Shown here piece by piece: positions 1 to 64,000 of a stretch of 64,000 nucleotides of DNA. The stretch is taken from contig NZ_CP116413.1 in NCBI RefSeq assembly GCF_030064675.1, positions 9,019,501 to 9,083,500 of the forward strand. Reading direction: 5' to 3'. Position 1 is the first letter of the stretch. Each line of letters begins with the position of its first letter. The stretch comes from Crossiella sp. CA-258035 (GTDB lineage Bacteria; Actinomycetota; Actinomycetes; Mycobacteriales; Pseudonocardiaceae). Made by a program: the position numbers and the translations under genes. The notes under the pieces are model-generated. The model ran no database searches. It was given only the letters and a program-made list of their open reading frames with translations, and was not told the DNA's origin.

Positions 1-948
1 GGCAAGCTGCCGGACGGCACGGTGATCACGCCCAAGTACATCGGCGACCGGCGGCTGGTGGAGGTCGCGGTGGGCACCCTGGTCACCGACCGGGCGCTGC
101 TGCTGCTCGGCGTGCCGGGCACGGCGAAGTCCTGGCTGTCCGAGCACCTGGCGGCCGCGGTCAGCGGCGACTCCACGCTCGTCGTGCAGGGCACCGCGGG
201 CACCAGCGAGGACTCGATCCGCTACGGCTGGAACTACGCCCGGCTGATCGCCGAGGGGCCGAGCGAGGCCGCGCTGGTGCCCTCGCCGGTGCTGCGCGCG
301 ATGCGCACCGGGGCGGTGGCCAGGATCGAGGAGCTGACCAGGATGCCCTCGGAGGTGCAGGACTCGCTGATCACCGTGCTCAGCGAGAAGGCGCTGCCGG
401 TGCCAGAGCTGAACCAGCAGGTGCAGGCGATCGCCGGGTTCACCGTGATCGCCACCGCGAACGACCGGGACCGCGGCGTGAACCAGATGTCGGCCGCGCT
501 GGCCAGGCGGTTCAACACGGTGGTGCTGCCGCCGCCGGCCACCGAGGACGCCGAGGTGGAGATCGTCGCGCAGCGCTCGGCGCAGCTGGGCCGGGCGTTG
601 CAGCTGCCCGCCGAGCCGCCCTCGCTGGCCGAGGTGCGCCGGGTGGTGCGGATCTTCCGCGAGCTGCGCAACGGGGGCACCTCCGACGGGCGCACCCAGC
701 TGAAGAAGCCCAGCGGCAGCCTGTCCACCGCCGAGGCGATCTCGGTGGTGACCAGCGGGATGGCGCTGGCCGCGCACTTCGGCGACGGGGTGGTCGGCGC
801 GGACGAGCTGGCCGCCGGGCTGCTCGGCGCGGTGGTCAAGGACCGGGTGTCGGACGCGGCGGCCTGGCAGGAGTACCTGGAGGCCGTGGTCAGGGAACGC
901 GCCGAGTGGCGGGACCTCTACCGGGCCTGCCGGGAGCTCGGCGTCTGA
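1..948 (+). CDS. MoxR-type AAA+ ATPase (5' end outside window)
   Basis: This is the ATPase of a MoxR/VWA module. MoxR proteins are AAA+ chaperone-like ATPases that act with VWA-domain partners on protein complexes. The frame is open from the first base, and a GTG at 22 is only an internal candidate start, so the gene is taken as truncated. Counting from that GTG, Walker A is GVPGTAKS (residues 30-37), a Walker B-like strand ends in IEEL, and ATAND is the sensor 1 motif. The acidic pair in Walker B is EE rather than the usual DE. Its stop overlaps the next start by one base (TGATG), so it is translationally coupled to the DUF5682 gene. The family is clear; the substrate is unknown. Confidence 0.85.
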   Translation, partial: GKLPDGTVITPKYIGDRRLVEVAVGTLVTDRALLLLGVPGTAKSWLSEHLAAAVSGDSTLVVQGTAGTSEDSIRYGWNYARLIAEGPSEAALVPSPVLRAMRTGAVARIEELTRMPSEVQDSLITVLSEKALPVPELNQQVQAIAGFTVIATANDRDRGVNQMSAALARRFNTVVLPPPATEDAEVEIVAQRSAQLGRALQLPAEPPSLAEVRRVVRIFRELRNGGTSDGRTQLKKPSGSLSTAEAISVVTSGMALAAHFGDGVVGADELAAGLLGAVVKDRVSDAAAWQEYLEAVVRERAEWRDLYRACRELGV

Positions 949-3176
949 TGGCCCGGACCCAGCCCCTGCCGGCCCGGGTCACCCTGCTCGGCATCCGGCA
1001 CCACGGCCCCGGCTCGGCGCGGATGGTGCGCGCCGCACTGGCGGCGTTGTCGCCCGAGGTGATCCTCATCGAGGGGCCGCCGGAGGGGGACGCGCTGCTG
1101 GCGCACGTGCCGGAGCTGACCCCGCCGGTGGCGCTGCTGCTGCACGAGGAGGCCGATCCGGCCAGCGCCTCGTTCTGGCCGTTCGCCCGCTTCTCCCCGG
1201 AGTGGCAGGCGCTGAGCTGGGGCGCCGAGCACGGCGCGTCGACCCGGTTCTTCGACCTGCCCGCGGCGATGTCCCTGGCCAGGGCGGCAAACCCGCCGGC
1301 GGAGCGGAAGGTCGCGGTCGACCCGCTGGCGGTGCTGGCCGAGGCGGCCGGGTTCGACGACCCGGAACGCTGGTGGGAGGACGTGGTCGAGCACTCCTCG
1401 GCCGACCCGCTCGGCCTGGCCGCCGCGGTGGCCGAGGCGATGGGCGCACTGCGCGAGGAGTTCGCCGACACCGTGGACGAGCACACGCTGCGGCGTGAGG
1501 CGGCCATGCGGCAGAACCTGCGGAAGGCGCTGAAGGACACCGAAGGGCCGGTCGCGGTGGTCTGCGGGGCGTGGCACGTGCCCGCGCTGCAACAGCTTCC
1601 GGCCGCGACCGCGGACGCGGCGCTGCTGCGCGGGCAGCCGAGGCTGAAGGTCTCCGGCAGCTGGGTGCCGTGGAGCCACGGGCGGCTGGCGGCCACCTCC
1701 GGCTACGGCGCGGGGGTGGACTCGCCGGGCTGGTACGCGCACCTGTGGGAGCGGGCCGAGGCGGGCGATGTGGTGCCGCGCTGGCTGGCGCGCACCGCGC
1801 AGGTGTTGCGGGAACAGGGACTGCCCGCCTCCACGGCCAGTGCGGTGGAGGCGGTGCGGCTGGCCGAGACGCTGGCCGCGCTGCGCGGGCGGCCCTCGCC
1901 GGGGCTGGCCGAGGTCACCGAGGCGACCCTGGCGGTGCTCTGCGGCGGGGACGACGTGGGGCTGAAGCTGGTGCGGGAGCGGCTGGTCGTCGGCGAGGAG
2001 CTGGGCGCGGTCGGGGAGAAGGTGCCGCGCTCGCCGCTGGCCGCGGACCTGGCCCGGTTGCAGCGGCGGCTGCGGCTGGCCCCGGAGGCCGCCGAGCGGA
2101 ACCTGCGGCTGGACCTGCGCAAGGACATCGACCGGGAGCGCTCGAAGCTGTTGCGGCGGTTGCGGGTGCTGGAGGTGCCGTGGGGCGAGCCGGAGGAGAC
2201 CGGCGGGCTGGGCACCTTCACCGAGGGCTGGACGCTGCGCTGGGACCCGGGCCTGGCGGTGGCGCTGGCCGCGGCCGCCCGGCACGGCACGACGGTCGAG
2301 TCGGCGGCGAGCCAGGTGCTGGTCACCGGCTCGGCGGAGCTGCCGACGGTGGCCGAGGCGGCCCAGCTGCTGGACACCGCGGTCGGCGCCGAGCTGCCGG
2401 CGGCGGTGCTGGCCGGGCGGGCCGCGCTGGACCGGTGCGCGGCCGCGGCCACCGACGCGATCGAGCTGCTCACCGCGCTGCCCGCGCTGGCCCGCACGGT
2501 CCGCTACGGCTCGGTCCGCGGCACCGACCCGGAGCTGTTGCGCACCGCGCTGCACGGGCTGCTCGCCCGCGGCGCGGTCGGGTTGCCGATGGCCTGCCTG
2601 AACATCGACGACGAGACCGCGGCCCACACACTGTCCACTGTGGACGGAGCACATGAGGCGGTGCGGCTGGCCGCCGACGAGGAGCACGCCGCGACCTGGT
2701 GGGAGGCGCTGCGGCGGCTGGTCGAGCTGGGCGCGCGGGACGCGGCCAAGTCCGGGCACGGGCTGCCCACCGGACGGGCCTGCCGGCTGCTGTGGGAGTC
2801 CGGGCGGCTGGACACCGAGGCGGTGGCCGCCCGGCTGCACCGCGCGGTCTCGCCGGGCGGGGCCGCGGCGGCGGCCGCGGCGTTCGTGGCCGGGTTCCTG
2901 CACGGCTCGGCCGCGCTGCTGGCCGCGGACACCCGGCTGCTCGGCCTGGTGGACGGCTGGCTCTCCGGCCTGTCCGGCGAGGCGTTCGAGGACGCGCTGC
3001 CGCTGCTGCGGCGCGCGGTGGGCACCTTCAGCGGCCCGGAACGCCGCACCCTGGCCGAGCGGATCGCCGCGGGCGCGGGCCGGAGCGCGGCCGTGGACAC
3101 CGACTGGGACGCCGGGCGGGCCGACCGGCTCACCGGCTACGTGCGCGAGCTGTACCGAAGGGCGGGCACCCGATGA
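948..3176 (+). CDS. DUF5682 family protein of the MoxR/VWA module
   Basis: This 742-residue protein of unknown biochemical function matches the DUF5682 family, which typically sits between a MoxR ATPase and a VWA protein. It opens with LLGIRHHGPGSARMV, a conserved N-terminal motif, and continues as a long alanine- and leucine-rich, probably all-helical repeat-like body with no membrane segment or signal peptide. The start ATG overlaps the previous stop. An upstream in-frame start at 906 lies inside the ATPase gene and is rejected. The 3' end overlaps the VWA gene by ATGA. I infer that it is the adaptor or target-recognition subunit of the module. Confidence 0.75.
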   Translation: MARTQPLPARVTLLGIRHHGPGSARMVRAALAALSPEVILIEGPPEGDALLAHVPELTPPVALLLHEEADPASASFWPFARFSPEWQALSWGAEHGASTRFFDLPAAMSLARAANPPAERKVAVDPLAVLAEAAGFDDPERWWEDVVEHSSADPLGLAAAVAEAMGALREEFADTVDEHTLRREAAMRQNLRKALKDTEGPVAVVCGAWHVPALQQLPAATADAALLRGQPRLKVSGSWVPWSHGRLAATSGYGAGVDSPGWYAHLWERAEAGDVVPRWLARTAQVLREQGLPASTASAVEAVRLAETLAALRGRPSPGLAEVTEATLAVLCGGDDVGLKLVRERLVVGEELGAVGEKVPRSPLAADLARLQRRLRLAPEAAERNLRLDLRKDIDRERSKLLRRLRVLEVPWGEPEETGGLGTFTEGWTLRWDPGLAVALAAAARHGTTVESAASQVLVTGSAELPTVAEAAQLLDTAVGAELPAAVLAGRAALDRCAAAATDAIELLTALPALARTVRYGSVRGTDPELLRTALHGLLARGAVGLPMACLNIDDETAAHTLSTVDGAHEAVRLAADEEHAATWWEALRRLVELGARDAAKSGHGLPTGRACRLLWESGRLDTEAVAARLHRAVSPGGAAAAAAAFVAGFLHGSAALLAADTRLLGLVDGWLSGLSGEAFEDALPLLRRAVGTFSGPERRTLAERIAAGAGRSAAVDTDWDAGRADRLTGYVRELYRRAGTR

Positions 3177-4345
3177 GCGAGGCGGAACGGCTGCGCCGCT
3201 GGCGGCTGCTGCTCGGCCCGGCGGCCAACGAGCTGGGCGACCTGGACGCCGACGACCGGCGGCGGGACGCGGCGCTGACCGCGCTCTACGGCGGTGGCGG
3301 GCAGACCATGCCGGGGGAGGGCGAGGGCAAGCGCAGCGGTGGGCTCAGCTCCAGCGCGCCGGTGCTGCACCGCTGGCTGGGCGATGTGCGCACCTACTTC
3401 CCGGCCTCGGTGGTGCAGGTGATGCAGCGGGACGCGGTGGAGCGGCTGGGCCTGACCAAGCTGCTGCTGGAACCGGAGCTGCTGTCCACTGTGGAGCCGG
3501 ACGTCCGGCTGGTCGGCACCCTGGTGTCGCTGTCCAGGGCGATTCCCGCGCGTACCAAGGAGACCGCGCGGCTGGTGGTGCGCAAGGTGGTCGAGGAGAT
3601 CGAGAAGAAGCTGGCCGAGAAGCTGATCGCCGCGGTCACCGGCGCGGTGGACCGGGCCAGGCGCACCCGCAGGCCGCGACTGTCCGATGTGGACTGGGAC
3701 GCGACCATCAAGGCCAACCTGCGCCACTACCAGCCCGCGCAGCGCACCGTGGTGGTGGACCAGCTCATCGGCGCCCAGCGGCGCAGCCGCAGCTCCGCGC
3801 TCAAGGACGTGCTGCTGCTGGTGGACCAGTCCGGCTCGATGGCCGAGTCGGTGGTCTACGCCGCGGTCTTCGGCGCCACCCTGGCCTCGCTGCGCTCGGT
3901 GCACACCCGGCTGGTGGTCTTCGACACCGAGGTCGCCGACCTGACCGAGGAGCTGGACGACCCGGTGGACCTGCTGTTCTCCACCCAGCTCGGCGGCGGC
4001 ACCGACATCAACCGGGCGATGGCCTACGCCCAGCAGCACATCCGCCGCCCAGCCGACACGGTGCTGGTGCTGATCAGCGACCTGTACGAGGGCGGCGTGG
4101 CCGGTGAGCTGCAACGCCGGGTCCGCGACCTGGTGGCCAGCGGGGTCACCGTGGTGGTGCTGCTGGCCCTGTCCGACAGCGGCAAACCGGCCTACGACCA
4201 CGAGCTGGCCGCCCAGCTCTCCGCCCTCGGCGCGCCCGCCTTCGCCTGCACCCCTGACCTGTTCCCGGACCTGCTGGCCACCGCGCTGCGCAAGGAGGAC
4301 GTGGCGGCCTGGGCCGAGGCCGAGGGCATCCAGGTCGGCGCTTAG
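3173..4345 (+). CDS. VWA domain protein (MoxR partner)
   Basis: This 390-residue protein has a charged N-terminal half and a C-terminal von Willebrand factor A domain. The MIDAS motif DQSGS lies at residues 218-222, followed by the GGGTDIN loop that supplies the conserved threonine, so metal-dependent ligand binding should be intact. There is no signal peptide, so it should be cytoplasmic. It is coupled by an ATGA overlap to the DUF5682 gene and is the last gene of the module. Its stop overlaps the 3' end of the convergent membrane-protein gene by four bases. MoxR/VWA pairs are known to act in assembly of metalloenzymes and in stress or conflict functions; which applies here cannot be read from the sequence. 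Confidence 0.85.
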   Translation: MSEAERLRRWRLLLGPAANELGDLDADDRRRDAALTALYGGGGQTMPGEGEGKRSGGLSSSAPVLHRWLGDVRTYFPASVVQVMQRDAVERLGLTKLLLEPELLSTVEPDVRLVGTLVSLSRAIPARTKETARLVVRKVVEEIEKKLAEKLIAAVTGAVDRARRTRRPRLSDVDWDATIKANLRHYQPAQRTVVVDQLIGAQRRSRSSALKDVLLLVDQSGSMAESVVYAAVFGATLASLRSVHTRLVVFDTEVADLTEELDDPVDLLFSTQLGGGTDINRAMAYAQQHIRRPADTVLVLISDLYEGGVAGELQRRVRDLVASGVTVVVLLALSDSGKPAYDHELAAQLSALGAPAFACTPDLFPDLLATALRKEDVAAWAEAEGIQVGA

Positions 4346-5484
4346 AGCTGGGTCATGCCGGGGTTGAAGGTGGCCAGGCCGAGGATGGGGTAGCCGGGGT
4401 AGCCGACCGCGAACACCTTGCCGGGCACCGGATCACCGGCCACCCAGAGTCCGCCCATGGCCTGGATGTTGCCGACCAGGTCCAGACCGGCGTCCGGCAG
4501 CTGGATCGGCAGGTCCACGCCACTGGCCAGCCGGATCACGCCGTGCGCGTTGCCGCCCAGCGGTCCGAGCTGAGCCGGGACCAGGGTGATGCCCACCGGC
4601 TGCCACGGCCCGGCATGCAGCAGTTCGGGCAGTCTGGTCCAGGGCCGGAACCGGCGGCGGGCCTTCAGGTGGCGGCGCAGGCACAGCGGGACGGCGATGG
4701 CCACCATGAGCACGCTGGCCACGACGCTGCCCGTGCTGATGCCCTGCACCAGCAGGAAACCCAGCATGACCAGCACCACCAGGACGAAGGCGGCCACGTC
4801 CGGCCAGATCCGATAGTTGATCGCCCGCGCCAGCACGCCGGCCCAGGCCACGCTGACCGGGTCGGCCGCCGCGGTGCCGTCCGCCTGCTCGGGCTCCGGC
4901 GTCACCGGTGCGCCGGTCTCGGTGGTCACCTTGCCGAACAGGGGCGTGCCGGGACCCTCGATCCGGGCCAGCACCAGTCCGGCCTCGTCCGGGCCGACCA
5001 GCCACAACCGGCCGGTGTGCCGGACCACCAGGTGCGCCACCCGGCCGCCCATCTCCTGGACGCGCAGCCGCCTGCCCTCGGCCTCGACCACGAAGTGCCT
5101 GCCGTCCAGGCCGAGCACCTCGGCGTGCACCTGACGCCAGGCCTGCGCGGTCATCAGCTCCTTGGCCGCGCGGTTCTGCGGGACGAGCCAGATCACCAGC
5201 ACCACCTGCAGCACCAGCAGCAGCGCGGCCCCGCCCAGCGCGGCCACCCAGGCCACCGGGGTGATCCCGAGCAGGTACAGCACCCCACCGAGCGCGGCGC
5301 ACAGGGCGATCCCGCCCAGCGGGGCGCGCACCAGCGTCTGCTGGTAGTCGCGGATGCCCACGGCCAGGGCGTCCTCGATGGCGGGCCGGTCGGTCACCGG
5401 TTGGGCGACGATGGCGGACGAGGCGGGTTGCACCTGGCCAGGATAGAGAGGTCCCTCGGTCGGCTGACTTTCCTCCGACGGCAA
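4342..5484 (-). CDS. Hypothetical four-TM membrane protein
   Basis: I do not recognise this family. The product of up to 380 residues has a short N-terminal segment, a hydrophobic hairpin (about residues 60-105), a soluble segment of about 110 residues, a second hydrophobic hairpin (about residues 225-270) and a C-terminal soluble domain. The farthest start is a TTG at 5484, which leaves only 34 bp to the divergent gene and overlaps the region needed for its iron box and promoter. A later GTG, such as the one at 5433, is therefore possible. The gene converges on the VWA gene, overlapping by four bases. Confidence 0.65.
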   Translation of the reverse strand: MPSEESQPTEGPLYPGQVQPASSAIVAQPVTDRPAIEDALAVGIRDYQQTLVRAPLGGIALCAALGGVLYLLGITPVAWVAALGGAALLLVLQVVLVIWLVPQNRAAKELMTAQAWRQVHAEVLGLDGRHFVVEAEGRRLRVQEMGGRVAHLVVRHTGRLWLVGPDEAGLVLARIEGPGTPLFGKVTTETGAPVTPEPEQADGTAAADPVSVAWAGVLARAINYRIWPDVAAFVLVVLVMLGFLLVQGISTGSVVASVLMVAIAVPLCLRRHLKARRRFRPWTRLPELLHAGPWQPVGITLVPAQLGPLGGNAHGVIRLASGVDLPIQLPDAGLDLVGNIQAMGGLWVAGDPVPGKVFAVGYPGYPILGLATFNPGMTQL

Positions 5485-5485
5485 C

Positions 5486-5504
5486 TCAAGTTAGCCTTGC
5501 CTAA
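5486..5504 (+). promoter_or_regulatory. IdeR/DtxR-type iron box
   Basis: On the minus strand this site reads TTAGGCAAGGCTAACTTGA. It matches 15 of 19 positions of the IdeR/DtxR consensus TTAGGTTAGGCTAACCTAA, including the TTAGG and GGCTAAC blocks. It ends three bases before the Shine-Dalgarno sequence (GGAGGTGA, 5508-5515) of the DUF2470 gene and lies in the only gap between two divergent genes. Iron-loaded regulator bound here would be expected to repress that gene. Confidence 0.7.
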
Positions 5505-5518
5505 GTTGGAGGTGATCC

Positions 5519-6298
5519 GTGGAGACCAAGAGTCGTCGCCCGCCGATGCCGGGAGCCGCAGAGCGGGCCCGGACCATGGGTGTCCGGGGCGGCAAGGCGG
5601 TGCTGATGCCTGCCGTCGACGGCGACACGCCCCGGGTGGAACCGCTGCTGCACCACGTGCACGCGGACGGGTCGGCCTCGCTGCTGCTGGACGAGGACCA
5701 CGAGCTGGTCGGTCTGGCCTGGCAGGCGCCGCACGGTGAGCTGACCGCGATGGTCGAGCTGACCGACCCGGCGCCGGTGCGCCTGCGCGAGCCGGTGCGC
5801 GGACTGCTGTGGATCACCGGCTTCCTGCAGGCCCTGGACGAGCGCGGGGCCAGGGCCGAGGCGCTCTCGGTGGCCGCCACCCGGCCGGACCCCCGGCTGC
5901 TGGACGTCGGCCACGGCGCGACCATGCTGCGCCTGGTGCCCGCCTCGCTGGTGCTGGCCGACGCCGAGGGCACCTGCTCGCTCACCCCGCAGGAGTTCGC
6001 CGCGGCCACGCCGGACCCGTTCTGCCTGATGGAGGACGACTGGCTGCGGCACCTGGAGCTCTCCCACCGCGACGTGGTGGACCTGCTCGCCCGGCACATC
6101 CCGGAACAACTGCGCGGCGGCCACGTCCGGCCGCTGGGCCTGGACCGGCTCGGGCTGCGGCTGCGGGTGGAGGCCGCCGACGGGGACCACGACGTGCGAC
6201 TGGCCTTCTCCAAGTCGGTGACCACTCCGCACGAGCTGTCCCTTGAGCTGCGGCGCTTGGTCGGCTGCCCGTTCATGGCCAGCTTGCACAGCGACTGA
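5519..6298 (+). CDS. DUF2470 domain protein, HugZ-like split-barrel
   Basis: This 259-residue protein combines an N-terminal flavin-type split-barrel region with a C-terminal DUF2470 domain, the arrangement of HugZ-like heme-utilisation proteins and related FMN-binding proteins. The C-terminal part runs from about residue 170 (MEDDWLRHLELSHRDVVDLL) through a DxLGLRLR strand to a SxELxLELRRLVGCP ending typical of DUF2470. The GTG start follows GGAGGTGA with good spacing. The overlapping iron box supports a role in iron or heme metabolism. Whether it degrades heme is inference. Confidence 0.75.
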   Translation: METKSRRPPMPGAAERARTMGVRGGKAVLMPAVDGDTPRVEPLLHHVHADGSASLLLDEDHELVGLAWQAPHGELTAMVELTDPAPVRLREPVRGLLWITGFLQALDERGARAEALSVAATRPDPRLLDVGHGATMLRLVPASLVLADAEGTCSLTPQEFAAATPDPFCLMEDDWLRHLELSHRDVVDLLARHIPEQLRGGHVRPLGLDRLGLRLRVEAADGDHDVRLAFSKSVTTPHELSLELRRLVGCPFMASLHSD

Positions 6299-6301
6299 CA
6301 A

Positions 6302-6339
6302 CACGAAGCCCGGCTCCTGCCGGGAAGCCGGGCTTCGTG
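6302..6339. terminator. Bidirectional intrinsic terminator
   Basis: The arms CACGAAGCCCGGCT and AGCCGGGCTTCGTG are perfectly complementary over 14 bp around a 10-nt loop. The hairpin lies between convergent genes, three bases after the DUF2470 stop, and can serve both strands. A GGTTTCGG run follows on the plus strand. Confidence 0.8.
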
Positions 6340-6379
6340 GTTTCGGCCTGGGAGGGGGCCACGTCCTCCCGGCCGGGGT

Positions 6380-7591
<1,212 letters not shown>

Positions 7592-7604
7592 GGGCGGTTC
7601 TCCC

Positions 7605-8153
7605 TCACGCCTTGGGGATGCTGAACAGGTTCGAAAGGCCCGCGGCGAAACCGAGGTCGCCCTTGACCTTGATCTTTCCGGTCATGAACATCACCGGGGC
7701 GGAGCCGTTGCCGGAGGCGAGCTTGAGGAACTCGGCCGGCGAGAGGGTCACGGTCACCCTGGGCTCGGCCTTGTTCTCCTTGTTCACCGAGCAGGCGCCG
7801 TCGGCGATGACCGTCTCGTAGCGCTCGTAGTCCTCGCCGCTGGCGATCCGCCAGTGCACGACCGCCCTGGCCGAACCGGCCTTCTCCGCCTTGAAGTGCA
7901 CTTCCATCCGGCGGAAGACCTCGTCCAGCACCCGCACCCGCAGCTCGGGGCGGGCCATCACGGCCTCGATCTGGTCCTTGGAGGCCCGGGAGATGAGGCG
8001 GGCGAAGGAGTGCGGGTCGATCGAGCTGAGGTCGACGGCCTCGCCACTGCCGGCCACTTCGGAGGCGGCGGAGAGGAGCGAGACGAACTCCTCCTTGCTG
8101 ATCTTCTTGGGATCAACCGTGCTCAGGGCAGCGATCGGATCGCTGTTCGTCAT
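7605..8153 (-). CDS. SCP2 sterol-binding domain protein
   Basis: This 182-residue protein has an N-terminal helical region followed by an SCP2-like fold (about residues 60-180), including HWRIASGEDYERYETVIADGA and the C-terminal FMTGKIKVKGD motif characteristic of SCP2 domains. SCP2 proteins bind lipids or acyl-CoAs in a hydrophobic tunnel. It is the first gene of the acyl-CoA dehydrogenase operon and starts 94 bp from the divergent TetR gene, so it likely supplies or senses the lipid substrate of the dehydrogenase. Confidence 0.85.
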   Translation of the reverse strand: MTNSDPIAALSTVDPKKISKEEFVSLLSAASEVAGSGEAVDLSSIDPHSFARLISRASKDQIEAVMARPELRVRVLDEVFRRMEVHFKAEKAGSARAVVHWRIASGEDYERYETVIADGACSVNKENKAEPRVTVTLSPAEFLKLASGNGSAPVMFMTGKIKVKGDLGFAAGLSNLFSIPKA

Positions 8154-8168
8154 GGAAACCTCCCGCTT

Positions 8169-8202
8169 ACCTACTGAGCAGTAACTCTACTTTCGAGTAG
8201 GT
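8169..8202. promoter_or_regulatory. Likely TetR operator (nested palindromes)
   Basis: Two adjacent inverted repeats fill the divergent promoter. One is TACTG-ag-CAGTA at 8172-8183 and the other CTACT-ttcg-AGTAG at 8187-8200. Together they form a larger repeat with outer arms ACCTACT (8169-8175) and AGTAGGT (8196-8202). The position between the SCP2 operon and the TetR gene fits an operator that controls both directions. Confidence 0.6.
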
Positions 8203-8246
8203 TCGCTGACAAGAGTACCCTTCCTGCTACGTCAATGGGGGTGCCA

Positions 8247-8933
8247 ATGACCGACAACCGGGCTGAGTCCAACGGTGACCGTCCCGCGCGCGCGAAAAGA
8301 CTGCCCAGGGCAGTCCGGGAACGCCAGATCCTGGACGCCGCGGTCGCGGTGTTCTCCCAGCGCGGGTACCACGCCGCGTCCATGGACGAGATCTCCGAGG
8401 TGGCCGGGATCTCCAAGCCGATGATCTACGCCTACCTCGGCGCCAAGGAGGAGCTGTTCGCCGCCTGCATCCAGCGGGAGGCGACCAGGCTGGTGGAGGC
8501 CATCGCGGGCGTGGTGGACGAGAGCCTGCCGCCGCGCGAGCAGCTGTGGCGCGGCATCCAGGGCTTCTTCGCCTTCGTCGAGGCGAACCGGGACTCCTGG
8601 CGGGTGCTGCACCGGCAGGCCGGCACCCAGGGCGAGCCGTTCGCCGCCGAGCTGACCGCGGGCCGCAAGCGGGCCATCTCGGTGATCGGGCTGCTGCTGG
8701 AGCACGCGGCGCAGGCCCAGGGCGTTGGCTCCTTCGCCGAGGGCCAGACCGAGCCGCTGGCCGCCGGGCTGGTCGGCGCGGGCGAGTCGCTGGCCGACTG
8801 GTGGCTGGACCACCCGGAGGAGACCCCCAAGGCGATGTCCGCGCGGCTGATGAACCTGGTCTGGCTGGGCTTCGGCAACCTGGTGCAGGGCAACAGCTGG
8901 CGGCCCTCCCAGGTCGACGGCGTCAGCGCCTGA
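8247..8933 (+). CDS. TetR family transcriptional regulator
   Basis: This protein of about 228 residues has an N-terminal TetR HTH (RQILDAAVAVFSQRGYHAASMDEISEVAGISKPMIYAYLGAKEELF in outline, about residues 25-70) and a C-terminal ligand-binding domain. It most likely represses the divergent SCP2/acyl-CoA dehydrogenase operon and itself, through the palindromes in the intergenic region. The ATG at 8247 is preceded by GGGGGTG, whereas the in-frame ATG at 8235 lacks an SD, so the later start is preferred. The 3' end overlaps the convergent ROK gene by 11 bp. An acyl-CoA or sterol ligand is likely but inferred. Confidence 0.88.
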   Translation: MTDNRAESNGDRPARAKRLPRAVRERQILDAAVAVFSQRGYHAASMDEISEVAGISKPMIYAYLGAKEELFAACIQREATRLVEAIAGVVDESLPPREQLWRGIQGFFAFVEANRDSWRVLHRQAGTQGEPFAAELTAGRKRAISVIGLLLEHAAQAQGVGSFAEGQTEPLAAGLVGAGESLADWWLDHPEETPKAMSARLMNLVWLGFGNLVQGNSWRPSQVDGVSA

Positions 8934-9825
8934 GCAGCGCCGCCGCCCCCACCAGCCCGGCGTCCCCGCCCAGCTGAGCAGGCACCACCCGCAGCCCGGC
9001 CAGGAACGACAGGCCCGCGTGGGTGTCCAGGCAGCGCCGGATCGGGTCGAACAGCAGCGGTCCGACCGCGGCCACCCCGCCGCCGATGACCACCAGGTCC
9101 AGGTCGCACACGGCCGCCGCGGCCGCGATGGCCAGGCCGACCGCGTGCCCGCCGCGCTCGAAGGCGGCCAGCGCCAGCTCGTTCCCGGCGCGCGCGTCCG
9201 CGGCCAGCGCGACCGTGTCCGGCCCGGTCCAGCCCTGCTCGCGGGCCCAGCGGGACAGGTGCGGTCCGCCGGCCACGGTCTCCACGCAGCCGCGGCCGCC
9301 GCAGGTGCACGGGTGACCGTCCGGCTCGACCACCACGTGGCCGATGTGGCCCGCGTTGCCGGTGCGGCCGCCGAAGGGCCGCCCGCCGAGCACCAGGCCG
9401 CCGCCGACGCCGGTGGAGACCACCATGCCGAGCATGAAGTCCGCGCCCTGCCCCGCCCCGGCCCAGTGCTCGCCGAGCGCGGTGCAGGCCCCGTCCACGG
9501 CCAGCTCCACCGGCAGGCCGGGCAGCAACTCGGCGAGCCGGTCGCGCAGCGGGAAGTCCTGCCAGCCGTTGATGTTGATCGGGCTGACCGTGCCCCTGGT
9601 GGTGTCCACCGGACCGGCGCAGCCGACCCCGATCCCGCGTACCGCAGCGCCTTCCGGCCCGGACAGCGCGTCCTCGACCACCGCCCGGACCGCCGCCCAG
9701 GCCGCCTCGCGGTCGTGCGCGGGCGTGGGCCGTCGCGCGGTGCGCAGCAGTGCGCCGGAACCGTCCACCAGACCGGCGGCGATCTTGGTTCCGCCCACGT
9801 CGACGGCCAGCGCGAGGTCGGTCAT
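8923..9825 (-). CDS. ROK family sugar kinase
   Basis: This 300-residue protein has the ROK hallmarks: an N-terminal phosphate-binding DVGGTK (residues 7-12), the substrate loop NINGWQDFPL, and the zinc-binding CTCGGRGCVE motif. It lacks the N-terminal winged helix of ROK repressors, so it is a kinase, probably for glucose or a related hexose. The ATG at 9825 is preceded by GGAGAAGG. An earlier in-frame start at 9855 runs into the repeat-rich leader and is less likely. A hairpin separates it from the ABC transporter operon upstream. Confidence 0.88.
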   Translation of the reverse strand: MTDLALAVDVGGTKIAAGLVDGSGALLRTARRPTPAHDREAAWAAVRAVVEDALSGPEGAAVRGIGVGCAGPVDTTRGTVSPININGWQDFPLRDRLAELLPGLPVELAVDGACTALGEHWAGAGQGADFMLGMVVSTGVGGGLVLGGRPFGGRTGNAGHIGHVVVEPDGHPCTCGGRGCVETVAGGPHLSRWAREQGWTGPDTVALAADARAGNELALAAFERGGHAVGLAIAAAAAVCDLDLVVIGGGVAAVGPLLFDPIRRCLDTHAGLSFLAGLRVVPAQLGGDAGLVGAAALLRR

Positions 9826-9833
9826 GCCTTCTC

Positions 9834-9885
9834 CATCCACAGGACGCAAGATCACTTGTCCACAGATTCCACAGGTTCATCCACA
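9834..9885. repeat. Cluster of TCCACA repeats, DnaA-box-like
   Basis: Four copies of TCCACA lie in one orientation within 52 bp upstream of the ROK kinase gene. They include an exact TTGTCCACA at 9856-9864 (the high-GC actinobacterial DnaA box) and a near match, TCATCCACA, at 9877-9885. The others are at 9834-9841 and 9867-9873. It could be a DnaA-binding cluster or a direct-repeat operator. No replication genes lie nearby, so it is not an origin. Confidence 0.35.
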
Positions 9886-9890
9886 CACGG

Positions 9891-9939
9891 CGGCGCGGCC
9901 GTCATACTGTCCACTGTAGACAGTATGACGGCCGCGCCG
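9891..9939. terminator. Very long perfect hairpin terminator
   Basis: Two perfectly complementary 21-bp arms (9891-9911 and 9919-9939) enclose a 7-nt loop, cactgta. The inner arms read GTCATACTGTC and GACAGTATGAC. The element begins 8 bp after the stop codon of the ABC ATPase gene and precedes the ROK gene, so it most likely ends the ABC transporter transcript. There is no T-run on the minus strand. Confidence 0.75.
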
Positions 9940-9947
9940 GGGTCCGC

Positions 9948-10714
<767 letters not shown>

Positions 10715-10715
<1 letters not shown>

Positions 10716-11524
10716 CACTGACCTCCCTTCGCGGTGGCGTTCGCCTTGCGCTCCAGCCGCTGCTGCAGGATCGACAGCGGGATGGTGATGATCAGGTAGC
10801 ACAGGCCTGCGACCACGAACGGCGTCATGCTCTTGTACTGGCTCAGCGCCTGGCGGCCGAACTGGGCCAGCTCCTGCTGCTCCAGCGTGGAGCCGATGAA
10901 GAACACCAGCGAGGAGTCCTTGACCAGCATGATCAGCTCGTTGGTCAGCGGCGGCAGGATGATCCGGAAGGCCTGCGGGATGACCACGGTGACCAGCGTG
11001 CGGGTCGGCGACATGCCCAGCGAGCGAGCCGCCTCCACCTGCCCCTTGGGCACCGCCTTGATACCGGCGCGGATGGTCTCGGCCATGTAGGCCGAGGCCA
11101 CGATGCCCAGCGCCAGCGTGATGATCAGCATGCGGTCGACGTTCATCCCGAACGCGGTGGGGATGCCGAAGCCGACCGCGAGGAAGACCAGCAGCGCGGG
11201 CAGGCCCCGGAAGAACTCGATGTAGAGGGTGGCGATCCAGCGGTACGGGCCGACCGAGGACAGCCGCATCAGCGCGAGGATGACACCCACGACGATGCCG
11301 AAGGCGAAGCCCAGCGCGGTGTAGACGATGGTGTTCTTCAGCGCGATGACGATGATGTTCGGGAACAGCTGCCCCGCGACCTCGAAGTCGAAGAACGAGG
11401 TGACGATCTTCTCCCAGTTGGCGAGGAAGGCCATCACCACGAGCACGACGACGAGCAGGCCGTACTGGATGCCCCGGAACAACCGGGCGCGCTGTCTCCG
11501 GCTGAGGCCGGTCTTTCCTGACAT
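10715..11524 (-). CDS. Polar amino-acid ABC transporter permease
   Basis: This 269-residue membrane subunit starts with [16 protein letters not shown] and has about five to six transmembrane segments. The EAA-type cytoplasmic loop is clear ([19 protein letters not shown]). This is the HisM/GlnP family. A longer frame to 11569 crosses a hairpin and is rejected in favour of the ATG at 11524. It is second in the operon lipoprotein-permease-ATPase, separated from the lipoprotein gene by a hairpin that may reduce downstream expression. Confidence 0.92.
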
Positions 11525-11548
11525 ACACAAGCTCCTGGCAAACAGACA

Positions 11549-11575
11549 GGGCCGGTGCGGATCTCGCACCGGCCC
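11549..11575. terminator. Intercistronic attenuating hairpin
   Basis: GGGCCGGTGCG and CGCACCGGCCC pair perfectly (11 bp) around a 5-nt loop, 12 bp after the lipoprotein gene stop and 24 bp before the permease start. Such hairpins between a binding-protein gene and its membrane subunits usually allow partial readthrough and give excess binding protein. Confidence 0.7.
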
Positions 11576-11587
11576 CGGACGGTCGGA

Positions 11588-12394
11588 TCAGCCCTGCTTC
11601 GGCTTCTCCTTGAACCACTTCTCGTAGAGGTTCGCGTAGGTGCCGTCGCTCTTGGCCTTGGCCAGCACCTCGTTGACCTTCTTCAGCAGCACGTCGTTGC
11701 CCTTGCGGACGCCGATGCCGTAGTTCTCGTTGGTGTTGAACGCCGCGGTCATCTCGGTGTCCGGGTTCTTGCGGGCGTAGTCCTTGAGCACGAAGTCGTC
11801 GTTGATGCCCGCGGCGACCGAACCGTTCTTCACCGACTCCAGCAGCAGGCCGAGGTCCTCGAAGGTCACCAGCTCCACACCGGCGGGCGCGGCGTTCTTC
11901 TCCGCGTAGACCTTGCCGGTGGTGTCGGCCTGCACGCCCATCTTCTTGCCCTTGAGCGACTCCAGGCTGGTGATGCCGGAGCCCTTCTTGACCAGCAGCG
12001 CCTGGGTGGCCAGGAAGTACGGGTCGGAGAAGTCGAAGTTCTGCTTGCGGGTGTCCGTGATGGTCATGCCGGCCGCGGCCACGTCGCACTTGTTGATGTT
12101 GAGGTCCTGGCCGGAGGCGATCGTGTCGAACGGGCCGTCCACGATCTCCTGGGTGACGCCCAGGTCCTTGGCGACCAGGTTCACCAGGTCGACGTCGAAG
12201 CCGACGACCTCGTTGCCCTGCTTGAACTGGAACGGCTCGTACGGCAGGTGCGTGCAGGTCTTGATCTTCCCTGCCTCGACCAGCGGCACACCGTTGGCCG
12301 TGGCGCCGCCACCGCCGCCACACGCGGTCGCGGCGAGCAGCAGGGCTGCCACCGGCAGCAGGGCGAGCACCTGGTGTCTGGGTCGACGGGCCAC
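11588..12394 (-). CDS. Amino-acid ABC transporter substrate-binding lipoprotein
   Basis: This 268-residue periplasmic-binding-protein-like lipoprotein has a positively charged start (ARRPRHQ), a hydrophobic stretch and a lipobox ending in ATAC followed by GGGGG. The mature part matches family 3 binding proteins ([20 protein letters not shown], then [13 protein letters not shown] and LYEKWFKEK near the end). The GTG at 12394 follows GAGGAG with proper spacing. Longer frames begin within non-conserved sequence. It delivers a polar amino acid to the downstream permease and ATPase. The ligand is not identified. Confidence 0.92.
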
Positions 12395-12696
12395 GGTGTC
12401 ACTCCTCGTAGTCAGTTTCCGGGCAAGTTCTGCGCATCCTGCCATCCGGATGGCCGGTAGCACAGCAGGTGGCTGGTTACGGGTCCATGACTATGCGGGC
12501 TGCGCTACCTGGGCTAACGACGTTGCGGCTCACCGGCTGAGCACTCCGCCAAGCGGGTATTCCTATTCCCCGAATATCCTGTTCGCGATTTCGAAAGGGC
12601 TGCCCAAACGTGCATTGACCCAGGGAACTTCGCGCTGCTACAAAAATTCTCCGCCGATATCTCGAGCAGCTCCCATCGAAAGGGCCGCATCCCGCC
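12395..12696. other. 302-bp divergent intergenic region
   Basis: No gene was found here. The stretch is visibly poorer in G+C than its surroundings, especially 12540-12680, and must hold promoters for the ABC transporter (leftward) and the polyamine-like cluster (rightward). One promoter candidate for the rightward cluster is listed separately. No riboswitch-like structure was recognised. Confidence 0.6.
12615..12644 (+). promoter_or_regulatory. Candidate sigma-70-type promoter of the cluster
   Basis: TTGACC (12615-12620) and TACAAA (12639-12644) are separated by 18 bp, close to the vegetative consensus. This would place transcription start about 45 bp before the ATG at 12697. Read by eye only. 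Confidence 0.45.
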
Positions 12697-13860
12697 ATGG
12701 ACGAGAGATCGATCTCTGCTGCCGTCAGCCAGTACGGCACCCCCTGCTACCTCTACGACGAGTCCCTGATCCGGCGCAATGCCGAGCGGTTCACCGGACT
12801 GTCCTATCCGGACAAGGCCGTGCATTTCGCCTCGATGGCGAACAACAACCCCGAGCTGCTCAAGCTGCTGCGCGGTCTCGGCATGGGGATCTTCGTGAAC
12901 TCGGCGCGGCACCTCAAGCTCGCCATGGCGTGCGGCTTCGCACCCTCGGAGATCATCTACACCTCGACCGGGGTGCGCAGGTCCGATCTGGAGCTGATCG
13001 CGCGGCTGGGAGTCGCGGTCAACCTGGACTCACTTGGCCAGCTGGAGCTCTACGGCTCGGTCGCGCCCGGCACCAGCTGCGGCATCCGGCTCAACATCGA
13101 CGAGAACTCCCTGGGCAACGTCTTCATCGGCGCGGAGAGCCGGATCGGGCTGCTGGAGAACGAGCTGGAGGTGGCCGCCAAGATCGCGGACAAGTACCGG
13201 CTCACCATCACCGGCACGCACGTCTACCTCGGCACCAACATCGTCTCCCTGGACACGATGATGCAGGGCGTGGCGCGCACCCTGGAACTGTCCGACTTCT
13301 TCCCCGAACTGACCTACGTGGATCTCGGCGGCGGTTTCCCGGTGACCGAGGACGGAATGGAGGAGTTCGACTACGGCAAATACGACGACGCGATCAGCCG
13401 GATGTTCACGGACTATTCACAGAAGCGATGTCGGCCGATCAAACTGATCCTGGAGCCGGGCCGGGCGCTTTTCGGCGACACCGCGGTGTTCTGCACCAGC
13501 GTGCTGGACGTGAAGAACCGGCCGGACCGGGCCCTGGTCTGCGTGGACTCCAGCGCCACCCTGATCCCGCGCTCGCTGTTCTACGGTGAGTACCACGAGG
13601 TGAGCGTGCTGGGCCGTTCGGGCGAGTCGCCCGCGGACCGCCCGGCCGACGTGGTGGGCTCGACCACCTACTCCCGCGACTTCCTGGCCAAGGGCGCCCC
13701 GCTGCCACCGTTGCGCACCGGGGACGTGCTGGTCTTCGACACCGCGGGCAGCTACTGCTACTCGATGATCACCCAGTTCCTCGGCCAGGACGAGCCGAGC
13801 GAGGTGCTGGTGCACCCGGACGGCTCGCACACCCTGATCCGGGACCCGCACCGTGACTGA
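12697..13860 (+). CDS. Decarboxylase-like fold-type III PLP protein lacking catalytic lysine
   Basis: This 387-residue relative of diaminopimelate and ornithine decarboxylases keeps many fold-type III PLP motifs: the barrel histidine in GTHVYLGT (His175), the phosphate-binding GGG (211-213), LEPGR (252-256) and the C-terminal AGSY (350-353). The lysine that forms the PLP Schiff base, expected in a YAxKAN context, is replaced by Met47 (HFASMANN; codon ATG). The catalytic Cys of the usual CESGD motif is also changed (GSTTYSRD, 321-328, with Thr at the Cys position). It is therefore either a pseudoenzyme, a binding or partner subunit, or an enzyme with altered chemistry. Its stop overlaps the next gene by eight bases. 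Confidence 0.8.
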   Translation: MDERSISAAVSQYGTPCYLYDESLIRRNAERFTGLSYPDKAVHFASMANNNPELLKLLRGLGMGIFVNSARHLKLAMACGFAPSEIIYTSTGVRRSDLELIARLGVAVNLDSLGQLELYGSVAPGTSCGIRLNIDENSLGNVFIGAESRIGLLENELEVAAKIADKYRLTITGTHVYLGTNIVSLDTMMQGVARTLELSDFFPELTYVDLGGGFPVTEDGMEEFDYGKYDDAISRMFTDYSQKRCRPIKLILEPGRALFGDTAVFCTSVLDVKNRPDRALVCVDSSATLIPRSLFYGEYHEVSVLGRSGESPADRPADVVGSTTYSRDFLAKGAPLPPLRTGDVLVFDTAGSYCYSMITQFLGQDEPSEVLVHPDGSHTLIRDPHRD

Positions 13861-14770
13861 ACGCTGGACGGTCGAGGAGATCGCCCCTGGTGAGCGGCAC
13901 TGCCACCGGGTGGTGGAAGAGGTCGTGGTCGTGGACAGCGAGTTCCAGCGGATCGAGGTGCTGGAGACGCAGGGCTACGGCCGGGGCCTGTTCCTGGACG
14001 GGCGGATCCAGCACGTGGCCGCGGACGAGTACATCTACAGCGAGGCCATGGTGCACCCGGCCATGCAGCTGCTGGACGGGCGCGCGGCCAGGGTGCTGTG
14101 CGTGGGCGCCGGTCCGGGCGGGATCGTGCGCGAGCTGCTGCGCTATCCCGGCGTGCGCGAGGTGGTGCAGGTGGAGATCGACACCACCGTGGTGGACATC
14201 GCCAGCAGGCACCTGCCCTCGGTGGGCGCGGACTTCCGGCTGGACCCGCGCTACCGGCTGGTGGTGGCCGACGCGCTGGACTACCTGGCCACCGAGCGCG
14301 AGCCGTTCGACCTGATCGTCAACGACCTCAGCGAACCGCTGCCCGGCAGCCCGGCGGGCAGGCTGTTCGCCGCCGAGGCGGTGCGGCTGGTTCGGCAGCG
14401 GCTGACCGGGCGCGGGCTGTACGTGTCCTGGTGCGGCTCGGTCGGCCCGGTGTCGGCGGAGTTCGCGGCGCGGATCTTCCACGTCATCGGGGAGGTGTTC
14501 GGGCAGGCGCACGGCTACCTCAGCTACCCGCAGTCCTACGGCACGGTCTGGCTGACCGGCATCGGCGCGCGGTCGCCGCTGGACCCGCTGGCGCACAGCC
14601 CGGCCGAGCTGGACCAGCGGCTGGCCCGCACCTGCGCCGGGGAGCTGCGGCTCTACGACGGGCAGACCCACCACCACATGTTCCTGCTGCCCAAGAACGT
14701 CCGGGCCGCGCTCAGCGCCCCGGTCGCGGATCCGGCCGCCCCCATCGAGCTGCTTGTGGAGAGGCTGTGA
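13853..14770 (+). CDS. Spermidine synthase-like aminopropyltransferase (copy 1)
   Basis: This 305-residue protein has the SpeE arrangement: an N-terminal beta-strand region with YGRGLFLDGRIQ (42-53) and DEYIYSE, then a Rossmann-like domain with GAGPGG (85-90), an acidic VEID strand and the gate motif NDLSEP (157-162). The first catalytic aspartate of the canonical DxxD is kept (Asp158) and the second is Glu161. Family members transfer an aminopropyl group from decarboxylated SAM, or related groups, to an amine. The GTG start lies inside the end of the preceding gene. The 3' end overlaps the methyltransferase gene by GTGA. The substrate is unknown. Confidence 0.82.
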   Translation: MTERWTVEEIAPGERHCHRVVEEVVVVDSEFQRIEVLETQGYGRGLFLDGRIQHVAADEYIYSEAMVHPAMQLLDGRAARVLCVGAGPGGIVRELLRYPGVREVVQVEIDTTVVDIASRHLPSVGADFRLDPRYRLVVADALDYLATEREPFDLIVNDLSEPLPGSPAGRLFAAEAVRLVRQRLTGRGLYVSWCGSVGPVSAEFAARIFHVIGEVFGQAHGYLSYPQSYGTVWLTGIGARSPLDPLAHSPAELDQRLARTCAGELRLYDGQTHHHMFLLPKNVRAALSAPVADPAAPIELLVERL

Positions 14771-15588
14771 CAAGAGCGGCGCCGGAGGACTTCGCGCTGG
14801 TCGCGGAGCTGTACGACCAGGACATGGCCGGCAACAACCTGGTGCACGACCTGGTCTACCCCAGGGTGTACGGGCCCGGTGAGTACATCGGGCAGTTCAG
14901 CGACAACAGCGCCGCCGAGCTGCGCGCGCTGGCCGCGGCGATGGACCTGCCGCCGGAGTCGGCGGTGCTGGACATCGGCTGCGGCACCGCGCCGGTGGCC
15001 GCGTTCCTGGCCACCGAGCTGGGCTGGCGGATCACCGGCATCGACGTGGCGGCCAGCCCGCTGCGCAAGGCGGCCGAGCGGCTGGCCGAACACGGCCTGA
15101 CCGAGCGGGTCGGCCTGGCGCACGGGGATGTGTACCGGCACGCCTTCGACCGGCCCTTCGACGGGATCTACGGCACCGGCGCGTTCTGCCACTTCGACCC
15201 GGTCCGGCTGTTCGCCCGCTGCCACGAGCTGCTGCGGCCCGGCGGGCGGCTGGCGTTCATGGAGCGGGTGCGCACCGGCGAGCTGACCGAGCGGGAGTGG
15301 CGGCAGCTGACCGTGGAATGGGCCTGTCCCACGGTGAACACGGTCGCGGAGTACCGGTCCGCGCTGGCCGGGGCCGGGTTCGAGGTGGACCTGGTGCGCG
15401 ACCTGACGCCGACCTTCCGGGACTGGCAGGACCGGTCGGTGGTGGTCCGGCACGAGCTCAAGGCGGAGATCATCGCGCTGACCTCGGCGGAGTACTTCGA
15501 GACCAGCGTGCGGCTGGCCGACTACGAGAACGCGGTGACCAAGGCAGGCAAGCTGGGCTACGCCCTGATCACCGCGACGGCCCGATGA
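14767..15588 (+). CDS. Class I SAM-dependent methyltransferase
   Basis: This 273-residue methyltransferase has motif I LDIGCGT (68-74), an acidic GIDVAASPL motif II and a LRPGGRLAFME post-motif strand. The extended N-terminal segment (LYDQDMAGNNLVHDLVYP...YIGQFSDNS) resembles small-molecule N- or C-methyltransferases of the sarcosine/dimethylglycine type rather than rRNA or DNA enzymes. It is coupled at both ends (GTGA with the upstream gene, ATGA with the downstream gene), so it is made together with the two aminopropyltransferase-like proteins and probably methylates their product. That step is inference. Confidence 0.85.
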   Translation: MTRAAPEDFALVAELYDQDMAGNNLVHDLVYPRVYGPGEYIGQFSDNSAAELRALAAAMDLPPESAVLDIGCGTAPVAAFLATELGWRITGIDVAASPLRKAAERLAEHGLTERVGLAHGDVYRHAFDRPFDGIYGTGAFCHFDPVRLFARCHELLRPGGRLAFMERVRTGELTEREWRQLTVEWACPTVNTVAEYRSALAGAGFEVDLVRDLTPTFRDWQDRSVVVRHELKAEIIALTSAEYFETSVRLADYENAVTKAGKLGYALITATAR

Positions 15589-16499
15589 AACCGTTGTGGG
15601 ACAACCAGATCGAGGAGTACATCACTCCTGACGAGTGCCATGTGCACGCGGTGCGCTCGGTCCTGGCGACCGGGCGCACCGCCCGGCAGGGCTTCCAGAT
15701 CGTGACGCTGGGCGGCTACGGCCGGGCGATGGTGATCGAGGGCAGGGTGCAGTCCACCGAGGCGGACGAGGCGGCCTACCACGAGGCGCTGCTGCTGCCC
15801 GCCTACTGCCTGCTGCCGCACACCCGCCGGGTGCTCTGCCTCGGCGGGGCCAACGGCGGCGTGCTGCACCGGCTGTGCGCGATGCCGGAGCTGGAAACCG
15901 TGGTGCAACTGGACATCGACCCCGAGCTGCACCGGCACTCCCTCGAACACCTGCCGCACCTGCACCACGACGGACCGGCGGATCCGCGCTGCCACTTGGC
16001 CTTCGGCGATCCGCGCACCCTGCTGGCGGACCAGGACCACGACTTCGACCTGGTGCTGGCCGACCTGCCGGACGCGGTCGAGGACTCGCCGACGCCGGGC
16101 CTGTTCACCCAGGAGTTCTACCGCGAGGTCAAGGGAAAGCTGGCCGGAAACGGGGTGTTCGCCACCCAGGCCGGACCGGCGAACTTCCTGGACCCGGAGT
16201 TCTTCGCCAGCGTGCTGCGCACCCTGCGCTCGGTGTTCCGGCACGTGCTGCCCTACACGCTCACCGTGCCCTCCTACGGCATCCCGTGGGGGTTCGCGCT
16301 GGCCAGCGACGACCTGGACCCGGCCGCGCTGACCGAGGCAGTCGTCGAGCAGCGGCTGGCGCGGTTGGCCACCGCGCCGCAGTGCTACGACGGCGGCACC
16401 CACCGGCACATGACCGCGCTGCCGCTGCGGCTGCGCACCGCGCTGGCCACGGCCGGACGGGTGATCAGTGATGCGGACACCCTGGCCGTCCGTGTTTGA
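15585..16499 (+). CDS. Spermidine synthase-like aminopropyltransferase (copy 2)
   Basis: This second SpeE-like protein (304 residues) is only distantly similar to copy 1. It shows GYGRAMVIEGRVQSTEADE (44-62), a nucleotide-binding GGANGG (87-92), an acidic QLDIDPE strand and both catalytic-type aspartates in ADLPD (159-163). Because copy 1 has D..E and copy 2 D..D, the two may use different donors or acceptors, or form a heteromer. The ATG overlaps the methyltransferase stop. It ends 30 bp before the exporter gene, with no terminator between them. Confidence 0.82.
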   Translation: MKPLWDNQIEEYITPDECHVHAVRSVLATGRTARQGFQIVTLGGYGRAMVIEGRVQSTEADEAAYHEALLLPAYCLLPHTRRVLCLGGANGGVLHRLCAMPELETVVQLDIDPELHRHSLEHLPHLHHDGPADPRCHLAFGDPRTLLADQDHDFDLVLADLPDAVEDSPTPGLFTQEFYREVKGKLAGNGVFATQAGPANFLDPEFFASVLRTLRSVFRHVLPYTLTVPSYGIPWGFALASDDLDPAALTEAVVEQRLARLATAPQCYDGGTHRHMTALPLRLRTALATAGRVISDADTLAVRV

Positions 16500-16529
16500 T
16501 CGGCGGCGCAACGGAAACAGGGGGAGCAG

Positions 16530-17480
16530 ATGAGTGAGCGAACCGCCGTGCGCGGCAGCAGCCTGTCCGGGATCGGCCTGGGCATCGGCGCGAACCTGAT
16601 CTGGGGACTGGCCTTCCTGGTGCCGGTGCTGCTGCCCGAGTTCTCCCCGGTGGCGGTCACCCTCGGCCGCTACGTCTGTTACGGCCTGCTCTCCGTCGCG
16701 CTGATCGTCTTCACCGGCACCAGGCTGCGCGGGCACTCCTGGCCGGTGTGGCGGTCCTGCCTGCTCTTCGCCGTGACCGGCAACGTCGGCTACTACTTCT
16801 TGCTGGTCCAGGGCATCGCGCTGGTCGGGGCCCCGGTGGTGGCGGTGGTCATCGGCACCCTGCCGGTGACCGTGGCCGTCTACGGCAACCTGCGCCGCCG
16901 CGAGTTCCCGTTCTCCCGGCTCGCGCTGCCGGTCGGGGTGATCCTGATCGGGCTGGTCGCGGTGAACGTCAGCGAGATCGACTTCTCCGGACTGGGCGGC
17001 CGTTCACTGGGCGAACAGCTGCTCGGCCTGGGCTGCGCGGTGCTGGCGCTGGCCATGTGGACCTGGTTCGGCGTGGCCAACGCCCAGTTCCTGCGCACAC
17101 ATCCCCAGATCAGCTCGGCGGACTGGTCCACCCTCATCGGCGTGGCCACGCTGGGCCTGTCCGTGCTGGCCGCGCCGCTGCTGCTGGTCACCGGGGACGC
17201 CGTGGGCCGCGGCATCGGCGCGGACTCGCTGTGGTTCCTGCTGCTGGGCAGCCTGGTGCTCGGCGTGCTGGTCAGCTGGGGCGGCACCCTGCTGTGGAAC
17301 CAGGCATCGGGCAGGCTGCCGGTGTCGGTGGCGGGCCAGCTGATCGTGTTCGAGACCATCTCCGGCCTGGTCTACGTGTTCCTGGCCAGCGGCAAGACCC
17401 CGCCGCTGCTCGGCGTGGCCGGGATGGCCGTGGTGCTGACCGGGGTGGTGATCGGCATCCGGCAGGCCCGGACCGCCTGA
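16530..17480 (+). CDS. EamA/DMT family transporter
   Basis: This 316-residue integral membrane protein has about ten transmembrane segments and two EamA repeats, the fold of drug/metabolite exporters. Typical motifs are ANLIWGLAFLVPVLL near the N-terminus and LLWNQASGRLPVSVAGQLI in the second repeat. The start ATG follows a strong GGGGGAG. It is the fifth gene of the aminopropyltransferase cluster and is the obvious candidate to export the product or take up its precursor. The direction and substrate are inferred from context. Confidence 0.88.
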   Translation: MSERTAVRGSSLSGIGLGIGANLIWGLAFLVPVLLPEFSPVAVTLGRYVCYGLLSVALIVFTGTRLRGHSWPVWRSCLLFAVTGNVGYYFLLVQGIALVGAPVVAVVIGTLPVTVAVYGNLRRREFPFSRLALPVGVILIGLVAVNVSEIDFSGLGGRSLGEQLLGLGCAVLALAMWTWFGVANAQFLRTHPQISSADWSTLIGVATLGLSVLAAPLLLVTGDAVGRGIGADSLWFLLLGSLVLGVLVSWGGTLLWNQASGRLPVSVAGQLIVFETISGLVYVFLASGKTPPLLGVAGMAVVLTGVVIGIRQARTA

Positions 17481-17499
17481 GCGATCCGGGCCTGACAAC

Positions 17500-18924
17500 T
17501 CACTTGCCGGAATGGGCGTGCGCGTCCAGCACGTAGGAGATCGCCTCGGTGATCCGGCGGGCGTAGTCCAGGTGCAGGGACTCATCCGGCACGTGCGCGT
17601 TGCTGTCCGCGCCCAGCGCGCCGGTGACCACGAACTGTGCCTGCGGGTACGCCTCGTGCAGCAGGCCCATGAACGGGATGGAGCCGCCCTCGCCGGTGGC
17701 CTTCCAGCCGGTGCCGAAGACCTGCTCGCCCGCGGTGTCCAGGGCCTCGCGCAGCCAGGGCCGCAGGCTCGGCGCGTTCCAGCCGTCGGCCGCCTCCACC
17801 TTGGCCAGCTCCACCTGGGCGCCGTAGGGCACGTCGGTGGTCAGCGCGCGGCGCACCGCGGCCAGCGCGGCGGCCGAGTCCGCGGTGGGCGGCAGCCGGA
17901 AGCCGAGCATCAGCGTGGTGTGCGGGCGCAGCACGTTGCCCGCGTCGTCGGGCACCGGCAGGCCGTCCGCGCCGATGACCGACAGCGTCGGCCGCCAGGT
18001 GCGGTTGAGCTCCAGCTCCAGCTCGTCCTCAGTCACCGTGCGCATGCCCGGCATCAGCGGGAACAACCGCAGCAGCAACCCGGGCAGCACCGCGAGGGCC
18101 TCCTCGGCCTCCCGCACCCGCTCCGCCGGGATGTCCGCGCTCAGCTCGGGCAGCAGCACCTTGCCGGTGGCCGAGTCCTCCAGCCGGTCCAGCAGCTGGC
18201 GCAGCACCCGGAAGGAGCTGGGCACCACCCCGCTGGCCGAGCCGGAGTGCTGACCGGACTCCAGCACCCGCACGGTCACCTGGGTCTGCACCAAGCCGCG
18301 CAGCGAGGTGGTCAGCCACATCCGCTCGTAGTCGGCCGCGCCGGAGTCCAGGCAGACCACCAGCGACACCTCGCCCAGCCGGTCGCGCAGGTGCTCCAGG
18401 TAGGCGGGCAGGTCCGGACTGCCGGACTCCTCGCCGGTCTCCAGCAGCACCACGCAGCGCCCGTGCGCGCCACCGGCGGCCAGCAGGCCCTCGATCGCGG
18501 TGACCGCGGCGTAGCCGGCGTAGCCGTCATCGGCCGAGCCCCGGCCGTAGAGGCGGCCGTCCCGCAGCACCGGCGTCCACGGCCCGAGCCCCTCGGACCA
18601 GCCACCCACCGGCGGCTGCTTGTCCAGGTGCCCGTAGAGCAGCGCGGTGCCCGCGTCCTCGAACCCGGGCTGCGCGGGCAGGTCGAGCAGCAGCACCGGG
18701 GTCCGGCCCGCCAGCCGCACCACGTCCACGGCGGCGCCGGGTAGCTCGCGCTCGACCAGCCAGCGGCGGACGTGCTCGATGGCGGCGTCCAGGTGGCCGT
18801 TGCGGGCCCAGTCGGGGTCGAAGGCCGGCGAGATCGCGGGCACGGAGACCAGTTCGGACAGGCTCGTCAGGACATCGTTGTCCCACCGCGAGCGGACGGT
18901 GTCAGTCAGTACGGCTCGATCCAC
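17500..18924 (-). CDS. M20 family metallopeptidase
   Basis: This 474-residue dinuclear zinc peptidase of the M20 (dipeptidase/carboxypeptidase) family keeps the metal-binding set: YGHLDKQP, GRGSADDG, the catalytic ETGEESGSP and a C-terminal NAHVPDE histidine. The inserted dimerisation domain lies between. No signal peptide is seen, so it should be cytoplasmic. The last codons lie 19 bp from the convergent EamA gene. It is unlikely to belong to the polyamine-like cluster because of its orientation, though peptide or N-acyl hydrolysis cannot be excluded. Confidence 0.9.
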   Translation of the reverse strand: MDRAVLTDTVRSRWDNDVLTSLSELVSVPAISPAFDPDWARNGHLDAAIEHVRRWLVERELPGAAVDVVRLAGRTPVLLLDLPAQPGFEDAGTALLYGHLDKQPPVGGWSEGLGPWTPVLRDGRLYGRGSADDGYAGYAAVTAIEGLLAAGGAHGRCVVLLETGEESGSPDLPAYLEHLRDRLGEVSLVVCLDSGAADYERMWLTTSLRGLVQTQVTVRVLESGQHSGSASGVVPSSFRVLRQLLDRLEDSATGKVLLPELSADIPAERVREAEEALAVLPGLLLRLFPLMPGMRTVTEDELELELNRTWRPTLSVIGADGLPVPDDAGNVLRPHTTLMLGFRLPPTADSAAALAAVRRALTTDVPYGAQVELAKVEAADGWNAPSLRPWLREALDTAGEQVFGTGWKATGEGGSIPFMGLLHEAYPQAQFVVTGALGADSNAHVPDESLHLDYARRITEAISYVLDAHAHSGK

Positions 18925-18985
18925 GCCGTCGATTCAAACACTAGATTCACTCCAATGGCACCTTGCCGCCACGCGGTGGACGTCC

Positions 18986-20035
18986 GTGCCTGATTACCTG
19001 CCTAAGGTGCGACAGGACCCGTTCACCCTCGGCGTGGCCTCCGGCGACCCCGAGCCGGACTCGGTGGTGCTCTGGACCCGCCTGACCGGCGCCCCGGACC
19101 TCCCGCTGGCCGTGCAGTGGCAGCTCAGCGCCGATCCGGCCGGCACCAGGGTGGTGCGCGCGGGGGAGACGGACGCGCTGCCCGAGTGGGGGCACAGCGT
19201 GCACGTCGAGGTGGACGGGCTGGAACCGAGCACCGAGTACTTCTTCCGCTTCCGGCACGGCAGGCACCTCTCGCTGACCGGGCGCACCCGCACCGCGCCG
19301 CACCCGGTCGCGCTCGAACCGCTGCGGCTGGCCGTGACCAGCGGCGAGGCCCTGCCGCAGCCCGCCGACCTGGTGCTCCGGCTCGGCGAGCACCGGCCGG
19401 CCGGCGGTGATCCGCGGGAGCGGGCGATGAGCCTGCTCACCCCGGCCGCGCAGCTGGCGCGGGCGAGTGCGCCGCAGGTGTCGGTGTGGGGGCCTGGCGA
19501 GCTGGCCGGGGAGTGGGTGGCGGCCTGCCGGGCCTACTACGAGCACCAGCCGCTGCGGGCGGCCTCGCGGCCGGACGGCGGGCGGATGCCGATCTACCGG
19601 AGCCTGCGCTGGGGGCGGTTGCTGGCGCTGCGGCTGGTGGACACCCAGCAGTACCGGCAGACCGGGTCGCTGCTGGGGGCGGGGCAGGAGCGCTGGCTGG
19701 CCGGGGAGCTGAGCAGGCGGCGGCCGCTGTGGGACGTGGTGGCCGGGCACGGGTCGGCGGCCGAGCTGACCGGGGAGCGGCTGGGCGCGCTGTGGCGGCG
19801 GGCCAGGGTGGACTCGCCGCTGGTGCTGCGCGGCGGGCCGGGACCGGCCGGGACCCGGCAGGTGGCCGGGGCGCCGGAACTGGCCCCCGGCACCGCCGGG
19901 TCGGTGCTGTGCGCGGTCGACGAGCTGGTGTGGCGGGCGGAGTTCCCCGGCCCTGGCGGACCGGGGAACCTCGCCTTCCCGCGTCAGTGCGCGGCGACCG
20001 CCTTGAGCGAGGGGTCGCCCTCGTCGGCGTGGTAG
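18986..20035 (+). CDS. Degenerate PhoD-like phosphatase
   Basis: The N-terminus (residues 11-33, DPFTLGVASGDPEPDSVVLW then TRL) is a classic PhoD N-terminal domain, followed by the Ig-like strand region (STEYFFRFRHG). The metallophosphatase part is shortened: AYYEHQPLR and VDTQQYR survive, but the LHLGD metal loop reads LRLGE, the WDDHE-type motif is gone and the C-terminal histidine motif is absent. At 349 residues it is well short of the usual 500 or so. The frame is still open, so it is either a recently inactivated gene or a non-catalytic derivative. No Tat signal is present. It overlaps the convergent symporter gene by 52 bp. Confidence 0.65.
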   Translation: MPDYLPKVRQDPFTLGVASGDPEPDSVVLWTRLTGAPDLPLAVQWQLSADPAGTRVVRAGETDALPEWGHSVHVEVDGLEPSTEYFFRFRHGRHLSLTGRTRTAPHPVALEPLRLAVTSGEALPQPADLVLRLGEHRPAGGDPRERAMSLLTPAAQLARASAPQVSVWGPGELAGEWVAACRAYYEHQPLRAASRPDGGRMPIYRSLRWGRLLALRLVDTQQYRQTGSLLGAGQERWLAGELSRRRPLWDVVAGHGSAAELTGERLGALWRRARVDSPLVLRGGPGPAGTRQVAGAPELAPGTAGSVLCAVDELVWRAEFPGPGGPGNLAFPRQCAATALSEGSPSSAW

Positions 20036-21636
20036 TCCTCGCCCTTGGTCTCATCGGTGCCGTTGAGCACCTTGAGCTGCCTGGCGATGATCGTGCCGAC
20101 CACCGCGACCACCAGGTTCACCACCAGCGCGACGAACCCGACGTAGATCTGCACCTTGGACCCGGCGAAGGGCTCCCAGCCGAGCAGGGACAGCTTGTCC
20201 AGGGTCAGCGCGGAACCGCCGAAGTGCGCGCGGCCCGCGGCCGGGTTCGGGATCTGGTAGAGCAGGTAGAAGCCGTAGCCCATACCGGCGATCCAGCCCG
20301 CGACCAGGCCCCACACGTGGAACCAGCGGGTGTAGAGCGCGATCGCCACCGCGGGCAGCGTCTGCAGGATGATCACGCCGCCGATCAGCTGCAGGTCGAT
20401 GGAGTACTGCGGGTCGACGAAGACGATGAAGGCGACCGCGCCGAACTTGACCACCAGCGAGGCCAGCTTGGCCTGCTGCGCCTCCTGCTTCGGCGAGGCG
20501 TCCTTCTTCAGGTACTCCTTGTAGATGTTGCGGGTCCACAGGTTGGCCGCGGCGATGGACATGATCGCGGCTGGCACCAGCGCGCCGATGCCGATCGCGG
20601 CGAAAGCGATACCGGCGAACCAGCCGGGGAACTGCTGGTCGAAGAGCACCGGCACGATGGTGTTGGAGTCCGGCCGCCCGGTGGCGTTGTTCATCAACGG
20701 CTTGGTGCCCGCGGTCAGCGCCACGTAGCCGAGCAGCGCCAGCAGGCCCAGCAGCAGCGAGTAGGCGGGCAGCGCGACCATGTTCTTCTTGATCACGTTG
20801 CGGCCCCTGGAGGCCAGGATGCCGGTCAGCGAGTGCGGGTAGAGGAACAGCGCCAGCGCCGAGCCCAGCGCCAGGGTGGCGTACTGGAGCTGGTTGTTCG
20901 CGTTCAGCAGCAGCGAGCCCTTGGGCTGGCCGTTGGCGTTGGGCTGCGACAGCAGCTCGGAGGAGCGCTCGAAGATCGTGGTCCAGCCGCCCAGCTTGGC
21001 CGGCAGGTAGATCACCGCGACCAGGATCACGATGTAGATCAGCGTGTCCTTGACGAAGGCGATCAGCGCCGGGGCGCGCAGGCCGGACTGGTAGGTGTAG
21101 ACGGCCAGGATCAGGAAGCCGATGAACAGCGGCAGGTGCCCGAGCAGGCCGCTGCCGTTGAAGCCCATGGTGCGCAGCACCGCTTCCAGCCCCACCAGCT
21201 GCAATGCGATGTAGGGCATGGTGGCGATGATGCCGGTGACCGCGATCAGCAGGGCCAGGATGCGCGAGCCGTAGCGGCCGCGGACGAAGTCGGCCGGGGT
21301 CACGTAGCCGTGCACCCTGGACACCGACCACATGCGCAGCAGCGGCAGGAACACCAGCGGGTACAGGATCACCGTGTAGGGCAGCGCGAAGAAGCCCATC
21401 GCGCCCGCGCCGAAGATCAGCGCCGGCACCGCGACGAAGGTGTAGGCGGTGTAGAGGTCGCCGCCGACCAGGAACCAGGTGATCCAGGAGCCGAACTTGC
21501 GGCCACCGAGGCCCCACTCGTCGAGGTGGTCGAGGGTGTCACCGGCCTTCCACTTGGATGCCACGAACCCGAGCACCGTCACCAGCAGGAACAACACCGC
21601 GAAGACGATCAGCTGGGGCCACTGGATCTCGCTCAC
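19984..21636 (-). CDS. Sodium:solute symporter (monocarboxylate type)
   Basis: This 550-residue SSS-family transporter has about 13 transmembrane segments. Features include the family motifs WGLGGRKFGSWITWFLVGGD, the RVHGYVTPADFVRGRYGS loop and a cytoplasmic C-terminus. The MctP/MctC-like layout and the preceding DUF3311 gene suggest uptake of short monocarboxylates or amino acids coupled to sodium or protons. Its ATG overlaps the DUF3311 stop (ATGA). The 3' end runs into the degenerate PhoD gene. Confidence 0.9.
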   Translation of the reverse strand: MSEIQWPQLIVFAVLFLLVTVLGFVASKWKAGDTLDHLDEWGLGGRKFGSWITWFLVGGDLYTAYTFVAVPALIFGAGAMGFFALPYTVILYPLVFLPLLRMWSVSRVHGYVTPADFVRGRYGSRILALLIAVTGIIATMPYIALQLVGLEAVLRTMGFNGSGLLGHLPLFIGFLILAVYTYQSGLRAPALIAFVKDTLIYIVILVAVIYLPAKLGGWTTIFERSSELLSQPNANGQPKGSLLLNANNQLQYATLALGSALALFLYPHSLTGILASRGRNVIKKNMVALPAYSLLLGLLALLGYVALTAGTKPLMNNATGRPDSNTIVPVLFDQQFPGWFAGIAFAAIGIGALVPAAIMSIAAANLWTRNIYKEYLKKDASPKQEAQQAKLASLVVKFGAVAFIVFVDPQYSIDLQLIGGVIILQTLPAVAIALYTRWFHVWGLVAGWIAGMGYGFYLLYQIPNPAAGRAHFGGSALTLDKLSLLGWEPFAGSKVQIYVGFVALVVNLVVAVVGTIIARQLKVLNGTDETKGEDYHADEGDPSLKAVAAH

Positions 21637-21923
21637 GCCTTGTCCCCCTCGTCCAGCCGGTCCACGTCGAGGCGGTCCGGCGCGTCCGTGACCACCGGCT
21701 CGTCCCTGGTCTTGAGGTAGACCAGCCCGACGCAGACCACGCCCAGCGGCACGAAGGCGAACTGCGACCAGTAGAAGAACGGCAGGCCGAGCAGCCGCGG
21801 CTCATCAAAGTTGATCATCGGGGTGACCAGCATCAGCAGTGGCACCACGAGCAGCAGGTTCCACCAGTTCCAGCGCAGCCCGCTGGGGCGCGCAGAGACC
21901 GGTGGTGACGAACCAGACGGCAT
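21633..21923 (-). CDS. DUF3311 small membrane protein
   Basis: This 96-residue protein has two predicted transmembrane helices (WNLLLVVPLLMLVTPMIN and FAFVPLGVVCVGLVYL) joined by the conserved LLGLPFFYWSQF. DUF3311 proteins are nearly always encoded directly before a sodium:solute symporter and are considered an accessory subunit. Here the overlap is ATGA, so the two are coupled. Confidence 0.88.
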   Translation of the reverse strand: MPSGSSPPVSARPSGLRWNWWNLLLVVPLLMLVTPMINFDEPRLLGLPFFYWSQFAFVPLGVVCVGLVYLKTRDEPVVTDAPDRLDVDRLDEGDKA

Positions 21924-22133
21924 CGAACTCCTCCGTTGTCCTCCCCCGCGGGCCTGCCACCGCTACGGTGACCTTGCCGGGCGCGGATGTGTCGCGGATG
22001 TTAGGCATGTGTGGCAATGGTCGTCATCGGGCAGCAGGAAAACCCTGTGTTCGAAGTGCCCGAATCGTGACCATCAGGGCACCAGCCGTACGGCACGGTA
22101 GCCGCACGATCACGGTCAGCGAGGGAGGCGAGC

Positions 22134-23000
22134 ATGCGGAGAGCAGCACTGGCGCTCACGCTGTCCGCGCTGCTGGCCGCCGGGTGCACCACCGGCGCGA
22201 CCGTGGCGGGCGAGCCGGTCTCGGTGAGCGGTGTGGTGCCGGTGCGTCCGAGCACGAAGCTGACCGCGCCGCCGGAGGAGAAGCTGCCCGGCGTGGGCGA
22301 GTGCTTCGACGCCAAGGTGCTGGGCCGGGTGCCCTGCGCGCGCTCGCACGAGGCCGAGGTGACCTGGCTGGAGACGCTGCCGCAGCACCTGCCCAAGGCC
22401 TACCCCGACGACTCGACCCTGCTGGCCACCTCGATCCCGCGGTGCGCGGAGAAGCTCACCGAGTACATGGGCAGCGAGGCCGCCCCGGCCAGCAGGCTGC
22501 GGGTGGGCGCGATCTGGCCGGACAAGGCGCTGTGGGCCACCGGGCAGCACTACGTGATCTGCACCGTGGTCGAGGTCGGCCCGGACGGCGCGCCGGTCAG
22601 CCGCACCGGCTCGCTCAAGGACGCGCTGAAGAAGGACTTCTGGGCCTACCAGCTGTGCACGGCCGGTTCGCCGTCGAAGGCGGAGACGCTGGTCGGCGTG
22701 CCGTGCAACCAGCCGCACGTGGGTGAGGCGCTGCCCTCGGTGAAGAACCTGGGCAAGAGCAGCGACAAGATCCCGTCGGCCGAGCAGCTGCACGCCACCA
22801 TGGACAAGCACTGCAAGCAGGTGGTCATCGACTACCTGCTCGCGCCGGAGGGCCGCCCGGACGTGGCGACCAGCTGGCGGGTGCCCTCCGAACGCGACTG
22901 GTCGGAGGGCTACACCGTCGGCACCTGTTTCGCCGAGACGAACAAGCCGGTCTCCAAGACCGTCCGCGGCATCGGCGGTCAGGCCGAGCTACCGGCCTGA
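22134..23000 (+). CDS. Septum formation family lipoprotein
   Basis: This 288-residue predicted lipoprotein has a signal peptide with lipobox LAAGC (Cys18). The mature domain has paired cysteine motifs (GECFDAKV...VPCARSHEAEV, then LCTAGS...VGVPCNQPHVGE) typical of the actinobacterial septum-formation family. It should sit on the outer face of the membrane; its molecular role in division is poorly defined. The ATG follows GGGAGGCGAGC. The 3' end overlaps a small minus-strand gene by 12 bp. Confidence 0.82.
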   Translation: MRRAALALTLSALLAAGCTTGATVAGEPVSVSGVVPVRPSTKLTAPPEEKLPGVGECFDAKVLGRVPCARSHEAEVTWLETLPQHLPKAYPDDSTLLATSIPRCAEKLTEYMGSEAAPASRLRVGAIWPDKALWATGQHYVICTVVEVGPDGAPVSRTGSLKDALKKDFWAYQLCTAGSPSKAETLVGVPCNQPHVGEALPSVKNLGKSSDKIPSAEQLHATMDKHCKQVVIDYLLAPEGRPDVATSWRVPSERDWSEGYTVGTCFAETNKPVSKTVRGIGGQAELPA

Positions 23001-23123
23001 CCCGGTGGGCAGGCGCTCGTGGGTGCGCGCGTCCAGCTCCGCCCCCGGACGTTCCCCCTGCTGCGCCAGCAGAACCATCACCACGGCGGCCACAGCAAGC
23101 ACGAGCATCGCCAGCCCGGCCAT
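22989..23123 (-). CDS. 44-residue single-TM peptide
   Basis: This small gene encodes 44 residues: an N-terminal helix (MAGLAMLVLAVAAVVMVLLA) followed by a charged tail (QQGERPGAELDARTHERLPT, then GSGR). The ATG is preceded by a strong GGGAGG with 6-nt spacing, which supports real translation. The C-terminal 12 bp overlap the septum-formation gene. It could be a membrane-anchored regulatory or toxin-like small protein. No family was recognised. Confidence 0.6.
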   Translation of the reverse strand: MAGLAMLVLAVAAVVMVLLAQQGERPGAELDARTHERLPTGSGR

Positions 23124-23257
23124 GGTACACCTCCCTACTTCTCGCTGATTTTCCCCTTACGTACTCCCCTGAAGACGCCCTGAGTGTGGTCCAGGTTCAC
23201 TGCGCGCTCCACCGTTTTTCCTTAGCGTGACCAACAGGCGCACTGAGGGGAGCACGG

Positions 23258-24739
23258 GTGAACGCCCAGCACCGCACCAAGAACCGCACCATCGGGCTTG
23301 TCTTGCTCAGCACGGTTTTCCTTTCCCTGACAACGACTCCGGCCCTCGCCCAGGCCGATCCGCTGACCGGCCAGCAGCTGTCCTGGCGACCCTGCTTCGA
23401 CCCGGCGAACCCGCCACCGAACCCACCGGCGAACTTCGCGCGCCTGGAGTGCGCGGAGTTCCAGGCCCCGCTGGACTGGCACCGGCCGGGGCACAAGAAG
23501 ATCAGCATCGCGGTGAGCCGGATCAGGGCCACCGGCCCGGCGGCAGGCGTGCTGTTCACCAACCCCGGCGGACCGGGCTCGCCCGGCCGCAGGCTGCCGC
23601 TGTCGCTGTCCCGCCGCACCGAGCTGGCCGAGCGCTTCGACCTCATCGGCATCGACCCGCGCGGCACCGGCGCCAGCTCACCGGTCCGCTGCGCGCCACC
23701 GGCTGCCGCTGACCAAGCGCTGCCGCTGGACCCGAGGGACCGCACTCCGGCCAACCTGACCGCCATGCAGGACCAGGCCGAGCGGATCATCCGCGACTGC
23801 CAGGTCTTCCTCGGCGAGCGGGCCGCGACCACCACCACCGCGCAGACCGCCCGCGACCTGGACCTGCTGCGCCACCTGCTCGGCCAGCGAAAGATCAACT
23901 TCCTCGGCATCTCCGCCGGGACCTGGCTGGCCACGCACTACGCCACCCTGTTCCCGCACCGGGCCGGCCGGTTCGCGCTCGACTCGGCCATGGACGCCAC
24001 CGGCAGCTGGGAGAGCACCCAGGCCACGCTGCCGATGGCCTACGAGCGCCGGTTCCGCGAGGGCTTCCTGCCCTGGCTGGCGCAGCGCCACGCGACCTAC
24101 GGCTGGGGCCAGACCCCGGCCGCCGCACATGCCCGGTACGAGGGATTGCGTGCCCGCCTGGCAACGGCTCCGGTCAACGGGATCAACGGGGCCGTGCTGG
24201 ACGCGATCATCCTCGGCGGCCTCGGCCACGCCGCCGCCTTCCCCGGCCTGGCCGGACAGCTGGTCGCACTCGACAAGGGGCAGGCCGCCCCGCAGTCCGC
24301 GCCGCCCGGCTCGGACATCCTCAACCCGGACCCGGCCAGCTACGGCGCGGTCTACACCGCGATCCGCTGCAACGACACGCCATCCCGGTTCACCAGGGCC
24401 TCGCTGGTCGCCGACTCGGCCCGGCTGGGCCAGCAGTACCCGCTCTACGGCTGGGCCCAGGTGGTCAACGACTGCCTCGGCTGGCAGCGGCCGGACCTGC
24501 CGGTCGTGCGGGTCACCGGCCACGGACTGCCGCCGATGCTGATCGTGCAGTCCGAACAGGACCCGAAGACGCCGATCGAGGGCGCGCGCCGCCTGCAGCA
24601 GCGCCTGCCCGGCTCCCGGTTGCTGGTCGTCGCGGGTGGCGACCACGGCCTCTACCTCGGCAACCCGTGCGTGAACACCGCGGTCGAGGCATTCCTCGCC
24701 CACGGCACACTTCCTGAGGGGGAAACCAGATGTCCTTGA
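23258..24739 (+). CDS. Secreted alpha/beta hydrolase, S33 aminopeptidase-like (copy 1)
   Basis: This 493-residue exported enzyme has a signal peptide (about residues 10-32, ending ALAQA) and the tripeptidyl aminopeptidase/TAP-like layout. The oxyanion segment is FTNPGGPG, the nucleophile Ser is in GISAGTW, an acid follows in VQSEQDPKTP and the histidine is in GGDHGLY. Cysteine-containing motifs WRPCFD and RCNDTP are family typical. The GTG start follows GAGGGGAGC. The last ten bases overlap the next paralogue, so they are coupled. It probably trims peptides or hydrolyses esters outside the cell. Confidence 0.88.
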   Translation: MNAQHRTKNRTIGLVLLSTVFLSLTTTPALAQADPLTGQQLSWRPCFDPANPPPNPPANFARLECAEFQAPLDWHRPGHKKISIAVSRIRATGPAAGVLFTNPGGPGSPGRRLPLSLSRRTELAERFDLIGIDPRGTGASSPVRCAPPAAADQALPLDPRDRTPANLTAMQDQAERIIRDCQVFLGERAATTTTAQTARDLDLLRHLLGQRKINFLGISAGTWLATHYATLFPHRAGRFALDSAMDATGSWESTQATLPMAYERRFREGFLPWLAQRHATYGWGQTPAAAHARYEGLRARLATAPVNGINGAVLDAIILGGLGHAAAFPGLAGQLVALDKGQAAPQSAPPGSDILNPDPASYGAVYTAIRCNDTPSRFTRASLVADSARLGQQYPLYGWAQVVNDCLGWQRPDLPVVRVTGHGLPPMLIVQSEQDPKTPIEGARRLQQRLPGSRLLVVAGGDHGLYLGNPCVNTAVEAFLAHGTLPEGETRCP

Positions 24740-26280
24740 GGCACAAGGCAACCGTGCTGGCGGTCGCCGCCGCACTGCTCGCCGCGCCCGCGGCCGCCTT
24801 CGCCACCGAGTCCACCCCGAGCCGCTACCTCAGCCAGCGCCTGGACTGGAAACCCTGCTTCGACCAGGCCAACCCGCCACCCGGCCTGCCACCGGGCGGG
24901 ACCGCGCTGGAATGCGCCAGCTACACCGCGCCGATGAACTGGCGCCGCCCGCGTGAGGGCAAGGACATCACCGTGGCGATCACCCGGCTGCGCGCCACCG
25001 GCGTCCGCCAGGGCGTGCTGTTCACCAACCCCGGCGGACCGGGCGAGGCGGGCCGGTCCTTCCCGCTGAACTTCCTGGCCGCCGGCCAGCACGCGGTGCT
25101 GGCCAGCCAGGACGTCTACGGCATCGACGTGCGCGGCACCGGCGGCAGCAGCCAGGTCAGCTGCCAGCCCACCGCGCCCTCGCCGCTGCCGGATTGGCGG
25201 GACCGCAGCCCGGCCAACCTGGCGAAGTTCCTGGCGGTCAACGACACCATCGCCCGCGACTGCCAGAACAGCGAACTGGGCAAGTACGTCAACACCGAGC
25301 AGACCGCGCACGACCTCGACCTGCTGCGCCACCTGCTCGGTGAACACAAGATCAACTATTACGGGGTGTCCGGCGGCGCCTGGCTCGGCCCGTTCTACAC
25401 CACCTACTTCCCGCACCGGGTGGGCCGGTTCGTGCTGGACTCGGTCCCCGATGTCACCGCGACCTGGCAGCACCTGCTCAACGACCAGGCCCGTGCCATG
25501 GAACGCCGGTTCCGCACCGACTTCCTGCCCTGGCTGGCTCGGCACCACGACCGCTACGGCTGGGGCCGCACCGCGGCCGAGACGGGTGCGACGTACGAGA
25601 CCGTGCGGGCCCGGCTGGCCGCGAAACCCGTTGAGGTGCAAGGAAGACTGCTGGGCGGCGCGGACCTCGACATGGTGATCGTTGGCGCCCAGGGGCAGAA
25701 GGACTACTTCCCCGGCGCCGCGGCGAACCTGGCCCTGCTCAAGCGGCTCAGCGAGGGCGGCCCGGCGGCGGAGTCCGCGCCAGGACAGGACATCCTCACC
25801 CCGGATCCGAACAGCCAGACCGGCACCGCGTTGTCCATCGTCTGCAACGACACGCCCTACCGCGGCGGCCGGGCGGGCACCATCGCCGAGTCCGCGCGGC
25901 TGGGACGGCAGTACCCGCTGCTGGGCTGGCAGAAGATCGTGCAGCAGTGCATGTCCTGGCAGCGCCCCGAGTTCCGGCTGCCCGAGGTCACCGGCCGCGG
26001 CCTGCCGCCGATGCTGCTGGTGAACTCCGTGCGCGACCCGCAGACCCCGATCGAGGGCGCGCAGCGGGCCCAGCGGGTGCTGCCCAAGGGCTCGCCGCTG
26101 CTGGTGGTCGCCGACGAGGGCGACCACTGGATGTACCTGCGCGGCAACGCCTGCGTGGACGCCAGGGTCAGCGCCTACCTGACCACCGGCGCGCTGCCTG
26201 CCAACGGCAGCACCTGCGCGGGCGAGCCGATGCCGGACCCGGCGGCCAAGCCACGGCCGCCGTTCCCGGCGATCAGCTAG
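24730..26280 (+). CDS. Secreted alpha/beta hydrolase, S33 aminopeptidase-like (copy 2)
   Basis: This 516-residue paralogue of the preceding gene has a signal peptide ending AAFATES. It shows WKPCFD, FTNPGGPGEAG, the nucleophile Ser in GVSGGAW, an acid in VNSVRDPQTP and a histidine in EGDHWMY. A proline-rich C-terminal extension (AKPRPPFP) is added. The overlap with copy 1 and the strong similarity in order of motifs point to tandem duplication. Substrate specificity is not predictable. Confidence 0.88.
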   Translation: MSLRHKATVLAVAAALLAAPAAAFATESTPSRYLSQRLDWKPCFDQANPPPGLPPGGTALECASYTAPMNWRRPREGKDITVAITRLRATGVRQGVLFTNPGGPGEAGRSFPLNFLAAGQHAVLASQDVYGIDVRGTGGSSQVSCQPTAPSPLPDWRDRSPANLAKFLAVNDTIARDCQNSELGKYVNTEQTAHDLDLLRHLLGEHKINYYGVSGGAWLGPFYTTYFPHRVGRFVLDSVPDVTATWQHLLNDQARAMERRFRTDFLPWLARHHDRYGWGRTAAETGATYETVRARLAAKPVEVQGRLLGGADLDMVIVGAQGQKDYFPGAAANLALLKRLSEGGPAAESAPGQDILTPDPNSQTGTALSIVCNDTPYRGGRAGTIAESARLGRQYPLLGWQKIVQQCMSWQRPEFRLPEVTGRGLPPMLLVNSVRDPQTPIEGAQRAQRVLPKGSPLLVVADEGDHWMYLRGNACVDARVSAYLTTGALPANGSTCAGEPMPDPAAKPRPPFPAIS

Positions 26281-27133
26281 CGCGAGCCAGCTCACCGGCG
26301 TACCCGCCGAGCAGGTGCGCCGACTCCGCCGGTGGCAGGGCCAGGTGCTCCAGCACCGCCCAGGCCTCCCGCGCCCGGTCCACCTCGGCCGCGGTCTGCA
26401 GGAAGGTGTGCGTGCCCGCCGTGGGCACGCACACCAGGGTGGGCGCGTCGGCGAACTCCAGGATGGTCATCGACCCGCGCAGTCCGGGATGCGCGCCCCG
26501 GCTGCCGGGCAGCACCCGCAGGGTGACGTTGGGCCGGTCCGCCAGCACGCACAGCGCCTGTAGCTGGCGGGCCAGCACACCCTGCCCGCCGATCGGCCGC
26601 TGCAACGCGCTCTCCTCCACCACGCAGTGCAGGTTCGGCGGGGTGGGCCTGGCCAGCACCATCTGCCTGGTCATGGTGGCCGCGACCTGGCGGCCCAGGT
26701 CGGGCTCGTGCAGCCGGTGGTCCATGCCGCCCAGCGCGGACCTGGCGTACTCGGCGGTCTGCAGCAGGCTGGGCACCATGGCCAGCTCGTAGTCGCGCAC
26801 CACCGCGGCCTCGTCCTCGAGGCCGATCAGCTGGCGCAGGTCGGCGGGCAGCCTCGAGCCGGGAGCCTGCCACCAGCCGGGGTTGGCCGCCGCGCCCACC
26901 TGGGCGAGCAGCTCGGCCCGCTGCTGCGCGGGCACCTGGTACAGGGTGAGCAGGGCGTTCACGTCATCGACGTGCAGGCCGCGCCGCCCGGTCTCCATGC
27001 GTTGCACCTTGGTCACCGAGACGCCGAGGGCGATCGCGACCTGATGCAGGGTGAGGCGGTTGGCCTTGCGCAGGGTGCGCAGCACGGCACACACCCTGCG
27101 GGCGCGAGTGGCGGGACCAGGACGTTCGGGCAT
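26273..27133 (-). CDS. XRE family regulator with DUF5753
   Basis: This 286-residue protein has an N-terminal helix-turn-helix (LHQVAIALGVSVTKVQRMETG) and the C-terminal DUF5753 domain that is common in Streptomyces and Pseudonocardiaceae regulators, with IGLEDEAAVVRDYE and VPSLLQTAEYA motifs. The ATG at 27133 is preferred; a GTG nine bases upstream (27142) is possible. Many such genes pair with small DUF397 proteins, but none is present here. It overlaps the convergent hydrolase by eight bp. Confidence 0.88.
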   Translation of the reverse strand: MPERPGPATRARRVCAVLRTLRKANRLTLHQVAIALGVSVTKVQRMETGRRGLHVDDVNALLTLYQVPAQQRAELLAQVGAAANPGWWQAPGSRLPADLRQLIGLEDEAAVVRDYELAMVPSLLQTAEYARSALGGMDHRLHEPDLGRQVAATMTRQMVLARPTPPNLHCVVEESALQRPIGGQGVLARQLQALCVLADRPNVTLRVLPGSRGAHPGLRGSMTILEFADAPTLVCVPTAGTHTFLQTAAEVDRAREAWAVLEHLALPPAESAHLLGGYAGELARAS

Positions 27134-27142
27134 GCACTTCAC

Positions 27143-27166
27143 TGTGTCCCTTGCCACAGGGTCACA
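27143..27166. promoter_or_regulatory. Possible operator upstream of XRE gene
   Basis: TGTGTCCC (27143-27150) and GGGTCACA (27159-27166) form an imperfect inverted repeat (seven of eight pairs) in the presumed promoter of the XRE gene. It could be an autoregulatory site. Confidence 0.3.
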
Positions 27167-27174
27167 CAAACCAG

Positions 27175-27216
27175 GCTCGGGGCCCGGCGGACGACGCTGG
27201 CCACCGGGCCCCGAGC
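27175..27216. terminator. Intrinsic terminator of pckA
   Basis: GCTCGGGGCCCGG and CCGGGCCCCGAGC pair perfectly (13 bp) around a 16-nt loop. The hairpin lies 19 bp after the pckA stop and separates it from the XRE gene downstream on the same strand. Confidence 0.75.
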
Positions 27217-27234
27217 TCTGGTGCGTGATGCTGA

Positions 27235-29055
27235 TCAGGCAAGACGCTGCTTGAGCGCCTCCAGCTCGTCACGCAGCGAGCTGGGCAGCTTGTCACCGAT
27301 CTGAGTGAACCACTCCTCGATGAGCGGCAGTTCGGCCCGCCATTCGTCCACATCCACGGCCAGCGCGGCCTCGATGTCGGCCCTCGGCGCGTCCAGTCCG
27401 GACAGGTCCAGGTCGTCCGCGGTCGGCACGTGGCCGATCGGGGTCTCCTGGGCCGCGGCCTTGCCCTCGATGCGCTCGATGGCCCACTTCAGGATGCGGC
27501 CGTTCTCGCCGAATCCGGGCCACAGGAAGCGCTTGTCGTCGCCGCGGCGGAACCAGTTCACGTAGAAGATCTTCGGCAGCTTCACCGAGTCGGCGTTCTT
27601 GCCGACGGAGATCCAGTGCGCGAAGTAGTCACCGGCGTGGTAGCCGATGAACGGCAGCATGGCCATCGGGTCGCGGCGCACGTCGCCGACCTTGCCCGCG
27701 GCGGCCGCGGTCTTCTCGCTGGAGAGGGTGGCGCCCATGAACACGCCGTGCTGCCAGTCGCGGGCCTCGTTCACCAGCGGGATGGTGGTGCCGCGGCGGC
27801 CGCCGAAGAAGATCGCCGAGATCGGCACTCCGTTGGGGTCGTCCCACTCCGGCGCGAGCACCGGGCACTGCGACATCGGCGTGCAGTAACGGGAGTTGGC
27901 GTGCGAGCTGAGCACCCCGTTCTCGCCGTCGGCCGGGGTCCAGTCCTGCTTCTTCCACGAGGTGGCGTGCGCGGGCGTGTTCTCCATGCCCTCCCACCAG
28001 ATGTCGCCGTCGTCGGTGAGGGCGACGTTGGTGAACACCGAGTTGCCGCGCTCGATGGTGCGCATGGCGTTCGGGTTGGTCTTCCAGTTGGTGCCGGGCG
28101 CGACGCCGAAGAAGCCGGCCTCCGGGTTCACCGCGTACAGGCGGCCGTCCTCACCGAAGCGCATCCAGGCGATGTCGTCGCCGAGGGTCTCGACCTTCCA
28201 GCCGGGGATGGTCGGCTCCAGCATGGCCAGGTTGGTCTTGCCACAGGCCGAGGGGAACGCCGCGGCGATGTAGTGGACCTGCTGCTCCGGCGAGGTCAGC
28301 TTGAGGATCAGCATGTGCTCGGCCAGCCAGCCCTCCTCGCGCGCGATCGTGGAGGCGATGCGCAGCGAGTAGCACTTCTTGCCCAGCAACGCGTTGCCGC
28401 CGTAGCCGGAGCCGAAGCTCCAGATCTCGCGGGTCTCCGGGAAGTGGGTGATGTACTTGGTGTCGTTGCAGGGCCACGGCACGTCCTGCTGGCCGGGCTC
28501 CAGCGGCGCGCCGACCGAGTGCAGGCAGGGCACGTAGTCGGCGTCGTCACCGAAGAGCGCCAACGCCTTGCTGCCCATGCGGGTCATGACGCCCATCGAC
28601 ACCACGACGTATTCGGAGTCGGTGATTTCCACGCCCAGCATGGGCTTTTCCGCGCTGAGCGGGCCCATGCAGAACGGAATCACGTACATCGTGCGGCCGC
28701 GCATGCACCCGCGGTAGAGCTCGGTCATGATGGACTTCATCTCGACCGGATTCATCCAGTTGTTGGTCGGACCGGCGTCGGCCTCGTCAACAGAACAGAT
28801 GTAGGTCCGCTCTTCCACCCTGGCCACGTCATTGGGGTCAGAGGCACACCAGAACGAGTTCGGTTTGTTCTGGAGTCGCACAAAGGTGCCTGCGTCGACC
28901 AGTTTCTGGTTCAGGCGCTCAGCTTCCTCGGGCGACCCGTCGACCCAGACGACCTCGTCCGGCGCGGTCAGTTCCGCGACCTCACGCACCCAGGAAAGCA
29001 GGCGAGCGTGCGTCGTGGGTGCCTGATCGAGACCGGGGATGGTCAGTGCGGTCAT
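27235..29055 (-). CDS. pckA: Phosphoenolpyruvate carboxykinase (GTP)
   Basis: This 606-residue gluconeogenic enzyme converts oxaloacetate and GTP to phosphoenolpyruvate, CO2 and GDP. Diagnostic features are the nucleotide loop [12 protein letters not shown], the PEP/oxaloacetate-binding region around [14 protein letters not shown] and FGGRRGTT. Length matches the GTP-dependent class. The ATG at 29055 follows GGAGACGCC; the longer frame to 29148 has no SD and is not conserved. The leader contains a stable hairpin, and a terminator follows the gene. Confidence 0.96.
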
Positions 29056-29085
29056 GGCGTCTCCTGCCTGAGCGAAGAAAGCGAC

Positions 29086-29112
29086 GCTACGCCCGGGGGC
29101 GCCGGGCGTGGC
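29086..29112 (-). promoter_or_regulatory. Stable hairpin in the pckA leader
   Basis: The core arms ACGCCCGG (29089-29096) and CCGGGCGT (29102-29109) pair perfectly, and flanking GCT/GGC adds three more pairs (one G-U), giving an 11-bp stem with a 5-nt loop 31 to 57 bases before the ATG. It may affect translation or stability of the transcript, or be a promoter-proximal operator. Confidence 0.4.
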
Positions 29113-29296
29113 GTGGAAAGGGATTGTTTTGAGGCTAGCGGTACCCAACAGGCGCTGCCGACACCCGGAGTGTCGCCTCGCTCACAAGACCGATAAGGGG
29201 ATCGATTCAGCCACTTGTGGCGCGGAGATGAACGGGTGACGTTTCCGGCCCCGCCCAGCTCAGCAAGCGCTCTCTGGTGGCGTGTCCCACAAAGAG

Positions 29297-29329
29297 ATCA
29301 ACCCCACCCGGTTTCCGGATGAGGTTGAT
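29297..29329. terminator. Terminator of the calcium-repeat gene
   Basis: A 15-bp stem with two mismatches and a TTT loop reads ATCAACC...GGTTGAT at its outer ends. On the minus strand it is followed by TCTTTGTG. It lies 44 bp after the stop at 29374. Confidence 0.65.
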
Positions 29330-29373
29330 TCGGGTTTTGGCCCGGGTGGCCCGGGGTACTCCAGGGCGTAGTT

Positions 29374-30102
29374 CTATGTCCAGCGGGGCTGTTGCGCGCC
29401 GCCGATGCCGCCGCCGGTGCCGGTGGAGTCGACCCACTCGCCGGTGACCGGGTCCACGTGGAAGCTGCCCTGCGGCGCCTTGTCCGTGGCGGTCTCGACC
29501 TCCCAGTCGGCGTCGGAGAGCCGGGCCGGTTCGCTGCTCATGGCGTCGCCGAGGCTCTCGTCGTGCACCACGACCCACTCGCCGTTGCCCCGGTGCTCGC
29601 TGACGATCACCTGGCCGCTGCCGGTGATCTCGGTGGCCACGTCCGCGTCGCCGTCGCCGTCGATGTCGGCGAAGACCACGGTGTCGCCGTCGGCGTCGGT
29701 GACCACCAGGGTGTCGCCCTTGCCGTCGCCGTCGGTGTCGGTCAGCTCGCCCTGCAGGTGCTGCTCGCCGTCGGGGCCGTGCACGATCAGCCCGGACCCG
29801 GTGCCCACCGCGGTCTGCGGGCCCGCGCTGGAGCGCTGCCCCTCGGTGACCCACTCGCCGCTGGCGGAGTCGAAGCGCGCGGTGCTGACCACCGCGCCCT
29901 TGTCGTCCAGGGTGCGCATGACGTCGGCGGTGCCGTCGCCGTTGGTGTCGGTGAAGCTGAGGTAGCCGTCGTCGGTCTCGACCACCGCCGTGTCGTCGAT
30001 CCCGTCCTGGTTGCTGTCGCTGACAGCCTCGACGGTCATCTCCTCACCGTCCACGGTCACCTTGATGTCACCGTCGGTGGCGCCGGTCTCCTCGATGTAC
30101 AC
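29374..30102 (-). CDS. Calcium-repeat protein, DUF6802-like
   Basis: This 242-residue acidic protein has five DxDxDG-type calcium loops: DSNQDGIDD (29-37), DTNGDGTAD, DTDGDGKGD, DADGDT and DIDGDGDAD. They alternate with short beta-strand segments, as in actinobacterial DUF6802-type proteins. There is no signal peptide or transmembrane helix, so export, if any, is by another route. It is monocistronic. The function is not known; calcium-dependent folding or binding is inferred from the loops. Confidence 0.7.
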   Translation of the reverse strand: MYIEETGATDGDIKVTVDGEEMTVEAVSDSNQDGIDDTAVVETDDGYLSFTDTNGDGTADVMRTLDDKGAVVSTARFDSASGEWVTEGQRSSAGPQTAVGTGSGLIVHGPDGEQHLQGELTDTDGDGKGDTLVVTDADGDTVVFADIDGDGDADVATEITGSGQVIVSEHRGNGEWVVVHDESLGDAMSSEPARLSDADWEVETATDKAPQGSFHVDPVTGEWVDSTGTGGGIGGAQQPRWT

Positions 30103-30223
30103 CTGATCCCCCTTGGACTACCCGGGGTGCGGGCAAGCTGGGCGTTTCTTGCCACTTCGACTTACGGTAGGCCCGTTCGGTTCCATCGCCAAGTCGGCAA
30201 CCGATCGAAATGGTGACAACCTG

Positions 30224-32071
30224 TCAACCCGCGTCCCGCTGATCGCGGATGCGCCCGAGCAGCATCTCCGCCTGTGCCCGCCCCGCCTTCACCTCGGCGA
30301 GCCGTTTGCCGACCGCCTGGAGCCGCCGGTTGCGTTCCGCGGTGTCCATCCGCAGCGCCTTGTCCACCTCGCGCAGCTCGTCCTCGATCGCGCCGATCCG
30401 CCTGCCCAGCGCGTCGTCCATGGCCAGCGACAGCTGCTGCTCGGCCTCGATCAGCTGCTCGGAGACCAGCTGCTCCATGGTGGAGCGGGCGTCCGCGACC
30501 ACCTCGGTGAGCCACTGCTTGAGGTAGGTCTTGTCCGCGGTGTGCTTGCGGGTGCGGGCCAGCCACCAGCCCGCGCCGAGGCCGAGCACGATGGTCACCG
30601 GCAGCACCAGCGCGCTGGAGGCGGCGATGCCCAGCCCGGCCAGCGGCAGCGCGGCGGCCTTGCCAAGGCCGAGCCCGCCGGAGACGCCCATGAACACCAG
30701 CAGCTTGTCCTCGGCGTTGGGCGGACGCCGGTCCGGGCTGCGCAGCAGCACCGGCGGCTGCCCGGCGCGGGCGAACTGGGACCGGATGACATCCAGCTCG
30801 TCCGGCGAGAACAGCTCGGCCAGCACCGCCTTGGCCAGCGCGTCCAGCCGGGCGGCCAGTCCGTCGCTCAACCGGCCGGAGACCAGCTGCAGCGCCGCGT
30901 CCAGCTCCTGCGGCAGCCGTTGCAGGCCCTCCCGGTCGGCCGCGTCGATGGCCCGCCGGAACCAGGACTGCACGTCCCGCATCTGCCTGGCCACCTCGTG
31001 CGAGCTCTCCACCCGGGCCCGCTGGGTCTCCCCGCGCAGCCGCACCTGCCAGCCCCTGGTGGCCGAGCGGCGCAACGCGACCAGCTCGTCCTTGCGCGCC
31101 CGCAGCGACTCGGCCTCGTCCTCGCCGGTGCTCAGGGTGCGCTGCTCGGCGGTCAGCTTCGCGCTCTGCTCGGCCAGCGCGGTGGCCGCCGCGCGCAGCG
31201 TGTTGGCCTCGGCGAGCATGGCCGCGTGCGCGGCGACCAGCTCCTGCAGGCCGGTCTGCAACGGCGCGATGCCGGACTGCTCGCGCAGCAGCGCCGCGGT
31301 CTCCGGCGTCGGCGCGTTCTTGGCCAGGCCGAACATCCGGGCGCTGACGGGGTGGAAGACGGCCCCGGCGAACCGGGGCGCGTGCTCGGCCAGCAGTGCC
31401 CGGTTGGCCTCCAGCACCTGCCGCCAGCCCCGGTACTGGTCGGTCTTGGTCAGCGCGAACAGCACGGTCTCCACCCGCTCGCCTGCCTGGGCGAGGAAGG
31501 TCAGCTCACCACTGGTCAGCGGCGCGGAGGCGTCCACCACGAACAGCAGCGCGGTGGCGTTGGCGGCGGCCTCGGCGGCCAGCTCGCCGTGCATCGAGTC
31601 CAGCCCGCCGACCCCGGGGGTGTCGATCACGGTCAGCCGGCTCAGCAGCGGGATGGGCGCCTCGACCCGGACGAAGCGGGGCGGCAGCTGGCCCTCCGGC
31701 AGCTCCCCGGTCACCGTCACCCAGCGGTGCAGCTGCTCCACCGGGAAGGACACCGGCTGCACCTGCCCCGGGTAGCAGGCCTGTGCGGCCCACTCCTCGC
31801 CGTGGGCGAAGACCAGGTAGTTGGCGGTGGCCACGTGCGCGTCCACCGGCGACAGGTTCTCCGCCGCCAGCAACGCGTTGACCAGCGAGCTCTTCCCCCG
31901 GTTGGTCTCGCCGACGACCACCACCGAGGGCACCGAGGGCCGCCCGTCGCGCACCGCGGCCACCCACTCGGCGGCGGCCGGATCGGCCTCCTTGAGCAGC
32001 TCGACCAGCCGCCCGACGGTGTGCCGCACCAGCTTGGGCAGTGGCACGCCCGAGGTCACCGGCGCGTTCAC
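30224..32071 (-). CDS. Dynamin-like GTPase (C-terminal gene of operon)
   Basis: This 615-residue large GTPase of the bacterial dynamin-like family has a P-loop GETNRGKSS (54-62), the G3 motif DTPGVGG and a G4-like TKTD. A long alpha-helical middle and stalk follow, with a hydrophobic hairpin (about residues 420-480, FMGVSGGLGLGKAAALPLAG then IVLGLGAGWWLA) that should insert in the membrane, and a C-terminal charged helix. The GTG start overlaps the GrpE-like stop as GTGA. It probably remodels membrane, as IniA and DynA do, and works with the GTPase encoded at the start of the operon. Confidence 0.85.
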   Translation of the reverse strand: MNAPVTSGVPLPKLVRHTVGRLVELLKEADPAAAEWVAAVRDGRPSVPSVVVVGETNRGKSSLVNALLAAENLSPVDAHVATANYLVFAHGEEWAAQACYPGQVQPVSFPVEQLHRWVTVTGELPEGQLPPRFVRVEAPIPLLSRLTVIDTPGVGGLDSMHGELAAEAAANATALLFVVDASAPLTSGELTFLAQAGERVETVLFALTKTDQYRGWRQVLEANRALLAEHAPRFAGAVFHPVSARMFGLAKNAPTPETAALLREQSGIAPLQTGLQELVAAHAAMLAEANTLRAAATALAEQSAKLTAEQRTLSTGEDEAESLRARKDELVALRRSATRGWQVRLRGETQRARVESSHEVARQMRDVQSWFRRAIDAADREGLQRLPQELDAALQLVSGRLSDGLAARLDALAKAVLAELFSPDELDVIRSQFARAGQPPVLLRSPDRRPPNAEDKLLVFMGVSGGLGLGKAAALPLAGLGIAASSALVLPVTIVLGLGAGWWLARTRKHTADKTYLKQWLTEVVADARSTMEQLVSEQLIEAEQQLSLAMDDALGRRIGAIEDELREVDKALRMDTAERNRRLQAVGKRLAEVKAGRAQAEMLLGRIRDQRDAG

Positions 32072-32427
32072 CCGGCGGCCTCGCGCAGCGTGTACACGGT
32101 CACCACTGGCGGCCGCACCGGCTGCCCGTGGTCCAGGAAACCCACCACCTCGGTCTCGGCGACCAGCCCGGCCAGCGCGGGGTCGTCGGTGGGCTGGGTG
32201 CCGCCCGCCTCGTGCACGGCCGGGTCGAAGCGCTGCCCGTCCGGCCGCACCGCGGTCACCCCCACCCCGGCCAGCCCGTCCACGATCCGCTCCGCGACAC
32301 CGGCGCTGCGGGCCCGGTCGAGCGCGTAGAGGCACAGCTGGATGAGCTTCTTCCGCTCACCGCGTGCGGGGTCGAACATGACCTCTTCCGACGCGGCGTC
32401 CACCGGTCCGGTTCCCCCGGTCGTCAT
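32068..32427 (-). CDS. GrpE-like protein of dynamin operon
   Basis: This 119-residue protein matches the C-terminal half of GrpE nucleotide exchange factors: a helical part (RGERKKLIQLCLYALDRA), the beta-domain motif GQRFDPAVHEA (64-74) and the terminal RPPVVTVY (105-112). The long N-terminal coiled coil of normal GrpE is shortened. It is coupled on both sides (ATGA, GTGA) to dynamin-like GTPases, with no Hsp70 or DnaJ gene nearby. I infer that it is a dedicated exchange factor or structural partner for the dynamin pair, or for a distant Hsp70. Confidence 0.75.
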   Translation of the reverse strand: MTTGGTGPVDAASEEVMFDPARGERKKLIQLCLYALDRARSAGVAERIVDGLAGVGVTAVRPDGQRFDPAVHEAGGTQPTDDPALAGLVAETEVVGFLDHGQPVRPPVVTVYTLREAAG

Positions 32428-33947
32428 CTCGATCCTCCACCGAGCTGCTGCCAGATCAGGAAGTATGCGCGGTGCACCACGTGCGCCACCCGGCTTTGCG
32501 CCGGAGTGGCCCCGAAGGAGGCGAAGGCCCGCCACCACCCGGCCCGTTCCAGCGCGAAGGCGAGCAGTTCCTGGCGGGGGCGGCCGGGCAGGCCGAGTTG
32601 CTGGTCGGGTTTGGCCGAGCCGCCCACCCGCAGCACCTCCTCGGCCAGGTCGGCCGGCATGGCCACCTGGCCGGAGGTGACCAGGGTGAGGGCTTCCAGC
32701 AGGCGGAGCTGGTGCGCCTCGGGCTTGGCCAGCAGGACCTCGATGGCGTCGTGCACCCGCTGGCGTTCGCCGGGGTCGCCGGAGGCGCGGGCCAGCGCGG
32801 TGACCGAGGCGAGTGCGGCGGCGGCCTTGATGCCGTCGGCGCGGGCCTTGAACACCACGTCCAGCTTGGCCCGGACCGCGGCCAGTCCGGATGCCTCCAG
32901 CAGGCCGCGGCGCAGCGCGCCCGCGGTCAGCTCCGGGTCGGCGGCGAGCAGGTTCAGCGCGGTGCTGATGCCGTGCAGGTCGAGGCAGCTGAGCAGGCGT
33001 TCCCTGGTGGCGGCTGGCACCGGGGTGTCCCAGCTGGTGAACAGGTCGACGGAGAGCAGCATGGTGGCGCGGGTGGTCTCGTCCAGGGCGGCGAGCTGTT
33101 TGAGCGCCTCGGCGTCGGCCGCGGTGAAGCCGCCGGTCTCCGCGGTCTCGGCGAGCAGGCCGATCATCGGCAGCACGTCGGCGACCCTGGGCTTGAGCGT
33201 CTCGGCCTGGTGCGCGGCCAGCAGCTCGGCCGCCTTCCACAGGTCGCCGCCGGAGCCGGCCACGGTTTCCGGGGCGATGGTGTCGGCCTTGTTGAGCACC
33301 GCGATCGCGTTCACCGGACCGGCCTCCCGGCTGGCGGTGGCCGCGGTGAAGGCGGCCAGCGCGGCCCGGTCGTCCGAGCGCACGGTCTGGGTGACCACGT
33401 AGAGCACGGCCTCCGCGCCCACCACCGCGTTGCGGGAGACCTCGTCCAGCTCGTCGGCGGCCCGGCCGGGCTCGCCGAGCAGCTCGGACTCGGTGCGGGC
33501 CACCGAGGTGGCGTCCAGCGAGCCGAGGCCGGGGGTGTCGATCACGGTCAGGTCCCGCAGCACCGCGCTGGTCAGGTATGCCTCCAGGTGCGAGACCCGG
33601 TCCAGGTCCACGCCGAGCTTGGCCGGGATCATGCCGTCGGCGTCGAAGGGCAGCACCTGCTTGCCGCCGTCGGTGAAGATCACCTCGACCCGGTCCACCG
33701 TGCCGTAGTGGAAGCGGGTGACCAGCCGGGTGCACTCGCCGATGTCGGTGGGCGCCACCCGCCGCCCGATCAGCGCGTTGACCAGCGTGGACTTGCCCGA
33801 CTTGATCCGGCCGGCGACCGCGACCTGGAGCGGGGCGCCCAGCCGCCGGAGCACCTCGGCGAACCCGGCCGCGGTGCGCGAGCCGACCTGCGGGGTCAGC
33901 CGCTGGCAGAGGTGGGCGACGGCTGCGGACAGTGGCCCCGGGTTCAC
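32424..33947 (-). CDS. Dynamin-like GTPase (first gene of operon)
   Basis: This 507-residue dynamin-like GTPase has a P-loop GRIKSGKST (46-54), G3 DTPGLGS and G4 NKAD, followed by a long helical region without an obvious transmembrane hairpin, similar to IniC. The GTG at 33947 is the conserved start; the longer frame to 34037 is not conserved. A pair of GTPases, one with and one without a membrane hairpin, is the arrangement of IniA/IniC and of DynA/DynB partners, so a heteromeric complex at the membrane is likely. Confidence 0.85.
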   Translation of the reverse strand: MNPGPLSAAVAHLCQRLTPQVGSRTAAGFAEVLRRLGAPLQVAVAGRIKSGKSTLVNALIGRRVAPTDIGECTRLVTRFHYGTVDRVEVIFTDGGKQVLPFDADGMIPAKLGVDLDRVSHLEAYLTSAVLRDLTVIDTPGLGSLDATSVARTESELLGEPGRAADELDEVSRNAVVGAEAVLYVVTQTVRSDDRAALAAFTAATASREAGPVNAIAVLNKADTIAPETVAGSGGDLWKAAELLAAHQAETLKPRVADVLPMIGLLAETAETGGFTAADAEALKQLAALDETTRATMLLSVDLFTSWDTPVPAATRERLLSCLDLHGISTALNLLAADPELTAGALRRGLLEASGLAAVRAKLDVVFKARADGIKAAAALASVTALARASGDPGERQRVHDAIEVLLAKPEAHQLRLLEALTLVTSGQVAMPADLAEEVLRVGGSAKPDQQLGLPGRPRQELLAFALERAGWWRAFASFGATPAQSRVAHVVHRAYFLIWQQLGGGSR

Positions 33948-34065
33948 TTGTGCATCGTCGCACGCAGGGCGGCCCCGGCGCGGGCCCGGCGGTAATCCAC
34001 AAGGGGTAGCGAATCTCCGCCTGCGGTACGACGCCACCCGGCCGAGCCGCGTTTACCCTCGTCGG

Positions 34066-35247
34066 GTGCGGAGACTGAGCCTGTGGCTGCGGGCCCACCC
34101 CTTGGTGGGCGACACGGCGCTGGTCGTCCTGCTCACCACGCTGGACATGCTGGGCAAGAACCCGAACTGGGTGGTCACCGACACGAACTACTACTCGGTC
34201 GGCGCGCTGCTCACCGTGCCCCTGATCGTGCGCCGCCGCCAACCGATGGTGGCCGGTGGGCTGATCGTCTTCGCCGAGTTCCTGCGGATCTTCACGCACC
34301 CGGCCGACATGGACTACCGGGTCGGCGAGCTGGGCATCCCGATCATGCTCTACACCCTCGCGGTGTACGGCACCCGCCGCTGGGCAGGCGCGTTCGCCTT
34401 CTGCATCCTGCTGGTCAACGTGGTGGTGCTGATCCGCTTCCCGGAGCCGGGCCCGGCCGCCTGGTCGGCGTTCAGCTGGTTCGCCGCGCCCGCCTTCGCC
34501 TGGCTGCTCGGCGAGATCGTCGCGGCCCGCAGGGCGCTGAACGAGGAGGCGGTGCAGCGACTGCTGCTGCTGGAGCTGGAACGGGACCAGCAGGCCAAGA
34601 TCGCGGTGGCCGCCGAGCGCACCAGGATCGCCCGCGAGCTGCACGACGTGGTGGCGCACGCGGTGAGCGTGATCGTGGTCCAGGCCGACGGCGCGTCCTA
34701 CATGATCAAGGACAAACCGGAGCTGGCCGAGCGCTCGCTGAAGACCATCTCCACCACCGGCAGGCAGGCCCTCAACGAGCTGCGCAGGCTGCTCGGCGTG
34801 CTGCGCACCACGGATGAGAACGACCCGGAGATGACCCCGCAGCCCAGCGCGGGCCAGGTCGAGGAGCTGGTGGCGAAGGTGCGCGCGGTGGGCCTGCCGG
34901 TGCAGCTGGACCTGCGCGGCGACCTGGACGACCTGCCGGCCGGCATCGGGCTCGGCGTGTACCGGATCGTGCAGGAGGCGCTGACCAACACGATCAAGCA
35001 CGGCGGCGCGGGGGTGAAGGCGGTGGTGCGGGTGCACCGCGAGGAGGACGCGGTGCGGGTGCGGGTGCTCGACAGCGGCGGCGGCCCCGGCACCGGCTCG
35101 GGCCTGGTCTCCGGCGGCAACGGGCTGATCGGCATGCAGGAACGGGCCAGCGTCTTCGGCGGCGAGTTGGAGGCCGGTCCGCGGCCGGGTGGCGGGTGGC
35201 AGGTCTCGGCCCGGCTGCCGCTGACCAACCGGACCGTCGGGTCCTGA
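34066..35247 (+). CDS. NarL-type sensor histidine kinase
   Basis: This 393-residue membrane histidine kinase has about five transmembrane segments in the first 150 residues, a linker coiled coil, a HisKA_3 dimerisation box (RIARELHDVVAHAVSVIVVQ with the phospho-acceptor His) and an HATPase domain (VQEALTNTIKHG, then GNGLIGMQER). The GTG at 34066 starts the conserved MRRLSLWLRAHP-like region. It lies 26 bp upstream of its response regulator and is divergent from the dynamin operon, 118 bp away. No extracytoplasmic sensor domain is seen, so it may sense membrane state. Confidence 0.9.
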   Translation: MRRLSLWLRAHPLVGDTALVVLLTTLDMLGKNPNWVVTDTNYYSVGALLTVPLIVRRRQPMVAGGLIVFAEFLRIFTHPADMDYRVGELGIPIMLYTLAVYGTRRWAGAFAFCILLVNVVVLIRFPEPGPAAWSAFSWFAAPAFAWLLGEIVAARRALNEEAVQRLLLLELERDQQAKIAVAAERTRIARELHDVVAHAVSVIVVQADGASYMIKDKPELAERSLKTISTTGRQALNELRRLLGVLRTTDENDPEMTPQPSAGQVEELVAKVRAVGLPVQLDLRGDLDDLPAGIGLGVYRIVQEALTNTIKHGGAGVKAVVRVHREEDAVRVRVLDSGGGPGTGSGLVSGGNGLIGMQERASVFGGELEAGPRPGGGWQVSARLPLTNRTVGS

Positions 35248-35273
35248 GTGGACATTGCCTCTAAGCTCGGCCC

Positions 35274-35933
35274 GTGATCCGGGTGATGTTGGTCGACGAC
35301 CAGGAACTGATGCGCATGGGGTTCCGCATGGTGCTCGACGCGCAGGAGGACCTCCAGGTGGTCGGGGAGGCGGGGGACGGCGCCGAGGCCGTGCGCAAGG
35401 CCGCCGAGCTGCGCCCGGACGTGGTGCTGATGGACGTGCGCATGCCGGTGCTGGACGGGGTGGAGGCCACCAAGCGGATCAGCGCCGAGGGCACGTCGAA
35501 GGTGCTCGTGATGACCACCTTCGACCTGGACGAGTACGTGCTGGCCGCGTTGCGCGGCGGGGCGAGCGGCTTCCTGCTCAAGGACACCCCGCCCGCGGAC
35601 CTGGTCTCCGCCCTGCGCGCGGTGGCCAGCGGGGACGCGGTGGTCTCGCCGAGTGTGACCAGGCGGCTGCTGGACCGCTTCCTCGGTTCGGCGGACTCCG
35701 GGCAGCTGCGCGACGCGACCGTGCTGGACGTGCTGACCGAGCGGGAGCGCGAGGTGCTGGTGCTCATCGCCAAGGGCATGTCCAACGCGGAGATCGCCAA
35801 GACGCTGTTCCTGTCCGAGGCGACGGTGAAGACGCACGTGGGCCGCATCCTGGCCAAGCTGGACCTGCGCGACCGGGTGCAGGCCGTGGTGCTCGCCTAC
35901 GAGACCGGGCTGGCCCGCCCCGGCGACGCCTAG
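35274..35933 (+). CDS. NarL/LuxR-type response regulator
   Basis: This 219-residue regulator has a receiver domain with the acidic pair VDD (8-10), phospho-acceptor Asp in LMDVRMP and a conserved KDT switch region, and a C-terminal LuxR HTH (LTEREREVLVLIAKGMSNAEIA). Its partner is the kinase just upstream. The targets are not evident; the divergent dynamin operon is a candidate by position. Its stop overlaps the convergent SDR gene by four bp. Confidence 0.93.
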   Translation: MIRVMLVDDQELMRMGFRMVLDAQEDLQVVGEAGDGAEAVRKAAELRPDVVLMDVRMPVLDGVEATKRISAEGTSKVLVMTTFDLDEYVLAALRGGASGFLLKDTPPADLVSALRAVASGDAVVSPSVTRRLLDRFLGSADSGQLRDATVLDVLTEREREVLVLIAKGMSNAEIAKTLFLSEATVKTHVGRILAKLDLRDRVQAVVLAYETGLARPGDA

Positions 35934-36847
35934 CGGTACTCGGCGGGGTCCTTGCCCAGCGGGGACTCGGCGAAGACGTTCTCGGTGAAGTAGCTGCCGC
36001 AGTCCGGCTGGGAGCCGTCCACGTCGGTGAAGCCGTAGGCCTTGGCCAGCTGCCAGGAGGACAGCGACTGCCCGCCCCAGCGCGCCCGGTCCGGGTCGGC
36101 GGCCAGCGCGGCCACCGCGCGGCCGAGGTAGTGCGGGGTCTCGGAGATGCCGAAGTGCACGTCCTTGGTCAGCGCCTCGCGCCAGGTGGCCTCGGTGACG
36201 CCGAAGTGCGCGAGCACCTCCTCCGAGCGCAGGAAGCCTGGGGTGAGCGCGACCGAGGTGCCGCCGTACGGGGCCAGCTCCTGGTGCAGGACCTTGCCCA
36301 GGCGCAGGATGGCCGCCTTGACCAGGTCGTAGTAGACCGCCTCGCGGTAGCGCTGGTTGAACATCTCGTCGCCGTCGGTGATCTCCACCAGCAGTCCGCC
36401 CGGCTGCGCGATGAGCAGCGGCAGCGCCTTGTGCAGGGTGATCAGGTGGGTGTCCAGGCCGTTGCGCAGCATGGCGCGGCCCTTGGTCAGGTCGTGCTCC
36501 CACACCGGCTTGTGCTCGGAGAAGCCGTCGCCGCCCCAGACGTCGTTGACCAGCACGTCGATCCGCCCGTGCCCATCCCGGATCCTGGCCACCAGAGCGT
36601 CCACATCGGACTCCTCGAGGTGGTCGCAGCGCACCGGGATGCCCTGCCCGCCGGCCGCGGTGACCAGCTCCGCGGTCTCCTCGATGGTCTCCGGCCGCCC
36701 CATCGGCGAGGGGCCGGTGGTCCGGCTGCTGCGGCCGGTGACGTAGACCGTGGCACCGGCCGCGCCCAGTTCTACCGAGATCCCGCGTCCCGCGCCCCGG
36801 GTGCCGCCCGTGACCAGGGCTACCTTGTCCGCCAACGGTTTGCTCAT
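35930..36847 (-). CDS. Short-chain dehydrogenase/reductase
   Basis: This 305-residue SDR has the cofactor motif TGGTRGAGRG (14-23), an NDVWGG strand and a YxxxK catalytic pair in YYDLVKAAI. It resembles DHRS1-type SDRs in length and in the C-terminal extension. NADP preference is suggested by the basic GRSSR segment. It is cotranscribed with, and coupled by ATGA to, the preceding TetR gene, so the enzyme is likely the regulated target. Confidence 0.9.
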   Translation of the reverse strand: MSKPLADKVALVTGGTRGAGRGISVELGAAGATVYVTGRSSRTTGPSPMGRPETIEETAELVTAAGGQGIPVRCDHLEESDVDALVARIRDGHGRIDVLVNDVWGGDGFSEHKPVWEHDLTKGRAMLRNGLDTHLITLHKALPLLIAQPGGLLVEITDGDEMFNQRYREAVYYDLVKAAILRLGKVLHQELAPYGGTSVALTPGFLRSEEVLAHFGVTEATWREALTKDVHFGISETPHYLGRAVAALAADPDRARWGGQSLSSWQLAKAYGFTDVDGSQPDCGSYFTENVFAESPLGKDPAEYR

Positions 36848-37437
36848 GCCGACTCCTCTCCCAGCGCGGGCCGTGACCAGCCCGCGAGCACGGCGGCCAG
36901 GTCCGCGCGGACCCGGTCCACCAGACGTCCGTGTGGCCGGACCGACCAGTGCATGGCGGCGCCGGAGACCAGCGCGCCGAGGATCCGCGCGGCGATCTCC
37001 GGCGCGGGCGCGCCGGGCAGCGCGGCGGCGGCCAGCAGCTCGGCCAGCTCGGCGTTGACCGCGGCGTAGCCGAGGGCCAGCTCCTCGCGCAGTTCCGGAT
37101 CGGCCAGGTCCACGCCCAGCTGCGCCAGGTTGTTGGCGGCCTGCTCGGCGTTGTCCAGGAACTCGTAGCCGACCAGCGCGCCGGCCAGCACCGCCTCTCG
37201 CGGACTGTCCGCCGCCGCCGCGGCCGCCCGGATCGCCGCGGCCTGCCCGGCCCGGTGGTCCCGGCTGAGCGCGAGCAGCAGGCCGTGCTTGCTGCCGAAG
37301 CGCTGCATCACGGTGCCGGTCGCCACACCGGCCTGCTGGGCCACCTCGGCGATGGTGAAGGCGGGTCCGGACCGGCCGAGGACCACGCCGAGGGCGTCCA
37401 GCAGCCTGCGGTCGGTGATCGTTCTGGGTCGGGCCAC
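36844..37437 (-). CDS. TetR family regulator of SDR operon
   Basis: This 197-residue TetR protein has the HTH FTIAEVAQQAGVATGTVMQRFGSK (about 27-50) and an alanine-rich helical C-terminal domain. The GTG start follows the double palindrome at 37445-37482, which is almost certainly its own operator. It is the first gene of the TetR-SDR operon, so the repressor controls its own synthesis and that of the SDR. Confidence 0.9.
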   Translation of the reverse strand: MARPRTITDRRLLDALGVVLGRSGPAFTIAEVAQQAGVATGTVMQRFGSKHGLLLALSRDHRAGQAAAIRAAAAAADSPREAVLAGALVGYEFLDNAEQAANNLAQLGVDLADPELREELALGYAAVNAELAELLAAAALPGAPAPEIAARILGALVSGAAMHWSVRPHGRLVDRVRADLAAVLAGWSRPALGEESA

Positions 37438-37444
37438 GGCATTA

Positions 37445-37482
37445 GTGAACCACGGTTCACGAACTTTGTGAACCGTGGTTCA
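37445..37482. promoter_or_regulatory. Tandem TetR operators
   Basis: Two near-identical palindromes lie side by side: GTGAACCACGGTTCAC (37445-37460) and TGAACCGTGGTTCA (37469-37482). Their centres are 23 bp apart, about two helical turns, which suits cooperative binding of two repressor dimers. They lie directly upstream of the TetR start. Confidence 0.8.
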
Positions 37483-37493
37483 TGAACTGGCGC

Positions 37494-37928
37494 TCACTCG
37501 GCCACGTCGGTCTTGGCCACCACCTTCTCGATCTTCACCCGGACCAGCAGCTCACCCTCGCCGCCGTTGCGCTCGGCGTACTCCCGCTCCCGGTCCGCGC
37601 CCATGTACCGCGCGCCCAGCCGACCGGCCCAGTACCGGACCGTCTCCGGGTCGTCGGTGGTGGTCGCGGTGCCGGTGATGGTGACGAAGTCGAAGGGCGG
37701 GCGCTCGTTGTCGAAGCAGATGGACACCCGGCCGTCCCGCAGGATCGACTTGCCCTTGATCGAGGGCGCGTAGGTGGTGAACACCAGGTCGTCACCGTCC
37801 AGGTCGACCCAGATCGGCGAGACGTGCGGGGACCCGTCCTTGCGCGTGACCGCGAGCTTGCCGGTGTGCGGCGGGGTGGCGGCGATGAACTCCCGCCACC
37901 AACCCTCTGGCGCGTCGTTGTAACCCAT
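37494..37928 (-). CDS. PPOX-class F420-dependent oxidoreductase
   Basis: This 144-residue split-barrel protein of the pyridoxamine-phosphate-oxidase superfamily (F420-dependent branch) has the motifs TGKLAVTRKDGSPHVSPIWVD (22-42), FTTYAPSIKGKSI and a conserved RYMGADRE. It probably uses reduced F420 or binds FMN in a small redox reaction. It ends 11 bp before the TetR operators and may be transcribed independently of the TetR operon. Confidence 0.85.
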   Translation of the reverse strand: MGYNDAPEGWWREFIAATPPHTGKLAVTRKDGSPHVSPIWVDLDGDDLVFTTYAPSIKGKSILRDGRVSICFDNERPPFDFVTITGTATTTDDPETVRYWAGRLGARYMGADREREYAERNGGEGELLVRVKIEKVVAKTDVAE

Positions 37929-38051
37929 GATCAGACCGTAGGTCTACTTCCAAGGTATGACGGGAAATCCCGACCAACGGAGGACGCGCGGAACCACCCG
38001 ATCCGGTCATTGTGTGCAGGGGAGGCGTTCTCACCCCCAGGAGCCCCGGCC

Positions 38052-38441
38052 ATGATCGAGACGGTCACCGCGACCGAACCGTGCGGGACCAGGACTGCTG
38101 CGCACACCACCTGCCGCTTCGGCCGGGTGCTGCGCAGACTGGCCGGGGTCCAGCCGGAGCACGCGCCTGCCTCGGTCCGGGCCGAACCCGGTGCTCCTGA
38201 TGTGCTCGCGCATCCGGAACTCCTTGTGCGCCAACGGACTCCGGTGGTACTGGTGCGCAGCCCGCAGTGTGAGGAGCTGGCCAGGGTGCTCACCGGGGCC
38301 GGGTTCGGGGTGCACCGGGAGCTGGACAACGAGTGGGTCGGCTCGCTCACCGTGAGCGGGGCCAGCGCGGAGCAGGTCGGCGAGCTGGCGGCCAGTCATC
38401 GGCTGGTGCTGCACGAGCTGCGCACGAACTCCCCGGGGTAG
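38052..38441 (+). CDS. Isolated ABC-ATPase C-terminal-domain-like protein
   Basis: This 129-residue soluble protein has an unremarkable N-terminal half (about residues 1-55). Its C-terminal half (about residues 60-128, RTPVVLVRSPQCEELARVLT and a LAASHRLVLHELR end) resembles the DUF4162-like tail that follows the nucleotide-binding domain in multidrug-type ABC ATPases. No Walker A, signature or Walker B motif is present, and no transporter gene is nearby. The ATG follows CAGGAG. It is either a free-standing regulatory domain or the relic of a lost transporter gene. Confidence 0.55.
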   Translation: MIETVTATEPCGTRTAAHTTCRFGRVLRRLAGVQPEHAPASVRAEPGAPDVLAHPELLVRQRTPVVLVRSPQCEELARVLTGAGFGVHRELDNEWVGSLTVSGASAEQVGELAASHRLVLHELRTNSPG

Positions 38442-38562
38442 CGGAAAGAAGTTTTCACCAGCAACGCAACCCGGGTACCCCCAGTGGCGTCCTCCATGGC
38501 GAGGACTTCATCGGGAAACAACCGATAGCTGCGGGTTCGGGGCCCGCGAAGTCGGCAGCAGG

Positions 38563-38595
38563 GGTCCCGGCGACCTTCGGGGGGTCGCCGGGGCC
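38563..38595. terminator. Bidirectional terminator hairpin
   Basis: GGTCCCGGCGACC and GGTCGCCGGGGCC pair over 13 bp (one wobble) around a 7-nt loop, between the plus-strand ABC-tail-like gene and the minus-strand universal stress protein gene. Confidence 0.7.
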
Positions 38596-38622
38596 TCGTG
38601 CTATTCCTGGACGCCGCGCCGT

Positions 38623-39081
38623 TCAGACACTGGGCCGCACCACCAGCACCGAGCAGCGGGCGTGCCGGACCACCTGGTCGGCCACCGAGCCCAGCACCAG
38701 TCCGGCGAACCCGCCCCGGCCGCGGTGGCCGACCACCAGCAGGTCGGCGCCGTTGGAGGCGGCGATCAGGGCCTGTGGCGAGGGCGAGTGCACGACGTGC
38801 ACCGCGATCTCGCAGTCCTCCGGCTCGCCGATGTGCTCGGTCACCAGTTCCGCGGTCGCCTTGCGCAGCCACTCCTCGTACTGGGTCACGCTGGCCACCG
38901 AGCCCGCCGGGCAGTCCGGTGGCCGGGGCGCGGTGCGCAGGGTCCAGGCCCGCAGCACGTGCAGGGTCAGTCCGCGGCGGCAGGCCTCCTCCACCGCCAC
39001 CCGCAGGGCCCGCAGGGACGACGCCGAGCCGTCCACACCGACCACCACGCCGCCGTTGATGCCGATCTCGCGCTCGCCCAC
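38623..39081 (-). CDS. Universal stress protein
   Basis: This 152-residue single UspA domain has an N-terminal VVVGVDGSASSLRAL and the ATP-binding GHRGRGGFAGLVLGSVADQV motif, so it is of the nucleotide-binding class. It is monocistronic, with a divergent hypothetical gene 174 bp away. Actinobacterial members respond to hypoxia or stress. No DosR box was recognised upstream. Confidence 0.9.
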   Translation of the reverse strand: MGEREIGINGGVVVGVDGSASSLRALRVAVEEACRRGLTLHVLRAWTLRTAPRPPDCPAGSVASVTQYEEWLRKATAELVTEHIGEPEDCEIAVHVVHSPSPQALIAASNGADLLVVGHRGRGGFAGLVLGSVADQVVRHARCSVLVVRPSV

Positions 39082-39255
39082 GGAACCACCTCCGCAGTGA
39101 CCACAATGTTGTCGAGATCACATTACGGGCATGACGTGGAGGTTGCGCGGCGTATGCATTGCGTTAAACCACCGTGAAACGCCGCACTTCGACATGACAC
39201 CGGCGATCAAGCCCGCTCAGATGGGGTTGAGACCTCACAGAGGTCGGAGGTGATC

Positions 39256-39873
39256 ATGACCGAACCGATGCTCGACTCACCGACGGTGAGCGCATCGACA
39301 GCGTTGTCGAGACTGCCGAACCAGCGCGGGGACCAGACCAAGCGTCGCCCGCCAGCACGACTCGCCGGACTCAGGGTGGAGCCCACCGCGGCACTGGAAT
39401 GGTCCCAGGCGATCGAGCGCATGGGTTACGCCACCGCCGCGACCGATCCCGGGCAGACCCGCCGGTCCTGGGTGGACCGGGCGCCGGAGCGCCAGGTGCT
39501 GCACCTGTTCCGGGCCGCCTCCGCGGGCGGCAACCAGGTTCCCGCGCCGTGGTGGCTGCGCGCCCTGCACCGCGGCGACCTGCTGCACCGGGCGGCCGGG
39601 TTCGCCGTGGAGGACGGCGTGCACGAGCTGCTGGTCAACCGTCCCGGGTGGTTCTACGTCCCCTGGGTGGGTGATGGTGAAGACGGTTACTGGGAGTACG
39701 TGCCCTCGGACCCCGGCACCTCGACCGGGTTGCCAACCACCGTGGTGCTGACCGACGCGCACCAGGGCTGGCTGGACGCGCTGCCCGCGCACGAGCACGA
39801 CCCCCGGCCCGCGGTGCCGATCGCCGGCGTGGCCGGGCTCGCCGCCCGGCTGCCGGAGATCGAGGGCTGGTAG
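39256..39873 (+). CDS. Hypothetical protein
   Basis: I do not recognise this 205-residue protein. The ATG is decided by GGAGG at 39246-39250, which overlaps a competing GTG. The sequence has an arginine-rich N-terminal region (residues 25-45), a compact body with several Trp residues (PWWLRALHRG, RPGWFYVPWVG) and no signal peptide or membrane helix. It is flanked by a GACCTC-aca-GAGGTC inverted repeat directly in front of its SD, and a double-stem hairpin follows. Confidence 0.6.
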   Translation: MTEPMLDSPTVSASTALSRLPNQRGDQTKRRPPARLAGLRVEPTAALEWSQAIERMGYATAATDPGQTRRSWVDRAPERQVLHLFRAASAGGNQVPAPWWLRALHRGDLLHRAAGFAVEDGVHELLVNRPGWFYVPWVGDGEDGYWEYVPSDPGTSTGLPTTVVLTDAHQGWLDALPAHEHDPRPAVPIAGVAGLAARLPEIEGW

Positions 39874-39888
39874 CCCGCTGGACCCGGC

Positions 39889-39929
39889 TACGGCCCCGGC
39901 CCTGCCATTTGGCAGAGTTCGGGGCCGTA
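39889..39929. terminator. Two-tier hairpin
   Basis: An outer stem TACGGCCCCG/CGGGGCCGTA (10 bp, 39889-39898 with 39920-39929) encloses an inner stem CTGCC/GGCAG with an ATTT loop. It sits 15 bp after the hypothetical gene and 27 bp before trmB. It may be a terminator for the former or a leader structure for the latter. Confidence 0.55.
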
Positions 39930-39956
39930 ATCGCAGCACAGCGGCGTGAGGGAACG

Positions 39957-40679
39957 ATGACTTCGACTGGGCAGGACCCCGTCCGGCCTGCGCACTGGCG
40001 CACCGTGGTGAGCTTCGTGCAGCGCACCGCCCGGCTCAGCCCAGGACAGCAGCGCGCCTACGAGCAGTACTGGCCGACGCTGGGCCGCAAGGTGGACGAG
40101 CTGGGCGAGGACCCGGTCGACTTCGACGCCTGGTTCGGCCGCAGCGCGCCGGTGCTGCTGGAGATCGGCTCCGGCATGGGCGAGACCACCGCGCAGCTGA
40201 CCGCGGCCGCGCCCGAGCTGAACTACGTGGCCGCCGAGGTCTACAAGCCCGGCCTCGCCCAGCTGTTGCTGCGGGTGGAGAAGCTCGGGCTGACCAACCT
40301 GCGGCTGCTGCGCGGGGACGCGGTCACCTTGCTGCGCAAGAACATCCCGGCCGACTCGCTGCACGGCATCCGGATCTTCTTCCCCGATCCGTGGCCGAAG
40401 AAGAAGCACCACAAGCGGCGGCTGGTGCAGCCGGAGTTCGTCGCGCTGGCCGCCTCCCGGATCGCACCGGGCGGCACCCTGCACCTGGCCACTGACTGGG
40501 AGCACTACAGCGCGGAGATGATGGCCGCCTGCCTGGCCACGCCGTTGCTGCGCAACCGGTTCGCCGGGGAGCCGGGCGGCTGGGCGCCGCGGCCGGACTG
40601 GCGGCCGGTGACCAAGTTCGAGTCCAGGGCGCACGAGGAAGGCCGGGTCATCCACGACCTGATCTTCGAGCGGATCTGA
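39957..40679 (+). CDS. trmB: tRNA (guanine-N7-)-methyltransferase
   Basis: This 240-residue enzyme methylates guanosine 46 of tRNAs to 7-methylguanosine. It has the Rossmann SAM site LLEIGSGMGE, VAAEVYKPGL and the family-specific IRIFFPDPWPKKKHHKRR motif, followed by LHLATDWEHY near the C-terminus. The ATG follows GAGGGAAC; the longer frame to 39909 lies in the hairpin. It appears to be monocistronic. Confidence 0.94.
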   Translation: MTSTGQDPVRPAHWRTVVSFVQRTARLSPGQQRAYEQYWPTLGRKVDELGEDPVDFDAWFGRSAPVLLEIGSGMGETTAQLTAAAPELNYVAAEVYKPGLAQLLLRVEKLGLTNLRLLRGDAVTLLRKNIPADSLHGIRIFFPDPWPKKKHHKRRLVQPEFVALAASRIAPGGTLHLATDWEHYSAEMMAACLATPLLRNRFAGEPGGWAPRPDWRPVTKFESRAHEEGRVIHDLIFERI

Positions 40680-40804
40680 CGGTCCGTGGTCAAGATCGCC
40701 ACCCTCGGTGAATTGACCACTGGATCGGGTGAGACGACCTGCTGGTTTTCATGCCCTGTATGGCAGTGACGCGTGACCGGGTTCACGAACTACGTTACCG
40801 AGCC

Positions 40805-41956
40805 GTGACCGTAGTCGACACCCAGGTGATCAGCTTCGCGCCGGCGGCGAGCTCCCCGGCCGCCCAGGTCGATCTCATGGCCGCGGAGGAGTTCCTCCGC
40901 ATGTTCCACGACTCGCACTCCGGCGCGGGCCCGCTGAGCCAGCGCCTGGCCGAGGTCCGCGCGGAGGTCGGCAAGACCGGCACCTACCGGCACACCCCCG
41001 CGGAGCTGGCCTACGGCGCGCGGGTGGCGCTGCGGGACTCGGGCTGGTGCACCAGCGGCATGCCGTGGCGGCGGCTGAAGGTGCGCGACCTGCGCGGGGT
41101 GCGCCGGCCGGCCGCGGTGGCCACCGAGTGCTTCGAGCACCTGCGCCAGGCCACCAACGAGGGCGCGATCCGCCCGCTGGTCACCGTGTTCGCGCCGGAC
41201 ACCCCGGAGCGGCCGGGCCCGTGCATCTGGAACGAGCAGCTGGTGCGCTACGCCGGGCACCGGGCCGCGGACGGCTCGGTCACCGGCGACCCGCGCTACG
41301 CCGAGTTCACCGACGCGATGCGCGCGCTGGGCTACCGGAGTCCGGCCGAGCCGGGCCGCTTCGACCTGCTGCCGCTGGTGGTGGAGACCGCGGACGAGGG
41401 CCCGAAGCTGTTCACGGTGCCGCGCGAGGCGGTGCTGGAGGTGCCGCTGACCCATCCCGAGCTGGACTGGTTCGGCGAGCTGGAGCTGCGCTGGCACGCG
41501 GTGCCGGTGATCAGCAACATGCGGTTGTCCATCGGCGGGGTCGGCTACCCGGCGGCGCCGTTCAACTCCTGGTTCGTCGGCGCGGAGATCGGCACCAGGG
41601 CGCTGGCCGACGAGGGCGCGTACGCGATGGCCGGCGCGGTGGCCACCCGGCTGGGCCTGGACACCGGCTCCGAGCGCACGCTGTGGCGGGACCGGGCCAC
41701 CCTGGAGCTCAACCGCGCGGTGCTGCACTCCTTCGACGCGGCCGAGGTGACCATCACCGACCACCACAGCGAGGCCCAGCACCGGCTGGCCTGGCTGCGG
41801 TCCCGGCAGCGGCCCAGCGGCGGGCGGCCCGCGTTCCGGGTGGACACCGGCGCGGTGCAGCGGGCCCGCTTCGGCGGCCCGGCCAAGTTCGGCCAGCCGA
41901 CGGTCCCGCCAGGTGGCCGGCTGGCCGCGCTGCGGAAACGGCTCGACTCGGTCTGA
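40805..41956 (+). CDS. nos: Nitric oxide synthase oxygenase, divergent
   Basis: This 383-residue bacterial NOS oxygenase-type heme protein would convert arginine to citrulline and NO. It keeps the heme-thiolate Cys (Cys82), the arginine-binding Glu in GAEIGTRALAD, the pterin-side HAVPVISNM region, RPLVTVFAP and the C-terminal HHSEAQ. However, the heme-binding loop, usually WRNxxRCIGR, reads LRDSGWCTSG, with the invariant stacking Trp replaced by Leu76 and a Trp now next to the Cys. There is no reductase domain, which is normal for bacterial NOS. The GTG at 40805 is one of several starts; an upstream ATG at 40760 and a downstream one at 40877 are possible. Confidence 0.85.
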   Translation: MTVVDTQVISFAPAASSPAAQVDLMAAEEFLRMFHDSHSGAGPLSQRLAEVRAEVGKTGTYRHTPAELAYGARVALRDSGWCTSGMPWRRLKVRDLRGVRRPAAVATECFEHLRQATNEGAIRPLVTVFAPDTPERPGPCIWNEQLVRYAGHRAADGSVTGDPRYAEFTDAMRALGYRSPAEPGRFDLLPLVVETADEGPKLFTVPREAVLEVPLTHPELDWFGELELRWHAVPVISNMRLSIGGVGYPAAPFNSWFVGAEIGTRALADEGAYAMAGAVATRLGLDTGSERTLWRDRATLELNRAVLHSFDAAEVTITDHHSEAQHRLAWLRSRQRPSGGRPAFRVDTGAVQRARFGGPAKFGQPTVPPGGRLAALRKRLDSV

Positions 41957-42067
41957 TCAACTCGGCCATCCGGCCGATCTCCGGCGGCCGGGGACGGGCC
42001 CTTCGGCCGAGCGGTCCTGACTGCGCGGTCGATGGGGCGGAGCGCGGTTTTCCCGAGCATTGATCTC

Positions 42068-43156
42068 GTGACCGCGACCTACCTCGGCTCCATCCACACC
42101 GGACTGCTGCTGTTCCTGGGCGTCGGCCTCGTGCTGCTGCTGCCGGTGGCCGGGGTGCACTACCGCCGCTACGGCAGGCTGGACGCCCGGCGCGCGCTGG
42201 TGCTCTACGGCTTCCTGGCCTACGCCGCGGTCGCGCTCGCCCTGGTGTTCCTGCCGCTGCCGGACCCGGTGAAGGTGTGCGCCGCGGTCCAGGACACCAC
42301 CCAGCTGCGGCCATTCCAGTTCCTCGCCGACACGCAGAGCGAGCTGGCCAAGCACGGCCGCTCCGGGTTCCTGGCCGGGCTGACCTCGAAGTCGGTGCTG
42401 TCCTTCGTGTTCAACATCGCGCTGTTCGCGCCGCTGGGCGTGTTCCTGCGCCGGGCCTTCGGCAAGGACCTGCGCACCACGGTGACCACCGGGTTCGCCG
42501 TCTCGCTGTTCATCGAGCTGACCCAGCTGACCGGCAACTGGGGCACCTTCCCCTGCTCCTACCGGCTCTTCGACCTCGACGACCTGCTGGGCAACACCAC
42601 CGGCGCGCTGCTCGGCTTCGCGGTCGCCCCGCTGGTGGTGCTGGTGCCCAGGCTGCTGCCCACCCCGGCGCGGCCGCTGGAGCCGGTCAGCGTGCCGCGC
42701 AAGCTGGCCGCGCTCGGGGTGGACCTGCTGCTGAGCGGGATGTTCTTCCTGACCACCGGCGGCACCCTGTTCGCGGCGGCCATCCCGGTGCTGATGGCCA
42801 GGGTGTTCGTCCCGTGGCTGGCCCAGGGCTGGACGCCGGGCGGCTGGCTGCTCGGCTACCGGGCTCGCCGCGAGGACGGCTCCTGGCGCGGCCTGCTCCG
42901 GCTGGCCGGGCGGGAAGCCGGGACGCTGCCAGGGCTGGTCTGCTTCGTGCTGGTCGCGCCGGTGCTGGCCGACGGGCTCTCCGGCGACCTGCGGGTGCTG
43001 CTCGCGCTGGGCATGCTGGCCGGACTGGGCCTGGTGCTGGCCTTCCGCTCGGCGGAGGTCCCGGCGCGGCGGGAGCGGGCCGTGCCGGTGCAGCGTCGGC
43101 CGGTCGCCCCGATCGAGGCCCCTGAGGCCGATCGTCGCCTCACCCCTACTGGCTGA
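42068..43156 (+). CDS. VanZ-RDD fusion membrane protein (copy 1)
   Basis: This 362-residue membrane protein has a VanZ-like domain (about residues 1-185, including RPFQFLADTQ, LSFVFNIALFAPLGVFLR and the conserved ELTQLTGNWG) and a C-terminal RDD-like domain (about 210-335, VLMARVFVPWLAQGWTPG then YRARREDG). VanZ proteins give low-level teicoplanin resistance in enterococci, but most homologues have no known role. A GTG at 42068 is chosen because it aligns with the paralogue start; an ATG at 42032 would add 12 residues. Confidence 0.8.
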   Translation: MTATYLGSIHTGLLLFLGVGLVLLLPVAGVHYRRYGRLDARRALVLYGFLAYAAVALALVFLPLPDPVKVCAAVQDTTQLRPFQFLADTQSELAKHGRSGFLAGLTSKSVLSFVFNIALFAPLGVFLRRAFGKDLRTTVTTGFAVSLFIELTQLTGNWGTFPCSYRLFDLDDLLGNTTGALLGFAVAPLVVLVPRLLPTPARPLEPVSVPRKLAALGVDLLLSGMFFLTTGGTLFAAAIPVLMARVFVPWLAQGWTPGGWLLGYRARREDGSWRGLLRLAGREAGTLPGLVCFVLVAPVLADGLSGDLRVLLALGMLAGLGLVLAFRSAEVPARRERAVPVQRRPVAPIEAPEADRRLTPTG

Positions 43157-43230
43157 ATCAGCCGTATTGCCGAGGACGGGTGGCCGATAGGTCGATCTGG
43201 ATCTTCGCGCCGGGGCCGCAGACTCTTCTC

Positions 43231-44439
43231 GTGCCCACCCTGTACGTGCAGAACATCCAGACCGGCCTGCTCTACTTCGTGATCGTCGGCTTCGCGCTGC
43301 TGATACCGGTGGTGGTCTTCCACTACGTGCGGTTCGGCCGGGTGGACCCGCGCCGGTCGTTCGTGCTGTACGCGGCGCTGATGTACGGCCTGGTGCTGCT
43401 GGCCCTGGTGTTCATGCCGTTCCCGCCGGTGGACAGCGTGTGCACCGGGCGGCAGAGCACCCAGTTCGTGCCCTTCCAGTTCCTCGCCGACATCCAGACC
43501 GAGCTGGCCAAGCACGGCCAGTCCGGTTTCCTGGCCGGGCTGACCGCCAAGTCGATGCTGTCCTTCGTGTTCAACATCGCGCTGTTCGTGCCGCTGGGTG
43601 TGTTGCTGCGCAAGGTCTACGGGCTCCAGCGGCGCTGGGTGGTGGCCATCGGGTCCGGCGCCTCGCTGCTGATCGAGATCACCCAGCTGACCGGCAACTT
43701 CGGCATCTACCCGTGCGCGTACCGGCTCTTCGACGTGGACGACCTGATGGCCAACACGCTGGGCGCCGGGCTCGGCGGGCTGATCGCCCCTGCCGCGCTG
43801 ATCGTGCCGAAGCTGTTGCCGCCCAACGAGGTCCGCGCGCTGGCCGACTCCACCAGCCTGCCCCGCCAGGTGGTCGGCTACGGCCTGGACATGATCGCGG
43901 TCGGCCTGATCGCCTTCGCCGCGCACACCTTCACCGGCTTCGAACCGGCCTTCCTGAGCTTCGCCTCCTACCTGCTGGTGCGGATCGTGCTGCCGCTGCT
44001 GGACCAGGGCTACACCCCGGCCGGGCGGCTGCTGAAGTTCAAGGTGCGCAAGGCCGACGGCAGCCCGGCCACGGTGGGCAGGCTGGTGCTGCGCGAGCTG
44101 TTCGGCCCGGCGGGCATGCTGGCGGTGCTGGTCATGACCGCGGTGGTGGTCGGCGCGGTGGTGATCCGGCTGCACGAGCGGTTCGACCTGGCCACCCGGC
44201 TGGGCATGCCGGAGCGGGAGATGCTGATCATGTTCGGGCTGGTCGGACTGGTCGGGTTCACCCTGGTGCTGCTGCTGCCGGTGTTCCGCAGGGACCAGCG
44301 GGCCTGGCACGACCAGCTGGCCGGGCTGCGCTGTGTGCTGGACCACCCGAAGCCACCGCCACCGGCTCCCGGCGAGGTGGCAGGATCCCTTCATGCCCGA
44401 GTCGACTCGCCTGAAAGCCCCCGTAGTCCTGCCCTGTGA
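43231..44439 (+). CDS. VanZ-RDD fusion membrane protein (copy 2)
   Basis: This 402-residue paralogue of the preceding gene, 74 bp downstream, has the same order: a VanZ-like domain with VPFQFLADIQTELAKHGQSG, FVFNIALFVPLGVLLRK and EITQLTGNFG, then an RDD region (LVRIVLPLLDQGYTPAGRLL then FKVRKADG). The GTG start at 43231 lacks a clear SD, so it may be leaderless. Its last 47 bases overlap the amidohydrolase start. Tandem duplication is evident. Confidence 0.82.
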   Translation: MPTLYVQNIQTGLLYFVIVGFALLIPVVVFHYVRFGRVDPRRSFVLYAALMYGLVLLALVFMPFPPVDSVCTGRQSTQFVPFQFLADIQTELAKHGQSGFLAGLTAKSMLSFVFNIALFVPLGVLLRKVYGLQRRWVVAIGSGASLLIEITQLTGNFGIYPCAYRLFDVDDLMANTLGAGLGGLIAPAALIVPKLLPPNEVRALADSTSLPRQVVGYGLDMIAVGLIAFAAHTFTGFEPAFLSFASYLLVRIVLPLLDQGYTPAGRLLKFKVRKADGSPATVGRLVLRELFGPAGMLAVLVMTAVVVGAVVIRLHERFDLATRLGMPEREMLIMFGLVGLVGFTLVLLLPVFRRDQRAWHDQLAGLRCVLDHPKPPPPAPGEVAGSLHARVDSPESPRSPAL

Positions 44440-45724
44440 CGCCGCCTGCTCCGTGCTGCGGGACGCCGTCGTCGACTTCGACCAGACCGGCCGGATCGTC
44501 CACTGTGGACCCATCGCGGACGCGCCGCCGCCACCGGCCGGGGCGCGGGTCAGGGAACTGACCGGCATCCTGCTGCCCGGCCTGGTGAACACGCACGCGC
44601 ACACCCCGATGATGCCGCTGCGCGGTCTCGGCGGTGACCTGCCGCTGATGCGCTGGCTGGCCGAGGCGATCTGGCCGGCCGAGGGCCGGATGGTGGAGCG
44701 GGACTCCTACGACGGGATGCTGCTCGGCTCGGTGGAGATGCTGCGCGCCGGGGTGACCACCAGCGTGGAGATGTTCTTCCACGGCGAGCAGATGGCCCAG
44801 GCCGTGCTGGACACCGGCGGCCGGGTGCTGCTCACGCCGGGCATCATCAACGCGCCGGGGCTGGAGCGGCTGGGCAGCTGGCAGGAGCTGACCGGGCACA
44901 CCACCCGGTGGATCGACGCCGACGGCCTGCGTTTCGGGGCGGGGGACCGGATCGAACTGGGCTACGGCCCGCACTCGGCGTACACGCTGACCCCGGAGAT
45001 CATCGCCGAGGTCGCCCAGCTGGCCCGCGACCGTGACGCGCTGCTGCACATCCACGTGGCCGAGGGCCTGCAGGAGGACGTCGCGGTCCGCGCCGAACAC
45101 GGCTCGGTGCCCAAGCTGCTGGAGAAGATCGGCGCGCTGGGCGGCCGAGTGCTGGCCGCGCACGCGGTGCACCTCTCCGATGAGGACCTGGCCATCTTCA
45201 CCCGGCACGACGTGGCCGTGGCGCACTGCCCCAACTCCAACGCCAAGCTGGCCTCCGGCACCGCCCGACTGCTGGACATGCGCGCGCACGGCCTGCGCAT
45301 CGGCCTGGGCACCGACGGCCCGGCCAGCAACGACGACCTGGACATCTGGGACGAGGCCCGCCTGGCGGTGCTGTTCGCCCGCCTGGACGCCGACGCCGCG
45401 GACGCCCTCACCGCCCCGCAGGCCCTGCTGATGGCCACCCGCGAGGGCGCGAACGCCATCAACCGCACCGACCTCGGCGCGCTGGAGCCCGGCCGCTGGG
45501 CGGACGTGGTGCACGTGGACGTGGACAGCCCGGCCTTCCCGCGCGGCACGGACGCGCCGGACGTGCAGCTGCTGTCCAACCTGGTGTGGTCCTCGGCGGC
45601 CAGCCAGGTGACCGATGTGTGGGTGGCCGGGGACCACGTGGTCAGCGGGCACGAGCCGACCAGGGTGGACCGCGGCAAGGCGCAGGCGGAGGTCCGGCGG
45701 ATCGCGGAGCGGATCAGCGGCTAG
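44393..45724 (+). CDS. SAH/MTA deaminase-like amidohydrolase
   Basis: This 443-residue metal-dependent hydrolase of the TRZ/ATZ branch of the amidohydrolase family has the first metal pair in NTHAHTPMM, HIHVAEGLQED, an HAVHL strand and the catalytic GTDGPASND. The closest named functions are S-adenosylhomocysteine and methylthioadenosine deaminases. It may salvage SAM by-products, which is notable given several SAM-using enzymes in this window, though none is adjacent. The ATG lies within the 3' end of the VanZ copy 2 gene. Confidence 0.85.
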   Translation: MPESTRLKAPVVLPCDAACSVLRDAVVDFDQTGRIVHCGPIADAPPPPAGARVRELTGILLPGLVNTHAHTPMMPLRGLGGDLPLMRWLAEAIWPAEGRMVERDSYDGMLLGSVEMLRAGVTTSVEMFFHGEQMAQAVLDTGGRVLLTPGIINAPGLERLGSWQELTGHTTRWIDADGLRFGAGDRIELGYGPHSAYTLTPEIIAEVAQLARDRDALLHIHVAEGLQEDVAVRAEHGSVPKLLEKIGALGGRVLAAHAVHLSDEDLAIFTRHDVAVAHCPNSNAKLASGTARLLDMRAHGLRIGLGTDGPASNDDLDIWDEARLAVLFARLDADAADALTAPQALLMATREGANAINRTDLGALEPGRWADVVHVDVDSPAFPRGTDAPDVQLLSNLVWSSAASQVTDVWVAGDHVVSGHEPTRVDRGKAQAEVRRIAERISG

Positions 45725-46403
45725 CCGGGCGGATCACGATCTCGGTGAGGTGGGCGTCGGGACCGGCGTTGGCGGCCATGGCCACCGCGCCGGCCACCGA
45801 CTCCGGGGTCAGGTAGGCATCGGGCTGGAACTCGCCGCCCTCGGCGGTGCGGATGCCGCGCTGCATGTCGGTGGCGGTGCGGCCGGGGTGCACCGAGGTC
45901 ACCCGGATGCCGTTGGCCTCCTCTTCGGCGCGCAGCGCGTCGCCGAGGGCGCGCAGGGCGAACTTGCTGGCGGCGTAGGCGGCCCAGCCGGGGTTGGCGC
46001 GCAGGCCGGCGCCGGAGTTGATCAGGATGACGGTGCCGCGGGCGGTGCGCAGGGCGGGCAGCAGCAGGCGGGTGAGCTCGGCGACCGCGACCACGTTGAT
46101 CTCGTAGGTCTCCCGCCAGACCTTGGCCGGGGTGTCCGCGATGGCGCCCAGCTCGGCCACGCCCGCGCTGTGCACCAGCAGGTCGAGGCGGTCGATCTGT
46201 GCGGTGGCGGTGGTCAGCGCCTCGGTGTCGGCCAGGTCGGCGGTCCACGGGATGGCGTTGCCCAGCTCGGTGGCCAGAGCGGAGAGCGCGGCCTGGTCGC
46301 GGCCGCCCAGCAGCAGGTCGTGGGTGGGGGACAGGGCGTGGGCGATGGCCTTGCCGATGCCTCGGGAGGCGCCGGTGACCAGGGCGCGGGAGCGGGACGT
46401 CAT
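45714..46403 (-). CDS. Short-chain dehydrogenase/reductase
   Basis: This compact 229-residue SDR has VTGASRGIGKA (9-19), an HSAGVAELG strand, SGAG and a YxxxK pair in YAASKFAL. NADP use is likely but not certain. It converges on the amidohydrolase with an 11-bp overlap and is transcribed 14 bp after the secreted hydrolase gene on the same strand. Confidence 0.92.
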   Translation of the reverse strand: MTSRSRALVTGASRGIGKAIAHALSPTHDLLLGGRDQAALSALATELGNAIPWTADLADTEALTTATAQIDRLDLLVHSAGVAELGAIADTPAKVWRETYEINVVAVAELTRLLLPALRTARGTVILINSGAGLRANPGWAAYAASKFALRALGDALRAEEEANGIRVTSVHPGRTATDMQRGIRTAEGGEFQPDAYLTPESVAGAVAMAANAGPDAHLTEIVIRPASR

Positions 46404-46417
46404 GGCTCGACGCTAGC

Positions 46418-47644
46418 TCAGCGCGGGTTCGCCACGCGGATGGCGCGGGGGTCGTTGATGATCGCCTCGGCCCAGTGGTCGTCCCTGAGGTACCGGCGGA
46501 AGAAGGCGCTCAGGTAGGTGGTGGCCACCCGGCGCTGCTGGGACTCGGAGAGCTGGCGGACCGGGCCGCCCTGGTGCTGGCGGCACCGGCCGGGGCCGCT
46601 GCGCACGTTGTTGGAGTCCACGTCGTCGTGGCTGAGCAGCTGACGGCTCGCCGGGGACCACTCGGTGTTGTAGAAGTTGTGGTTCGCGCCGGTCACGGTG
46701 AGCAGGCGGACCGGCACGGTGTTGTGCCGGGCCGCGTTGCCGAAGTAGTCCCGGCCGCCGGTGACGGAGTGGTCGCAGGTGCCGGAGACGGCCAGGAACG
46801 GGATGTCGGTGATCCGGTAGTCCAGGTGTTCCGGGGCCGCCGGGTCCTCCGGGTCGGCCACGTAGTACTCGGCGGGCGCCAGCGGCACCACCGCCCTGAC
46901 CCGCACTCCGGCAGGCCAGTCTGCGCGGTGGCTGTTCGCGGCCTGCCAGACCGCGCCGCGGCCGCCCCGGGAGTGGCCCATGGTGCCCACCCGGTCCAGG
47001 TCCACCCGGCCGCGGAAGTCCGCGTGGACCGGGCGGCCGGTGGCCGGGTCGGTGAAGCGGCCGGCCAGCTCGCCGCCGCCGGTGGCGGAGAGGTCCCGCC
47101 ACAGGGCCAGGTGCTTGTTCATCAGGGCGGCGCGGGCGCGGTCCTGGTCCTGGCCGCCTGGGCCGGCGTTGGGGCCGTTCGCGCTGATGGAGACCACCAC
47201 GAAGCCCTGCCCGGCCAGCTCGCGGGCCAGGTAGTCGTAGCCGTGCTGGTTGCGCAGGGGCGGGGTGCCGGGCGCGCAGGGCCAGGCGCCGAGCTTGGTG
47301 CTCGCCGCGGCGGCCTGGGCCTCGGCGCGTTCACGGGCCGCCGGGTCCAGGTCCGGCTTGCGCAGCTCGGCCAGCGCGGCCTGGTAGGCGCGGGCCGCGG
47401 CCGGGTCGGCGCAGGACTCCCACAGGCCGTGCGCGAGCAGCACCAGCGGGTGTCTGCCGGGGCGGCGCGGGTAGTGCACAACGCCGGTCAGCTCGATCGG
47501 GGCGTCGAAGTCCGGCACCCGGAACGCGCTGTCGCCCAGGGTGTAGTCCGCCACCCCGATCCCGGACGGGGTCGCGGTGGCGGCCGGTGGCGCGGCGAGG
47601 GCGAGCAGGGCGGTGAGGGCCAGCAGGCGGCGGGCGAGACGCAT
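46418..47644 (-). CDS. Secreted alpha/beta hydrolase
   Basis: This 408-residue exported hydrolase has a signal peptide (MRLARRLLALTALLALAAP, ending around ATATPS) and an alpha/beta fold with LVLLAHGLWESC (oxyanion and disulfide region), nucleophile Ser in GHSRGGRG, and a late HNFYNTEW histidine. The arrangement resembles acyl or polyester hydrolases of the chlorophyllase/cutinase-like group. It is divergent from an MFS transporter. Confidence 0.82.
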   Translation of the reverse strand: MRLARRLLALTALLALAAPPAATATPSGIGVADYTLGDSAFRVPDFDAPIELTGVVHYPRRPGRHPLVLLAHGLWESCADPAAARAYQAALAELRKPDLDPAARERAEAQAAAASTKLGAWPCAPGTPPLRNQHGYDYLARELAGQGFVVVSISANGPNAGPGGQDQDRARAALMNKHLALWRDLSATGGGELAGRFTDPATGRPVHADFRGRVDLDRVGTMGHSRGGRGAVWQAANSHRADWPAGVRVRAVVPLAPAEYYVADPEDPAAPEHLDYRITDIPFLAVSGTCDHSVTGGRDYFGNAARHNTVPVRLLTVTGANHNFYNTEWSPASRQLLSHDDVDSNNVRSGPGRCRQHQGGPVRQLSESQQRRVATTYLSAFFRRYLRDDHWAEAIINDPRAIRVANPR

Positions 47645-47719
47645 GGCCTCACCCAACCAGGCGGTTGTCAGGAACCTGTTTGGCTTGACGTGCGCGATCT
47701 TCTCGCTTAGGAACCCGGG

Positions 47720-49021
47720 ATGGACACCGTCGCGATGCGGGACCGCGTCATGCGCAAGGTCACCTGGCGGTTGGTCCCGTTCCTGGGGTTGTTGTACTTC
47801 ATCAACTACCTGGACCGGGTCAACATCGGGTTTGCCGGGCCGAACGGGCTGACCGCCGAGCTGGGCATGGACCAGAAGGCGTTCGGCTTCGCCTCCGGCA
47901 TATTCTTCGTGGGATACCTGCTGCTGGAGGTGCCCAGCAACCTGGCGCTGCACCGCTTCGGCGCGCGCCGCTGGATCGCCCGGATCATGATCAGCTGGGG
48001 CATCATCGCCACCGCGATGGCCTTCGTCCCGAACGCGACCACGCTGTCCGTGCTGCGGTTCCTGCTCGGGGTGGCCGAGGCCGGGTTCTTCCCCGGCATC
48101 ATCCTCTACCTGACCTACTGGTTCCCTGCCTACCAGCGGGCCAAGGTGGTCGCGCAGTTCATGGCCGCGGTGGCGGTCTCCAGCGCGATCGGCGCCACCG
48201 TGTCCAGCCTGCTGATCAGCTACGGCGACGGCGTGTTCGGCCTGTCCGGCTGGCGGTTCATGTTCCTGGCCGAGGGCGTGCCCGCGATCCTGTTGGCCGG
48301 GGTGACCTGGTTCTTCCTCACCGACCGGCCCAGCCAGGCCAAGTGGCTGACCGAGGCGGAGCGGGCCTGGCTGACCGAGGAGCTGGCCGCGGAGGAGAAG
48401 GCGACCGAGGCCAAGCACGGCTGGACCCTGCGCAAGGCGCTCACCTCGCCGCGGATCCTGGCGCTGGCGCTGGTCTACTTCGGCATCGTCTACGGGCTCT
48501 ACGCGCTCGGCTTCTTCCTGCCCACCATCATCAAGGGCTTCGAGGCGCAGTTCGGCACCGCTTACACCGTGGTGGAGCGCGGGCTGATCAACGCGGTGCC
48601 GTACGCCATCGGCGCGGCGGTGATGATCTGGTGGGGGCGGCACGGCGACCGGACCGGCGAGCGCACCTGGCACGTGGCGCTGCCCGCGCTGCTGGGCGGG
48701 CTGGCCATCCCGATCGCGCTCTACCTGGGCAACCCGCTGGCGGCGATGATCGCGGTGACCGTGTGCGCCTGCGGCGTGCTGGCCGCGATGCCCACCTTCT
48801 GGGCGCTGCCGACCACGTTCCTCTCCGGCGCCGCGGCCGCGGGCGCGATCGGGTTGATCAACTCGCTGGGCAACCTGTCCGGGTTCGTCGCGCCCTACCT
48901 CACCGGCGCGCTGGCCGATGCCACCGGCAGCCAGCGGACCGGGTTGTGGCTGGTCGGCGGGGCGATGCTGATGTCAGCGGTGCTCGTGCTCGCCTTGCGG
49001 AGAGGCAACGAGCACCGCTGA
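47720..49021 (+). CDS. MFS transporter (ACS family)
   Basis: This 433-residue major facilitator with 12 predicted segments has the N-terminal FINYLDRVNIGFAGPNG signature of the anion:cation symporter branch and an A-motif-like VPSNLALHRFGARRW loop. It probably imports an organic acid anion, such as a sugar acid or aromatic acid. It is divergent from the secreted hydrolase, 75 bp away, so the two may serve one substrate. Confidence 0.9.
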   Translation: MDTVAMRDRVMRKVTWRLVPFLGLLYFINYLDRVNIGFAGPNGLTAELGMDQKAFGFASGIFFVGYLLLEVPSNLALHRFGARRWIARIMISWGIIATAMAFVPNATTLSVLRFLLGVAEAGFFPGIILYLTYWFPAYQRAKVVAQFMAAVAVSSAIGATVSSLLISYGDGVFGLSGWRFMFLAEGVPAILLAGVTWFFLTDRPSQAKWLTEAERAWLTEELAAEEKATEAKHGWTLRKALTSPRILALALVYFGIVYGLYALGFFLPTIIKGFEAQFGTAYTVVERGLINAVPYAIGAAVMIWWGRHGDRTGERTWHVALPALLGGLAIPIALYLGNPLAAMIAVTVCACGVLAAMPTFWALPTTFLSGAAAAGAIGLINSLGNLSGFVAPYLTGALADATGSQRTGLWLVGGAMLMSAVLVLALRRGNEHR

Positions 49022-49025
49022 GCAC

Positions 49026-51131
49026 TCAGCTGCCGATGCGGCCGCCGTCGTTCTTGTAGACCGCGACGACGGACGGCCGCGGCTGGCTGGCGCCGCCGTC
49101 CGGCCAGTGCGAGGCGGGCTTCTCGATGCTCGCCCCGTCCACCTCGCCCGGGTGCTGCACCGAGACCAGCACGAACCGCTCGCCGATGACCGGTCCGCAG
49201 GTCTCCGCGCCCAGCGGCACGGTCAGGAACTGGCGGACGTGGCCGCGCTCCCGGCCCTCCAGCGGGGTGGCGAACAGGCCGTCGTTGGAGCCCAGTGCGT
49301 TGCCGTCAGTGGAGATCCACAGGTTGCCGTAGCCGTCGAAGGCCACGTTGTCCGGGCAGGAGATCGGGCTGACCTTGGTCTTGTCGTACCCGCCGAAGTA
49401 GGTGTCGGCGGCCTTCGGGTCGCCGCACACCAGCAGCAGGTTCCACTTGAACCGGGTCGCGGTGTTGTCGGAGAACCGCTCCTCGATCTCCAGCACCTGA
49501 CCGTTCTTGTTGCCCAGGCGCGGCGCGACCTCGGTGGCGCCCTCCTTGCCCGGCTTGCCGCGGTCGGTGTTGTTGGTCAGCGCGGCGTAGATCCGGCGGT
49601 TGCGCAGGTTCGGCTCGACGTCCTCCGGCCGGTCCATCTTGGTGGCGCCGACCTTGTCCGCGGCCAGCCGGGTGAAGACGTAGACCTCCTCGGCGGTGAA
49701 GCCGGGCACGAAGGACTTGTTGTTGTGCGCCAGCGGGATCCACTCGCCGGTGCCGTCGAACTGGCCGTCGCTGGGCAGCTTGCCGGAGCCGTCGATCTCC
49801 GCGGCCGGGCTGTCCCCGCTGAACTTGGCCACGTAGAGCGTGCCGGAGTCGAGCAGCCGCTTGTTGTGCTCGCGGGCGCGCTTGCTGTGCCCGTGCTTGA
49901 TCCGGCCGTCGGTGACGAACTTGTACATGTAGTCGAAGCGCTCGTCATCGCCCATGTAGGCCACCACGCGGCCGTCGCGGGCCACGATCACGTTGGCGCC
50001 CTCGTGCTTGAACCGGCCGAGCGCGGTGTGCTTGACCGGCGGCTGGTCCGGCTCGAACGGGTCGATCTCCACGATGTAGCCGAACCGGTTGGCCTCGTTG
50101 GGCTCCTGCGCCAGGTCGAAGCGCTTGTCGAAGCGCTCCCACTTGCGGGTGCTGGTGCCCTTGGGGAAGCCGTAGCGGGCCAGCCGTGCGCTGGTGACCG
50201 GGTCGGTGACCTTGTCCGCGTTGGCGAAGTACTGGTTGACGTTCTCCTCGCCGGACAGGATCGTGCCCCACGGGGTGAGCCCGCCCGCGCAGTTGTTCTG
50301 CGTGCCCAGCACCACGGTGCCGGTCGGGTCGGCCGAGGTCTTGAGGTACTGCGAGCCGGCCGCCGGGCCGCGCACCTCGAACGGCGTGGTCAGCGTGATC
50401 CGGCGGTTGTACCGCTTGTCCACCTTGGCTTCCAGCTTGCCGGTGCGCCGGTTGCGCTCCACCAGCACCACGGACTGGCCGTGCGCGGCCCAGGCGGTCT
50501 CCACCTGCTCGCGGGTCGGGTTGTCCTTGTTCCAGCCGCGGAACATGAACTCCTCGGTGGTGTACTCGTGGTTGCTGACCATGAGCCACTTGTCGTCGCA
50601 GCCGGGGATCGGCACCAGGCCGCAGTAGTCGTTGTTGAAGCCGAACTGCATGGCCTGGGCGGCCGCGGTCTGCTTCTCGAAGTCCCACTTGGGCGCGCCG
50701 GGCACCACCGGGTCGCCCCAGCGGATCAGCACCTCGTGCGTGTAGCCCTTGGGCACGGTGATCTTGTCGTCCCGGTTGGGCGCGACCGGCTCGAAGTTCA
50801 CCCCCGCGGTGCGGCGGCCGCCACCGAAGCCCAGCTCCAGGTCCACGTCCACCGGACCGGCGTCCAGGTCCAGCTTGACGTCGGCGGCCGCGGTGCCGGC
50901 CAGCGTGGTGGCGCCCGCGCCCGCGATGGCCAGCACGGCGCCCGCGCGCAGCATGCCGCGCCGGGACATCGCCTTGCGGGCCATGTCGCCGAAGTACTCA
51001 TTGCCCGAGTTGTTGGGCTCCTCGTGCGCACACGCGTTGCCACACCGGTACTCGCAGGTCAGCGCCGAACGGCCCAACGGGTGGTTGGGCAGCAGCGGCA
51101 GCAGGCGGTGACCCTGCTCTCCTTGAGACAC
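49026..51131 (-). CDS. PhoX family phosphatase (Tat substrate)
   Basis: This 701-residue DUF839/PhoX-type phosphatase has a long N-terminal part with a conserved cysteine cluster (TCEYRCGNACAHEEPN), followed by a Tat signal SRRGMLRAGAV. The catalytic region shows GLTPWGTILSGEEN, MGDDERFDYMYKF and CPDNVAFDGYGNLW. These enzymes need calcium and iron and release phosphate from esters outside the cell. The GTG at 51131 follows GGAGG with 5-nt spacing. A PHO-box-like repeat lies 70 bp upstream. Confidence 0.9.
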   Translation of the reverse strand: MSQGEQGHRLLPLLPNHPLGRSALTCEYRCGNACAHEEPNNSGNEYFGDMARKAMSRRGMLRAGAVLAIAGAGATTLAGTAAADVKLDLDAGPVDVDLELGFGGGRRTAGVNFEPVAPNRDDKITVPKGYTHEVLIRWGDPVVPGAPKWDFEKQTAAAQAMQFGFNNDYCGLVPIPGCDDKWLMVSNHEYTTEEFMFRGWNKDNPTREQVETAWAAHGQSVVLVERNRRTGKLEAKVDKRYNRRITLTTPFEVRGPAAGSQYLKTSADPTGTVVLGTQNNCAGGLTPWGTILSGEENVNQYFANADKVTDPVTSARLARYGFPKGTSTRKWERFDKRFDLAQEPNEANRFGYIVEIDPFEPDQPPVKHTALGRFKHEGANVIVARDGRVVAYMGDDERFDYMYKFVTDGRIKHGHSKRAREHNKRLLDSGTLYVAKFSGDSPAAEIDGSGKLPSDGQFDGTGEWIPLAHNNKSFVPGFTAEEVYVFTRLAADKVGATKMDRPEDVEPNLRNRRIYAALTNNTDRGKPGKEGATEVAPRLGNKNGQVLEIEERFSDNTATRFKWNLLLVCGDPKAADTYFGGYDKTKVSPISCPDNVAFDGYGNLWISTDGNALGSNDGLFATPLEGRERGHVRQFLTVPLGAETCGPVIGERFVLVSVQHPGEVDGASIEKPASHWPDGGASQPRPSVVAVYKNDGGRIGS

Positions 51132-51199
51132 ACGTACCTCCACGACGTCAGTCTGGGAACGGCGTGACCGTAGGTCCGTCAAGCGAGCCGGGGAAGACC

Positions 51200-51221
51200 T
51201 GAAAGTGAACAGAACACAAAC
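51200..51221 (-). promoter_or_regulatory. PHO-box-like direct repeat
   Basis: On the minus strand two 11-nt units follow each other, GTTTGTGTTCT (51211-51221) and GTTCACTTTCA (51200-51210). They resemble the GTTCACC-type 11-nt direct repeats bound by actinobacterial PhoP, about 70 bp upstream of the PhoX start. Confidence 0.5.
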
Positions 51222-51337
51222 AGACACGCTCCGTTGTCAGCTTGCAACCTGACTAGCGGGCATAACGGTGAAATACGGCGAGCGGGCCATCACCGTGAGT
51301 GATTCACCGGCCATGGTCCGCACACTGTGAACAGCCA

Positions 51338-52205
51338 CTAGAGTTCCTCGCCGACGATGGCCGCTTCGACCGGAACCACCTTGGTGTCCGGTTCGTCCGC
51401 GCCCAGCGCGAGCAGGCCACCGGCCAGCAGGCAGAGCAGCGCGCCGACCAGGAACGGGGCGTGCGCCCAGCCGAACCACTCGGCCAGGTGCCCGCGGCCG
51501 CGCCGCCCAGCCAGCGCAGGAAGTTGTAGCCGCCGCTGGCCACCGCGCGGGGGGCCGGGCTGATGCTCATCGCGGCGCCGGTGAACAGCGTGTTCAGCAG
51601 GCCGGAGACCACGCCGCTGAGGATCACCGCGACCGCCAGCACCGGCTTGTCCGGCACCAGCATCAGCGCCAGCAACGCCGCGTAGGCCAGCGCCGCGCCG
51701 AGCAGTGGCCCGGTGGACAGGCCGATGCCCAAAGCCGCCTCGTACAACAGGATCGCGCCCTGCTGGCCGCCGGAAGCCGCGCCCACGATCACCGACAGCG
51801 CGGTGGCGATGAAGAAGGCGTTGCCCAGTCCCCACACCGCGCGCAGGCTGACCAGCTCGGTGATCGAGGAGGCCAGCGCGCAGGCCAGGGTGGCCGCCAC
51901 GATCAGCGCCAGCCCGCCGACCAGGGTGCGCTTGGCGCCGAAGCGGGCCGCGCAGGCCCCGGTGAACAGCATCGCCAGCACCTGCACGCCGAGGTAGGAG
52001 GAGAACAGCAGGGTCACCTGGGACGGGGTGGCCTGCAACGCAGTGGCGATGGACTTCGGAGGCCTGCTCGTCAGGGCCGACCGTGATACAGGATCGGATC
52101 GACCAGCCCGATGCCCATGAACGCGATCACCGCGGCGAAGGCGGTGATCCACACCGTTCGGGGCTGGCCCTTCAGGGCATCGAGCAGCCGTACCTCGGAA
52201 CTCAT
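51338..52205 (-). pseudogene. Decayed MFS transporter
   Basis: Three reading frames each hold part of one MFS protein: an N-terminal MSSEVRLLDALKGQPRTVWI...GLVDPIL segment (52205 to about 52085), a middle part with LLFSSYLGVQVLAMLFTGA and GLGNAFFIATALSVIV, and a C-terminal EWFGWAHAPFLVGALL...VVPVEAAIVGEEL tail ending at 51338. At least two frameshifts are needed, one near 52060-52090 and one near 51500, and about a third of a normal 12-TM protein is missing in the middle. The MarR gene just upstream (TGAgATG spacing) would have been its partner. Sequencing error cannot explain the large deletion. Confidence 0.75.
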
Positions 52206-52206
52206 C

Positions 52207-52644
52207 TCAGTTGACCTCCAGCAAGCGCCACAGTGCGGGCAGAGCGGCGGCGATGGCGGCGCGGTCGGCCTCACCCAGCTCGGCCAGCCGGGCGCTGAGG
52301 AACTCCTCGCGCGCCCACACCAGCTCCTCGATCAGCCGGGTGCCCTCCTCGCTCGCCTCGGCCAGCACCGCCCTGCGGTCCAGCGGGTCCGGCGCGCGAC
52401 GGGCGAAGCCCAGCCGCTCCAGGCGGGCGACCACGTCGGTCATCGACGGCATCCGCACGCCCTCCCGCTCGGCCAGCGCGCTCATCCGCTGCGGCTCGTC
52501 GGTGACCAGCGTGGCCAGCACGGATGCCTGGGTGAGCGTCAGCTGGTGCTGCGGGGTCTCCCGGCGCACCACGTAGTAGAGCCGGAAAACCAGCGGGCGG
52601 AGCTCCCGCGCGAGGTAGTCGATCTTCGTTGCACCGGTGGACAC
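52207..52644 (-). CDS. MarR family regulator
   Basis: This 145-residue winged-helix MarR protein has a DNA-binding segment SALAEREGVRMPSMTDVVARLERLGFARR and wing (DPLDRRAVLAEASEEG). It likely represses itself and the following efflux gene, which is now a pseudogene, making it a regulator with a lost target. A palindromic operator lies upstream of its GTG start. Confidence 0.9.
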   Translation of the reverse strand: MSTGATKIDYLARELRPLVFRLYYVVRRETPQHQLTLTQASVLATLVTDEPQRMSALAEREGVRMPSMTDVVARLERLGFARRAPDPLDRRAVLAEASEEGTRLIEELVWAREEFLSARLAELGEADRAAIAAALPALWRLLEVN

Positions 52645-52651
52645 TTAGCCA

Positions 52652-52672
52652 GTCTAACAAGTTTGCTTAGAC
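52652..52672. promoter_or_regulatory. MarR operator
   Basis: The site is a palindrome with arms GTCTAA and TTAGAC around a 9-bp AT-rich centre, seven bases upstream of the MarR start. A second half-site-like CTTAG/CTAAG lies next to it. Confidence 0.65.
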
Positions 52673-52689
52673 ACCCTAAGTAAGTCCGG

Positions 52690-55470
52690 TCACAACCGAG
52701 CTCTCGTCGAAGACGCCGGCGGGCTGAGCGCCTGCCGCAGCACGCCGGCCAAGTGCACCGCCGTGGCCTCGGTGCCCTGCGCCGCCTGCGTGCGACAGGA
52801 GAACCCGTCGGCCAGCACCAGCGTGCCGGCCGCCGCGGCCCTGATCTTCGGGTACAGCTGGCGTTCCGCGCAGGCCTGCGCGACCTCCCAGTGACCGGGC
52901 TCGAAGCCGAAGTTCCCGGCCAGGCCGCAGCAGCCCGCGTCCACCTGGTCGACCTCGATGCCCAGGCTGGCCAGCACCGCCCGCTCGGCCGCGTCGCCGA
53001 AAGTGGCCTGCTGGTGGCAGTGCGGCTGCCGGACCGCCTTGGCGTCCAACTGCGCGAACGGCCAGTCACCCTCATGTGCCGCAACCACTTCGGCCAGCGT
53101 GCGCACCCGGTCGCGCAGGCCGGCCGCCTCCGGCACCAGCTCGGCGGCGTCCTCCCGCAGCAGCACCGTGCAGGACGGTTCCAGCCCGATGACCAGCTGA
53201 TCGCCCGCCAGCGCGCGGACCGAGCGGCGCAGCACCCGGCGGGCGATGTCCAGCTGCCCGGTGGAGTGCCAGGTCAGGCCGCAGCAGACCGGGCCGCGCG
53301 GCAGGTCGACCCGGTAGCCCAGCGCCTCCAGCACCTCCACCGCGGCGATGCCGATCTCCGGACTCATGAAGTTGGTGAAGGTGTCCGGCCACAGCAGCAC
53401 CGGCGTGCCGGTCCCCTTCGGCCCGCCGCGGTGACGCCACCAGGAGCGGAAACTGGTGCGGGCGAAGGAGACCGGGTCCCGGCGGGATTCCAGCCCGGCC
53501 AGCCGCAGCGCGATCCGGCTGCCGGTGAGCGCGTTGGTCAGTCGCGGCGCGGGCCGGGCCAGCCGGGCCAGCAGCGGCAGCCAGCCCAGCGTGTAGTGCG
53601 CGCGCGGCCGCAGCTTCCGGCGGTAGTGGCGGTGCAGGAACTCGGCCTTGTAGGTGGCCATGTCCACCTGCACCGGGCAGTCGCGCCGGCACGCCTTGCA
53701 GGACAGGCACAGGTCCAGCGCCTCGCGCACGGCGGTGGCGTCCGGGTCGAGCAGCTCACCGCGCAGCATCTCCCCGAGCACCCTGGCCCGGCCCCTGGTG
53801 GAGTGCACCTCGTCCCCGGTGACCTGGAAGGACGGGCACATCGGGCCGCTGGCCTGGCGGCAGCTGCCCACGCCGACGCAGCGGCGCACTGCGGCGGCGA
53901 AGGAGCCGCGGTCGGTGTGCAGGGCATGCACCACGGGCAGCTCGATCCGGTCGTGGCCGGGCCGCAGGTCGGCGTCGAGTGGTTGCGGGGCAACAAGGAC
54001 GCCGGGGTTGAGCAGGCCGTCCGGGTCGAAGGCCGCCTTGAACCCGGCGAAGGCGCGCAGCACCACCGGCGAGTAGGTGCGGGCCAGCAGTTCGGAGCGG
54101 GCCCGGCCGTCGCCGTGCTCGCCGGAGCTGGTGCCGCCGTGCGCCACCACCAGGTCCGCGGCCGCCTCGATGAACGCGCGGTAGCGGGAAACCCCTTGTG
54201 CGCTCAGCAGGTCCCAGTCGCAGCGCAGGTGCAGGCAGCCCTCGCCGAAGTGCCCGTAGGCGATGCCGCGGTAACCGTGGTCAGCGAGCAGCGCGTGCAG
54301 CTCGCGCAGGTAGCCGCCGAGGCGTTCCGGCGGCACCGCGGAGTCCTCCCAGCCGGGCCAGGCCTCGCCGCCGTCGGCCATCCTGGTCGCGATGCCCGCG
54401 CCGTCCTTGCGGATCCGCCACAGCGCGGCGGCCCGCGCCGGGTCGGTGACCACCAGCGCGCTGGCCTCGACCAGTCCGGCCAGCTCCCGCGCCGCCGCCT
54501 CCCCGGCGACCTCGCAGTACAGCCAGGCCCGGCCGGGCGGAAGTGCCCGCGCGGCAACGCTTCCCGGCCCGCTGCCCAGCGCGGCGATCAGCGCCTCGTC
54601 CATGCCCTCCACGGTCAGCGCGCCCGCCGCGGCCAGTGCCGGGGCCTGGTCCGCCGCGGTGTAGACATCGGGAAAACCCAGCACCAGCAACACCGTTGTC
54701 GCGGGCACCGGGGTGAGCGCGACGGTGGCCGAGGTGACCAGCGCGCAGGTGCCCTCCGACCCGACCAGCGCCCGCGCCAGGTGGAAACCCTTCTCCGGCA
54801 ACAACTCCGCCAGGTTGTACCCGGAGACCTGCCTGCGGAACCGGCCCAGCTCCCGCCGCAGCTCGGCCAAGTGCTTGTCCCGCAATGAGACCAGCCGCCG
54901 GTCCAGCTCCGCGTCCCCGCTGCCGCCCGGCCCCGCGCTCAGCGTGCGACCGTCGGCGAGCAGCAGGTCCAGCCGGTGCACCACCTCGGCGGTGGTGCCC
55001 CAGGCCACCGAATGCGGCCCGCAGGCGTTGTTGCCGATCATCCCGCCGAGCGTGCAGCGGGACTGGGTGGACGGGTCCGGCCCGAAGGTCAGCCCGTGCG
55101 CCGCGGCCTGGCGGCGCAGCTCGTCCAGCACCACCCCGGGTTGCACGGTCGCGGTGCGCGCCTCGGGATCAATGGCCAGCACCCGGTTGAGGTGCCGGGA
55201 GAAGTCGACCACCAGGCCGGGCCCGATCGCGTTGCCCGCCACCGAGGTCCCGCCGCCCCGGCCGGTGACCGGCACCCCGTGCTCGCGCGCGATGGCCAGC
55301 GCCGCGCCGAGCTCGTCCAGGTCCCTCGGTTCCAGCACGGCCGCGGGCAGCACCCGGTAGATCGAGGCGTCCGAGCCGTAGGCGGCCCGGGTCTGCGCAT
55401 CCAGCCTGGCCGCACCGGGCAGTTCGGCCCGCAACCGCCGCCCGAACTCCTCGCCCTCGCGCACGCCCAC
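52690..55470 (-). CDS. FAD-linked oxidase fused to iron-sulfur reductase
   Basis: This 926-residue two-part flavoenzyme has an N-terminal FAD-binding domain (VTGRGGGTSVAGNAIGPG, DPSTQSRCTLGGMIGNNACG), a cap domain, GEHGDGRARSEL, then 4Fe-4S motifs: an upstream CVGVGSC...CPSF set and CLSCKACRRDCPV. The C-terminal part has two cysteine-rich CCG-type motifs (VCCGLTWHSTG and CCGLAGNFGFE) as in GlpC/LutA-type subunits. It probably oxidises a 2-hydroxy acid such as D-lactate or glycolate and passes electrons to quinone. It is divergent from an alcohol dehydrogenase. Confidence 0.9.
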   Translation of the reverse strand: MGVREGEEFGRRLRAELPGAARLDAQTRAAYGSDASIYRVLPAAVLEPRDLDELGAALAIAREHGVPVTGRGGGTSVAGNAIGPGLVVDFSRHLNRVLAIDPEARTATVQPGVVLDELRRQAAAHGLTFGPDPSTQSRCTLGGMIGNNACGPHSVAWGTTAEVVHRLDLLLADGRTLSAGPGGSGDAELDRRLVSLRDKHLAELRRELGRFRRQVSGYNLAELLPEKGFHLARALVGSEGTCALVTSATVALTPVPATTVLLVLGFPDVYTAADQAPALAAAGALTVEGMDEALIAALGSGPGSVAARALPPGRAWLYCEVAGEAAARELAGLVEASALVVTDPARAAALWRIRKDGAGIATRMADGGEAWPGWEDSAVPPERLGGYLRELHALLADHGYRGIAYGHFGEGCLHLRCDWDLLSAQGVSRYRAFIEAAADLVVAHGGTSSGEHGDGRARSELLARTYSPVVLRAFAGFKAAFDPDGLLNPGVLVAPQPLDADLRPGHDRIELPVVHALHTDRGSFAAAVRRCVGVGSCRQASGPMCPSFQVTGDEVHSTRGRARVLGEMLRGELLDPDATAVREALDLCLSCKACRRDCPVQVDMATYKAEFLHRHYRRKLRPRAHYTLGWLPLLARLARPAPRLTNALTGSRIALRLAGLESRRDPVSFARTSFRSWWRHRGGPKGTGTPVLLWPDTFTNFMSPEIGIAAVEVLEALGYRVDLPRGPVCCGLTWHSTGQLDIARRVLRRSVRALAGDQLVIGLEPSCTVLLREDAAELVPEAAGLRDRVRTLAEVVAAHEGDWPFAQLDAKAVRQPHCHQQATFGDAAERAVLASLGIEVDQVDAGCCGLAGNFGFEPGHWEVAQACAERQLYPKIRAAAAGTLVLADGFSCRTQAAQGTEATAVHLAGVLRQALSPPASSTRARL

Positions 55471-55499
55471 ATTGTGCAGAGCCGGGTTAGGTTTCGCTC

Positions 55500-56525
55500 A
55501 TGCGCGCGGTGGTCTACAACTCCTTCGGCGGCCCGGTCACCGTCGAACAGCTGCCCGATCCGGCCCCCGGCCCGGCCGACGCGGTGATCGAGGTCGAGGC
55601 CACCGGCCTGTGCCGCAGCGACTGGCACGGCTGGATGGGCCACGACGAGGACATCACGGTCTTCCCGCACGTGCCCGGCCACGAGCTGGCCGGCGTCGTG
55701 CGCGAGGTCGGCGCGGAGGTGCGCCGTTTCCGCCCGGGCGACCGGGTGACCGTGCCCTTCATCAACGCCTGCGGCAGCTGCCCGTCCTGCCAAGCCGGTG
55801 ACCAGCAGGTCTGCCCCGCGCAGAGCCAGCCCGGCTTCACCCACTGGGGCTCCTACGCCGAAGCGGTGCGCATCCGGCACGCCGAGACGAACCTGATCCG
55901 CCTGCCCGACACCATGGCCTACCAGACCGCCGCCGCCCTGGGCTGCCGCTTCGCCACCTCCTTCCGCGCGGTCCGCGACATCGCCCGCACCCGCGCGGGC
56001 GAGTGGGTCGCGGTGCACGGCTGCGGCGGCGTCGGCCTGTCCGCGGTGATGATCGCCGCCGCCGCCGGAGCCCAGGTGATCGCCATCGACATCAACGAAG
56101 AAGCCCTGTCCCTGGCCACCCAGCTCGGCGTCACCGCCACCGTCAACGGCGGTGACACCGCCGAGGCCGTCCGCGAGCTCACCGGCGGCGGCGCTCACGT
56201 CTCCCTGGACGCCCTCGGCCACCCCGCCACCGCCGCCGCCTCGATCAACAGCCTGCGCCGCCGCGGCAGGCACGTCCAGGTCGGCCTGCTCCCCGGCGCC
56301 CCCACGCCGCTGCCGATGGGCCGGGTGATCGCGCACGAGCTGGCGGTCCTGGGCAGCCACGGCATGGCCGCACACGCCTACCCGGAGCTGATGGCGCTGG
56401 TCAACGGCGGCAAGCTGCGGCCGGACCGGCTGATCACCCGCACCATCGGGCTCGCGGAGGCGGCCCGGGCCCTGCCACTGCTGCACACCAGTTCGTCGGC
56501 GGGCATGACCATGATCGAGCCCTAG
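55500..56525 (+). CDS. Zinc-dependent alcohol dehydrogenase
   Basis: This 341-residue medium-chain dehydrogenase has a catalytic zinc site in GLCRSDWHGWMGH and GHELAG, a structural zinc loop CGSCPSCQAGDQQVC and a Rossmann GCGGVGLSAV. It may reduce or oxidise an alcohol or polyol. It is divergent from the iron-sulfur oxidase, 29 bp away, and the 3' end overlaps the MarR gene by four bases. Confidence 0.92.
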   Translation: MRAVVYNSFGGPVTVEQLPDPAPGPADAVIEVEATGLCRSDWHGWMGHDEDITVFPHVPGHELAGVVREVGAEVRRFRPGDRVTVPFINACGSCPSCQAGDQQVCPAQSQPGFTHWGSYAEAVRIRHAETNLIRLPDTMAYQTAAALGCRFATSFRAVRDIARTRAGEWVAVHGCGGVGLSAVMIAAAAGAQVIAIDINEEALSLATQLGVTATVNGGDTAEAVRELTGGGAHVSLDALGHPATAAASINSLRRRGRHVQVGLLPGAPTPLPMGRVIAHELAVLGSHGMAAHAYPELMALVNGGKLRPDRLITRTIGLAEAARALPLLHTSSSAGMTMIEP

Positions 56526-56983
56526 CGCTCGGTCAGCTCGGCCGTCGCTTCGCGCATGAGGGCCGCGTTCTGCTCCAGGAACCCGGCGAGCAGGTCGAGC
56601 TCGGCGTCGGTGTAGCGCTCCACCAGCGCGCCCAGGCGGCGGAAGAAGCCCTCGAACTGCGCGTCGACGCCCTGGAGCAGGCCCTCGTCCAGGGCGATGA
56701 GGACCCGGCGGCCGTCGGTGGTGTCGCGGTTGCGGTGCACGTAGCCGCGTTTGGCCAGGCGGTCGATGGCGCTGGTGATGGAGGCCGGGGCGAGGCCGGA
56801 GTGCTGGGAGAGCTCGCCCGCGCTGAGCGGGCCGTGGGTTTCCAGCAGGCCGAGCAGCTTCCAGTCGGTGACGCTGATGTCCAGGCGGGCGCTGAGCGCG
56901 CTGTGGAACATGACGGCGGCGTCGCTGGTCCGCCGGCCGGCGTTGGCCAGCCGGGCCACCAGCTCGTCGCGGTGCGTTGACAC
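56522..56983 (-). CDS. MarR family regulator of flavin monooxygenase
   Basis: This 153-residue MarR protein has the winged-helix core LSAGELSQHSGLAPASITSAIDRLAKRGYVHRNRDTTDGRRV. It is divergent from the FAD monooxygenase, with a perfect-core palindrome between them. It should repress that gene, with the ligand probably an aromatic substrate or drug. The GTG start follows GGGAGG. Confidence 0.9.
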   Translation of the reverse strand: MSTHRDELVARLANAGRRTSDAAVMFHSALSARLDISVTDWKLLGLLETHGPLSAGELSQHSGLAPASITSAIDRLAKRGYVHRNRDTTDGRRVLIALDEGLLQGVDAQFEGFFRRLGALVERYTDAELDLLAGFLEQNAALMREATAELTER

Positions 56984-57006
56984 GGGTCCTCCCTGGCCGG
57001 ATATTA

Positions 57007-57026
57007 TTTCGTTCGATCGAAGGAAA
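57007..57026. promoter_or_regulatory. MarR operator
   Basis: TTTCGTTCGATCGAAGGAAA is a 20-bp palindrome with a perfect TTCGATCGAA core (57012-57021) and outer TTTC/GAAA arms. It lies in the divergent promoter, 24 bp from the MarR start and 36 bp from the monooxygenase start. Confidence 0.75.
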
Positions 57027-57061
57027 TATCTTCCGGAGTCATCTTACGTGGGGGCAGAGCG

Positions 57062-58258
57062 ATGCGAGTGATCATCATCGGTGCGGGGGTCGGTGGTCCG
57101 ACCTTGGCCGCCGCGCTGGGCAAGGCCGGGCTGGACGCCGAGGTCTACGAGGCGCACGACGGGCCGGGGATCGGCATCGGCGCGTTCCTCGGACTGGCGC
57201 CCAACGGGTTGTCGGTGCTGCGCACCCTGGGCCTGCTGGACGCGGTGCGCGGGACGCCCGGCGCGCACGTCAGCCACCGGACCGAGTTCCTGGACGGCGC
57301 GGGCCGGCGGCTCGGCCTGCTCGACGACGGGTCCGCGGCGCTGGCGCCGGAGCTGCACAGCCTCGGCGTGCGGCGCGGCGAACTCCAGGCCGCGCTCGCC
57401 GCGGGCGTGCGGGTCGAGTACGGCAAGCGGCTGGTCGGCTACACCGCGCACGCCGCCGGGGTGGTGGCCGAGTTCGCCGACGGCAGCACCGCCGAGGGCG
57501 ATGTGCTCATCGGCGCGGACGGGCTGCACTCCCCGGTCCGCCGGATCATGGACCCCGCCGCACCCGCGCCCCGCTACTCCGGCCTGCTCGGCCTCGGCGG
57601 CTGGACCTCCGGGCTGCCGGTCCGGCCCACCCCCGCGACCACCGGCCGGATGGTGTTCGGCAGGCGGGGCTTCTTCCTCTACGGCACCGCGCCGGACGGT
57701 GACGTCTACTGGGGCGTCAACTTCCCGCACCCCGAGCTCAGCCGCGCGGAGATCGCCGCGCGCGGCCCGGTGTACTGGCGGCAGCACCTCATCGAGCGGT
57801 TCGCCGGTCAACTGCCGGACGCGACCACCATCCTGGCCGGCAGCGAGTCCCGCTGGTTCCAGCCCTTCGGCCTCTACGACCTGGGGAACCTGCCGCGCTG
57901 GACCAGCGGCCGGGTCGGCCTGATCGGCGACGCGGCGCACGCGGTGCCGAACTCCAGCGGGCAGGGCGCGGCGATGGCCATCGAGGACGCGATCACCCTG
58001 GCCCGGTGCCTGCGCGACCTGCCGGAGCCCGAGCCCGCGCTGCGCCGGTTCGAGCAGCTGCGCAGGCCCAGGGTGGAGCGGATCATCGCCGAGGGGCAGC
58101 GGCGCGGCGGGCTGAAGACGCTGACCAACCCGGTCGCGGTCGCGCTGCGGGACCTGGCGCTGCGCGTGGTGCTCCGGCGCCTGTCCCGCACCAGCGGCCA
58201 CTCGTGGATCTTCGACCACCGGATCGACTTCGCCGAACCGGTCGGGGGCCGCGGCTGA
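57062..58258 (+). CDS. FAD-dependent monooxygenase
   Basis: This 398-residue class A flavoprotein monooxygenase has a dinucleotide-binding GAGVGGPTLAAALG at the N-terminus, the LIGADGLHSPVRR motif and a late LIGDAAHAVPNSSGQGAAMAIED motif, as in aromatic hydroxylases and drug-inactivating enzymes. NAD(P)H is the expected donor. It is under likely MarR control. The substrate is unknown. Confidence 0.9.
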   Translation: MRVIIIGAGVGGPTLAAALGKAGLDAEVYEAHDGPGIGIGAFLGLAPNGLSVLRTLGLLDAVRGTPGAHVSHRTEFLDGAGRRLGLLDDGSAALAPELHSLGVRRGELQAALAAGVRVEYGKRLVGYTAHAAGVVAEFADGSTAEGDVLIGADGLHSPVRRIMDPAAPAPRYSGLLGLGGWTSGLPVRPTPATTGRMVFGRRGFFLYGTAPDGDVYWGVNFPHPELSRAEIAARGPVYWRQHLIERFAGQLPDATTILAGSESRWFQPFGLYDLGNLPRWTSGRVGLIGDAAHAVPNSSGQGAAMAIEDAITLARCLRDLPEPEPALRRFEQLRRPRVERIIAEGQRRGGLKTLTNPVAVALRDLALRVVLRRLSRTSGHSWIFDHRIDFAEPVGGRG

Positions 58259-58275
58259 CCACGGCCCCCGTCCGC

Positions 58276-59361
58276 TCAGTCCTCGCCGCGGATGAACCGC
58301 TCGACCTTCTCCCTGGCCGCGGAGTCGTCGTACTGCTCCGGCGGGGACTTCATGAAGTAGGAGGAGGCGGAGAGCACCGGGCCGCCGACACCGCGGTCCA
58401 GCGCGATCTTGGCCGCGCGCACCGCGTCGATGATCACACCCGCGGAGTTGGGCGAGTCCCAGACCTCCAGCTTGTACTCCAGGTTCAGCGGCACGTCGCC
58501 GAAGGCGCGGCCCTCCAGCCGGACGTAGGCCCACTTGCGGTCGTCCAGCCAGGCCACGTAGTCCGACGGGCCGATGTGCACGTTGCGGGCGCCGAGGTCG
58601 TGCTCGACCTGGGAGGTGACCGCCTGGGTCTTGGAGACCTTCTTGGACTCCAGGCGGTCCCGCTCCAGCATGTTCATGAAGTCCATGTTGCCGCCCACGT
58701 TGAGCTGCATGGTGCGGTCCAGGATCACACCCCGGTCCTCGAACAGCTTGGCCAGCACCCGGTGCGTGATGGTCGCGCCGACCTGCGACTTGATGTCATC
58801 GCCCACGATCGGCACGCCCGCGGCGCGGAACTTCTCCGCCCACACCGGGTCGCTGGCGATGAACACCGGCAGCGCGTTGACGAAGGCCACCCGCGCGTCG
58901 ATGGCGGCCTGGGCGTAGAAGCGGTCCGCCGCCTCCGAGCCCACCGGCAGGTAGGAGACCAGCACGTCGGCCTCGGCCTCGCGTAACGCCCGCGCCACGT
59001 CCACCGGCTGCTCGTCGGACTCCTGGATGGTCTCCCGGTAGTAGTGGCCCAGCCCGTCCAGGGTGTGCCCGCGCTGCACCGGCACGCCCAGCGGCGGCAC
59101 GTCGCAGATCTTGATGGTGTTGTTCTCGCTGGCCAGGATCGCCTCGGACAGGTCGGCGCCGACCTTCTTGGCGTCCACGTCGAAGGCGGCCACGAACTCG
59201 ATGTCGCGCACGTGGTAGTCGCCGAACTGCACGTGCATCAGGCCGGGCACCCGACTGCCGGGGTCGGCGTCGCGGTAGTACTGCACGCCCTGCACCAGCG
59301 AGGCGGCGCAGTTCCCGACGCCGACGATGGCCACCCGCACCTTGCGGCGGTCTCCGGACAT
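58276..59361 (-). CDS. ino1: Inositol-3-phosphate synthase
   Basis: This 361-residue enzyme converts glucose 6-phosphate to 1L-myo-inositol 1-phosphate with NAD, the first step of phosphatidylinositol and mycothiol synthesis in actinobacteria. It has NAD-binding [16 protein letters not shown] (17-32), the [11 protein letters not shown] segment, [12 protein letters not shown] and [12 protein letters not shown]. The ATG at 59361 follows AAGGAGG with 8-nt spacing; earlier starts at 59385 and 59391 are in frame but unnecessary. It is 26 bp downstream of the PadR gene. Confidence 0.95.
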
Positions 59362-59387
59362 GGCCGGGTCCTCCTTCACAGTCATCC

Positions 59388-59915
59388 TCATGGCTGGCGG
59401 TGTTCCGCCTCGATCAGCTCGTCCAGCCACCGCACCTCGCGGTCGGCGCCGTCCAGGCCGAGCCGCTGCAACTGCCGGGTGTAGTGGTCGACGTGCTCGC
59501 AGGAGCGGTCCAGCGTGGACTGGATCCGTTCCCGCCGTTCCGCCACACAGCGCCGCCTGCCCTCCAGGATCCGCAGCCGCGTCGCGGGCGGCGTGCGGGA
59601 GAAGAAGGCCAGGCGGACGCCGAAGCAGTCGTCCTCCCAGTGCTGCGGCTGCACCTCGGCGAGCAGGCAGGCGAAGTGCTCCCGGCCGGCCGCGCTGAGC
59701 CCGTAGACCCGCCGCGCCCGGCCCCCGGTGGCCGCCGCGCCCCCGCCGTCCTCGGCGATCAGCCCGGCGTCCTGCAACCGGCGCAGGGTGGGGTACAGCG
59801 AGCCGAAGGAGAAGGCAGGCCGGTGCCCGCACAGCAAGCAGCCCAGCTGTTTTCGCAGCTCATAGCCGTGCATGGGGGCCCGGTGCAGGATGCCGAGGAT
59901 CGCCAGCTCCAGCAT
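59388..59915 (-). CDS. PadR family regulator next to ino1
   Basis: This 175-residue PadR-type regulator has the winged helix [22 protein letters not shown] and [18 protein letters not shown], with an inserted cysteine-containing LLCGHR loop. An extended C-terminal helix ([17 protein letters not shown]) is typical. The ATG follows AGGAGG; the frame to 60020 is not conserved. Actinobacteria often place a PadR gene directly before ino1, so it likely controls inositol synthesis. Confidence 0.88.
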
Positions 59916-60070
59916 CTGGCACCTCCTCCTGGCTCGGCTGACAAACAGGCGGACTATATCGGGCCGATACATCGAAGCCACCAGCGCAACGGCGTGAGAT
60001 GGACAACGCCCCGGCAGCACTGCCCTGAACGGCTCACCGGGAACTTGTGCCAGCCACGTAGTCTGATGGG

Positions 60071-60475
60071 GTGCGAACCCAGCGGCAGGTGGTCGACTAC
60101 GCGTTGCAGCGCCGTGCGCTGCTCGCGGAGGTCTACTCCGGCCGGTCTGGGGTCATGGAGGTGTGCGACGCCAGTCCATACCTGCTCCGCGCGGCGAAGT
60201 TCCACGGCGAACCCAGCACGGTGACCTGTCCTGTGTGCCGCAAGGAACCCCTGACGCTGGTGTCCTGGGTGTACGGCGATGAGCTCAAGCACGCGGCGGG
60301 CTCGGCCCGCACAGCTGAAGAACTCGCGCGCATGGCAACCCTTTTCGTGGAGTTCAGCGTTTACGTAGTCGAGGTGTGCCGCACCTGCAGCTGGAACCAC
60401 CTGGTGCAGTCATACGTCCTCGGGACGGGTGGCCTGCGCAGCGGCAGCTCCCAAAGGAAGACCGCCGCGGAGTGA
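60071..60475 (+). CDS. DUF5318 family protein
   Basis: This 134-residue protein has a zinc-ribbon-like set of cysteines: CPVC (53-56) and CRTC (103-106). The same order (ino1, PadR gene, this gene, penicillin-binding protein) is found in mycobacteria. Function is unknown; its linkage with the penicillin-binding protein suggests a link to envelope synthesis. Confidence 0.85.
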   Translation: MRTQRQVVDYALQRRALLAEVYSGRSGVMEVCDASPYLLRAAKFHGEPSTVTCPVCRKEPLTLVSWVYGDELKHAAGSARTAEELARMATLFVEFSVYVVEVCRTCSWNHLVQSYVLGTGGLRSGSSQRKTAAE

Positions 60476-60557
60476 TCCAGCTCATGTCGCTGGTACGTAC
60501 TGACGAACGACCGCCAAACGACGTCGCACCGTGCGACGGCGGTGGAAGGGCCTTTTC

Positions 60558-63401
60558 GTGAACGAGCGCGACGACCGACGGCGTGACGGCCGACCGGGTG
60601 GACCCGAGGAGACCGGTGAGCACACCGGTCAGTGGGTGCCCAACTGGGACGAAGACGACACTCCGCCACCGGGCCCCCGCCAGGGCCCGCCGCCGGGTGG
60701 GCCACACGGCCCGCCGCCCGGCGGCCCGCGCCCCCCGATGCCGCCCCAGGGCGGCAGGCCCATGCCACCCGGCGGCCCCGGCACCCCGCCCCGAGGCGGC
60801 CCGCTGCCACCCCCCGGCATGGGCCACGGCGGCCCGAACACGCCGCCCGGCGGCGCGCCCATGGGCCACGGTGGTCCGAACACCCCGCCCGGCGGCGCAC
60901 CCGTGCCACCCGGCCAGCGCCCCCCGTTCAACGGCGGTCCCGGCCCGAACGGCGGCTTCGGCGGCCCGCCCCGCCAGCAGCACCCGTCGGACATGCCCAC
61001 CGACATGCTCCCCCCGGTCGACGACGGCTACCCGCGTGAGCCAGAGCTGCTCACCCACCGCGAACCCCTGCCGGGCGACCCGGACTACGACGACACCCAC
61101 GTCGTCCAAGCCGACGAGCTGAGCCCGGAGGAGGAACGGAAGCTGCGCAAGAAGAAGATCTGGCGCCGGGTCCGCCGCACCGGCTACGTGCTGGCCGCCA
61201 TCGGCATCATCGCCCCGGTGCTGGCCTTCGTGATCGCCTACCAGTTCGTCACGGTGAAGACGCCGGAAGAGGTCTTCGCCGACGTCAAGCAGGTCGTCAC
61301 GATCAACTACGCGGACGGCAGCGAGCTCGGCAAGATCGTGCCGCAGGGTGGTGAGCGGGTTCAGCTGAAGTTCCAGGAGATCCCGCAGGTCATCCGGGAC
61401 GCGGTGCTCTCGACCGAGGACAAGAACTTCTACGAGAACCCGGGCTTCGACCCGATCGGCATCCTGCGCGCGGTGTTCAACAACCTCACCGGCGGCACCG
61501 GCGGCGGCTCCGGCATCACCCAGCAGTACATCAAGATCTCCACCGGCGACGACGAGCGGTCACTGACCCGAAAGTTCACCGAGCTGGTCAAAGCCGCCAA
61601 GATGAACACCCAGTACGAGAAGGACGACATCCTCACCAACTACCTCAACGTGATCGCCTTCGGCCGCGGCGCCGACGGCATCGAGGCGGCGGCCAAGGCG
61701 TACTTCAACAAGAGCGCCAAGGAGATCAACCGCCCTGAGGAAGCCGCCCTGCTGGCCGCGGTCATCCAGCGCCCGTACGAGTGGGACCCGGCGATCAACC
61801 GGGAGAAGTCGGTCAAGCGCTGGAACGACGTGCTCGACAAGATGGTCGAGAACGGCAAGATCCAGAAGGCCGCCCGGGACCAGATGCAGTTCCCCGAGGA
61901 CGGCGACAAGCCCGGCCAGCTGCGCGACCGGCAGGACGCAATCAGGGCCAAGGGCGGCCTGCAGGGCACGAAGGCGCTGATCCAGCAGCAGGTCGAGGCC
62001 GAACTGGACCGCAACAAGATCAGCGCGGCGGCGATCCGCAAGAACGGCTACACGATCACCACCACGATCGACAAGAAGGCCCAGGAGTCCGCCGAGGCCG
62101 CCGTGCAGAAGGTGGTCTTCGCCAAGGGCCAGCCGGAGAACCTGCGCTCGGCCCTGGTCGCCACCGACCCGAAGACCGGCGGCATCCTGGCCTACTACGG
62201 CAGCAGGGACGGCAAGGGCTTCGACTACGCCAAGGCCTCCCAGCCGCCGGGCTCCTCGTTCAAGGCCTTCGTGGTCGCGGCGGCGCTGGAGAAGGAGATC
62301 GGCCTCGGCTCGACCTTCGACAGCAGCTCGCCGCGGACCTTCTCCGCCAGCAGGGGCTCGCCCGGCTACACCGTGACCAACGCCAGCCGCGGCGGATACC
62401 CGTGCACCATGTGCTCGATCCGGGAGATGACGCAGTACTCGGTCAACACCGCCTTCGTCGACCTCGCCCTGAAGGTGGGCACGAAGTCGGTGGCCAACGC
62501 CGCGATCGAGGCCGGGATCCCGTCTGAGATCAACGACAAGCCGAGCCTCGGCCTCGGCAGCGGCGCCTCCCCGATGGCGGGTATCGCGCTGGGTAGCTAT
62601 GAAGTGCGGACCATGGACATGTCCGCGGCGTACGCGACCTTCGCCAACGACGGCATGAAGTTCGAGCAGCACTTCGTGGCCAAGGTGACCGACTCCGCGG
62701 GCAACGTGAAGTACCAGTTCGACAAGGCCGCCAAGCCCGCCTTCGACCAGTCGAACAGCCAGCGCAACACCGACATCGCGCGCAACGTGACCGAGGCGCT
62801 CAAGCCGGTGGCCAAGTACTCCACCGTGCCGCTCGACAACGACCGGCCCTCGGCCGCCAAGACCGGCACCCACCAGTACGAGAAGGAGAAGGGCAGCCCG
62901 CACAACTCCCGTGCATGGATGGTGGGCTACACCCCGTCGATCTCCACCGCGGTCTGGGTGGGCACCGACAAGAACGAGATCCTCAAGGGCAAGTGGAACG
63001 CCGGCAGGCTGCAGTCCGCGCCGAAGGACATGTACGGCAAGGACGAGCCGGGCTGGGTGTGGAAGGAGTTCATGGACGCCTACCTCAACGGCACCAAGGT
63101 CGAAACCTTCCCGGCCGCCAAGCCGATCGGCCAGTTCGAGGCGCCGGCGACCACCACCAGCGCCGCCTCGACCAGCTCGACCCCCACGAGCTCCTCGGCC
63201 CCGCCGACCAGCAGCAGCGAGCAGCCGACCAGCTCCAAGCAGACCACCAGCAACCCGAACCCCACCTGCGGGGTCTGGCCGTGGCCGAGCTGCAAGCCGA
63301 CCACCACGCCGACCAAGCCGTCCAGGACCACCGGGGAGGACCCGCCCGGTGGTGGTGACCCGCCCGGCCGCGGCCGGGGCGGCGGCAACGGCGAAGGATG
63401 A
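60558..63401 (+). CDS. ponA: Class A penicillin-binding protein (PonA type)
   Basis: This 947-residue bifunctional peptidoglycan synthase has a proline/glycine-rich cytoplasmic tail (about residues 25-140, with a tandem GHGGPNTPPGGAP repeat), one membrane anchor (YVLAAIGIIAPVLAFVIAYQF), a GT51 glycosyltransferase with STEDKNFYE and ITQQYIK, and a transpeptidase with catalytic SSFK, SVN and KTG motifs. The C-terminus is Ser/Thr/Pro-rich and secreted. A GTG at 60558 is chosen; an upstream GTG would add nine residues. Confidence 0.93.
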   Translation: MNERDDRRRDGRPGGPEETGEHTGQWVPNWDEDDTPPPGPRQGPPPGGPHGPPPGGPRPPMPPQGGRPMPPGGPGTPPRGGPLPPPGMGHGGPNTPPGGAPMGHGGPNTPPGGAPVPPGQRPPFNGGPGPNGGFGGPPRQQHPSDMPTDMLPPVDDGYPREPELLTHREPLPGDPDYDDTHVVQADELSPEEERKLRKKKIWRRVRRTGYVLAAIGIIAPVLAFVIAYQFVTVKTPEEVFADVKQVVTINYADGSELGKIVPQGGERVQLKFQEIPQVIRDAVLSTEDKNFYENPGFDPIGILRAVFNNLTGGTGGGSGITQQYIKISTGDDERSLTRKFTELVKAAKMNTQYEKDDILTNYLNVIAFGRGADGIEAAAKAYFNKSAKEINRPEEAALLAAVIQRPYEWDPAINREKSVKRWNDVLDKMVENGKIQKAARDQMQFPEDGDKPGQLRDRQDAIRAKGGLQGTKALIQQQVEAELDRNKISAAAIRKNGYTITTTIDKKAQESAEAAVQKVVFAKGQPENLRSALVATDPKTGGILAYYGSRDGKGFDYAKASQPPGSSFKAFVVAAALEKEIGLGSTFDSSSPRTFSASRGSPGYTVTNASRGGYPCTMCSIREMTQYSVNTAFVDLALKVGTKSVANAAIEAGIPSEINDKPSLGLGSGASPMAGIALGSYEVRTMDMSAAYATFANDGMKFEQHFVAKVTDSAGNVKYQFDKAAKPAFDQSNSQRNTDIARNVTEALKPVAKYSTVPLDNDRPSAAKTGTHQYEKEKGSPHNSRAWMVGYTPSISTAVWVGTDKNEILKGKWNAGRLQSAPKDMYGKDEPGWVWKEFMDAYLNGTKVETFPAAKPIGQFEAPATTTSAASTSSTPTSSSAPPTSSSEQPTSSKQTTSNPNPTCGVWPWPSCKPTTTPTKPSRTTGEDPPGGGDPPGRGRGGGNGEG

Positions 63402-63403
63402 CA

Positions 63404-63444
63404 ATGCGGGGCAGGTGGCTGAACACCTGCCCCGCATCATTTTT
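63404..63444 (+). terminator. Intrinsic terminator of ponA
   Basis: A 14-bp perfect stem, ATGCGGGGCAGGTG and CACCTGCCCCGCAT, with a 6-nt loop is followed by TCATTTTT. It is the most canonical terminator in the window and follows the ponA stop by two bases. Confidence 0.9.
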
Positions 63445-63461
63445 GGTCCGGCTCGGCCGCT

Positions 63462-64000
63462 CTACTTGGCCCCGGTGATGACCTCGGCCGCCTTGCTCAA
63501 CTGCTTCTGAACGCTGTGCTGGTGCTGGCGCAACGCGTCGGCGGACCGTTCGATGGCCTGCTTCTCGTACGCCAGCCGGACCGCAGCCCAAATGCCGGTG
63601 ACGTTGAACCGGTCGCGGCAGGCCACGTCGGCAACCGCAGCCGCACGCTCGGCCGCGGAAGCTGTCTCGCCCGCGAATGCCGGATCATCGTTGGGTCCCC
63701 ACGGATCGCGGTAGTCGTACCCGGATTCAGACATGCATTGACGCCAGCTCCCGAACGCGGCCTTCAGCCTGCTGTCCGCTTCCACCTGCTTTCCCACGTC
63801 CTGAGTCAGGCGGGTCACGAAGTTCTCGCTGCCCGGCGCCGCACCAGGCCGGTCCGGCCGCCCAAGGCTCCGCCTGGCCTCACCGTGGCACCCTCCCGGC
63901 GGAACCGCGATGCCCGCATGGCTTTGCTGCCCCCGACCGGTCAGCACGGCCACCAACTCAGGCAGCATTTCACCCGCTTTCGCCTTGGCCTCATCTGCCA
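63462..64000 (-). CDS. Hypothetical protein (5' end outside window)
   Basis: The frame stays open to the window edge, so the start is not visible; the first Met inside is at 63968. The visible 179 residues contain two cysteines in the SWRQCMSESGYDYRDPWGPN and VADVACRDRF motifs, spaced as in several secreted actinobacterial proteins of unknown function, and an amphipathic C-terminal helix (AYEKQAIERSADALRQHQHS). Only the C-terminal part is visible, so export cannot be judged. Confidence 0.6.
   Translation of the reverse strand, partial: ADEAKAKAGEMLPELVAVLTGRGQQSHAGIAVPPGGCHGEARRSLGRPDRPGAAPGSENFVTRLTQDVGKQVEADSRLKAAFGSWRQCMSESGYDYRDPWGPNDDPAFAGETASAAERAAAVADVACRDRFNVTGIWAAVRLAYEKQAIERSADALRQHQHSVQKQLSKAAEVITGAK

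What the first reader, a model, noticed from the sequence alone, without database searches (positions are those of the whole stretch)
12697..17480. Coupled five-gene cluster of polyamine-type enzymes with no recognised pathway
Four genes overlap stop-to-start (a PLP decarboxylase-like protein, a spermidine synthase-like protein, a methyltransferase and a second spermidine synthase-like protein), and an EamA exporter follows 30 bp later. The combination of two distinct aminopropyltransferase-like proteins, a small-molecule methyltransferase and an exporter suggests a modified polyamine, metallophore-like or similar secreted compound. Known spermidine operons use SpeD, SpeE and one decarboxylase and do not contain this set.
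Basis: partly seen in the sequence, partly recalled or inferred. Interest (0 to 1): 0.8.

Follow-up and report, generated by a model that had tools for sequence, protein, structure and literature searches.

The report
Rare five-gene small-molecule export cassette
A rare set of five linked genes, shared by a few distantly related soil bacteria, looks built to make and export an unknown small amine, using relatives of spermidine-making enzymes whose key active-site residues have been replaced.

Summary
In detail: five genes lie at 12697-17480, the first four with 8, 4 and 4 bp overlaps and the fifth 30 bp later. The same five genes in the same order occur in three Crossiella genomes, Streptoalloteichus, Saccharothrix and Streptosporangium, with different flanks outside Crossiella. 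One Crossiella genome has a clean empty site (flanks abut at 12495|17483) and a same-species genome keeps only an eroded remnant, so the five genes behave as one unit.

The 'decarboxylase' (g1) lacks the PLP-binding lysine (Met in 7 of 7 g1 sequences, Lys in 33 of 33 aligned LysA-type homologs) and the catalytic Cys-Glu, yet keeps the rest of the PLP pocket under purifying selection; it is unlikely to be an ordinary decarboxylase. Both SpeE-like proteins lost the acidic residue that holds decarboxylated SAM, and g2 also has His and Ser at two further positions that differ in plant putrescine N-methyltransferase. Streptosporangium saharense has the cassette but no SpeD-family match. Best reading: g2 (methyl) and g4 (methyl or aminocarboxypropyl) transfer groups from SAM itself onto an amine, g3 methylates, g1 does lysine-free chemistry, g5 exports. 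The product is unknown.

The parts
12495..17483 (.). extent of the cassette, defined by the empty site in same-genus genome G016 (flanks abut at these two points)
12697..13860 (+). g1: LysA-fold protein lacking the PLP Schiff-base lysine
12835..12837 (+). codon for Met47 of g1, at the position of the PLP-binding lysine (VHFASMANNNP)
13666..13671 (+). codons for Thr324-Tyr325 of g1, replacing the Cys-Glu of LysA-type enzymes
13853..14770 (+). g2: SpeE-fold protein with motifs GAGPGG, IQH and YSE; predicted SAM-using N-methyltransferase
14012..14014 (+). His54 codon of g2 (position 70 of Datura SPDS1; His in plant PMT)
14039..14041 (+). Ser63 codon of g2 (position 79; Thr in plant PMT)
14114..14116 (+). 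Pro88 codon of g2 (position 103; Ile in plant PMT, Asp/Glu in nearly all SpeE homologs examined)
14767..15588 (+). g3: class I SAM-dependent methyltransferase
15585..16499 (+). g4: second SpeE-fold protein with motif GGANGG
15852..15854 (+). Asn90 codon of g4 in place of the Asp/Glu that holds decarboxylated SAM
16530..17480 (+). g5: EamA (DMT) family transporter, presumed exporter of the product

Best explanation
A self-contained, rarely held five-gene biosynthetic cassette that makes and exports a small amine-derived metabolite. Shown: gene set, order, unit-like presence and absence, and active-site replacements. Inferred: (1) g2 and g4 use S-adenosylmethionine itself, not decarboxylated SAM; g2 is most likely an amine N-methyltransferase on a spermidine-synthase scaffold, reached independently of plant putrescine N-methyltransferase; g4 transfers either methyl or 3-amino-3-carboxypropyl. 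(2) g3 adds a further methyl group. (3) g1 is not a decarboxylase; it most likely still binds PLP, PMP or a similar phosphate ligand and a carboxylate substrate without a Schiff-base lysine and does a different reaction. (4) g5 exports the product. Step likelihoods: one functional unit 0.97; g1 not an ordinary decarboxylase 0.93; g2 on SAM 0.75 (methyl rather than aminocarboxypropyl 0.65 given that); g4 on SAM 0.6; g5 exports the product 0.7.
For: Order and content conserved in 4 genera. The ABC-transporter binding protein and permease and the M20 gene that flank it in Crossiella have no match beside it elsewhere, and no other gene is shared between the flanks of the four genera except ABC-ATPase-type matches and their shadow frames, 28-46 percent identity. 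Empty and eroded sites. g1: Met at the Lys position in exactly 5 of the 80 loci kept by the genome scan, Lys in 75, and in 7 of 7 g1 rows against Lys in 33 of 33 LysA-type rows of the final alignment; also D88 to F, E94 to H, H197 to Y, C360 to T, E361 to Y, while R154, GGG, E274, R277, R292 and Y389 equivalents stay. dN/dS of g1 is 0.09-0.13 within Crossiella, the lowest of the five genes in two of three pairs and level with g5 in the third. g2/g4: acid of motif I replaced in 12 of 12, kept in 54 of 56 other homologs; His at position 70 in 6 of 6 g2 and 0 of 56 others. In Datura SPDS, D103I left no detectable activity with decarboxylated SAM and started methyl transfer from SAM; Q79T and V106T raised it (PMC3725402, passages). 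S. saharense has g2 and g4 as its only PF01564 matches and no PF02675 (SpeD) match; 15 of 16 genomes of its genus, itself included, lack one. In the window's genome SpeD sits beside another SpeE-like gene, far from the cassette, whose motif I keeps an acid.
Against: g2 lacks the V106T exchange of plant PMT (Ile, Ala or Val); L70H lowered methyl transfer in the mutant plant enzymes, and the mutated Arabidopsis enzyme kept residual spermidine synthase activity, so loss of the acid does not by itself exclude decarboxylated SAM. g4 has only the Asp to Asn change. Six of seven genomes tested do have SpeD. Between genera g1 is not the most constrained gene (g3 or g5 is lower in some pairs). No substrate or product is known. 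PF02675 would miss an unrelated SAM decarboxylase. PLP binding by g1 is inferred from residues only.
Confidence: 0.55

Rival explanations
1. The product is a nicotianamine-like metallophore: g2 and g4 are aminocarboxypropyl transferases that add SAM-derived units to an amino acid, g3 methylates, and g5 exports the chelator as CntI exports pseudopaline.
For: The EamA-type protein CntI exports pseudopaline in P. aeruginosa (PMC5719457, passages); Asp to Asn in g4 would remove the repulsion of the SAM carboxylate that PMC3725402 cites as assumed for D103; aminocarboxypropyl transfer to small molecules is known from NAS, CntL and MccD (PMC10491745, passages).
Against: No IdeR/DmdR1 or Zur box upstream of g1 in six genomes stands clearly above simple shuffles (12 tests; the best, IdeR in Saccharothrix, was reached by 8 of 200 shuffles); no gene beyond the five is shared by the flanks of the four genera except ABC-ATPase-type matches; none of the five is a NAS/CntL or opine-dehydrogenase family by Pfam.
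Confidence: 0.22
2. Ordinary polyamine modification as first read: a decarboxylase makes a diamine, two aminopropyltransferases extend it with decarboxylated SAM, a methyltransferase caps it.
For: Folds and Pfam families; catalytic Asp of SpeE kept in 12 of 12; all six other genomes tested, Angelobacter included, have SpeD.
Against: g1 lacks Lys and Cys-Glu; acid of motif I lost in both SpeE-like proteins; no SpeD-family match in S. saharense.
Confidence: 0.12
3. g1 is a non-catalytic partner (pseudoenzyme) that stabilises or feeds the other enzymes, comparable in logic to antizyme inhibitor (recalled), and the chemistry is all done by g2-g4.
For: The lysine and several residues around it changed together.
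Against: The PLP-phosphate, pyridine and carboxylate contacts are all kept (roles recalled) and g1 is under strong purifying selection within Crossiella, which a scaffold would not obviously need.
Confidence: 0.25
4. Decaying or chance cluster without a function.
For: The same-species genome G086 keeps only a remnant of about 0.7 kb and G016 has none; dN/dS of g2 and g4 in the two Crossiella pairs with the window is 0.41-0.51.
Against: Open frames in six genomes, dN/dS below 1 in all 30 pair comparisons made, and order kept across four genera.
Confidence: 0.03

Closest known systems
SpeD-SpeE spermidine pathway (polyamine aminopropyltransferase, NF002010/TIGR00417)
   Same: SpeE fold (g2 model best PDB match thermospermine synthase 6bq2), catalytic Asp, ribose-binding acid
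   Different: acid that holds decarboxylated SAM replaced; scores below equivalog cut-offs; no SpeD match in one host; two SpeE-like lineages with a methyltransferase and transporter
Plant putrescine N-methyltransferase (PMT)
   Same: SpeE scaffold; non-acidic residue at 103, small hydroxyl residue at 79 and His at 70 in g2
   Different: Pro instead of Ile at 103, Ser instead of Thr at 79, no Thr at 106; bacterial, independent origin presumed and not tested by a tree with plant sequences; substrate unknown
LysA / fold type III PLP decarboxylases (LysA, BtrK)
   Same: fold and most of the PLP pocket
   Different: no Schiff-base Lys, no Cys-Glu, stacking His replaced by Tyr
Microcin C aminopropylation (MccD plus PLP domain of MccE)
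   Same: logic of a SAM-using alkyl transferase beside a PLP-decarboxylase protein (PMC10491745, passages)
   Different: SpeE-family proteins instead of MccD; g1 lacks the residues for decarboxylation; no peptide or nucleotide genes among the five
Opine metallophore clusters (cnt)
   Same: EamA-type transporter, SAM-using enzymes
   Different: no CntL- or CntM-like family among the five genes; no clear metal box

Membership tests
Fold type III PLP-dependent decarboxylase (LysA/ODC) | Schiff-base lysine in F/Y-A-x-K-A-N | tested here: not met
   Met in 7 of 7 g1 rows, Lys in 33 of 33 LysA-type rows
Fold type III PLP-dependent decarboxylase (LysA/ODC) | active-site Cys-Glu (CE[ST]xD) | tested here: not met
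   Thr-Tyr in 7 of 7 g1 rows, Cys-Glu in 33 of 33 LysA-type rows
Fold type III PLP-dependent decarboxylase (LysA/ODC) | overall fold and phosphate-binding GGG / EPGR / Tyr | tested here: met
   (best match 1ko0, TM 0.90 by query length)
Spermidine synthase (SpeE) | acidic residue in motif I GGG[DE]G | tested here: not met
   P or N in 12 of 12
Spermidine synthase (SpeE) | catalytic Asp of the DxxD/E loop | tested here: met
   first Asp 12 of 12; second Asp in g4, Glu in g2
Spermidine synthase (SpeE) | SpeD in the same genome as donor source | tested here: inconclusive
   present in six of seven genomes, absent from S. saharense
Plant-type putrescine N-methyltransferase | residue set H70, T79, I103, T106 | tested here: inconclusive
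   g2 has H, S, P and I/A/V
Plant-type putrescine N-methyltransferase | methyl transfer from SAM to putrescine | not testable with these tools
   needs an enzyme assay
Opine / nicotianamine-like metallophore | metal-responsive control | tested here: inconclusive
   no IdeR or Zur box clearly above shuffles in six upstream regions; motifs recalled, other regulators not tested
Opine / nicotianamine-like metallophore | NAS/CntL-like and opine dehydrogenase genes | tested here: not met
   none among the five genes by Pfam
Anti-phage defence | match to a defence protein beyond a shared domain | tested here: not met
   only partial matches of g2, g3 and g4 to mad2, read as a shared methyltransferase domain

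The most novel reading that the evidence does not exclude
The cassette encodes a new kind of pathway: a bacterial amine N-methyltransferase that evolved from spermidine synthase independently of plants, a second SpeE-fold enzyme that moves the aminocarboxypropyl group of SAM, and a LysA-fold enzyme that works on PLP or a PLP-like ligand without a Schiff-base lysine, together making an unknown exported metabolite found in Actinomycetota and, in a variant, Acidobacteriota.
Probability: 0.25. Interest if true: 0.8.

Novelty: new variant of a known kind. Interest (0 to 1): 0.6.

Why it matters
It offers a small, clean system (five genes, natural empty site in a sister genome) in which two enzyme families that are usually annotated by name alone have lost residues that define their reactions. 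If g2 methylates amines, it would be a second, bacterial origin of a methyltransferase from spermidine synthase, which tests the plant alkaloid evolution model. A lysine-free LysA-fold enzyme under selection would be new PLP-fold chemistry. It also shows that 'spermidine synthase' and 'diaminopimelate decarboxylase' labels in such clusters can mislead.

Tried and rejected
Larger gene cluster around the cassette: rejected; near neighbours include a TetR regulator, ROK protein, amino-acid ABC transporter, M20 peptidase and SSF symporter, and the flanks persist in G016 without the cassette. Link to the divergent ABC transporter at 9948-12463: rejected as part of the system, since it stays in G016 and its binding protein and permease have no match beside the cassette in the other genera; the comparison of flanks did give ABC-ATPase-type matches (best 33-38 percent) between Crossiella, Saccharothrix and Streptosporangium, which I read as generic. 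Metal-box search: nothing clear. Defence system: rejected. Structure searches gave only the expected folds. More distant carriers: g3 was not found at the cut-offs used in 396 other genomes of the order sample (E 1e-30), 346 other acidobacterial genomes (E 1e-35) or 249 other genomes of the Streptosporangium family (E 1e-45); these are samples. Literature: one search found 0 papers with all five terms; no listed paper held 'spermidine synthase-like' or 'spermidine synthase homolog' (25 and 10 listed of 7,245 and 5,765; papers with more terms come first, so none held all three); one search found 4 papers, none on such a cluster by title; one search listed six, none on a lysine-free LysA by title. 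The library holds open-licence PMC papers only, so this does not show that nothing is in print. Limits: only 80 of 502 g1 relatives of the scan were kept and checked, only 33 of the 75 Lys-type ones went into the alignment, and the scan needed an exact match to one of two short peptides. The SpeE tree used 43 of 68 rows, the rest left out as near-copies or too distant. The 56 non-cluster SpeE rows include many close relatives, so they count sequences, not events; L134 is distant and may be misaligned. An earlier count said 42 of 44 for the motif I acid; the correct count is 54 of 56.
Full report
OBSERVATION. Overlaps are 8, 4 and 4 bp. The window is 9019501-9083500 of a 9.17 Mb genome; its genus is taken to be Crossiella because same-genus genome G108 has the contig length of Crossiella sp. 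S99.2.

A UNIT. A search of 200 genomes of the family with g2 at E 1e-20 or better matched 35; four of them (own, G055, G108, G001) have full-length matches with a second SpeE-like match about 1.7 kb away, the other 31 one partial match of 77-94 bits. All five genes lie in the same order in G055, G108 and G001. The genes that flank it in Crossiella (binding protein, permease, M20) have no match beside it in the other genera. Comparing the flanks of four genera gave nine cross-genus matches, all ABC-ATPase-type or their shadow frames by my reading. Within Crossiella five genomes are held: three have the cassette, G016 has a clean empty site in which the flanks abut at window 12495 and 17483, and the same-species genome G086 has about 0.7 kb with pieces of g1 and g5 only. 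So presence and absence concern the five genes and their promoter region together.

g1 IS PROBABLY NOT A DECARBOXYLASE. Among the 80 loci, the residue at the PLP-binding lysine is Met in five (L026-L030) and Lys in 75. In a 40-row alignment (7 g1 rows and 33 of those 75), all seven g1 rows have Met and all 33 LysA-type rows Lys. Other switches, complete or with one exception among the 33, are Asp to Phe, Glu to His, stacking His to Tyr, Ser to Thr, and Cys-Glu to Thr-Tyr; the Arg, GGG, Glu, Arg, Arg292 and Tyr positions that hold the phosphate, the pyridine nitrogen and the substrate carboxylate are kept in all seven (the roles, in ornithine decarboxylase numbering, are recalled, not from a call). 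AlphaFold gives a confident LysA fold (pLDDT 90.4; best PDB match 1ko0). dN/dS of g1 within Crossiella is 0.09-0.13 against 0.09-0.51 for the other genes; between genera it is 0.33-0.40 and not the lowest. So the change is not decay. I infer that g1 still binds a PLP-like ligand and a carboxylate substrate and does something other than decarboxylation.

g2 AND g4 PROBABLY USE SAM ITSELF. In a tree of 43 SpeE rows each is its own clade (support 100/100 and 100/99), so the two were distinct before the genera that carry them acquired or parted with the cassette. The acidic residue of motif I is Pro in 6 of 6 g2 and Asn in 6 of 6 g4, but Asp or Glu in 54 of 56 other SpeE homologs fetched here. The two exceptions are L134 (distant) and L127 (the Angelobacter protein below). 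PMC3725402 (passages read) reports that D103I in Datura spermidine synthase left no detectable activity with decarboxylated SAM and started methyl transfer from SAM, and that Q79T and V106T raised it; His at position 70 is conserved in plant PMT. g2 has His at 70 (0 of 56 others), Ser at 79 (Ser or Thr in 6 of 56 others) and Pro at 103, but not Thr at 106. The same paper reports results that weaken this: L70H lowered activity in the mutants, and the Arabidopsis enzyme kept residual spermidine synthase activity. Genomic context helps: S. saharense has no PF02675 match at E 0.01 and only g2 and g4 as PF01564 matches, and 15 of 16 genomes of its genus, itself included, lack SpeD, so an assembly gap is unlikely. 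The other six genomes tested have SpeD; in the window's genome it sits beside another SpeE-like gene (3222266 and 3222811) whose motif I is GSSEGV, with an acid. The g2 model is a SpeE fold (pLDDT 90.1).

A DISTANT VARIANT. A Candidatus Angelobacter MAG (Acidobacteriota) has a Met-type g1 at 55 percent identity next to an Amidohydro_2 protein (L030). On another contig of the same genome an apparent operon holds a g3-like methyltransferase (42 percent by tblastn, 41 by alignment), an unassigned GNAT-looking protein (my reading; no Pfam match), a SpeE-like protein with a non-acidic motif I, a CysK-like protein and an AMP-binding enzyme (L183). So g1, g3 and a SpeE-like protein co-occur in a second phylum, but not in one cluster; the link is by shared metagenome-assembled genome only. 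That methyltransferase was in 1 of 347 acidobacterial genomes.

PRODUCT. Unknown. g5 is an EamA protein; CntI, with two predicted EamA domains, exports pseudopaline (PMC5719457, passages), so a metallophore is possible, but no IdeR or Zur box stood clearly above shuffles. N-methylated or aminocarboxypropylated amines are the classes the residues suggest.

VERDICT. I file it as a new variant of a known kind (a small SAM-based metabolite cluster), with a possibly new enzyme reaction in g1.

Noticed in passing
G000:C1:4126215-4126523 (L112), also G055 and G108: A second AdoMet_dc (SpeD-like) gene besides the one that lies beside a SpeE-like gene; such copies can be neofunctionalised ornithine or arginine decarboxylases (PMC10407285, start of abstract in a listing).
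   Followed up: no
L183 6763-11809 (G523:C2): Acidobacterial operon of methyltransferase, GNAT-looking protein, SpeE-like, CysK-like and AMP-binding enzyme, related to the cassette.
   Followed up: partly
L030 3360-9158: Met-type g1 beside an Amidohydro_2 gene, with a divergent MutE fused to a mutase-S-like B12-binding part and an Asp/Glu racemase.
   Followed up: partly
window 12456-12509: 11-nt inverted repeat (91 percent) whose arms lie on either side of the left border of the cassette; possibly a terminator or a scar.
   Followed up: no
G1250-G1264 and G522: SpeD (PF02675) has no match in 15 of 16 genomes of the Streptosporangium genus.
   Followed up: no
window 9948-12463: Divergent amino-acid ABC transporter (SBP_bac_3 protein, permease, ATPase), present also without the cassette in G016.
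   Followed up: partly
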